Assembly (NCBI GenBank): GCA_017399305.1
Contig: JAFQDK010000049.1
Location: 1-33,182, forward strand
Direction of reading: 5' to 3'
DNA: 33,182 bases
Source: Clostridia bacterium
GTDB taxonomy: Bacteria > Bacillota > Clostridia > Oscillospirales > CAG-272
Made by a program: the position numbers and the translations under genes. Shown one piece after another: positions 1-33,182 of the stretch (positions are counted from its first letter, which is position 1; each line of letters starts with the position of its first letter). Below the pieces are notes generated by a model. It was not told where the DNA came from. It made no database searches and worked only from the letters and a program-made list of their open reading frames with translations.

Positions 1-9
1 GCGAATCAT
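1..9 (-). CDS. Start of a truncated gene, probably NuoF/HydB-type subunit (partial)
   Basis: Only the first three codons (Met-Ile-Arg) are inside the window; the gene continues past the left edge. The start is supported by a strong GGAGG ribosome binding site (complement of positions 18-22) at normal spacing from the ATG at 7-9. In clostridial trimeric hydrogenase loci the ferredoxin and NuoE-like genes are followed by the NADH-binding NuoF/HydB subunit, whose N-terminus commonly begins Met-x-Arg-Ser-His. The identity is therefore inferred from gene order and three residues only. An alternative is any other hydrogenase subunit. Confidence 0.5.
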
Positions 10-27
10 TTTATTTCCTCCGTTTAA

Positions 28-393
28 TTATTTATTACCAATTACGTAATCGGTTACAATCTTACCGCCCTTGATGTGGTCTGCAACAACCTTTTTAGCC
101 TTGTCAGCATCCATCTTAACGTATGTAACCTTTTCCTTGCCATCCTCGAACACCTCAACAACGGGCTCGTACTGGCAAATACCAATGCAGCCTGTCTGAG
201 TAACGGTAACCTTTTCGGAAAGACCAGCCTCATTAACTGCCTCAACAAATGCGGAAAGAACGGGACGTGCGCCTGCTGCGATACCGCAGGTAGCCATACC
301 TACAACAATACGGATATTGCCGCTTCCCTCACGCATAGCAACCTTGTCCTGCATTTTAGCTTTAATAGCCGCAAGTTCTGCTAAAGATTTCAT
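28..393 (-). CDS. Thioredoxin-like [2Fe-2S] ferredoxin of the hydrogenase operon
   Basis: This 121-residue protein is a small thioredoxin-fold [2Fe-2S] ferredoxin of the kind found as a free subunit beside NuoE/NuoF-like hydrogenase components. It would carry electrons between the NADH-oxidising subunits and the hydrogenase in the cytoplasm. Visible cluster residues are Cys36 (in MATCGIAAGARP) and Cys69/Cys73 (in TGCIGIC). Only three cysteines exist in the whole protein; as I recall this pattern is usual in this subfamily, so the fourth ligand is unclear. The start at 393 follows a strong GGAGGT site. It lies 18 nt downstream of the HATPase gene and 18 nt upstream of the next start, so it is an operon member. 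Function is known for the family and inferred here. Confidence 0.88.
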   Translation of the reverse strand: MKSLAELAAIKAKMQDKVAMREGSGNIRIVVGMATCGIAAGARPVLSAFVEAVNEAGLSEKVTVTQTGCIGICQYEPVVEVFEDGKEKVTYVKMDADKAKKVVADHIKGGKIVTDYVIGNK

Positions 394-411
394 GGTTTTA
401 CACCTCCAAAA

Positions 412-963
412 TTATTCAGATAAATATTGTACGTCTAAAAATCCACGTACCCATGCTAAAATCTCCGGCTCGCCAAGCGAAATGTCACCAAGTACGGCTC
501 TAAGCTCTCTTGTGTCCATTTCAACGTTAAAGCGAGGAGTTTTATGCACATAAAGATAATCTATTTCCGGATGCCCCTGTAAAAGCACTTCAATAGTCGA
601 AATCATATCGCCGACAGGCGTCATGTCGATATGCTTTGTATCAAAGGTTGCCTTTACTGTGGTGCCGTGGTCTGTTGGATAGTCGCTTACGTGCTTTGAA
701 ACAATGCTCAGCGCTCCGCCCGTCTGCTCGCATGCGAGTTTAAGAAGCGGAATACCCATGCCGACCTTTCTTGTAGTACGTGTTGTATAAAACGGATCCA
801 TTACAGTACGAAGCGTTTCATCGCTCATACCGCAGCCATCGTCGGTAATCGTAAGCGTAAGCCAACCGTCATCACCCTCAACAAGCGATATAAGAATGTT
901 TTTCGCTCCTGCCGTAACAGAGTTCTGTGTGATATCGAGAATATTCAGCGATAATTCTTTCAT
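412..963 (-). CDS. HATPase_c-domain ATP-binding protein (hydrogenase operon)
   Basis: The 183-residue protein has a GHKL/HATPase_c ATP-binding fold. Visible are an N-box (Asp-Ile-Thr-Gln-Asn14), a G1 box (DDGCGM, about 41-46) and a G2 box (GMGIPLL, about 68-74). It has no HisKA dimerisation domain, no phosphorylatable histidine box and no membrane segment, so it is not a complete sensor kinase. It may act like an anti-sigma-type serine kinase or as a kinase core with an unknown partner. The last 60 residues are not recognisable. The gene begins 6 nt after the nuoE stop, suggesting translational coupling, and precedes the ferredoxin gene. Such stand-alone ATPases are commonly seen in clostridial hydrogenase clusters; their role is not established. 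Confidence 0.85.
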   Translation of the reverse strand: MKELSLNILDITQNSVTAGAKNILISLVEGDDGWLTLTITDDGCGMSDETLRTVMDPFYTTRTTRKVGMGIPLLKLACEQTGGALSIVSKHVSDYPTDHGTTVKATFDTKHIDMTPVGDMISTIEVLLQGHPEIDYLYVHKTPRFNVEMDTRELRAVLGDISLGEPEILAWVRGFLDVQYLSE

Positions 964-969
964 AAAGAA

Positions 970-1464
970 TTATTTGTACTCGTCGATAATGCCCTGAACG
1001 TCTTTCGTAGTAAGTCTGCCGTAAACGTTGCCGTTAACAGTCAGAACAGGCGCAAGACCGCAAGCACCGATGCAACGGGTTGCCTCAAGAGACCACTTTC
1101 CGTCAGGCGAAGTGCCGCCGCCTACAAGGCCGAGAAGCTCGCCAAACTTTTCGTAAATATCGCCGCTACCCTTAACGTAGCAAGCAGTACCAAGACATAC
1201 TGCAACCGCATTCTCACCCTTCGGGTTGAGAGCGAACTGAGAGTAGAACGTTGCGATACCGAAAATCTCTTCAACGGGCTTACCGGTATGCTGTGCAATC
1301 ATTGCCATTACTTCGGGGGGAAGATAACCGTAAAGTTCCTGAGCCTCCTGAAGAATAGGCATCATTGCGCCTCTCTCATTCTTGTGAGCGTCGATAATTT
1401 CGAGGAGCTTTGCTTCCTGCTCTTTTGTGCCACGAAACTCGACCTGAGTCAATTGCTTTTTCAT
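970..1464 (-). CDS. nuoE: NuoE-like NADH dehydrogenase/hydrogenase subunit (HydC type)
   Basis: This 164-residue protein matches the 24-kDa NuoE/HydC family, a [2Fe-2S] thioredoxin-fold subunit that pairs with the NuoF/HydB flavoprotein. The four cluster ligands are all visible: Cys90 and Cys95 (CLGTAC) and Cys131 and Cys135 (CIGAC). The helical N-terminal half contains the family signature leading to EIFGIATFYSQF. Length is typical. The start at 1464 follows a GGAGGT site 8-9 nt upstream. It is the first gene of an operon continuing with the HATPase, the ferredoxin and a truncated gene at the left edge. In anaerobic Clostridia this complex couples NADH and ferredoxin oxidation to hydrogen production; that role is inferred from family and order. 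Confidence 0.93.
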   Translation of the reverse strand: MKKQLTQVEFRGTKEQEAKLLEIIDAHKNERGAMMPILQEAQELYGYLPPEVMAMIAQHTGKPVEEIFGIATFYSQFALNPKGENAVAVCLGTACYVKGSGDIYEKFGELLGLVGGGTSPDGKWSLEATRCIGACGLAPVLTVNGNVYGRLTTKDVQGIIDEYK

Positions 1465-1572
1465 AGTTCGAACCTACCTCCTGTAAAATCATTAAATAAA
1501 TATATTTCATTTTATTTAATTCGTTTCAAGCGGAAAGGCGCAAAAAAGGCGCACTTCCCCACATACAAAGAT

Positions 1573-1578
1573 ATTATA
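1573..1578 (-). promoter_or_regulatory. Possible -10 box for the nuoE operon
   Basis: The minus strand reads TATAAT, a perfect -10 hexamer, about 110 nt upstream of the nuoE start codon. The -35 position (TAGATT at 17-nt spacing) is poor. It is the only strong -10 in the spacer oriented toward nuoE, so it is listed as a candidate. Confidence 0.4.
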
Positions 1579-1717
1579 CTATATATTTTTCAAAAAATCT
1601 ATAGTTTCAGTGATTTTTTTCTGAAAAATGTCGAAATTTTAACGAAGTTTTTTTGTATAACTTTTATAAAAACTGTAATAGCAGAATAATCTTTAAAGCA
1701 TCCGAAACACAACATCG

Positions 1718-1746
1718 TTGACTTTAATAAGAAACTATTATATAAT
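1718..1746 (+). promoter_or_regulatory. Sigma-A promoter for the LRR protein gene
   Basis: TTGACT (1718-1723), 17-nt spacer, TATAAT (1741-1746). This is one mismatch from consensus with ideal spacing, ending 36 nt before the start codon at 1783. The AGGAGGT ribosome binding site lies between them at 1772-1778. Confidence 0.8.
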
Positions 1747-1782
1747 TTTGGTAGCATTTCAACCATAGTTCAGGAGGTCAAT

Positions 1783-3423
1783 ATGAAGAATTTGCTAAAG
1801 CTTATGCTTACTATCAGCCTTGCGGTATGCATTTTTGCAATAGCTGTAAGCGCCGAAACCGTTGATGGCAAATGCGGCAAAAACGCATCCTGGTCGCTTG
1901 ATACCGAAACCGGTGCTTTTACAGTAAGCGGTAACGGTGAAATGGAAAACTATGTTCCACGCTCTACCCCATGGAACAGTTATCTTAAACACATTAAATC
2001 TCTGACTATAGCAAACGGCATCACCAATCTCGGCGACTGGTCATTTGCATTCTGTGAAGAACTCATAGATATTAATATACCAAGCAGTGTATCAGTAATC
2101 GGTGACGATGCATTTGTCGGTTGTACAAAACTTGCAAGCATCACTGTTCCAAACGGTGTGACAAGTATCGGTGACGGTGTATTTGCAGGCTGCGAAGCAC
2201 TCACAAGCATTACAATACCGGATAGCGTAATAAGCATCGGCGAATCCGCTTTTGACGGATGTGCCAAACTTATGAACACGGTAGACGGTATGGTGTACTA
2301 CAAAACAGCAGACAATCCGTATTTCTATCTGGCATACCCTACTGACCGTTATATCAAATCATGCACAGTAAACGAGAACACAAAGTTTATCGCTGCTAAA
2401 GCGTTCTACCTTAACAACAGTCTTACAGAGGTTAAGCTTCCTGTCGGCACAGTAGGTATAGGCTACAAAGCTTTCAGTGACTGCACCAGCCTTGTAAGCA
2501 TCGCTATACCCAACACTTTAAAATCAATCGGCGACGAAGCATTCTACAAGTGCCAAAGACTTACCAGTGTCGCAATTCCTACCGGAGTTACAAACATTGG
2601 CGACCGCACTTTCTACAACTGCGAGAAGCTCACAAGTGTACCGCTGCCGGTCGGCATAACAAACATCGGTAAAGAAGCTTTCGCGTGCTCCGGCATTACA
2701 TATGTTGGAATCCCCGACAGTGTAACAAACATTGGCGAATCGGCTTTCTACGGCTGTATGGAACTCACGAGCCTTACTATTCAAAACGGAGTTAAAACCA
2801 TAGGCAAGTATGCTTTCTGGAACTGTACAAAGATTACAAATGTTTCCGTTCCAAGCAGTGTGACAAGCATCGGCAAATGGGCATTCTATGGTTGCAGTTC
2901 TCTGACCGAAGCAACTGTGCATAGCAGTGTTGCTACATTCGATTCTGATGTCTTTAAAAACACTCACAAAGACCTCGTGATTCATGGATACAAGAGCAGC
3001 ACTACAGAGAGTTATGCTCTCGCAAACAAGCATTCTTTTGTCACACTTTCCGATAACCGAATTATCATGACCATAGATTCTACAAATGCACTCGTTTCAG
3101 GCAATTCGGTAACTACAGACGTACCCCCGATTATTGAAAACAACCGCACAATGCTTCCTGCCCGATTCGTTGCCGAAGCACTCGGCGCTACCGTTTCGTG
3201 GGATGCTCCCACACGCACAGCGACGATTGAGGGCAACGGCGTTACAGTAAAAATCACTGTAGACAGCACTATCGCATATGTCAACGGTGAAAAAGTAACA
3301 CTTGATGCCCCTGCTTTTATAAGAGATAACCGCACATACACTCCCGTCCGCTTTATTGCTGAAGCACTCGGCGCTACTGTCGAATGGGACGCGGCAAAAC
3401 GTCAGGCGATATTCACAAAATAA
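1783..3423 (+). CDS. Secreted BspA-type leucine-rich-repeat protein with paired stalk domains
   Basis: This 546-residue protein starts with a Sec signal peptide (about residues 1-24, ending VSA). A short beta-rich N-terminal region is followed by roughly eleven LRR_5/BspA-like repeats (pattern: x-I-P-x-x-V-T-x-I-G-x-x-A-F-x-x-C-x-x-L-x-S). The C-terminus (about 420-546) carries two copper-amine-oxidase-N-like stalk repeats, recognisable by NRT-x-x-PARFVAEALGATVSWD and NRTYTPVRFIAEALGATVEWD. BspA-like repeats occur in surface proteins of gut and oral bacteria and mediate adhesion in some. No sortase signal or membrane anchor is visible, so the protein is either secreted or wall-bound through the stalk domains. 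It has its own strong promoter and terminator, and is inserted in reverse orientation between two hydrogenase operons. Confidence 0.92.
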   Translation: MKNLLKLMLTISLAVCIFAIAVSAETVDGKCGKNASWSLDTETGAFTVSGNGEMENYVPRSTPWNSYLKHIKSLTIANGITNLGDWSFAFCEELIDINIPSSVSVIGDDAFVGCTKLASITVPNGVTSIGDGVFAGCEALTSITIPDSVISIGESAFDGCAKLMNTVDGMVYYKTADNPYFYLAYPTDRYIKSCTVNENTKFIAAKAFYLNNSLTEVKLPVGTVGIGYKAFSDCTSLVSIAIPNTLKSIGDEAFYKCQRLTSVAIPTGVTNIGDRTFYNCEKLTSVPLPVGITNIGKEAFACSGITYVGIPDSVTNIGESAFYGCMELTSLTIQNGVKTIGKYAFWNCTKITNVSVPSSVTSIGKWAFYGCSSLTEATVHSSVATFDSDVFKNTHKDLVIHGYKSSTTESYALANKHSFVTLSDNRIIMTIDSTNALVSGNSVTTDVPPIIENNRTMLPARFVAEALGATVSWDAPTRTATIEGNGVTVKITVDSTIAYVNGEKVTLDAPAFIRDNRTYTPVRFIAEALGATVEWDAAKRQAIFTK

Positions 3424-3431
3424 ATCAAGCA

Positions 3432-3459
3432 AAAAGGATGACCGTGCGGTCATCCTTTT
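3432..3459. terminator. Bidirectional rho-independent terminator (LRR gene / PHP operon)
   Basis: A perfect 12-bp stem (AAAAGGATGACC at 3432-3443 with GGTCATCCTTTT at 3448-3459) closes a GTGC loop. A T-run follows on both strands. It ends the plus-strand LRR gene (stop at 3421-3423). It also contains the stop codon of the minus-strand PHP gene (3450-3452), so it can serve both convergent genes. Confidence 0.85.
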
Positions 3460-4187
3460 CTTAAATATTCAAAAAATGCTTTTCGTACTGCATCTTCATC
3501 AGATGGGTCTGCATCAAGTTCAATGAAATTCACCGCCTCGTTTATGCTTGTTACGCGGTGTGCATCGGAGTCAACCAAAACAAGTGCGTTTTTGACCTCG
3601 GCATACTTTTCACGATAGGTTTCAATATTCGCCGCATCATTAAACTCAACCGCAGTAAAGCCGGGTTCGGGCGGGATGTCTCCAAGCACTTCGATAATAC
3701 CGTTTGAAGGACGGTCAATATGTGCGGGAAAGACAAATGCACCATGCTCTCTTGCAAGGGCAACGCCCTCGTCAAGCGAAAGCGTGGTCGAGGTAATAAG
3801 AAGTATCTCCTCGGTGCCTGTAACCTCGTCGTCCTCGTTCATATAATACTGACCGCCAAACATTGCAACATCGTTTTTAAACGGCATCATATAGTTATCC
3901 TTGACTGTATGCCAGAACTTTATCGCATTGTCGTATTCCTCAAAAAGACAAACAATATGCACACTTTCTGCAGTTTCAAGCTCGAGTCCTGCTATCGGCA
4001 CAACGCCGTATGCACGGCAAGCCGCAAAAAACGCAGGCAGATTACCGCTTGAATTATGATCGGTGAGAGCCGCGATGTTAAGGCCGTTAAGTGCCGCTAT
4101 TCCCGCCATTGTAACGGGCGTCATATCATCGTCAGCACAAGGCGAAAGGCAGGAATGCATATGTAGGTCATAGTAAAATTTCGGCAT
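3450..4187 (-). CDS. PHP-domain phosphoesterase
   Basis: The 245-residue protein belongs to the PHP superfamily of metal-dependent phosphoesterases. Metal-binding motifs are visible in order: His9-x-His11 (DLHMHS), Asp42-His43 (TDHN), a Glu in GLELET, His in PAHIDRPS and the final Asp-x-His in DSDAHR. This is a full set for the polymerase-and-histidinol-phosphatase fold, and the length fits stand-alone PHP proteins such as those acting on nucleotides. The substrate is unknown. The start at 4187 follows a strong AAAGGAGG site. It is the last gene of the sensory-hydrogenase operon, 25 nt after the DRTGG gene. The association of PHP, DRTGG and hydrogenase-like genes is, to my knowledge, recurrent in Clostridia, but its purpose is unproven. 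Confidence 0.88.
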   Translation of the reverse strand: MPKFYYDLHMHSCLSPCADDDMTPVTMAGIAALNGLNIAALTDHNSSGNLPAFFAACRAYGVVPIAGLELETAESVHIVCLFEEYDNAIKFWHTVKDNYMMPFKNDVAMFGGQYYMNEDDEVTGTEEILLITSTTLSLDEGVALAREHGAFVFPAHIDRPSNGIIEVLGDIPPEPGFTAVEFNDAANIETYREKYAEVKNALVLVDSDAHRVTSINEAVNFIELDADPSDEDAVRKAFFEYLRKG

Positions 4188-4212
4188 ATGTATTCCTCCT
4201 TTACTTAATAGT

Positions 4213-4539
4213 TCAAATCATCTTTGCAAGTTCTACGCAAAGATCATATATACCTTTTTCGCTTACAAGCAGATTGATATCCTGTTCCTCGGCGCGTGCG
4301 ATTACATCATTGCTGATTTCCGCGCCTTCACAGACAACGATTGCCGAAACATCACGAAGCATTGCAACAGCGATAATATTGATATTTGACATTATCGTAA
4401 ACCATGCGGCATCGGACGGTGCTTTTCCCATTACCCAGCTAAGCAGGTCTCCCGCGTAGCCTGTAAGAACTTCTCTGTCACCGTCAGGCATGGAAAGCGC
4501 TTTTAAACCAAGTTTTTCTGCTAATTCTTTTACAGTCAT
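4213..4539 (-). CDS. DRTGG-domain protein (second copy)
   Basis: This 108-residue protein consists almost entirely of a DRTGG-like domain, a small alpha/beta fold also found beside CBS domains and in phosphotransacetylase-type proteins. It is thought to be regulatory or ligand-binding, with no enzymatic activity known. The core is recognisable as the region from LTGYAGDLLSWVMGKA through IVVCEGAEISNDVIARAEEQDINLL. The canonical Asp-Arg-Thr-Gly-Gly string is not conserved. The start codon at 4539 overlaps the last codons of the hydrogenase-like gene (ends 4536), indicating translational coupling. It is a paralogue of the DRTGG gene at 6288-6641 in the same operon. Confidence 0.82.
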   Translation of the reverse strand: MTVKELAEKLGLKALSMPDGDREVLTGYAGDLLSWVMGKAPSDAAWFTIMSNINIIAVAMLRDVSAIVVCEGAEISNDVIARAEEQDINLLVSEKGIYDLCVELAKMI

Positions 4540-5843
4540 TTTTTATCCTCCGTAGGATTGTAGGTATCATGCACCATCTTACCGAGGTGGTCATATATTG
4601 CGTGAATCTGACGGCGCATTTCTATAACGCAATCCTCCTCGCTGGCTTCGCCGCGCACGATATCCTCAGCGAGCGCCGCACAGGTCGGTGCGCCGCATGA
4701 GCCGCAGTCTATCTGCGGGAAGCATTTTGCGATGGTTTGTATTCTCTGCATCTTATGCATAGCCTCGGTGCGGTCGCTGTCGAGCTTGAGTACGGGATTG
4801 TATTCAACTTCTTTATCCCACATCATAGCATCGGTATCGCCTGTAACATGCGCAGTAGCCACAGGCAGATAACGGCGCATAATATGAAGTCGTGCACGCG
4901 CGATATATGGATTTTCCACATTCAGCGCACCGCCAACGCAACCGCCGTTGCATGAATTAAGCTCAATAAATTCAAGTCCGGCAAAGTTCTCTTTTTCTAT
5001 CTCGTCAAGAACCTTTATAACATTTTCGATGCCGTCAGCAGCAAGGTATTTATCATTGAGCAAAGCAGAGCTTTCGCCGCCTGTACCAGCCCAGCTTACA
5101 CCTATTCTGCCGGTCTCAGAATTCGCATCGGGAACATCAATACTATTCATCGCACTTACAAGCTTGAAATAAATATCACGTATAGCAAGCACACCGTCAA
5201 TCTTGCTCTTTTCAGTACCAAGAGGATTACGAACATAGCTTACCTTGGCAGGGCAAGGAGAAATAAACAGCGCACAAATATCTTCTTCTTTGAGTTCGGG
5301 ATGCTTTTTCATCGCCTCTTCTTTTGCCATGCGAGCTGCAATCTCAACAGGCGGCAGAATTGGCAAAACATTATCGAGCAAATATGGAAAACGGACACTG
5401 ATGAGGCGCACTACCGACGGACAAGCCGAACTAATAACCGGCTTTGGTATATCCTCGCGCTTCAGATACTGTCTTGTAAACTCCGAAACTATTTCGGCAG
5501 CTCTCGCTACCTCAAACACATCGTCAAAACCGCACTTGAGCAGTCCTGTGACAACATAGTCAAGATCATCAAGGTTGTCAAACTGGCCGTAAAGAGCAGG
5601 TGCAGGCAACGCTATTTTCCATTTATAATCTTTAAAATCTTCAAGTCGGTCATATTGTGCCTGTTTAGCATGATATGGGCAAACTCTGATACATTCGCCG
5701 CAATCTATGCAACGCTCTGCATGAATAACAGCATGACCGTTTCGTATTCGTATTGCTTCTGTGGGACAACGCTTCAGGCAATATGTACACCCTTTACACT
5801 TATCCACATCCAGCAAAACCGAGTGGTTTATCTTTTCAATCAT
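4536..5843 (-). CDS. [FeFe]-hydrogenase-like protein, probably sensory type
   Basis: A 435-residue iron-sulphur protein. The N-terminus has two ferredoxin [4Fe-4S] motifs (Cys16/19/22/26 and Cys45/48/51/55). The hydrogenase large-subunit domain follows, with all four H-cluster ligands present: Cys141 (SSACPS), Cys197 (SPCPAK), Cys298 and Cys302 (NSCNGGC). The residue before Cys141 is alanine where catalytic enzymes have the proton-transfer cysteine (TSCCP). The glutamate of the PCxxKxxE loop is Tyr203, whereas Lys200 is kept. The C-terminus has another Fe-S motif (Cys374/380/383/388), the Fes/ASKHA-like IDCGSCGAPTC. These changes suggest a slow or sensory hydrogenase (HydS-like groups) rather than the main hydrogen producer. 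The start at 5843 follows AGGAG. Neighbours are HATPase and DRTGG genes. Confidence 0.9.
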   Translation of the reverse strand: MIEKINHSVLLDVDKCKGCTYCLKRCPTEAIRIRNGHAVIHAERCIDCGECIRVCPYHAKQAQYDRLEDFKDYKWKIALPAPALYGQFDNLDDLDYVVTGLLKCGFDDVFEVARAAEIVSEFTRQYLKREDIPKPVISSACPSVVRLISVRFPYLLDNVLPILPPVEIAARMAKEEAMKKHPELKEEDICALFISPCPAKVSYVRNPLGTEKSKIDGVLAIRDIYFKLVSAMNSIDVPDANSETGRIGVSWAGTGGESSALLNDKYLAADGIENVIKVLDEIEKENFAGLEFIELNSCNGGCVGGALNVENPYIARARLHIMRRYLPVATAHVTGDTDAMMWDKEVEYNPVLKLDSDRTEAMHKMQRIQTIAKCFPQIDCGSCGAPTCAALAEDIVRGEASEEDCVIEMRRQIHAIYDHLGKMVHDTYNPTEDKK

Positions 5844-5852
5844 TACAATCTC

Positions 5853-6275
5853 CTAAGTATTAACGCGCATGGTTATGGTAGTTCCCTCTCCAATGACGGT
5901 ATCAATCTTCATATCGTCTGTATGTTTTTTCATATTGGGAAGTCCCATGCCTGCTCCAAAACCAAGTGAACGAATATTATCGGGTGCAGTCGAAAATCCC
6001 TCCTGCATAGCTTTGGACACATCAGGGATTCCGGGACCTTTGTCAGCAAGCACAATCTCTATGTAATCAGGATACACAATAATATCGGCAGAACCGCCGT
6101 CAGCATGGATAACCATGTTTATCTCGCCCTCATACATAGCTATAGAAACACGACGAATGATGTTGGGGTCATAACCCAGCTGACGAAGCGCTTTCTTCGC
6201 CTGTACCGAAGCATTTCCGGCAGAGGTGAAATCTTCACCGTGCACATCATAATGAAACTTTAAAGGTACACTCAT
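5853..6275 (-). CDS. Small HATPase_c protein, anti-sigma-factor-like
   Basis: A 140-residue single-domain GHKL ATPase resembling RsbW/SpoIIAB anti-sigma serine kinases. The N-box carries Glu49 and Asn53 (MYEGEINMVIHA), the G1 box is DKGPGIPD (about 78-85), and the G2 box is GFGAGMGLPNMKKHTD (about 105-120). No partner sigma or anti-anti-sigma gene lies in the window. It sits 12 nt after the first DRTGG gene and 9 nt before the hydrogenase-like gene, so it is translated from the same transcript. A plausible but unproven idea is that it passes on a redox or hydrogen signal sensed by the hydrogenase-like protein. Confidence 0.87.
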   Translation of the reverse strand: MSVPLKFHYDVHGEDFTSAGNASVQAKKALRQLGYDPNIIRRVSIAMYEGEINMVIHADGGSADIIVYPDYIEIVLADKGPGIPDVSKAMQEGFSTAPDNIRSLGFGAGMGLPNMKKHTDDMKIDTVIGEGTTITMRVNT

Positions 6276-6287
6276 TCTTTATTCCTC

Positions 6288-6641
6288 CTATGCGTGAAGC
6301 GCACCGCCGACAAGGCCGTTTGCATAAAGCTTGCCGCATGCGGGATACATTCTCTCCTCGCTTGCAAGCACTACCATTCCGTTATCTCTTGCAAATTCAA
6401 TAATATCATCAGACGGGATCTTGCCCCTGACAAAAACTATGCAAAGCATATCCATCATAGCAGCAGTGCGGACAACCTGCAGATTAACAAGTCCTGTAAG
6501 CAATACAGCCTGATCTTTTACATATGCAAGCACATCGCTCATCATATCACTGCCGCAGGCAGAATGAACCTCGTTTTCGAGCAGCTCCTCACCGCAAAGC
6601 ACTTTTGCATTAAGGAGTTCAACAATTTTAGACATCTTCAT
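6288..6641 (-). CDS. DRTGG-domain protein (first copy)
   Basis: A 117-residue protein made of one DRTGG-like domain (core from VHSACGSDMMSDVLAY to IEFARDNGMVVLASEERMY). It is the first gene of the sensory-hydrogenase operon. The start at 6641 has an AAGGA site about 10 nt upstream; a second Met two codons later is possible. DRTGG domains are presumed ligand-binding regulators with no known reaction. Compared with the copy at 4213-4539, it has an extra cysteine-containing segment (ACGSD) and a C-terminal tail. No signal peptide or membrane segment is present. Confidence 0.82.
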   Translation of the reverse strand: MKMSKIVELLNAKVLCGEELLENEVHSACGSDMMSDVLAYVKDQAVLLTGLVNLQVVRTAAMMDMLCIVFVRGKIPSDDIIEFARDNGMVVLASEERMYPACGKLYANGLVGGALHA

Positions 6642-6676
6642 AGAAGTATGTTCCTTTCAAGTAGGTGTATGATAGT

Positions 6677-6705
6677 ATTATACAATAACTTCATGTGTTT
6701 TTCCA
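6677..6705 (-). promoter_or_regulatory. Promoter of the sensory-hydrogenase operon
   Basis: On the minus strand TGGAAA (complement of 6700-6705), a 17-nt spacer and TATAAT (complement of 6677-6682) lie just upstream of the DRTGG start at 6641. The -10 is perfect and the -35 is 4 of 6. Confidence 0.6.
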
Positions 6706-6738
6706 TAGTTTTTGTAAATAAAACTAAAGACTGTTTTT

Positions 6739-6780
6739 AAAAAGCAAGACACACCGAAGATTCGGTGTGTCTTGCTTTTT
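6739..6780 (-). terminator. Rho-independent terminator of the SLH gene
   Basis: A 19-bp inverted repeat (6739-6757 with 6762-6780) with a 4-nt loop. On the minus strand it ends in a run of five T. It starts one nucleotide after the SLH stop codon (6782-6784) and insulates it from the downstream hydrogenase operon. Confidence 0.88.
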
Positions 6781-6781
6781 A

Positions 6782-8236
6782 TTATGCTTTCAGTGTCTTA
6801 TGGAACCAAAGAGTTACGCAATCTCTTTCATAAATGTCTCGCTTTGAATATTCAAGTTCAATGAGCTGACCGTTTATTGAAAGCATTGTAGGCTCGCCTT
6901 CTTCATTTTTTGAAACTAATTCAATGCCGAAATATCCGTAATCTTCACTGCGGTTTTCATCGATTTCACAGCAAAAATCATCAAACCAACAAAACAGTGC
7001 ATATGCAAGTTCCGGATCGCCGGATAAGAAACGCATGCCTTCCAATGCACAATTCAGATACTCTCCGTTACGGTTTTTGCCATTCGCCCACTCGAATACT
7101 CTCATACCTATCATGTCGTCATTTTCATGATTTCCACGATGGCGTTCCGTTTTATAAATATGCCCGTAACTGCTGCCGCCCGGAATATCTAGTCCACATA
7201 CGTCAAAGTAGAGGTCATAGTAGTCATAAAAGTAGCTACCAAGAGGGCTCTCCGGGTCATGTGCATTTCTTGCGTATGGATCAAATACCGGTGCATCTTC
7301 GTCTGCAATAACCATTTGACCGGGGATTTCCGCTCGGTTGCAATCTTTATTGAGCGGTCTGCCGCCGGTATTTACAAATCCGCTTGCAAGCTTTGTATAT
7401 CTCTTGGCAAAGAACTCGGTGTAGCCATATCCGCAAGTTTTACAATAATAAAATGTATATCCGTCTTTCTCGACAGAAACATCCTGACAAAGATAGGCGA
7501 AATCATGTCCGTCTGTACAGAATTTATTTTCAGGACATTTTATGCGATAAATAATGGTTGCAAGTTCTGCACGTGTGACCTTACCATAGGGGTTGAAGTT
7601 TCCTTTTTCATCGACACCTTTCATAATTCCGCTGGAAACGCATGCAAATATTGCAGTGAGATAATCGTTTGTCCCTTTATAAAAATCCGGTATTTCATTG
7701 CCTGGTTCAAAATCTCTGATTGGTTCCACGCGGAAAGCTATGCTGGCTCTCCACGCAATAAGGGAAATCTCTTCGCGGCTTATAATTTTGTCGAGGTCTC
7801 CGTTATCATACTCGCCCTCTCTGAGAAGCCTGTTTTTGAATGCAATGTCATAGTAACCGCTCCACCATTTTTCGCCCGGTACTACTTTTGCTGCTTCTTC
7901 GGGATACATTACTCTGACAATTGCAGTTACTGCCTCTGCACGTGTAACTTGCTTTTCAGGGTAAAAGAGAGGATTGCCGGTTCCGTCATCGCCCATTCCC
8001 ATGAATACCCCTTGTTCAGCAAGGACAATTGCCGGTATTTTTGCCCAGTGGTCGTGACTAATATCTGAAAATACGCGGTCGTTTACGAAGCTCGTATTAT
8101 TTCCTGTATATATGTACCTATTTAAGTTTGCATATGTATATTCCCGGTCATATGCTGCCGACACGGTAAGTATGGCACCGATGGAAATTGCCAACATCAT
8201 CAGAAGTGCGAGAGTTTTTTTGAAATGTTTTTTCAT
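6782..8236 (-). CDS. S-layer-homology (SLH) domain surface protein
   Basis: A 484-residue exported protein. Residues 1-27 form a signal peptide (KK, hydrophobic stretch, VSA). Three SLH repeats follow: ISHDHWAKIPAIVLAEQGVFMGMGD to VTRAEAVTAIVRVMY, a divergent middle repeat ending ISREEISLIAWRAS, and DYLTAIFACVSSGIMKGVD to VTRAELATIIYRI. SLH domains bind pyruvylated secondary cell-wall polymers. Next comes a short Cys/His segment (CTDGHDFAYLC... CKTCGYGY) resembling a zinc-ribbon-like motif common in clostridial surface proteins. The last 200 residues are rich in Tyr, Asp and Gly and are not recognised. The start follows AAAGGAAGG. It is apparently monocistronic, with terminators on both sides. 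Confidence 0.9.
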   Translation of the reverse strand: MKKHFKKTLALLMMLAISIGAILTVSAAYDREYTYANLNRYIYTGNNTSFVNDRVFSDISHDHWAKIPAIVLAEQGVFMGMGDDGTGNPLFYPEKQVTRAEAVTAIVRVMYPEEAAKVVPGEKWWSGYYDIAFKNRLLREGEYDNGDLDKIISREEISLIAWRASIAFRVEPIRDFEPGNEIPDFYKGTNDYLTAIFACVSSGIMKGVDEKGNFNPYGKVTRAELATIIYRIKCPENKFCTDGHDFAYLCQDVSVEKDGYTFYYCKTCGYGYTEFFAKRYTKLASGFVNTGGRPLNKDCNRAEIPGQMVIADEDAPVFDPYARNAHDPESPLGSYFYDYYDLYFDVCGLDIPGGSSYGHIYKTERHRGNHENDDMIGMRVFEWANGKNRNGEYLNCALEGMRFLSGDPELAYALFCWFDDFCCEIDENRSEDYGYFGIELVSKNEEGEPTMLSINGQLIELEYSKRDIYERDCVTLWFHKTLKA

Positions 8237-8278
8237 AGTTAATACCTTCCTTTTTGTTTTGGCTTTTTTGCCTTTTCA

Positions 8279-8307
8279 CTTATAAAGACAAAACAAATTG
8301 CTATCAG
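8279..8307 (-). promoter_or_regulatory. Possible promoter of the SLH gene
   Basis: Minus strand CTGATA (complement of 8302-8307), 17-nt spacer, TATAAG (complement of 8279-8284). Both hexamers deviate from consensus, but spacing and position in the 136-bp gap are right. The rest of the gap holds only the upstream terminator. Confidence 0.4.
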
Positions 8308-8339
8308 GTTTTATTTTTTTGAAAAAATTTTATTTTAAT

Positions 8340-8371
8340 AAAAAGTGGCTCACTTATGTGAGCCACTTTTT
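8340..8371 (-). terminator. Rho-independent terminator of the M20 gene
   Basis: A perfect 14-bp stem (AAAAAGTGGCTCAC at 8340-8353 with its complement at 8358-8371) closes a TTAT loop and ends in T5 on the minus strand. It begins one nucleotide past the M20 stop codon (8373-8375). Confidence 0.88.
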
Positions 8372-8372
8372 A

Positions 8373-9719
8373 TCATATATCAAGTGTTACTGTACCGTCT
8401 TCGTTGTAAACTACCGCTTCTTTGTCGGAAACAATTGAGTCAATATGTTTAAGATATTCCTCTTTTGTTTTAAAATGTGGGCTAGCGTTTTCGACAACGA
8501 ACTTTGCCTTTGCGGCATCATTTTCGAGAAGCTTACGGATTATCATAACCTGCGCCTTTGCACTGTCCATGCACGCACTGTCAAAGTCAGCAATGCGATA
8601 CGATGGACCGTGTCCTGCGCCTGCACCACCGCTTCCGAATGCGTGAACTGCCGGCATAAGCTGTGAGAGGTCACCCATATCTGTGCATCCGGTGTCCCAA
8701 GGATCAGTCATATAGATTACATTTCCCTCGCCGACAACCTCTTTCATGCCCTCTATCATAACGTCTGTAAGATTCTTGTCATACATACCGGGGAGATAGC
8801 CGGGAGTATCGGTAATATGCACATTTGCACCGATAGCCGACGCCGAAGCAGCAATTGCGCGACTGATCTTTTTATTAATATCATTGCATATTTCGACCTT
8901 GTTTGCACGCACCTGAGTTTCAAGCACGGAAACACCAGGAATAGCATTTACCGCCGTACCTGCCTCGGTGAGAATAGAGCTAACACGCACAAAATCATAA
9001 TTGTTAAATGTATCTCTAAGCACATTTATCGAAGAAAGTGCAAGATTTGCAGCCTGAAGTGCGTTTATGCCATGTCTTGGAGCTCCTGCATGCGCACTCT
9101 TGCCGACAAAGCGTGCGGTCTTTCTTATACCGCCGTTACATCCGGGTCTTATCGAGAACTTGTGCGAACCGCCGCCTGTATGAATCATAAAAGCCATGTC
9201 GCAATCATCAAAATATCCTCTTGAATAAAACTCGCGCTTGCCTCCAGAATAGCGTACAAGACCTTGGTCTATAAAGCCTTTAAGCGCACTCGCCCTGACA
9301 CCTTCCTCAGCAGGAACGATACAAAGACGTATACTGCCCGAAAGCCCCTCTAAAACCTCAGGATCCTTAAGGGCAACTGCAACACCGTAAAGTGCCGCGC
9401 ACTGTGCATGGTGACCGCAAGCATGAGCCGCTCCTGTTTGGGGATTCGCATGAGGATGATCGGGAACGATAAGACCGTCAAGTTCACTGAAAATGAGCAC
9501 TTTAGGTCCCGGTTTTCCGGTATCTACATCAGTAAAAAATCCGGGGATATTGCCTGCTCTCGTCAGCGTATAGCCGAGTTTTTCGTAAAGGTCAGCCAGG
9601 TAGTCCGATGCCTCCCATTCCTCATAGCCCGTCGCCGCATGGTCTTCCATAAACTTCAGTATGCCCTCCATTTGGGGACGTGCCGAGTCGATAAGTTCAA
9701 AAACTTTTTCTTTTGTCAT
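8373..9719 (-). CDS. M20-family amidohydrolase / aminoacylase-like peptidase
   Basis: A 448-residue cytoplasmic metallohydrolase of the M20D amidohydrolase type (AbgB/aminoacylase relatives), which cleave amide bonds of N-acyl or p-aminobenzoyl amino acids. Visible are the motif HACGHH (His99, Cys101, His103), the catalytic Glu pair 138-139 (VPAEEG), a lid/dimerisation domain (KTARFVGKSAHAGAPRHG onward) and a C-terminal metal His in AGAGHGPSYR. The usual GHD or GHN is GHH here. The start chosen is the ATG at 9719; the longer open frame from 9770 is rejected because it reads through a palindrome. The Shine-Dalgarno is weak (AAGGCG). It lies 52 nt downstream of the giant gene and may depend on read-through. 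Confidence 0.87.
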   Translation of the reverse strand: MTKEKVFELIDSARPQMEGILKFMEDHAATGYEEWEASDYLADLYEKLGYTLTRAGNIPGFFTDVDTGKPGPKVLIFSELDGLIVPDHPHANPQTGAAHACGHHAQCAALYGVAVALKDPEVLEGLSGSIRLCIVPAEEGVRASALKGFIDQGLVRYSGGKREFYSRGYFDDCDMAFMIHTGGGSHKFSIRPGCNGGIRKTARFVGKSAHAGAPRHGINALQAANLALSSINVLRDTFNNYDFVRVSSILTEAGTAVNAIPGVSVLETQVRANKVEICNDINKKISRAIAASASAIGANVHITDTPGYLPGMYDKNLTDVMIEGMKEVVGEGNVIYMTDPWDTGCTDMGDLSQLMPAVHAFGSGGAGAGHGPSYRIADFDSACMDSAKAQVMIIRKLLENDAAKAKFVVENASPHFKTKEEYLKHIDSIVSDKEAVVYNEDGTVTLDI

Positions 9720-9738
9720 TTTGTTTCGCCTTTTTAAT

Positions 9739-9765
9739 TTTGGGACGCTTAAAAAGCGTCCCAAA
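9739..9765. terminator. Perfect hairpin between the giant gene and the M20 gene
   Basis: TTTGGGACGCTT (9739-9750), a 3-nt AAA loop, and its exact complement (9754-9765). It follows the giant gene stop codon by 6 nt. The minus strand continues A-rich rather than with a T-run, so it is a poor classical terminator. It could be a partial attenuator or an mRNA 3'-end stabiliser. Confidence 0.45.
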
Positions 9766-9771
9766 TTCAAT

Positions 9772-12700
9772 TTACTTTACCAAAACTTTGAATACACGAA
9801 TAACATCAAGAAGGTTCACTACACCGTCATTGTTCATATCAGCGTTTTCAACGCTTGTCTTATTTACAATAGCACTCAAGATATTCATTGCATCAATCAT
9901 TGTAACATTCTTGTCACCGTCGGTATCACCAAGAATATTGCTGTAATAGTAAGTCTTGGATGTACCGTCGGTAAAGTTAAGCACAAGTGTATCGGTTGCT
10001 TTTACAACGTATGTATTGCCGCTCTCGGTGTCAACATCATTAAATGTTACACCGTCAACAACTGCATTTGCAACAACCTTATCACCTACTGCAACTTCTG
10101 CATAAGTACCTTCAAGACCGAGTTTTGCCGCAATATAGCTTTCCTCAGAGCGATAAATATCGCTTGCCGTGATGTAGCCTGCCTGTACGAAGGTTGCAAT
10201 TTCCTCACCGCTATCGTGGCACTCAGGCTCAAAGAGCACCGAGATAAAGTAAGCTCTGTATCCATCAACGGGAATGATATATGCACCGTTTGCAAATGTT
10301 ACATCAGCCGCATTGCCGAGCGTTGCGGTACTTGCATTGCCGCTATACTGCTTAAGTGTAAGTGTTACACCTGCCTCAAGTTCGTAATAGTCAATACCCT
10401 GTCTGTCCAGAGTTGCAAGAACCTTGTCAATTCCGGTAGTATCAGCAGAAAGTACATATGCAGTAGGACGTGCACGATACTTCATTGCGATATCCTGAAC
10501 ATAATACTTTGTGTTGTTCTCTGCTCTAACCATTGTAGCATCTGCCGCAACGAGAGGATTGTTCCAAATAAACGTTGCGCTGTCGTGGCGTGTGTAAGAG
10601 TGTTGGAGAACTATAGGAGCATCCACATCAAACTTCTGTGCAGAATGTGCTGTATTTTCTCTTGCCTCGTTTACTTCTCTTGCCATTTCTCCGTTGGAGT
10701 TCTTAGCATAGTTGAAGATAGACTTGAGTGCGGTAACCTGAGAAAATACACGTCTTTCAAACACTGCATCGCCGCCCGAGATACCGGGAACCTCGATAAG
10801 GAATGAATATGCGCCGTTTATAACACCAAAAGGCGTATGGTTGCAGGGGGCGGCTGAAGGAGTCTGATAATAATAGGGGCGAAGTCCTACGGTTTCGATA
10901 TCGCCGAGAACATCGGTAATGATATCTATATTTCTGACGCTCCTGTCCTCATAATTGCCCTTAATTACGGAAGAAACATCAACATGGGGATTATTGAGAG
11001 AGCCCGAAGACATGATACCTACATCATAAATATCTGTAAGAGTATAGCTATCGCCCCACTGAGGATCAAGGGGAGCCTCATGGCAATCAATAAAAACAGT
11101 GGGAGCAAAAAGATCAAATACATATACAGTGCCACTGACCTCAGGTCCCGAAAGCATTGCATAATCACGGTTGAGGTTGTCGATTTTCTTACCCGAATCA
11201 ACTGTTACACCGTTTGAATTTACTCTTGTAAACGCTTCGCTTCCGTCGGGATTGAGTCTCGGAACGATGATAACCGCTCCAACATTTCCTGTGAGAAGTT
11301 CGTCGCCGTACTCACCGCAAAGCTCGCTGATCATTGCAAGAGCGCCCTCACCGCCCGAAGGCTCGTTTCCGTGCGCCTGAGCAACAACCATCATAATATC
11401 TCTGCCCTTGGTTGCGGTAACAGTATTTGCTACGTCCTCAAGAGTTGCGCCTGCGGGGATATCATCCTTTGTAAAGATAACTACGGGAACGGTTGTGCCA
11501 CCCACGGTAGTAAAGAGGTCAAATGCATATGCATAGTCGCACGATGCAACCTTTTCGCTTATAAAGGCATTCATTTCATCGTTTGAAGTAAAGCGACGAG
11601 TGCCTTCACGATTGTTGTTGAAGAAAGGAGAATCGGGAGTTTCGTAACCTACAAGATTATCTGTGCGATAGTAGGTGTTATAAATCTCAAGAGTGTTTTC
11701 AAGGAAGTGGAGTGCCTCAAATCCTGCAAAGGTAGCGGGAGTATAGCTTGTGTAATCAAGCACCATTTCTTCCTTGTCACCCTTCACATAAAGATATGTA
11801 CGCTTGTAGTCCTCCTGAGTGTGGTATATAACCACGTTGTAAAGACCGGGGGTGAGATAGAACACGGTGGAAGTTTCGGTCTTTTCGTCTGCCGCAATTC
11901 TTGCGGTATCGGTTGCAAGTCCTGCTCTGGGATAGATTTCAACACCGTCGAGGTGCTTGTATACAACCTTGGTCTTTGCATAGTAACCCTCGGAGGAGAT
12001 ACCGAACTTGCCGCCATCCGAAACGAACTTTTCACTTCCCTGTGCAGTATATGAAACAGAAGCGCCGTCTGCGCCCTCTGCGCTGATATAGTTTCTCGCC
12101 TGAGGAGCGCCATTGATTTCAAGCTCAACATTGCCGCTAAACGTGTTCGCCGTAACCGTAGCCTCGGGGAACAGAATGAGCTTGCCGCCACCGATAAGGT
12201 TATTTACGCTCATGGAAAGACCTACCGCAAATGTACCACCCTTTGAAAGGTCAATATTGAGAGTCTTTGTACCTGCAACACTGCCTGCTGTAGCGCCGTC
12301 TGCATAGATGCCGCACATGACGCTGCCACCGGTAACGGTAACGGTAGAATTTCCGCCTACAGTACCTGTGGATTTTGCGCCTCCGTAAACATTGCCGTAG
12401 ATATCACCGCCGTTAATATTTACAGTGGTGTTACCTGTTACATTACCTGTAAGTCCGCCGCCCAAAACGCTGTACTCACCGGCAACATCTGAATATGAAG
12501 AGTGGAGGTTAGTCGCATAGTAGTTAATCTGACCGCCGTTAACTTCGAGATATGTGTCGCCGTTAACAGTGCCGCCACGGCTGCCTGCTGCGAGGTTTAC
12601 ACCAACCCAACCGCCGTCCATGATAACACTTGTGCTACCATTGAGAGTGCCTGCGTATCCGCCTGCATATAGATTCTGGTATACGAATGCATCGTCCTTA

Positions 12701-15700
12701 ACGGTGATATAAACATTACCTGTAGTTGTAACGTTTGAGTAGCGTGAAGTACCGTAAACATTCTGGTTTACTCTTGCGCTGTCGTAAAGATTTACATAAA
12801 TATCGCCGACAAAGGTGTAAGCAGTGCTTCCTGAGCCGCAGCATCCGCCATTTACGCCGGAGCCTGTCGATGAATATACAACTACCGCATCTCCGCCGAT
12901 ATTTGTGGTTGCATCACCCTCGAAGTTACCCATAAAACTACCGCCGGTAATCATATTGTCAACATAACCACCGAGGAAGTTGATATTGGAGTTGCCCTTG
13001 AATGTACCGTTATAGTTACCGCCGTAAATATTGCGGAAATAGCCGCTCTTTACGGTGATATCGGAGTTGCCTTCAAATGTGCCGCTGTATGCGCCGCCGA
13101 CAATGGTGATATAATTTGTCGCAAGAATGTTACGGCAGTATACTCCCTCATCAATGACGAGCTTGTAGCCGTTTGCAATAATAAAATCGTTACCCGTAGC
13201 AACCTTATCGAGAGTAACATCCTTGAAGGTTACATTACATCCAAGCTCAATATTGTTTGCAACCTTAATTGCCGCATTATCTGTATAATCCTTGCCGTCA
13301 TAAACAGAAGTAATGAGAAGTTCTCCGCCGGTTGAAATAGTTAATGCCGAGTTTATGTAGATGTCTCCGCAAACAACGATAGTACCGCCGCCGGGCATAT
13401 TTGCAAGTGCTTCTGCAAATGTAGTATAAGCACCATCGGTATTGCCTGTGCCGTCAAGGTAAACGGTCTTGGGAGTCATATCCACAGGGAGTCTCTGGAG
13501 ATATGTGTTGCCTACAAGCGCTCCCTCGTATCCCTCGTCAACAAGAAGTACGGGATCCGCACCGAAGGTAGCAGCAGTAACGGTCTTGCTATTTCTGAGG
13601 TCAAGGGTAAGAGTGCCGCTGCCTGAGAATGTACCTGAACGGCTACCTGCTGTAAGGGTACCGATGACGGTTGCATTCGAAACCTCAACATTTGACTTAC
13701 CTGCAAATGTACCGCTATAACCGCCGCCCCAGATATCCTGCCATGTACCTGCTTTAATAACTACATGTGTGTCATAAGTAGTGCTTGCGTCCTGACCGCC
13801 GACAATTGCAGGCCAGAGAGCGCTTTCATCTTTGGTCATGGTCACACCGTCACCGATTGTGAGTGTATGACCCTGCATGATGATATTGTTTCTGCCGGCA
13901 AGGCTTGCAAGAATTGTAGAGTGAATATGGAGATCGTCAATCTCAATATCAGAGCTAACGCGGAGTGAACGTGCAAATGTAAGAGTTGCACCGTTTTCGC
14001 CTTTAATCGTTACTTTACCGTTCTTCGCCGCAAGTGTAACACCTGCAGTAGAAGTGCCAAGTGCAGTGTCTCCTGCGATAACGATTGTACCGCCTTCATC
14101 GGAAAGTGCTGCATACGCTTCTGTAAACGATGTAAATGCACCGTCTGTTTTACCCGTACCGTCAACGTAAACGGTGGTGGGAGCTTCTTCTACTTCAACT
14201 TCGTATGTCTTTACGGTAACCGTACCTGTATTGTTAGACGCATCGTAAACGATAGGCGAAGTTACGGTAGCTGTGGGAGCATACTCCGAAAGAGTAAGAG
14301 TTTCGGGCATCTCGGCAATAACAGTACCGCTAAGGTAGTTCTGTCCTACAATGCCTACGTAGTCTGTGCCTGTAATTGCAACGTTTTCACCGATATATGC
14401 AGTAAGATCACCGCTGTATGTGCCGAAAGGAGCACGGCCTGCACAACGGCGGTTACCAAATGCAAAGTTCTTAAACGAGCCACTGCAGTTGAGAACGATA
14501 TTGCAATCCTTTGCATCAGATGCAGATTCTACGGTATCGTGTGCCGCATTGGTTGCACCCTCAGCATAGATATTATGACCTGCGAAGAATGACCAGTCGC
14601 CACTGAGTTTAACGCTGTCGGTCATTTCGATATCGTTATAGCAACCGTAGATTTCAGTGGATGCCGTAGTTGCAAGAATGATGTTGTCAAACTTGACATC
14701 ACAGCCGATCTTGAAGGATGTAGAGCCGTTCTGGAGTGTCGCATCGCTTCCCTCACCAACTATTGTAAGTTTAGAAGGAGTTACGGGAATAAAGATGCTT
14801 ACGCTGTAAGCGACAGTGCCTTCGATGTGAATTGTCGCTTCTTCTCCGTCCTTAAGCATTGCAAACGCAATATTAAGACGGGACGTGGGGTCATCCTTTG
14901 TACCTACACCGTAAGGAGTGCCATTTGCGGATACATATATGTCGTTTCTCTTATATGTATCTACGGTCGCCGCATCGCCCTCGAAGATTACTCCGTAAAG
15001 AACCTCTGCCATTTTAGCAAGTCCGACCTTTGATGGATGGAGTTTGTCGCTTGACATAAGGTTGCCTGCCTTAGCATCTGCGAGAGTCAGACCGTAGAGG
15101 TCAACAAATACAAACTTGTCACTTGCATTTGCAAATACCTTTGCAATTCTCTCCTGCGTAGGACGGACCACCGCACTTACACGCATCTGTCCAAGGCCTT
15201 CATTATCTCTTACAAGTGCATTTGTAACATAAACCTTATCGGTTTCGGGAAGCGCACCGAGAGTTTCGAGAAGGTCTGTATAGTTTGTTTCAAACTCTAT
15301 CTGTGCGCCTGTGGTGCCACCAGCAAAGCTATCGTTTGTACCAAGCGCAACAACGATATAGTCAGCATCGGTCTCCTCGGTGAGAAGGTTGTATGCAAGA
15401 TAGTCAGGATAATAATAAGATGTTGCTTTAAGAATACCTGCAGCGGAAATACCGTAGTTTGAAGCAATTACTTCTCTGCTATTTGAAATAAGGTCTGCAA
15501 GAACTGCGGGATAAGATTCGTAGAGTCTGTCAACGCCCTCGCTTGCAGGTGCGTAACCCTCGGTGATAGAGTCGCCGATAAATGCCATACGGAGAGGCTC
15601 ATCATATGTAATCTCCTCGCCATTTACACTGTCAAAACGCTCTACCGAGAAATCATATGTATCCGCATAAGTGATAGAAGCCTTCTTGCTATCACCTGCG

Positions 15701-17946
15701 TATGCCTTTACCTGAGTTGCGTCAAATACAGTTCCGTTTGCGAATGTACCGCCGGTAACGGAAACGGTATAGTCACCACGCATAACCTGTGTATATGCAA
15801 CCTCGTCATCGTATGCACCGAAAAATCCACCGTTGAATGTACCACCGCTGATATTTATAGCGATATCACCGTCAATTGCGTAGTACTTACGATCGGATGC
15901 GACCGTGTTGGAAATCTTTACACCGGTTGCAATTACACAACTTCTTGCGCCTACTGCATATACAGGGCATTCAAATCTACCGCCACTGATAGTGAGCGTT
16001 GCGTCATTTGCAAGAATAGACATGCCGGAAACGCTGAAGTAGTTATTGAATGTACCGCCCTCTACGGTCACGCTCACGGGTGCCGCAACAGAGCCGAGCA
16101 TATCATTGTACTCAGAGCGGTAGTTGCCTGCCGTAAAATTGTCAAACGTACCGTTTTTAACGGTTATAGCATACTCTGTTTCGGTGATTGCATCCGCATT
16201 TACCGTAAGAGCAGTTGAATCAACACCGCCGTAGAAATCCAGATTGCCGTCTACGGTGAAGTTTTCACCGAAGGTTACATTTCTGTATCCGCCGAAAATC
16301 TTTGCATCGGTTGCCTTTATGGGAAGGTCAAATGTAACCGATGTGCCGTTTGTATTTTTTGGAAGAATAATATCTGCCGAAACGGTAAGGATCGCTTCTT
16401 TTTCAGAAGTAATTACAAGATCCTTTTCCTTTTCATCAAAGGTAATATCCTCACTTACTGTTGTATCACCGCAAATTACAAGAGTTCCACCTGTGTATGC
16501 ATCAAGAGCATCTGCAAGAGATGTGTATGCTCCTTCAGTATTGCCTGTACCGTCAACATAAATTTTATCCTCGGTAACAGGAGGAATATACTCAACCGAA
16601 GTATACACAGTAGAGGTTCCGCTTGCAGAGGTTTCCACAACGTAACCTTCAACCGTCTTGGTTGTAACGGTACCGTCACAGGAAGCAACCGTAACACTCT
16701 TATCTGCCGCAAGGTCAACGGTTGCATCACCCTTGACAGGACCTACATTACCGCCCGAAAGTGTAACTTTTGTTGTGCCGCTTACACTACCGCCTCTTGA
16801 AAGTGCAGAAACGGTGGATGTAATAGTACCACCCTTGATTACAACCTCGGTATCACCTGTAAATCCACCGTCGTAGCCGCCTGCATAGAGTGCACCTGTG
16901 AGTTTTGCATTGCCGTCAAACTCAACATAGCCATAGCCTGTGATAGTGCTTGCATTGAGTGCGCCTGCACATACATATCTGTTTGTGCCTACGGTGGCAT
17001 TATCCTTAACGATTACGCAGATACCGCTATCAACGGTTGTAACATTGCCGAAGTAGCCGCCAGCATAGATGTTTCTTGTAAGCTTTACATTGTCGCCTAC
17101 GGTAATGGTGATGTCACCTGTTGTTGTAACGTTTGAATAGCGGTTAGCACCAAGAATATTCGCAGCAGACTGTGCATTGCCCGACATATTGATTACAATG
17201 TCACCGGTAAATGTACAAGCGGTAGCACCGGAAAAGCCCATTGTACCGCCGATAACGCCCATATAGTCTGCAATTTCGTCGTACTTATTGTACTCGATTA
17301 CTGCATCGCCTGAAATATTAAGCGTTGCGTTACCGGTAAAGTTACCCGTGCGGTTACCGCCGGTAAGAACAGCTTTAATAGTACCGCCGCTGAAATCTAC
17401 GGTGGAGTTGCCGTTAAATGTGCCAGCAAAGTTACCGCCGAATACTACAAACCATGTACCGCTCTTGATAACGACATGGCTGCCTGTACATGTGCCCGAA
17501 GCTTTACCGCCAATGATGGACGGATAGCGATTATTTGAAGCAGGAACTGTAACAACATTTTCGCCTATGGTAATTTTGTTGCCGTTTGCAATAATACGTC
17601 CGTTGGATGTATGAGTTGAGTTCAAAGTGATATTGTTAAACTCAATCTCACTTGCAAGAGTGAGCGAACGTGCAAGAGTAAGCACCGCACCGTTTTCGGA
17701 AGTAACGGTTACCTTGCCGTTTACTTTGGCAAGTGTCACTCCTGCGCTTGCCGTGCCTACAGTAGTGTTACCGGAAACGATAACAGTACCGCCGTTCGGC
17801 AGTGCCGAAACCGCACTCTTAAGGTCGGTATATGCGCCCTCTGTTGCACCTGTCCCGTCAAGGTAAACGGTATCTGCCGCAAATGCAGAAAGAGAGAGGA
17901 CAGCACATAAAACCGCCATGATCAATAGTAAAAATTTCTTATTCAT
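9772..17946 (-). CDS. Giant secreted dockerin protein: beta-helix repeats + SGNH hydrolase + M14 carboxypeptidase
   Basis: A 2724-residue exported protein. Residues 1-24 are a signal peptide. Repeat modules starting near 25, 460, 1002, 1257 and 1493 open with a DGTG-x-T-x-GAYT-like strand. They continue with Gly/Asn/Thr-rich turns (GG-x-x-G-x-F-x-G-N) typical of right-handed beta-helices. Inserted at about 780-995 is an SGNH/GDSL esterase-like domain (Ser793 in GDSIT, GTND block, Asp967/His970 in DKLHPS). At about 2165-2420 is an M14 zinc carboxypeptidase: HGNE (His2192, Glu2195), NPDG, NRD, His2289 in CHE and Glu2385. The C-terminus (2673-2724) is a type I dockerin with two calcium loops. 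The start at 17946 follows GGAGGTT. The combination suggests a cohesin-docked degrader of acylated glycans or glycopeptides; this is inference. Confidence 0.9.
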   Translation of the reverse strand: MNKKFLLLIMAVLCAVLSLSAFAADTVYLDGTGATEGAYTDLKSAVSALPNGGTVIVSGNTTVGTASAGVTLAKVNGKVTVTSENGAVLTLARSLTLASEIEFNNITLNSTHTSNGRIIANGNKITIGENVVTVPASNNRYPSIIGGKASGTCTGSHVVIKSGTWFVVFGGNFAGTFNGNSTVDFSGGTIKAVLTGGNRTGNFTGNATLNISGDAVIEYNKYDEIADYMGVIGGTMGFSGATACTFTGDIVINMSGNAQSAANILGANRYSNVTTTGDITITVGDNVKLTRNIYAGGYFGNVTTVDSGICVIVKDNATVGTNRYVCAGALNASTITGYGYVEFDGNAKLTGALYAGGYDGGFTGDTEVVIKGGTITSTVSALSRGGSVSGTTKVTLSGGNVGPVKGDATVDLAADKSVTVASCDGTVTTKTVEGYVVETSASGTSTVYTSVEYIPPVTEDKIYVDGTGNTEGAYTSLADALDAYTGGTLVICGDTTVSEDITFDEKEKDLVITSEKEAILTVSADIILPKNTNGTSVTFDLPIKATDAKIFGGYRNVTFGENFTVDGNLDFYGGVDSTALTVNADAITETEYAITVKNGTFDNFTAGNYRSEYNDMLGSVAAPVSVTVEGGTFNNYFSVSGMSILANDATLTISGGRFECPVYAVGARSCVIATGVKISNTVASDRKYYAIDGDIAINISGGTFNGGFFGAYDDEVAYTQVMRGDYTVSVTGGTFANGTVFDATQVKAYAGDSKKASITYADTYDFSVERFDSVNGEEITYDEPLRMAFIGDSITEGYAPASEGVDRLYESYPAVLADLISNSREVIASNYGISAAGILKATSYYYPDYLAYNLLTEETDADYIVVALGTNDSFAGGTTGAQIEFETNYTDLLETLGALPETDKVYVTNALVRDNEGLGQMRVSAVVRPTQERIAKVFANASDKFVFVDLYGLTLADAKAGNLMSSDKLHPSKVGLAKMAEVLYGVIFEGDAATVDTYKRNDIYVSANGTPYGVGTKDDPTSRLNIAFAMLKDGEEATIHIEGTVAYSVSIFIPVTPSKLTIVGEGSDATLQNGSTSFKIGCDVKFDNIILATTASTEIYGCYNDIEMTDSVKLSGDWSFFAGHNIYAEGATNAAHDTVESASDAKDCNIVLNCSGSFKNFAFGNRRCAGRAPFGTYSGDLTAYIGENVAITGTDYVGIVGQNYLSGTVIAEMPETLTLSEYAPTATVTSPIVYDASNNTGTVTVKTYEVEVEEAPTTVYVDGTGKTDGAFTSFTEAYAALSDEGGTIVIAGDTALGTSTAGVTLAAKNGKVTIKGENGATLTFARSLRVSSDIEIDDLHIHSTILASLAGRNNIIMQGHTLTIGDGVTMTKDESALWPAIVGGQDASTTYDTHVVIKAGTWQDIWGGGYSGTFAGKSNVEVSNATVIGTLTAGSRSGTFSGSGTLTLDLRNSKTVTAATFGADPVLLVDEGYEGALVGNTYLQRLPVDMTPKTVYLDGTGNTDGAYTTFAEALANMPGGGTIVVCGDIYINSALTISTGGELLITSVYDGKDYTDNAAIKVANNIELGCNVTFKDVTLDKVATGNDFIIANGYKLVIDEGVYCRNILATNYITIVGGAYSGTFEGNSDITVKSGYFRNIYGGNYNGTFKGNSNINFLGGYVDNMITGGSFMGNFEGDATTNIGGDAVVVYSSTGSGVNGGCCGSGSTAYTFVGDIYVNLYDSARVNQNVYGTSRYSNVTTTGNVYITVKDDAFVYQNLYAGGYAGTLNGSTSVIMDGGWVGVNLAAGSRGGTVNGDTYLEVNGGQINYYATNLHSSYSDVAGEYSVLGGGLTGNVTGNTTVNINGGDIYGNVYGGAKSTGTVGGNSTVTVTGGSVMCGIYADGATAGSVAGTKTLNIDLSKGGTFAVGLSMSVNNLIGGGKLILFPEATVTANTFSGNVELEINGAPQARNYISAEGADGASVSYTAQGSEKFVSDGGKFGISSEGYYAKTKVVYKHLDGVEIYPRAGLATDTARIAADEKTETSTVFYLTPGLYNVVIYHTQEDYKRTYLYVKGDKEEMVLDYTSYTPATFAGFEALHFLENTLEIYNTYYRTDNLVGYETPDSPFFNNNREGTRRFTSNDEMNAFISEKVASCDYAYAFDLFTTVGGTTVPVVIFTKDDIPAGATLEDVANTVTATKGRDIMMVVAQAHGNEPSGGEGALAMISELCGEYGDELLTGNVGAVIIVPRLNPDGSEAFTRVNSNGVTVDSGKKIDNLNRDYAMLSGPEVSGTVYVFDLFAPTVFIDCHEAPLDPQWGDSYTLTDIYDVGIMSSGSLNNPHVDVSSVIKGNYEDRSVRNIDIITDVLGDIETVGLRPYYYQTPSAAPCNHTPFGVINGAYSFLIEVPGISGGDAVFERRVFSQVTALKSIFNYAKNSNGEMAREVNEARENTAHSAQKFDVDAPIVLQHSYTRHDSATFIWNNPLVAADATMVRAENNTKYYVQDIAMKYRARPTAYVLSADTTGIDKVLATLDRQGIDYYELEAGVTLTLKQYSGNASTATLGNAADVTFANGAYIIPVDGYRAYFISVLFEPECHDSGEEIATFVQAGYITASDIYRSEESYIAAKLGLEGTYAEVAVGDKVVANAVVDGVTFNDVDTESGNTYVVKATDTLVLNFTDGTSKTYYYSNILGDTDGDKNVTMIDAMNILSAIVNKTSVENADMNNDGVVNLLDVIRVFKVLVK
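12000..17874 (-). repeat. Internal protein-coding repeat modules of the giant gene
   Basis: Four clear module starts encode nearly the same line, (T/K)-(V/I)-Y-(L/V)-D-G-T-G-x-T-(E/D)-G-A-(Y/F)-T, at about 17874, 16569, 14178 and 13470; a weaker one is at 14943. Each leads into a GGT-(I/V)-V-(I/V)-x-GD strand and then beta-helix coils. Some coils are paralogous at the DNA level: about 17113-17142 and 12714-12743 share a tract containing GTTGTAACGTTTGA. The modules point to growth by segmental duplication. The left boundary is approximate. Confidence 0.75.
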
Positions 17947-17981
17947 TTTCAACCTCCGTTTGAAAATTTTTCTACATATAT

Positions 17982-18010
17982 AGTATAAAACAGATAAATC
18001 CAACTATCAA
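17982..18010 (-). promoter_or_regulatory. Sigma-A promoter of the giant gene
   Basis: Minus strand TTGATA (complement of 18005-18010), exactly 17 nt, TATACT (complement of 17982-17987). It ends 35 nt upstream of the ATG at 17946, with GGAGGTT as ribosome binding site (complement of 17951-17957). Confidence 0.78.
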
Positions 18011-18024
18011 GGGGAAGATTTTTT

Positions 18025-18048
18025 GTGAAAAGCATACATCATTTTCAC
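18025..18048. promoter_or_regulatory. Inverted repeat between divergent promoters, candidate operator
   Basis: GTGAAAA (18025-18031), 10-nt spacer, TTTTCAC (18042-18048). The 7-bp arms are perfect. The site lies between the -35 boxes of the giant gene (18005) and of the regulator gene (18058), where a regulator could act on both. TTGTGA recurs as a half site near 18070. Confidence 0.4.
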
Positions 18049-18052
18049 CCAC

Positions 18053-18081
18053 TTGAATTTTACTTTAGTTTGTGATACTAT
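18053..18081 (+). promoter_or_regulatory. Promoter of the divergent regulator
   Basis: TTGAAT (18053-18058), 17-nt spacer, TACTAT (18076-18081), followed by GGGAGG at 18091 and the ATG at 18104. The predicted leader is only about 16 nt. Confidence 0.55.
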
Positions 18082-18103
18082 CATTGCAAAGGGAGGTGGG
18101 AAA

Positions 18104-19237
18104 ATGCCGATATTTCTATGCTACGATCCAAAGAAAAGAACTACACCCTGGACTCAGGAAAAGTACCGCTCAATGACAAACGAGTTTGCTAAAAGGAGAA
18201 TAAAGTATTTTTCCGTTTCCTCGCCGGAAGAACTTGAAAAACATCTCGAATTATACAAAGGCGAATCTTCCTCTATCGTTTTCTTTCCTGCCTCTGAAGG
18301 CGAAAGAAAGTATTTGTTTACCCGCTACAGTAAATTTGATGTCAACCGTATTATCTTTTCGCATCAGGATGTAGACGTAGCCGAAACCAATTTCAGCTAC
18401 ATAATGAGCGACTTTTACGGCGATATGAATATTGCAATTTCTCACCTGAGAGAAAAAGGCTGCAGAAAAATTGCACTTTTCAACGCCAATCCATACTCAT
18501 ATCACGACCGTATGCGAATAGAAACATACAAAAAACTTATAGACCACGAGCCTCTGTTGTTTACCACAGATAATAAGATATACCCTGCTGCCGAGCAGCT
18601 TATGAAATGTGACGAGAGAATAGATGCTATTCTCTGTGTAAACGATTTTGTCGCTTTTTGCCTTATGCTGATGCTTGACGCTTGGGACAAAAATTGGCAT
18701 AAAAAAATACTCTTGCTCAGTTTTTCAAACTCTATTCTTTCAAGCCTGTGCACACCGTCGCTGACATCCATCTCATATAACTACACCGATGGTGGAAAAG
18801 AGGTTGCTACAATCCATCGCACTCTTGAAAAAAACAAGCGAATGGCATATATGCACATATTGATGAAAAGTCAACTTGCAGCAAGAGAAACTACGGACCT
18901 TGAAAATCCGTGCGGCATGGTATTTTCATCATTTGGTGAATACAATTACGACAGAATAAAAAGCACGATTACGCCGCAGAGCAAATGCATGCTGCTTGAA
19001 AAACTGCTTGCAATGTCGGAGGACAGCGACCTTGCAATAATGCACGGTCTTATCGAAGGTGCAACACTTGCCAGAATAGCAGAACGCCTATATTTATCGA
19101 GAGATACGATAAAATACCGTGTACGTAAATTCAAAGAGCATCTCAAATGCGACTCTTCAAAGGAGCTTACAGATCTCCTTAAAAAATGGATAGATCCGGT
19201 CAAACTTGAAAAAATGATAATAGAAAAAAGAGGTTGA
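18104..19237 (+). CDS. Transcriptional regulator: LacI-like ligand-binding domain with C-terminal HTH
   Basis: A 377-residue protein. Residues about 1-265 resemble the periplasmic-binding-protein-like sensor of LacI/GalR regulators. Landmarks are MSDFYGDMNIAISHLREKGCRKIALF, DAILCVNDFVAFCLMLML and SLTSISYNYTDGG. There is no N-terminal LacI helix-turn-helix. Instead a helix-turn-helix is predicted at about 319-345 (LARIAERLYLSRDTIKYRVRKF), resembling LuxR/PucR-type motifs. The start at 18104 was chosen because GGGAGGTGGG precedes it; the upstream in-frame TTG lies in the promoter. It is divergent from the giant gene and convergent with the GH43 lipoprotein, so it probably controls one or both in response to a sugar. 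That is an inference. Confidence 0.83.
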   Translation: MPIFLCYDPKKRTTPWTQEKYRSMTNEFAKRRIKYFSVSSPEELEKHLELYKGESSSIVFFPASEGERKYLFTRYSKFDVNRIIFSHQDVDVAETNFSYIMSDFYGDMNIAISHLREKGCRKIALFNANPYSYHDRMRIETYKKLIDHEPLLFTTDNKIYPAAEQLMKCDERIDAILCVNDFVAFCLMLMLDAWDKNWHKKILLLSFSNSILSSLCTPSLTSISYNYTDGGKEVATIHRTLEKNKRMAYMHILMKSQLAARETTDLENPCGMVFSSFGEYNYDRIKSTITPQSKCMLLEKLLAMSEDSDLAIMHGLIEGATLARIAERLYLSRDTIKYRVRKFKEHLKCDSSKELTDLLKKWIDPVKLEKMIIEKRG

Positions 19238-19260
19238 TGAAGAACATCAACCTCTTTTTT
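19224..19260. terminator. Bidirectional rho-independent terminator
   Basis: A 16-bp perfect stem (19224-19239 with 19245-19260) closes an AAGAA loop and is flanked by A6 and T6. It ends the plus-strand regulator, overlapping its last codons (stop 19235-19237). It also ends the minus-strand GH43 gene, whose stop is 19262-19264. Confidence 0.9.
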
Positions 19261-19261
19261 T

Positions 19262-20767
19262 CTATTTTTGTCTTGCAGTTATCATAGCAATCTCGGTGAG
19301 CGCGGCATATTCAAGACCTTCTGCCGTATGAACAGTGATTTTAATATCCTCAACCAAAGTTCCCTCAGGGAGGTTTGAAAGATTTGCACAAATCGGATAA
19401 TCGGCGTGAACATACTCAAGACCGCTTATCTGATACTGGCCGTTTATAAGCACATCAATACTACCGGACACATACTCGGGATTTGTAGATGAATGCAACC
19501 ATACCGATGTAAGCGCAGTAGGTGTATCAAGTTTTATTTCAACAGTTCCACCATCTGCCATGGAGAAAATTCCTTCAAAGCCGCCTTTAGCAATTCCGTC
19601 AAAAAGATGGTCTACGCTTGATTTCGACTCAAACTCAGCTTTTTCGCCGCTTGCTGTATACGTGAAGCCGTCATTAACATGGAAAAATCCGTTCACACCA
19701 GAAGGAAGCGGACGGCGACTTTCACTTGGTCCGTCAATGGCAAGCGTGCCATCATCATTAACAACAAGGCGGTCGATAGCAAGGCTACGTCCGTGTTCGG
19801 TTGTAGGAGGTATGGTGTGAACATGATAAACCACATACATCTCGCTGCCGTCGGGCGAACGCAAAATGTTGCAGTGACCGGGGCCGGTGACAGTCTTTCC
19901 GTTACCCTTGAGGATGCATGCATTCTTTGGCTTTTCAAACATCTTAAGCGGACTGTCAGATGTTGCATAACCTACAGAGTAATGTTCGGACTGATAGAAA
20001 TTCGCGCTATAGAGAAGATAATATACACCGTTCTCCTTAAAGACTACCGGACCTTCATTCCAAAGGGTATTTCCACTCTTAAGCTCCCAGTTTTGCTCAG
20101 GTGTTGAGATAAGCACAGGCTCACCTATAGTTCCCGAAAAATCGCGCTCCAACTCAATCGCCCATGTCTGACTTGTCTTTTTACCGTTTACAATATTAGT
20201 TGAACAGTCCTTTGAGTAGTACATATAAATTCTGCCGTCATCGTCAAAGAACAAACTGCCGTCAATCAGGCTGAATCCCTCAATCGAATAAAAAGGTTCA
20301 CCCGGCTTTAGCGGCTTAAATTGACCGTTGGGCGTATCGCAGACCGCAATCTCGATAGAATGAATATTGTTATGCCCCTGGGCAGAGAAAATGAAGTAAA
20401 ACTTTCCGTTATACTCATACATCTCAGGTGCCCAACCATTTTTCGCCGCCCAGCCAAGATCAGAAAGTTTTATTATAGGCTCACTCTGCTTTTCCCAAAA
20501 AAGCAGATCCTTTGATGTGCGTACAGAGAATTTAGATCCGCCGGTGCTATAGAGATAATACAGACCGTCATGCTCTAATATGAACGGGTCGGCTGCGCTA
20601 TCGGTTATCTTGTTAGTGTAATAGTATCCCGGCATAAGTCTGCCGTTTTCTATCTCTGTTACCATAGCAGGCTCCTCTATCATATCCGGCGCCACCTCTG
20701 TTTTATTGCATCCGAAAAGCAAAAGTGCAGTTACAGCAATTAAGAACAGCTTTAGTATTCGTTTCAT
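19262..20767 (-). CDS. GH43-family glycoside hydrolase lipoprotein with C-terminal sugar-binding-like domain
   Basis: A 501-residue lipoprotein: the signal peptide ends in a lipobox LLFG-Cys20. A five-bladed beta-propeller of glycoside hydrolase family 43 follows. Its three acidic residues are visible: Asp60 (SAADPF, base), Asp169 (LIDGSLF, pKa modulator) and Glu238 (NEGPVVF, acid). GH43 enzymes act mostly on arabinan, arabinoxylan or xylan; the exact substrate is not readable. The last 130 residues look like an F5/8-type discoidin or similar beta-sandwich. The start at 20767 is chosen because the ATG four codons upstream overlaps the GGAGA site. A consensus promoter sits inside the end of the upstream gene. 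It has no dockerin, so it is membrane-anchored. Confidence 0.9.
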   Translation of the reverse strand: MKRILKLFLIAVTALLLFGCNKTEVAPDMIEEPAMVTEIENGRLMPGYYYTNKITDSAADPFILEHDGLYYLYSTGGSKFSVRTSKDLLFWEKQSEPIIKLSDLGWAAKNGWAPEMYEYNGKFYFIFSAQGHNNIHSIEIAVCDTPNGQFKPLKPGEPFYSIEGFSLIDGSLFFDDDGRIYMYYSKDCSTNIVNGKKTSQTWAIELERDFSGTIGEPVLISTPEQNWELKSGNTLWNEGPVVFKENGVYYLLYSANFYQSEHYSVGYATSDSPLKMFEKPKNACILKGNGKTVTGPGHCNILRSPDGSEMYVVYHVHTIPPTTEHGRSLAIDRLVVNDDGTLAIDGPSESRRPLPSGVNGFFHVNDGFTYTASGEKAEFESKSSVDHLFDGIAKGGFEGIFSMADGGTVEIKLDTPTALTSVWLHSSTNPEYVSGSIDVLINGQYQISGLEYVHADYPICANLSNLPEGTLVEDIKITVHTAEGLEYAALTEIAMITARQK

Positions 20768-20782
20768 TGTCGTCTCCATCTT

Positions 20783-20812
20783 ATTATAGTTTTTACTTAA
20801 AAAACGTGTCAA
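20783..20812 (-). promoter_or_regulatory. Near-consensus promoter for the GH43 gene, inside the herA-like gene end
   Basis: Minus strand TTGACA (complement of 20807-20812, perfect), 18-nt spacer, TATAAT (complement of 20783-20788, perfect). It overlaps the last codons and stop of the ATPase gene. The expected start of transcription is only about 9 nt before the ATG at 20767. Confidence 0.75.
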
Positions 20813-22271
20813 AGATGCCGCGAACAATCTTTTTGCCAATCTCGCGACCAATAGTGTTGGCAGTGCTATTGACCATTCTTTCTACAGTTGAGGTTCTCTT
20901 TCTGCCTGAAGAAGCTTTTTTCTTTGCCTTTTCTTTTTCCTTTTCAGCCTTAGCTTTTTCTTCGTTTTCTTTCTTTTCTCTTTCGGCATTCTCCTCGGTC
21001 AGCACTTCGTACGCAGACTCATTGTCCTCTTCATTACTGTACTTTTCACGGTACGCACTGGCAAGCACTGTAGACTGCAAAAGCACATCATCGATAGCAG
21101 ACATACTACTGCGCGGAGGAAGAATATTTGCACGTTCCACAATAGTGGGTATACCCTTTTCATCGAGCACGGAAACAAGCGCCTCGCCTGTACCGAGCGA
21201 CTGAATTGCCTCGGCAGTATCAAAAGCATCGTTTGCGCGGAAGGAGTTTGCCGCCGCACGCAATGCCTTTTGATCATGCGGAGTGTATGCACGGAGCGCA
21301 TGCTGTACTCTGTTACCAATCTGCCCAAGCACGCTATCCGGAATATCTGTAGGATTCTGAGTAATGAACCAAACGCTGACCCCCTTTGAACGAATCAGGC
21401 GCGCAACCTGCTCAACCTTATCCACAAGCGCCTTTGGGGCATCATCAAAAAGCAAATGTGCTTCATCAAAGAAGAACGCGAACTTAGGTTTATCAAGGTC
21501 GCCTGCCTCAGGAAGCATATCGTAGATCTCAGAAAGCATCCAGAGCAAAAATGTACCGTAAAGAATCGGATTCTGAAACAGCTCAGCACATTCAAGAATA
21601 TTCATGTAACCCCTGCCGTTTTCATCCCACTCAAACCAATCGGAAAGCGAGAGTGATGGTTCGCCAAAGAACTGCTCACCGCCGGCATCTTCAAGCGCAA
21701 GAAGTGCGCGCTGTATTGCACCGACAGATTGTGAAGAAACGTTGCCGTATGTAAGCTTAAATTCGCTTGCGTTGTCACCTACATACTGTAGCATTGCACG
21801 CAGATCCTTGAGGTCAATGAGCAACAGCTCGCGTTCATCTGCTACGCGGAACACGATGCGCAACACACCGCTTTGGGTATCATTGAGCCCTAGCAATCTC
21901 GCAAGAAGTTCAGGTCCCATCTCGGAAATGGTAGTGCGGACAGGCAGACCCTTTTTGCCGTAAACATCCCAAAACTGCACAGGGTATTTACAATAGGTAT
22001 AATCCGTAAGTCCCATCGTATCAATACTGCGGCGGATATGCTTGTTCTCCACACCCTCGGTGCACATGCCTGACAAATCGCCCTTGATATCGGCAAGGAA
22101 TACAGGCACTCCCATGTCACTGAAAGATTCTGCCAAAACTTTCAGAGTTACTGTTTTACCTGTACCGGTAGCACCTGCAATAAGACCGTGACGGTTTGCC
22201 ATTGAAGGTTCGAGATACACACGGTTCTCTCCCGTAGCAAGCCAGACTTTATGTATATCCTTTTGATACAT
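20793..22271 (-). CDS. HerA-like ATPase (DUF853 family)
   Basis: A 492-residue P-loop ATPase of the HerA/FtsK-type DUF853 group. Walker A is GATGTGKT (residues 33-40) and Walker B is [12 protein letters not shown] (about 265-276). Sensor-like [28 protein letters not shown] follows. These proteins are hexameric motors, but the substrate of this subgroup is not established. Residues about 420-455 form a highly charged Lys/Glu-rich helix, and the C-terminus ([22 protein letters not shown]) is a conserved amphipathic tail. The start at 22271 has an AAAGGAG site. No nuclease gene (NurA) is nearby, which argues against a canonical HerA-NurA pair. It is transcribed from its own promoter. Confidence 0.92.
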
Positions 22272-22301
22272 GATATTCTCCTTTAAAGGTATATTTAATT
22301 T

Positions 22302-22331
22302 ATTATATCACGCAAGTTACAATTACGTCAA
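22302..22331 (-). promoter_or_regulatory. Promoter of the HerA-like gene
   Basis: Minus strand TTGACG (complement of 22326-22331), 18-nt spacer, TATAAT (complement of 22302-22307) with an extended -10 TG one base upstream. It is located 30 nt before the ATG. Confidence 0.72.
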
Positions 22332-22359
22332 TACACAGTCAACTGCTTTTAACATCAAA

Positions 22360-22391
22360 AACGGCACAGTCGTTGATACGACTGTGCCGTT
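22360..22391 (-). terminator. Rho-independent terminator of the long housekeeping operon
   Basis: A perfect 14-bp stem (22360-22373 with 22378-22391) and a TGAT loop, followed by T-rich sequence on the minus strand, 4 nt after the mrp stop codon. Confidence 0.85.
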
Positions 22392-22395
22392 AATA

Positions 22396-23229
22396 TTAAC
22401 CGAGTTTCTTTTCGATTGCGTCTGCCGCCGCGCTGAGATATGTCTCCTCGCAAAGCTCGATAGCACCCTTGTCGCAAAGTGCCGCAAGGCGATAGTCGAT
22501 GGGCAACTTGCCAAGAACATCATAACCGAACTGTGCCGCGGTTTCGTCAATGTGGCTCTTGCCGAACACCTCAATTGCCTTTCCGCAATCGGGACATACA
22601 ACATAGCTCATATTCTCAACCAAACCAAGTACGTTGATATTCATCATACCTGCCATGTTTGCAGCTTTCTTTACAATCATCGAAACAAGCTCCTGTGGCG
22701 AGCTTACAATAACGATGCCGTCAAGCGGAATACTCTGGAAAACGGTGAGCGGAACGTCTCCTGTACCGGGAGGCATATCAACGAACATATAGTCTACCTC
22801 GTTCCAGACAACATCGCTCCAGAACTGTTTTACAGTGCCTGCGATAACAGGTCCGCGCCATACTACAGGCTGTGTTTCTTCTTCAAGAAGCAAGTTTACG
22901 GACATAACCTCGATACCTGTCTTTGTATTTACAGGATAGATGCCCTCGTTACTTCCCTCTGCTCTTTCGTGCAAGCCGAAGGTCTGCGGAATAGAGGGAC
23001 CGGTAATGTCAGCATCCAGAATCGCGGTCTTATATCCGCGGCGACTCATTTCAACAGACAAAAGCGAGGTTACAAGTGATTTACCTACGCCGCCCTTGCC
23101 GCTGACTACGCCGATAACTTTTTTTACATTGCTGAGTGCATTCTGAGGCGCGAGAAGCGACTCAGGTCCTTTTTTAGAAGGACAATCTGCACCGCATGTA
23201 GAGCAATCATGTGTGCAATTTTCTGCCAT
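22396..23229 (-). CDS. mrp: Mrp/NBP35-family Fe-S cluster carrier ATPase
   Basis: A 277-residue P-loop ATPase of the Mrp/ApbC family, which binds and delivers [4Fe-4S] clusters to apoproteins. The deviant Walker A GKGGVGKS is at 44-51, followed by DADITGPSIP and the family signature VDMPPGTGDVPLT. The bridging-cluster CxxC motif is in YVVCPDCGKAIEVFG. The first 17 residues are Cys-rich (CTHDCSTCGADC), as in many NBP35-like proteins. It is the last gene of the operon, 14 nt after the Clp gene, with an AAAGGAG site. The many Fe-S proteins encoded at the left of the window are plausible clients, but no direct link is shown. Confidence 0.94.
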   Translation of the reverse strand: MAENCTHDCSTCGADCPSKKGPESLLAPQNALSNVKKVIGVVSGKGGVGKSLVTSLLSVEMSRRGYKTAILDADITGPSIPQTFGLHERAEGSNEGIYPVNTKTGIEVMSVNLLLEEETQPVVWRGPVIAGTVKQFWSDVVWNEVDYMFVDMPPGTGDVPLTVFQSIPLDGIVIVSSPQELVSMIVKKAANMAGMMNINVLGLVENMSYVVCPDCGKAIEVFGKSHIDETAAQFGYDVLGKLPIDYRLAALCDKGAIELCEETYLSAAADAIEKKLG

Positions 23230-23243
23230 TTTATATTCTCCTT

Positions 23244-25529
23244 TTACATTATATCAATCAAAAGCTTTTCACCGTTAAAATCTACGCGCGCCAAGCTTAT
23301 ATGAGTATTATAGTTCGAAATAATCTTTTCTGCAAGTGCATCCTCAACATTTGTCTGGATAAAGCGACGCATATTTCGTGCACCGAACTTAACAGAATAA
23401 GATTTATCTGCAATATAGTCTGCCGCCGCATCAGTATATTTGAGCTTAATACCCTTGGCAGCAAGCGCTTCTGCAAGCTGTGAAAGCATAATCTTTGCAA
23501 TTTTTGCAAAATCGTTTTTGTCGAGTGAACGGAACGTAATGACTTCATCAACACGGTTGATAAACTCCGGACGCAAGAACGAAAGCAATGCTTTTTCGGT
23601 CTTTTCGGATGCACGTGTACCCTCAGAAGCAGAAAATCCGGAAATCGCCGATGAAACGTCTGAACCGGCATTAGTGGTCATAACAATGAGTGTATTTTCA
23701 AAGTTGACTTCCTTGCCCTGCGCATCTGTAATTCTGCCATCGTCAAGCACCTGCAGCAGAATATTGAGTACATCGGGATGAGCCTTTTCAATCTCGTCGA
23801 AAAGTACCACGCTGTACGGACGGCGGCGTATCTTTTCGGTGAGCTGTCCCGCCTCATCATAGCCAACATATCCTGGAGGAGCTCCGATAAGTTTGGAAAC
23901 ACTGTGTTTCTCCATAAACTCAGACATATCAAGTCTTATAAGAGTTTCGGGAGATGAGAAAAGATCGTTTGCAAGAGTCTTTACAAGCTCTGTCTTACCT
24001 ACGCCTGTCGGACCTGCAAATATAAACGAAACGGGCTTGCGCTTATATGAAACACCTGCGCGATTGCGCTTTATTGCTCTTGCAACAGCATCAACTGCCT
24101 CATCCTGACCGATGATTTTTTCTTTCATGCGATCGGCAAGGCGGTCAATACGGTAAAACTCGTTTTCTGTAATCTCGGTTGCAGGAACGCCTGTCCATAT
24201 TTCAATTACACGCGCAAGATCTTCTGCGGTGAGTTCAATAGAGTCACATGCAGGAGCTATCTCAGCTATGCGGTCATTGACTCTTGCCTCACGCACACGG
24301 ATATCGGCAAGCTGGCGATATTTTTCCTGCATATCGTCCATTTCCTGCTCGGGCGCACTCTCTGCCATGGCGCGCTCTTTCTGAATCTTCTTAAGCTCAT
24401 CGTCAAGCGACATTCTCTCGCCAAGCTCTGCACTTGACAGTGCGCGATACGATGCAGCCTCGTCAAGCAAGTCTATCGCCTTGTCGGGGAGATAACGGTC
24501 TGTAATATATCTCTCAGAAAGAGTTACTGCAAGTGAAAGTATCTCCTCCGGTATACGGATAGCATGATAGTTTTCATAATAATGCTTAATGCCACGCAAC
24601 ATCTCAACGCTATCTGCAACGGAAGGCTCATTTACTATAACGGGTTGGAAACGGCGCTCAAGCGCGCTGTCCTTTTCAATATGCTTTCTGTACTCTTTAA
24701 GTGTGGTTGCACCGATAACACGGATCTCACCGCGAGAAAGCGCCGGCTTCAGAATGTTAGCCGCATTCATGCTACCGTCAGCATCACCTGCGCCGACAAT
24801 ATTATGCACCTCGTCAATAACGAGGATAATGTTGCCTGCCGCTTTTACCTCTTGTATAAGACCATGCATACGCGACTCAAACTGACCGCGGAACTGAGTG
24901 CCTGCAACAAGCGCTGTAATGTCAACAAGGTATATCTCACAATCCTTAAGCTTGTATGGTACATCGCCAGCAACAATCTTCTGGGCAAGCGCTTCTGCAA
25001 TAGCAGTTTTACCTACACCGGGCTCACCAATAAGGCAGGGATTATTCTTCTGGCGGCGGCAAAGAATCTGAATCACTCTCGCCATTTCTCTTTCTCTGCC
25101 GACTATTTTGTCAAGCTTGCCGTCGCGCGCGCGCTGAGTTACATTCTGACAGTACATATCAAGAAACTTACGTTTTTGTCCTTGCTGTGCTGTGCCGCCC
25201 TGCTTTGCCCCACCGGTGTTTGCACCGCCAAGACCGCTTTCGCGCAATATTTTGCCAAAGTCAACTGCAGGAGCGCCGCCATCGGTCTGAGGCGGCTCCT
25301 CGCCATCCTCGGCCGGTATCATGCCCTGCATCATCTCCTCGGCATCTTCTGTCATTCTTTCAAATTCTTCATTGGATATACCCATCTTTTTTAGTATATC
25401 ATCTATAGGTTTGATACCGAGTTCTTTTGCACATTTAAGGCAGATGCCCTCGTTTTTACTTTCTCCGTTTTCAAGCCTTGTTATAAATACCATAGCTACA
25501 CGCTTATGGCATCTTGCACACATTTCCAT
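23244..25529 (-). CDS. Clp/Hsp100 unfoldase with N-terminal zinc finger (ClpE-like)
   Basis: A 761-residue class I AAA+ unfoldase. The N-terminus has a zinc finger (Cys4, Cys7, Cys30, Cys33) in place of the Clp-N repeat, as in ClpE. A Gly/Gln-rich linker (about 70-125) leads to AAA module 1 (Walker A GEPGVGKT near 170), a short middle coiled-coil (about 380-430) and AAA module 2 (Walker A GPTGVGKT near 505, then [14 protein letters not shown]). The loop that usually docks ClpP as [LIV]-G-[FL] reads Ser-Gly-Phe (AISGFSAS) here, so pairing with ClpP is likely but not certain. The start at 25529 follows AAAGGA. No CtsR or McsAB genes are adjacent, unlike typical clpC operons. Confidence 0.92.
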
Positions 25530-25545
25530 ATGGATTCCTTTCGGG

Positions 25546-26097
25546 TTACTTTGTAAACTTTGCTCTTATATATTCTCTGAAATACTGCACCAGTGCAACG
25601 ACCGCAAAACAAAGCATCACCACACAAATTGCAACAGTCCAGACATTTCTCACATTTTCAGAAGCGCCCTGCAATGAAACAAGTACCGCTATCGAAAGAT
25701 AGAATACGCAAACCGCAAACTTGCCCCAGAAGCTACTTTTTACCACCACGCTCTTCTTGCGGAACACAAATATTGCACCTGCGGCAATCAGCAACTCCTT
25801 GGTAATATAAATAAGGGGCAGCCAGAGTGGAATAATACTCTTTATATAGAAGCAGACAAGCGCAGTACACTGCATCATCTTATCCGCAAGTGGGTCCAGT
25901 ATCTTGCCGACATTTGTCACCCAGTTATTCTTTCTTGCAAGCCAGCCATCAACAACATCAGTTGCACCCGCAATGAAAAATATCAATACCGCATACCATA
26001 TGTTATTCGGATAATCCAAAAAAAACATATATATGAATACAGGCACCAAGCAAAGGCGCACTATAGACAAAAGGTTAGGGATATACTTTTTCTGCAT
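25546..26097 (-). CDS. pgsA: CDP-diacylglycerol-glycerol-3-phosphate 3-phosphatidyltransferase
   Basis: A 183-residue integral membrane enzyme of the CDP-alcohol phosphatidyltransferase family. It catalyses CDP-diacylglycerol + glycerol-3-phosphate to phosphatidylglycerophosphate + CMP, the committed step toward phosphatidylglycerol. The complete catalytic motif is visible: Asp47-x2-Asp50-Gly51-x2-Ala54-Arg55-x8-Gly64-x3-Asp68-x3-Asp72. About five to six hydrophobic segments follow the usual pattern. The start has GGAG 9 nt upstream. It lies between cvpA-like and clp genes, 23 and 16 nt away. Other members of this family use different alcohols, but the N-terminal PNLLSIVR motif and the length favour PgsA. 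Confidence 0.92.
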   Translation of the reverse strand: MQKKYIPNLLSIVRLCLVPVFIYMFFLDYPNNIWYAVLIFFIAGATDVVDGWLARKNNWVTNVGKILDPLADKMMQCTALVCFYIKSIIPLWLPLIYITKELLIAAGAIFVFRKKSVVVKSSFWGKFAVCVFYLSIAVLVSLQGASENVRNVWTVAICVVMLCFAVVALVQYFREYIRAKFTK

Positions 26098-26120
26098 AAC
26101 TCATCACTCCAATGTTTATT

Positions 26121-26801
26121 TTACCAAGGACAAATCATAATGAGGAACTTTGCAATCACAGTGTTTTCTGCCACCTTTACAAATTCAAAGCTCTCATTGA
26201 TAGCACCGTATGCACTGCAAAGTGTTGCAGCCACATTCGCAATTACCATGCCAATCACCAACGCCTCCACAGCGCCGATCAGAAGACCGAGGAACTTGTT
26301 TGCACCGTTAAGTACAGGAAGCTTTGATATACCGTCGAGTATCAGGCGAACCACAAAAAGCACGATCAGCGAACCGAAGAAAAGTGCTGCAAATGCAAGT
26401 ACATTTGAAATCACAGTGGCTATCTCTGTCGATAACAGCTCCGCTATCTCAGAGGGAACCCCGACAGCACCGTCAATCATATCAGCGACATCAATACCAA
26501 GCAGATCTACTGCAGAGCGTACTCCCTCCGGAAGTCCTGAAATCACCGCATCAGCATCAATTATAGCCGATGGATTTGCCACAACATCGCCGATAAATTC
26601 GCTGATATAATCATATGTCATTGAATAAGCAAACGAATCATAGAAAAACGCACCAAGCTGACCGCAAAATACAAACGCAATAACAAGCGCAACTATCGCA
26701 GACAGCATCTTGAACAGTGTGACGATAAATCCGTTTTTGACCGCGCCGATAATGCACGCTGCCATAACTGCCACAATTATAATATCAATAGCAATATACA
26801 T
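26121..26801 (-). CDS. CvpA-family membrane protein
   Basis: A 226-residue protein with a CvpA-like profile. Hydrophobic helices lie at about 2-18, 26-46, 133-157 and 170-192, with family-like motifs AFVFCGQLGAF and LLIGAVEALVIGMVIAN. An extracellular or inter-helix insertion (about 60-125) is rich in Ser, Asp and Glu. The family is named for colicin V production, but its exact function in Firmicutes is unclear. The ATG directly abuts the TAA of the preceding gene, with GAGGTGGAG as ribosome binding site, showing tight coupling. Confidence 0.85.
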   Translation of the reverse strand: MYIAIDIIIVAVMAACIIGAVKNGFIVTLFKMLSAIVALVIAFVFCGQLGAFFYDSFAYSMTYDYISEFIGDVVANPSAIIDADAVISGLPEGVRSAVDLLGIDVADMIDGAVGVPSEIAELLSTEIATVISNVLAFAALFFGSLIVLFVVRLILDGISKLPVLNGANKFLGLLIGAVEALVIGMVIANVAATLCSAYGAINESFEFVKVAENTVIAKFLIMICPW

Positions 26802-27965
26802 TTACTCCACCTCGAAAATTCTTGCATAGTCGTTATAGCACACAATAAGCGACTCCTTGCTCTGGCGAATTATCTTTCTTCCGCCATTTGGTATTTCGGT
26901 TTCTTTTTTCTCACCGTCATTAACGGTCACTATTTTACCGTCATACAAAATGCAACTATCATCGCCGCAAAGGGCTATTCCCTTTGCACCGCTATCAACA
27001 TGTGCGCTGTAGAGTTGCTTTTCTGCTGTGTACACATATACTCCGCAGTCAGAGCCTATCTTGTTTTCATCAAGCAAAACCGCAACTGCATCGCCATATG
27101 CATCGGCATACATAACCCCTGATGTACCAAACGAATAAGAAATCACTTTTTCGCCCGAATTATCAAAAAATGAGAGTCCGGTATCGTAAAGCAGATAAAA
27201 TCCGTCAGATGTTTTTCCACACTCAAGCACCATGCCCGGAACTCTGACAGTTTTATCAATATCCTCACTGCCGACAGTGTATATCAGAAAATCAGTTGAA
27301 AGTGTTATGCCATTGGAAACACATTCAAAAATGCCAAGCCGCTCGCCGTCAAAATAATCTACCGCATAAACATATCTCTCACGCGTTATCTCACCTGAAA
27401 GACGGAAGTTTTTATCATAAAGGCGAATCACATATCCACCGATATTATTCTTAGTTAATACGGCAAAGTTACCGTTATCTGCCGCCGCACAGTCCGCAAT
27501 TGTGCGCTCGAGCGTTTCATTGTATACACGGCTTATTGAATTATAGACATAAAAACTCGTTCCGCCGGTATCATAAGCTATCATGTATTTCTCAGAGCCT
27601 GCAACCGATGGGGATTTGAAAATGACATCATCCTCAAACGAGCGGCTGCCGAGTGCACGGTGAAGTGCAACACCGTCAGACGATGCAACAGCAAGATCGC
27701 CTCGGAAGAAAAGATAATTGTTTGTATCATTGGCGGTGTAATATACAGAATCCGATGAAACTACAGTATTTCCTGCTTCGTCCATATCGCGTAGAAGATA
27801 GCGGAAGTTATCATAAGTAAGGCGGTTGCGATATGCCCAGAGTATAAAAACAAGTGAAACAACCATAAGCAATATCATCAGATATTTTATATTCCGCAAC
27901 TTTTTGCTTATGCGTGCATAATACTCATTGATTTGTACGGTTTCACTCTCGGGTAATTTTTGCAT
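26802..27965 (-). CDS. Membrane-anchored beta-propeller-like protein (DUF5711-like)
   Basis: A 387-residue protein with a short cytoplasmic N-terminus, one membrane helix (about 28-46: LMILLMVVSLVFILWAY) and an extracytoplasmic domain. That domain has repeated beta strands (patterns such as GDLAVASSDGVALH and DGFYLLYDTGLSFFD) suggestive of a beta-propeller. It resembles the DUF5711 family of clostridial proteins, whose function is unknown. The start at 27965 is preferred over the one six codons earlier because AAAGGAGG lies just before it. It starts 14 nt after the truA stop. No enzyme motif is visible. Confidence 0.78.
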   Translation of the reverse strand: MQKLPESETVQINEYYARISKKLRNIKYLMILLMVVSLVFILWAYRNRLTYDNFRYLLRDMDEAGNTVVSSDSVYYTANDTNNYLFFRGDLAVASSDGVALHRALGSRSFEDDVIFKSPSVAGSEKYMIAYDTGGTSFYVYNSISRVYNETLERTIADCAAADNGNFAVLTKNNIGGYVIRLYDKNFRLSGEITRERYVYAVDYFDGERLGIFECVSNGITLSTDFLIYTVGSEDIDKTVRVPGMVLECGKTSDGFYLLYDTGLSFFDNSGEKVISYSFGTSGVMYADAYGDAVAVLLDENKIGSDCGVYVYTAEKQLYSAHVDSGAKGIALCGDDSCILYDGKIVTVNDGEKKETEIPNGGRKIIRQSKESLIVCYNDYARIFEVE

Positions 27966-27979
27966 ATCTTTTCCTCCTT

Positions 27980-28732
27980 TCAATTGTATACAACTTTGTT
28001 AAGATAAAGTCCGTCCGGCGGTGCGGTGAGGCCTGCGGATTTTCTGTCATGTGCGGAAATTATTCTTTCCATGCCATTTTTATCAAGTTTACCTGTGGCA
28101 GCCATCATAAGCGTGCCTGCTATAATTCGCACCATGTTATAAAGAAAACCGTCTGCCGCTATTTTTATCGTAAGTATATCGCCTTCCTGCACAACATTGC
28201 AATATTTTACAGTGCGAACAGTATCCTCAATTTTCGATCCCGATGCCATAAATGATGCAAAATCCTGCTTTCCTACAATCGCCTCGGCGCACTCATTCAT
28301 GCGGACAGCGGCATCTGAAAGAACCTTTCTGTCATAATGCCAAACCCTGCCAAAAAGGAATGGATCTGATACAGGCGAAACATGAATCTTGTAAATATAC
28401 TCTTTATAGCAAACGTCATATCTTGGATGGAAGTCATCTGCGACGATCTCGGCAGAAGTAACCGAAACATCACTGGGAAGCATAGGTGCAAATGCAGCAC
28501 CAATACGCTCAAGCGGTATCTTGTTTGCATTTTCGGAAAGATCTACCGTAGCGGCAAAGTCATTTGCATGAACACCGCTGTCAGTGCGACTGCAACCCGT
28601 TATACTGCATTTTTCTCCAAAAAGCTGCTCTGCCGCATCTGTAAGTGTTTTTTGAACGGTGCGCGCATTCGGCTGAAACTGCCAGCCGCAAAATGCGGTT
28701 CCGAGATATTTAATTCTGAGCAGTATCTTCAC
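27980..28732 (-). CDS. truA: tRNA pseudouridine(38-40) synthase TruA
   Basis: A 250-residue enzyme that converts uridines 38, 39 and 40 in tRNA anticodon arms to pseudouridine. The catalytic aspartate is Asp51 in the motif CSRTDSGVHA. The N-terminal KYLGTAFCGWQFQPNARTVQ and the C-terminal FLYNMVRIIAGT are family signatures. The gene uses a GTG start (complement of 28730-28732), supported by AAGGAG 8 nt upstream. The order ecfA1-ecfA2-ecfT-truA is classical in Firmicutes. Confidence 0.96.
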   Translation of the reverse strand: MKILLRIKYLGTAFCGWQFQPNARTVQKTLTDAAEQLFGEKCSITGCSRTDSGVHANDFAATVDLSENANKIPLERIGAAFAPMLPSDVSVTSAEIVADDFHPRYDVCYKEYIYKIHVSPVSDPFLFGRVWHYDRKVLSDAAVRMNECAEAIVGKQDFASFMASGSKIEDTVRTVKYCNVVQEGDILTIKIAADGFLYNMVRIIAGTLMMAATGKLDKNGMERIISAHDRKSAGLTAPPDGLYLNKVVYN

Positions 28733-28749
28733 GGTGCGCGCTCCTTTCT

Positions 28750-29571
28750 TTATATTGAAATATAAGGCAAAAAATAGTTACAGAGTAGTATTCCTGCGAC
28801 AAATACTACAGCAAGAATGAACAAAACGATATCGCACTTACCATATCTAAGCTGTTTGAGTTTTGTTCTTCCCTCTCCGCCGCGATAAGAGCGGCACTCC
28901 ATTGCAACAGCAAGATCATCTGCACGCTTGAATGATGAAACAAACAGCGGTATAAGAATGGGTATAAGCGACTTTGCCTTTTTTATCAATCCGCCATTTT
29001 CAAAATCAGCGCCACGCGCTTTCTGTGCATCCATAATTTTATCGGTTTCCTCGATAAGTGTGGGGATAAAACGCATTGCAATTGTCATCATCATGGCAAA
29101 ATCGTGAACAGGAACTTTTATCTTTTTAAGAGGATTCAGAAGCGCCTCAATACCGTCGGTAAGCGCTATAGGTGTTGTTGTATATGTCAGTGCAATTGTC
29201 ATGCCGACAACAAGCAACACAATTCTGACAGCCATAAAAAGTGCAAATATCACGCCCTCAAGATAGATGTGGATAAACTTCCACTCAAACAGCACTTTTT
29301 CGCCCTTGGTCCAAAAAATGTTCAGAAGAGCGGTAAATAAAATAATAAACACAAGCGGTTTTACAGCGCGAATTACGCTTTTAAACGGCACTCCGCTTAT
29401 AGCTATCATCATGATAGTAAAAAGCAGTGCAAATCCAAAGCTTGCCGCGCTTTTAGCAAAGAAAAGCACAATTATATAAAAGAATGCAAACATAAGCTTT
29501 GCACGCGGATCTGCACGGTGCAAAACCGAATTGCCACTGAAATACTGACCGAGAGTAACATCCTTCATCAT
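28750..29571 (-). CDS. ecfT: Energy-coupling factor transporter transmembrane subunit EcfT
   Basis: A 273-residue membrane protein that links the two ATPases to exchangeable substrate-binding S components for vitamin or metal uptake. Visible are about six hydrophobic segments, the N-terminal signature LGQYFSGNSVLHRADPRAK, and the two coupling helices carrying X-Arg-X motifs, Ala-Arg-Gly (QKARGADFENG) and SYRGG. The start overlaps the ecfA2 stop (ATGA-type overlap at 29568-29571), so either of two adjacent ATG codons may be used. No S-component gene is in the window, which fits a shared group II ECF module. Confidence 0.94.
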   Translation of the reverse strand: MMKDVTLGQYFSGNSVLHRADPRAKLMFAFFYIIVLFFAKSAASFGFALLFTIMMIAISGVPFKSVIRAVKPLVFIILFTALLNIFWTKGEKVLFEWKFIHIYLEGVIFALFMAVRIVLLVVGMTIALTYTTTPIALTDGIEALLNPLKKIKVPVHDFAMMMTIAMRFIPTLIEETDKIMDAQKARGADFENGGLIKKAKSLIPILIPLFVSSFKRADDLAVAMECRSYRGGEGRTKLKQLRYGKCDIVLFILAVVFVAGILLCNYFLPYISI

Positions 29572-30428
29572 TTGCTATCACCTCCCAGAAGTTCAAGCAA
29601 AGCAGTCTTCGCATCATCAACAGTGTATATCTCCTGTGCGATAGGCATACCGCCCTCACGCAGAAGCGAAATAAGTTTTGTGACCTCGGGCACGCCGAGT
29701 CCTATTTTCATCAACTTTTCAGCATCACCGAACACCTCGCGCTGTGTGCCCTCCATATATATCTTTGCGTCATTCATCACCACAAGACGGTCGCAATATC
29801 TTGCCATATCTTCCATGCTGTGGCTGACAATGATAACCGATGCCCCGCTTTCGCGGCGATAACGGTCAAGGCCAAGGAAGATATCCTCGCGTCCTTTAGG
29901 GTCAAGTCCTGCGGCCGGTTCATCAAGCACAAGCACCTCAGGCTGCATTGCCATAATACCGGCAATAGCAACACGGCGTTTTTGTCCGCCCGAAAGCTCA
30001 AACGGCGAACGGTCAAGCATATCAGCGCTCACCCCTGCAAAAGAGGCTGCCGCTTCTACCCTGCGCACGATCTCCGCTTCGTCAAGTCCCATGTTGCGAG
30101 GTCCATATGCAATATCGGCGCGCACAGTTTCGTCAAAAAGCTGATACTCCGGATACTGCATCACAAGTCCCACGCGGAAGCGAACCTTTGAGATCTCCTT
30201 TGGATTCTCCCAGATATCCTTGCCATCAAGCAGAATCTTGCCGCTGTCAGGTTTAAGAAGTCCATTAAACATACGAAGCATGGTAGATTTACCGCATCCA
30301 GTATGTCCGATGATACCTGTCATAAGTCCTTGTTCAATTTTCAGATTTATACCGACAAGTGCCTCGTGTGCATCAGGCGTTCCCTTGTCGTATGTGAAAA
30401 ACACATCCGAAAGTTCAAGAATAGTCAT
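29568..30428 (-). CDS. ecfA2: Energy-coupling factor transporter ATPase EcfA2
   Basis: A 286-residue ABC ATPase. Walker A is GHTGCGKST, the signature is LSGGQKRR, Walker B is VLVLDEPAAGLDP and the switch His lies in IIVSHSMED. The DEPAAGLDPKGR form and the second position in the operon indicate EcfA2 (formerly CbiO2). The C-terminal extension (VPEVTKLISLLREGG) is typical of ECF ATPases. The start has AAGGA 8 nt upstream and lies 2 nt after the ecfA1 stop codon. Confidence 0.94.
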   Translation of the reverse strand: MTILELSDVFFTYDKGTPDAHEALVGINLKIEQGLMTGIIGHTGCGKSTMLRMFNGLLKPDSGKILLDGKDIWENPKEISKVRFRVGLVMQYPEYQLFDETVRADIAYGPRNMGLDEAEIVRRVEAAASFAGVSADMLDRSPFELSGGQKRRVAIAGIMAMQPEVLVLDEPAAGLDPKGREDIFLGLDRYRRESGASVIIVSHSMEDMARYCDRLVVMNDAKIYMEGTQREVFGDAEKLMKIGLGVPEVTKLISLLREGGMPIAQEIYTVDDAKTALLELLGGDSK

Positions 30429-30430
30429 TT

Positions 30431-31297
30431 TTAATCCTTTTTCGCGTTGTACTTCTCAAGAATAAGATTTGCGCAGTTCTCAATATCAATTGGGTTGTCG
30501 TTAAACTTTATACCACCAAGCGAAAGCTCATAAAGCAGCTCGCGCCCCTGAGGTACATCAAGTCCTACACGGCGAAGTCCGTCAACATCCTTAAACACCT
30601 CTTTAGGGGTACCGTCACGATATATCTCACCGTCATTTACTACAATTATACGATCAGCCATAACCGCCTCATCCATATAGTGGGTGATATGCAACACAGT
30701 TATGCCGAAATCATCGTTAAGTTTTCTTATATTTGCCATTACATCAGCGCGTCCGCGCGGATCAAGCATCGCGGTTGATTCATCAAACACAATACATTTT
30801 GGCATCATGGCAATAACGCCTGCAATAGCAACACGTTGCTTCTGTCCGCCTGAAAGACGGTGCGGCTGACTTAACCGGTGATCGTACATACCAACAGTTT
30901 TAAGCGCATCGTCAACACGCATACGTATCTCATCGCGCGGGATGCCGAGATTCTCAGGGCCGAATGCCACATCCTCTTCAACAACGGTAGCAACAAGCTG
31001 GTTGTCGGGATTCTGGAACACCATGCCCACATCGCGGCGTACTGCAAAAACATCATCCTCTGTCATATCAGCATGAATCTTATGACCGCCAACGGTAAGC
31101 GAACCGCCGGTTGGCGTGAGAATTACATTAAGTAATTTCGCAAGAGTCGATTTTCCTGACCCGTTGTGACCAAGAACCGCAACGTACTCACCGGCATTAA
31201 CAGTAAATGATACATTCTTCAATGCCTCGGTAGCATCGCCATCATCATCGGTATATGTGAAAGATAAATTTTCAGCAATAATAAAAGGTTCTGCCAT
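30431..31297 (-). CDS. ecfA1: Energy-coupling factor transporter ATPase EcfA1
   Basis: A 288-residue ABC ATPase: Walker A GHNGSGKST, Q-loop MVFQNPDNQ, signature LSGGQKQR, Walker B CIVFDESTAMLDPRGR and switch His in LHITHYMDEA. The DESTAMLDP form is characteristic of EcfA1. The start at 31297 (MAEPFIIAENLSF) is preferred; a longer open frame to 31357 overlaps the upstream gene and lacks similarity to the family. The ribosome binding site is weak (AGAAGA), compatible with coupling to the methyltransferase gene 13 nt upstream. Confidence 0.94.
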   Translation of the reverse strand: MAEPFIIAENLSFTYTDDDGDATEALKNVSFTVNAGEYVAVLGHNGSGKSTLAKLLNVILTPTGGSLTVGGHKIHADMTEDDVFAVRRDVGMVFQNPDNQLVATVVEEDVAFGPENLGIPRDEIRMRVDDALKTVGMYDHRLSQPHRLSGGQKQRVAIAGVIAMMPKCIVFDESTAMLDPRGRADVMANIRKLNDDFGITVLHITHYMDEAVMADRIIVVNDGEIYRDGTPKEVFKDVDGLRRVGLDVPQGRELLYELSLGGIKFNDNPIDIENCANLILEKYNAKKD

Positions 31298-31310
31298 AGT
31301 TATCTTCTTT

Positions 31311-32174
31311 CTAATCAAATTCATAGCGAACACTTGCACCACAAGGCAAAAGTGCACCGCTTGATTTTACGGGGAGCGCAATTTCCATAGCATCGCTGTG
31401 TCCGCCGCGCGTTGGCTTTATACGGATATCGGCAATATACTTCATGGAAAGCGGCGAAAGTCCGGTTGTGTAAGAGTTTATGAGAAAGAACAGCGGATTA
31501 TCAGAGAGTACCTTTTCCGTAAGCGTAATAAACTCATCTATGCTATCCTCAATTTTCCACACTTCGCCGGTCGGACCGCGTCCGTAAGAGGGGGGATCCA
31601 TGATGATTCCGTCATATTTGTTGCCGCGGCGAATCTCACGTTCAACAAACTTTTTACAATCATCAACAATATAGCGTATAGGCGCATTTTCAAGACCTGA
31701 AAGTTTCGCATTTTCCTTTGCTTGTTGCACCATTCCCTTTGCCGCATCAACATGACAAACAGATGCTCCTGCGGCAGCTGCCGCAATGGTAGCGCCACCT
31801 GTGTAGGCAAAGAGATTTAAAACCTTGATAGGTCTGCCTGCTTTTTTTATAAGATCAGAGAACCAATCCCAGTTTGTAGCCTGCTCGGGAAAAAGCCCGG
31901 TGTGCTTGAATCCCATAGGCTTTATGAGAAACTTGAGATTCTTGTATTCGATAGTCCATGTTTCCGGAACACGACAATCCTTCCATGAACCGCCGCCGCT
32001 GCGTGAGCGCTTATACGATGCATCCGCACGCTTCCAAAGCTGTGACTTTGCCGCACCTTTCCAGATTACCTGCGGGTCAGGGCGTACAAGGGTATAATCA
32101 CCCCATCGCTCAAGGCGCTCGCCGTCTGTCGCGTCTATCAATTCATAGTCTTTCCAGTTATCGCTGATCCACAT
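31311..32174 (-). CDS. SAM-dependent rRNA methyltransferase, RlmI-like
   Basis: A 287-residue class I methyltransferase. The SAM site is VLNLFAYTGGATIAAAAAGASVCHVDAA, and the catalytic-type motif is IIMDPPSYGRG. The C-terminal part is as in RlmI/RlmK relatives, which methylate 23S rRNA cytosines or guanines. The N-terminal PUA domain of E. coli RlmI (about 100 residues longer) is missing. Instead there is a short N-terminal beta region (ISDNWKDYELIDATDGERLERWG). The start at 32174 has GGAG nearby; the open frame to 32261 overlaps ruvC and is rejected. Exact nucleotide specificity cannot be read. Confidence 0.88.
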   Translation of the reverse strand: MWISDNWKDYELIDATDGERLERWGDYTLVRPDPQVIWKGAAKSQLWKRADASYKRSRSGGGSWKDCRVPETWTIEYKNLKFLIKPMGFKHTGLFPEQATNWDWFSDLIKKAGRPIKVLNLFAYTGGATIAAAAAGASVCHVDAAKGMVQQAKENAKLSGLENAPIRYIVDDCKKFVEREIRRGNKYDGIIMDPPSYGRGPTGEVWKIEDSIDEFITLTEKVLSDNPLFFLINSYTTGLSPLSMKYIADIRIKPTRGGHSDAMEIALPVKSSGALLPCGASVRYEFD

Positions 32175-32190
32175 ATCAATTTCTCCGAAG

Positions 32191-32688
32191 TTATTTATTG
32201 AAATATCCGCCCATGCGTGAAAATGCGCAGTGCCCGTGACACATTGCAATCGCAAGCGCATCCGCAGTATCGTCAGGTTTGGGCGGTTTTTGCAACCCCA
32301 ACATAGTCGTTACCATCTGTATAACCTGTTCCTTTTCGGCGCGTCCATATCCAACCACGGCTTGCTTTACCTGAAGCGGAGTGTACTCACCAATACGAAG
32401 CCCGTGTTGCTTTGCCGCAAGAAGTATGATGCCCCTTGCCTCTGCCACTACGATACCGGTCGTCTGGTTGGTGTTGAAGAAAAGCTCTTCTATTGCAAGA
32501 TGATCAGGCTTGTATTTTTCAATTATCTGGTTCATGCCGTCATATATTTTTTCAAGACGGTCAACAGTGTCGGTGCCAGCCTTGGTTCGAATTGCACCAA
32601 AATCAACCGTACGAAAACGGCTGTTTTCAAAATCAACTACGCCCCATCCGACTATTGCATAGCCGGGGTCTATACCCAAAATCCGCAC
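32191..32688 (-). CDS. ruvC: Holliday junction resolvase RuvC
   Basis: A 165-residue crossover junction endonuclease that resolves Holliday junctions with RuvAB. The acidic active site is complete: Asp7 (GIDPG), Glu67 (AIEELFF), Asp139 and Asp142 (KPDDTADALA). A GTG at 32688 is chosen as start, because RuvC proteins begin M-R-I-L-G-I-D-P-G and AAAGGTGGTGA sits at proper distance. The in-frame GTG at 32700 lies within that binding site. First gene of the 11-gene operon; ruvA and ruvB are not in the window. Confidence 0.95.
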   Translation of the reverse strand: MRILGIDPGYAIVGWGVVDFENSRFRTVDFGAIRTKAGTDTVDRLEKIYDGMNQIIEKYKPDHLAIEELFFNTNQTTGIVVAEARGIILLAAKQHGLRIGEYTPLQVKQAVVGYGRAEKEQVIQMVTTMLGLQKPPKPDDTADALAIAMCHGHCAFSRMGGYFNK

Positions 32689-32730
32689 ACCGATCACCAC
32701 CTTTGCATAATTTTCCTATTGTATCATGAT

Positions 32731-32759
32731 ATTATAACATATATATTTATAATAGTCAA
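32731..32759 (-). promoter_or_regulatory. Sigma-A promoter of the ruvC operon
   Basis: Minus strand TTGACT (complement of 32754-32759), 17-nt spacer, TATAAT (complement of 32731-32736) preceded by TGT, an extended -10. It drives ruvC and, as no terminator was seen before 22391, probably ten further genes. Confidence 0.82.
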
Positions 32760-32813
32760 AGGATTTCAACAAGATTTCACACAGTAAAATATTAATTTTA
32801 GCATTAAAGTGAC

Positions 32814-32842
32814 TTGACTTTTAAGCTAAGTTTGTATATAAT
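32814..32842 (+). promoter_or_regulatory. Strong sigma-A promoter upstream of tRNA-Pro and the tRNA-like element
   Basis: TTGACT (32814-32819), 17-nt spacer, TATAAT (32837-32842). Predicted transcription start is about 32849. There is no terminator with a T-run between it and tRNA-Pro at 33107, so a leader of about 258 nt carrying the tRNA-like element is expected. Confidence 0.8.
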
Positions 32843-32880
32843 ATAAAAGCGCACTTGATTTGGTCGCACAATTTGATACA

Positions 32881-33078
32881 GCTATCGGGATGTAGCGCAG
32901 CTCACCGCGCGCCTGCTTTGGGCTTTGAGCACGAGCACTGCCTGTGGCAGATAAAGCGAGTGCGAAAAGGCGTAGCGGTCAAAATTGTGTGAGCATATGC
33001 GAGCGTACAATTTTGGGCACCGCAAGATGGCGGTGACCGCAGGGAGCCGAGGATGTCGCGGCGACTATCCTGCTATTA
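32881..33078 (+). repeat. Degenerate tRNA-Pro-like element split by a structured insert
   Basis: Positions 32881-32922 align without gaps to 33102-33143 of the genuine tRNA-Pro region, with 5 differences in 42, all in the D loop. The D stem (GCGC/GCGC) and the anticodon-arm start (CCTGCTTTGGG) are kept. Positions 33042-33078 align to the tRNA 3' part (GGGAGC, a 2-nt insertion, AGGATGTCGC, then CCTG and TATT). The T loop and the 3' acceptor end are changed, so it cannot be a functional tRNA. Between the halves lie about 119 nt inserted in the anticodon loop. I cannot decide between a tRNA-derived repeat, a decayed tRNA with an insertion, and a leader RNA. Confidence 0.7.
32922..33071 (+). ncRNA. 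Candidate structured RNA with three-way junction
   Basis: Pairings read directly from sequence: GCTTT 32922-32926 with AAAGC 32953-32957 enclosing the hairpin CTGCC-TGT-GGCAG (32938-32950). Then P1 is GCGGT 32975-32979 with 33036-33040, P2 is CAAAATTGT 32980-32988 with 33007-33015, and P3 is CACCGC 33018-33023 with 33030-33035. P1-P3 form a junction with only two unpaired bases. A further hairpin (AGGATGTCG 33050-33058 with 33062-33071, one bulge) covers the tRNA-3'-like half. It probably lies on the tRNA-Pro transcript. No known RNA family was recognised. Confidence 0.5.
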
Positions 33079-33106
33079 AACAAACATAAAAATTTAATAT
33101 TGCTAT

Positions 33107-33182
33107 CGGGATGTAGCGCAGTTGGTAGCGCGCCTGCTTTGGGAGCAGGATGTCGCAGGTTCAAATCCTGTCATTCCGACCA
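33107..33182 (+). tRNA. tRNA-Pro (anticodon UGG)
   Basis: A complete 76-nt cloverleaf: acceptor CGGGATG pairing with CATTCCG (one G-T), D stem GCGC/GCGC, anticodon stem CCTGC/GCAGG with loop TTTGGGA (anticodon TGG), T arm GCAGG-TTCAAAT-CCTGT, discriminator A and an encoded CCA ending exactly at the window edge. The gene is transcribed from the promoter at 32814-32842. Whether more tRNA genes follow cannot be seen. Confidence 0.97.

Follow-up and report, generated by a model that had tools for sequence, protein, structure and literature searches.

Introduction

A whole tRNA gene accompanied by a same-strand fragment of its end on the correct side is the signature of tyrosine-integrase islands, according to the part of the Islander description used here (PMC4383910). 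Islander rejects candidates that are shorter than 2 kb or have no integrase, and the islands in its database range from 2 to 200 kb (PMC4383910). At the other end of the size scale, RPE, Correia/NEMIS, ERIC, RUP and CIR are small non-autonomous bacterial repeats, and RPE has been reported in RNA genes, as far as the portion of the description consulted goes (PMC2229807). A further repeat of gut bacteria is Gut-1 RNA (Rfam RF01706), which is hairpin-rich and was first reported from the human gut, again according to the part of the source used (PMC2864571).

The window analysed here is an entire contig (C44) of 33,182 bases from a 64%-complete Clostridia genome in 57 contigs, and it stops at the last base of a tRNA-Pro gene. 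Directly upstream of that gene, the original prediction had noted a tRNA-Pro look-alike split in the anticodon loop, and had offered as explanations a tRNA-derived SINE-like repeat, insertion into a duplicated tRNA gene, or a tRNA-mimicking leader. In this study, we show that the finding is real and that the insert does not stand alone, since it belongs to a family of structured repeats that seek out tRNA genes. The feature is probably a mobile-element copy in a displaced tRNA-Pro end fragment, lying beside a regenerated intact tRNA-Pro.

Results

A Broken tRNA-Pro Copy Beside an Intact tRNA-Pro Gene

The features of the region are given below by position in the window.

32814..32842, + strand: promoter-like site TTGACT-17-TATAAT, 11/12 consensus matches (consensus match only)
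32881..32922, + strand: displaced tRNA-Pro 5' fragment (5 leader bases plus nt 1-37) with an anticodon-loop cut; 37/42 identity, shuffles at most 23
32921..33029 (model match 32921-33032), + strand: structured element; covariance model R1, 114 bits, E 9e-24
32923..32969, + strand: element domain 1; alignment A2, covariation counts
32923-32932 with 32960-32969: variable outer stem P1 of domain 1
32933-32934 with 32958-32959: G-A/A-G tandem of domain 1
32938-32942 with 32946-32950: hairpin P2 of domain 1
32975..33023, + strand: element domain 2 with stem P3 (GCGGT/ACCGC); alignment, covariation counts
32980-32988 with 33007-33015: stem P4 of domain 2
33016-33018: conserved bulged GGC of domain 2
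33042..33059, + strand: tRNA copy resumes briefly (about nt 37-50); scores 25 when aligned to tRNA nt 35-50 (row L075)
33061..33073, + strand: inverted (foldback) copy of the preceding tRNA piece; sequence
33107..33182, + strand: intact (regenerated) tRNA-Pro(TGG) with CCA; ARAGORN, Rfam 71.1 bits

Positions 32881-32922 are identical to 33102-33143 at 37 of 42 positions, whereas the best match of the same 42-mer to 1000 shuffles of the upstream region was 23/42. This stretch comprises the 5-base leader GCTAT and tRNA nt 1-37, the tRNA-Pro 5' fragment proper being 32886-32922, and the cut lies directly 3' of the anticodon TGG, in the loop in which the break had been placed. A 120-nt insert separates the fragment from resumed tRNA-like bases (GGGAGC..AGGATGTCGC, 33042-33059), which correspond to about tRNA nt 37-50. 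The T-arm and the acceptor 3' strand are absent, and the feature ends near 33073. Both ends had been described as matching the adjacent tRNA-Pro; the 5' match stands, and the 3' match is shorter than that description implied. We also observed that 33061-33073 repeats the preceding tRNA-like piece in inverted orientation (GCGAC-T-ATCCTGC), a foldback that had been missed. The distance from the fragment to the intact tRNA is 184 nt, and the total unit is about 0.2 kb.

ARAGORN and Rfam (gathering threshold) found the intact tRNA-Pro(TGG) as the sole tRNA in the window, and no Rfam match was obtained in 32840-33106 at E <= 5. The single-sequence fold of the region was unremarkable (z = -1.14); the predicted structure described below is established by comparison, not by energy.

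The Insert Belongs to a Repeat Family of Clostridia

A DNA search of 59 genomes including the window's own, of the kind that the original prediction had suggested, detected relatives of the insert itself, and not only of the tRNA, in 10/58 related genomes (G005, G009, G012, G015, G019, G037, G042, G045, G046 and G056). An alignment of ten copies had a two-domain fold and long invariant stretches in common, and covariance model R1 was built from ten copies, with the window copy among them. The model search, likewise suggested beforehand, gave matches in 102/295 sampled genomes of the order, representing 54/149 genera (E <= 1e-4), in 48/341 genomes of the class (E <= 1e-5) and in 5/398 genomes of the phylum (E <= 1e-5), three of the last within the window's order and two outside its class; the window's own genome is counted among the positive genomes at all three levels. 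Several or tandem copies were frequent in genomes of the order. The window's own genome has one copy only by R1, with relatives plentiful elsewhere, so that the insert is not the single copy without relatives that had been named in advance as counting against the idea.

A pattern scan of named genomes, selected by the element's 3' half, returned at least 117 stretches; the matches listed are records of Clostridia from gut and rumen, most of them MAGs under the label Clostridia, Oscillospiraceae or Ruminococcaceae. Viral contigs were the source of 5 element stretches, and the phage collection searched contained no element match. In the plasmid collection, one record matched, an 861-kb replicon of the isolate Vescimonas fastidiosa MM35, at 14 places, the best of which was confirmed by the model (85.5 bits). 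Full-text literature searches, whose coverage left out most subscription journals, found no description of the element.

No Rfam family matches the element, and Rfam gave no match on it in six more loci either (E <= 0.1). A fragment of a group I or II intron was considered as an identity for the element and was not supported, since the window and the six loci gave no Rfam match. A SINE-like tRNA-derived element was also rejected, because there is no constant tRNA head and Rfam gave no tRNA match in 32840-33106; what recurs is the insert, which does not resemble a tRNA, and the tRNA pieces that flank it vary and match the adjoining tRNA. By contrast, the idea of compact folded DNA inserted into a duplicated tRNA piece was borne out, related Clostridia carrying relatives of the insert at many places. 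We regard it as rather probable that the family consists of mobile DNA elements of Clostridia that are short (~110-113 nt), non-coding, structured and non-autonomous.

An assembly chimera at the contig end, which had been raised in advance as a possible artefact, is very improbable for the window. The genome is a fragmented MAG and the contig stops at the tRNA's last base, as a chimera might; however, the same kind of arrangement occurs in many independent assemblies, including the single-contig G140, in which an element follows an intact tRNA-Asn at a distance of 67 nt (L290), and an apparent decayed remnant is present at the orthologous site of G005 (see below). For the whole family the chimera idea is untenable, an assembly effect being ruled out by G140 together with the Vescimonas fastidiosa isolate replicon.

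Fold and Ends of the Element

The proposed fold was evaluated in an alignment of 118 distinct copies, which was fitted to the model, so that its pairing numbers lean towards the model. In that alignment, 94.1% of the stem cells of the 28 proposed pairs were paired, double-sided changes were found at 24/28 pairs, and double-change cells numbered 637 as compared with 203 +/- 11.5 in shuffles. When stem partners were slid by one to three columns, pairing fell below 50%. In the unfitted ten-sequence alignment, 11/25 pairs already had double changes. The outermost part of the domain 1 stem is the least regular (~78% paired) and variable in sequence, and it adjoins a CGA/GAG tandem that is conserved, as is the three-base bulge in the strong stem that makes up domain 2. 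The original prediction had not expected simple decay to leave such a feature, and indeed the insert is not decay: the structured element of which it is a copy is conserved, and its base changes are strongly compensatory.

The element begins with a conserved RG and ends with CCGCAA plus four bases, the first two bases possibly being part of the tRNA fragment. The ends examined are neither an inverted repeat nor TA, and visual inspection of a subset of the copies revealed no short target duplication. A helix closing off the element was only weakly above chance (25/151 versus 8.9%). In 159 copies, the first base of the element co-varies with the fourth base after CCGCAA (G/G 123, A/T 25), and these co-varying bases are as a rule not complementary. 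As a separate observation, the P2 loop of the element at L208:6534-6695 contains another, different repeat, an instance of hairpins within hairpins.

We then consider whether the fold is one of RNA or DNA. A functional structured RNA transcribed with the tRNA, whether a processing leader, a regulator or a tRNA decoy, would have the strong structure conservation in its favour; against it, G.U usage is lower in the element (1.7%) than in tRNAs (4.3% and 9.9%). The ratio of G.T to A.C mismatches was 27:13 in well-paired element stem positions versus 79:9 in the acceptor and T stems of 101 tRNAs encoded at the same loci (p = 0.004). Because RNA under selection should tolerate G.U and not A.C, the element is more like folded DNA than a tRNA is, although RNA-level selection may also act, since G.T still exceeds A.C in the element stems (p = 0.04).

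Placement of Copies Beside Intact tRNA Genes

Placement was analysed in a set of 175 copies in 150 loci. Note that 28 of the 30 order-search loci L070-L099 are in this set (L071 and L087 were omitted as repeats of other copies), and that copies in L010-L037 are outside it. An intact tRNA gene lay within 120 nt of 75/175 copies, 73 on the same strand and 2 on the opposite strand, with 100 copies not near; random placement in the same loci (200 trials) gave a mean of 10.7 and a maximum of 19 near-tRNA copies. Within 450 nt, the number was 97/175 (94 same strand, 3 opposite). Thus the copies near tRNA genes are almost always in the tRNA's own orientation, and the 73/75 on the tRNA strand are a second point in favour of a functional RNA.

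Both flanks of each copy were aligned to the neighbouring tRNA, each flank being clipped at the intact gene, with a score cut-off of >= 20; this is a safer count than a flank BLAST, whose downstream window can reach the intact tRNA. Among 55 copies of the upstream type, the 5' flank scored >= 20 in 45, of which 39 end exactly at the element and 37 begin at tRNA nt 1. The upstream cut points were nt 18 in most Ser, 22 in Leu, 20-23 or 37 in Pro and 20 in Asn. Among 42 copies of the downstream type, the 3' flank scored >= 20 in 31, of which 23 reach to within 3 nt of the tRNA 3' end, and an inverted tRNA piece precedes the element in 29/42. Flanks with tRNA fragments represent seven isotypes (Ser, Pro, Met, Leu, Trp, Asn and Lys), cut in the D-loop, the anticodon arm or the variable/T-arm region. 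As a loose rule, cuts near the 5' end go with upstream fragments and cuts near the 3' end with downstream fragments, with L150, L197, L182 and L221 as exceptions.

We compared leaders and trailers among cases pre-selected at 85% identity, of which 28 were upstream and 19 downstream. Past the start of the tRNA, leader identity had a median of 8.5 nt (<=10 nt in 18/28, >=16 nt in 10/28), and trailer identity a median of 3 nt (<=5 nt in 17/19, 23 and 60 nt in the other two), the median of random comparisons being 0. Fragments were identical to the gene in 20/28 upstream cases, and their last 20 nt were so in 14/19 downstream cases. Tandem duplication followed by decay was accordingly rejected as the whole story, given the short leader and trailer identities (<=10 nt in 18/28 and <=5 nt in 17/19) and the mostly identical fragments. 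However, 10 upstream and 2 downstream cases do fit plain duplication, and the leader duplicated over >=16 nt in 10/28 upstream cases, as plain duplication would give, counts against our best reading.

Empty Sites, Polarity and Inheritance

A ruvC neighbour marks the tRNA-Pro locus in three same-genus genomes (G002, G004 and G005). In G002 and G004, a single intact tRNA-Pro lies directly behind a promoter-like sequence (TTGACTTTT..TATATAAT), which constitutes an empty site. In the window, a like promoter precedes the broken half, and a consensus scan found no other + strand promoter-like site between 32814..32842 and the intact tRNA; the site at 32814..32842 is, judging from its sequence and position, probably the promoter that originally served tRNA-Pro and that now precedes the broken half. 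In G005, a broken half is followed by nine bases resembling the element end (GCACCGCAA), a second tRNA-Pro half with a different insert, and the intact gene, an arrangement that looks like a decayed version of the window's. As judged from these orthologous loci, the split state is the derived one, because G002 and G004 have a single intact gene behind the promoter and G005 has the apparent decayed version. For a functional RNA, the location of the window element between the tRNA and the sole promoter-like site is a further point in favour, whereas the absence of the element at the orthologous tRNA-Pro in two of three same-genus genomes, and its decay in the third, speak against it.

The fragment may predate the element, because element-free partial tRNA copies also occur. 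Specifically, partial copies were found in 17/130 downstream and 13/135 upstream flanks without the element, as compared with 39/53 downstream and 42/48 upstream flanks bearing it, in a biased set of 183 distinct tRNA genes in which the element was recognised by a regular expression as a proxy. The tRNA-Trp locus is a single gene in G004, a bare inverted and direct T-arm palindrome in G002, and has partial copies with other inserts in G000 and G003, indicating that fragments can exist without the element.

The tRNA-Trp locus is in line with a two-step history, in which hairpin-primed template switching makes a partial foldback (inverted plus direct) tRNA copy beside the original and the element lodges there later, as in REPs. 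We consider this a substantial possibility, somewhat short of even. In addition to the single, element-free and otherwise filled states of the tRNA-Trp locus, it gains from the inverted tRNA copies that precede so many downstream-type copies, and from two of these (L098 and L102) in which the inverted arm was seen by eye to span the insertion point without the element. On the other hand, the window's inverted copy does not span the insertion point, and fragments start or stop at the mature tRNA end, abut the element exactly and have recurrent tRNA positions; random template switching does not predict such ends.

With regard to movement, 91.7% identical elements are present in tRNA-Leu (L129) and tRNA-Pro (L147) pieces of different genomes, and the comparison of this pair supports movement between targets. 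With target classes assigned copy by copy, nearest neighbours were of the same class in 38/83 cases, as compared with a mean of 12.0 and a maximum of 20 after shuffling. Part of the distribution is thus due to inheritance, and many copies may be inherited rather than newly inserted.

Other partial copies were also observed. The window's own genome has them beside five more tRNA genes (L043 Trp, L046 Asn, L047 Val, L053 Glu and L064 Ser), with other inserts and without the window's element, the terminator being duplicated in Trp and Ser. Downstream of tRNA-Ser(TGA) in L010 is a tandem array whose unit consists of the tRNA-Ser 3' end, a terminator and hairpins.

Copies Outside tRNA Fragments

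No tRNA-like flank was detected by BLAST in 65/175 copies, an upper bound as L095, L167 and L191 among them abut tRNA pieces; controls were positive in 5/175. Since these copies have no detected tRNA-like flank, tRNA targeting is a preference and not a rule. Some copies lie antisense in 5S rRNA copies: L113 has an intact 5S gene plus a second partial match below the gathering score, and L136 has a partial 5S match at the element (both by Rfam). Judged by eye, L097 sits in the T-arm of an antisense tRNA-Gly, and L126 and L172 occupy terminator-like hairpins; at L164 the site is a REP-like palindrome, next to which an unfilled copy of the palindrome is present. Of the ten matches in G098, the eight examined are near-identical and located in REP-like palindromes as far as their flanks reach, which also speaks for movement, and G215 has three identical copies in another palindrome. 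The hairpin is the common denominator of the insertion sites.

Copies on both the upstream and the downstream side of tRNAs, in antisense tRNA and 5S pieces and in REPs argue against a functional RNA transcribed with the tRNA, which on all the evidence we judge quite unlikely. In the same way, the tRNA-mimicking leader that had been suggested is unlikely as a general function, other copies being in 5S rRNA copies, REP-like palindromes and an antisense tRNA arm.

Search for an Enzyme

IS200/IS605 ends and folded attC-type sites have hairpin ends and insert into single-stranded hairpins, with no short target duplication. Both would work like the element, but the element lacks an association with the Y1 transposase. 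Over 295 genomes, the numbers with both, the element only, Y1 only and neither were 36/66/59/134 (odds ratio 1.24, p = 0.43), and an examination of 30 Y1 loci for shared ends gave one weak hit (E 0.039). With no Y1 association and no shared ends beyond that hit, an IS200/IS605-derived element was not supported. The reverse transcriptase domain RVT_1 had no association either over the 295 genomes (24/78/55/138, odds ratio 0.77, p = 0.41), and IS110 had a negative one (7/95/44/149, odds ratio 0.25, p = 6e-4; the overlap of 7 was counted by hand). Clustering of neighbour genes (924 ORFs, of which the 30 largest clusters were judged by eye) identified no helper enzyme; Pfam assigned two of these clusters, one to a serine recombinase and the other to a tyrosine-integrase-like protein, each in 3/150 loci. 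One ORF of the latter cluster, which occurs in three loci, is at L199:4018-5193 (minus strand), near an element beside tRNA-Leu.

The tyrosine-integrase-like ORF in 3/150 loci, e.g. L199, bears on another explanation, namely that a larger tyrosine-integrase island entered tRNA-Pro, restored the gene and was then deleted to 0.2 kb, the feature being its scar. The geometry is identical to the published island signature, and the anticodon loop is among the crossover sites, in the part of the Islander description used (PMC4383910); in addition, longer and different split tRNA-Pro inserts are present in the lineage (L014, L028, L029, L084 and L090). Nevertheless, we regard an island scar as unlikely. 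There is no room for an integrase between the window's fragment and the tRNA, in many genomes the same conserved, covarying element adjoins fragments from seven isotypes, it occurs also in REPs and 5S copies, and D-loop cuts (nt 18-23) are outside the three crossover sites named in that part of the description (PMC4383910).

Those five loci contain a second insert family upstream of tRNA-Pro, which interrupts tRNA-Pro at the same point of the anticodon loop (CTTTGGG|AGCGTG...), and most of these loci have TTTGACCACA-like motifs. This second family is possibly the scar of an integrase-type island.

Discussion

Our preferred reading remains that of a mobile-element copy in a displaced tRNA-Pro end fragment beside a regenerated tRNA-Pro. 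In kind, the element comes closest to the small repeats of bacteria, and in geometry to integrative islands, but it lacks a defining property of each. Like the islands in the portion of the Islander description consulted, it is associated with a whole tRNA gene and a same-orientation displaced end fragment on the correct side, with anticodon- and T-arm cuts (PMC4383910), as found in the window, in 45/55 upstream-type and in 31/42 downstream-type copies. Unlike them, the unit is about 0.2 kb instead of more than 2 kb, and no integrase lies between fragment and tRNA (PMC4383910), the space being 184 nt in the window and at most 450 nt in tRNA-linked copies. Frequent 5' fragments, D-loop cuts, conserved structured junction DNA and inserts in non-tRNA hairpins also set the element apart from the islands as described in that portion.

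Similarly, in the excerpt of the repeat literature used, RPE, Correia/NEMIS, ERIC, RUP and CIR resemble the element in being <200 bp, protein-free, stably folding and dispersed, and CIR also in its two stem-loop arms (PMC2229807). The element is thus MITE-like in that it is <200 bp, non-coding, dispersed and strongly folded, but it differs from these repeats, compared by their description, in having no terminal inverted repeats, TA ends or visible short target duplication, in preferring tRNA arms and in leaving an intact tRNA beside it (PMC2229807).

As for Gut-1, its match at L012 is a different stretch from the element, and it was not found in the window's own genome. The Gut-1 'sRNA' at L012:1809-1881 lies directly behind a tRNA-Ser terminator in an array of small hairpins, and a Gut-1 match below the gathering score was observed at L182:5089-5170. 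Gut-1 may be a hairpin repeat instead of a regulator.

With respect to mechanism, the fold and the sites of insertion suggest that the element would be recognised as a folded hairpin, more likely of DNA than of RNA, and would enter the loops of other hairpins, i.e., tRNA arms, 5S rRNA and REP-like palindromes, being moved in trans by a host or helper enzyme. In tRNA genes, only insertions that carry or regenerate the missing tRNA end would survive, and the visible product would be a fragment, the element, a short spacer and a whole tRNA. In the window, transcription of the intact tRNA would start at the old promoter and pass through the broken half and then the element, and normal tRNA 5' processing would release the tRNA. 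A more far-reaching version of this reading, which we put forward tentatively, is that such elements are nano-islands: integrase-free folded single strands of ~113 nt that use a trans-acting recombinase, carry or rebuild the end of their target, and have spread through Clostridia while sparing essential tRNAs. The D-, anticodon- and T-arm loops of tRNA genes, together with other hairpins, would be the targets of these nano-islands, which is an equally speculative part of the proposal.

tRNA genes are classic docking sites of integrative elements. Very small insertions in them would escape the filters of Islander, because candidates <2 kb or without an integrase are discarded, according to the part of its description used here (PMC4383910). 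If a folded single strand moves and rebuilds its target, the family would show how little DNA a harmless tRNA insertion needs. If this is true, the element would offer a natural means of probing hairpin-specific recombination in Clostridia of the gut, and it may explain some of the split or partial tRNA genes that annotation must sort out.
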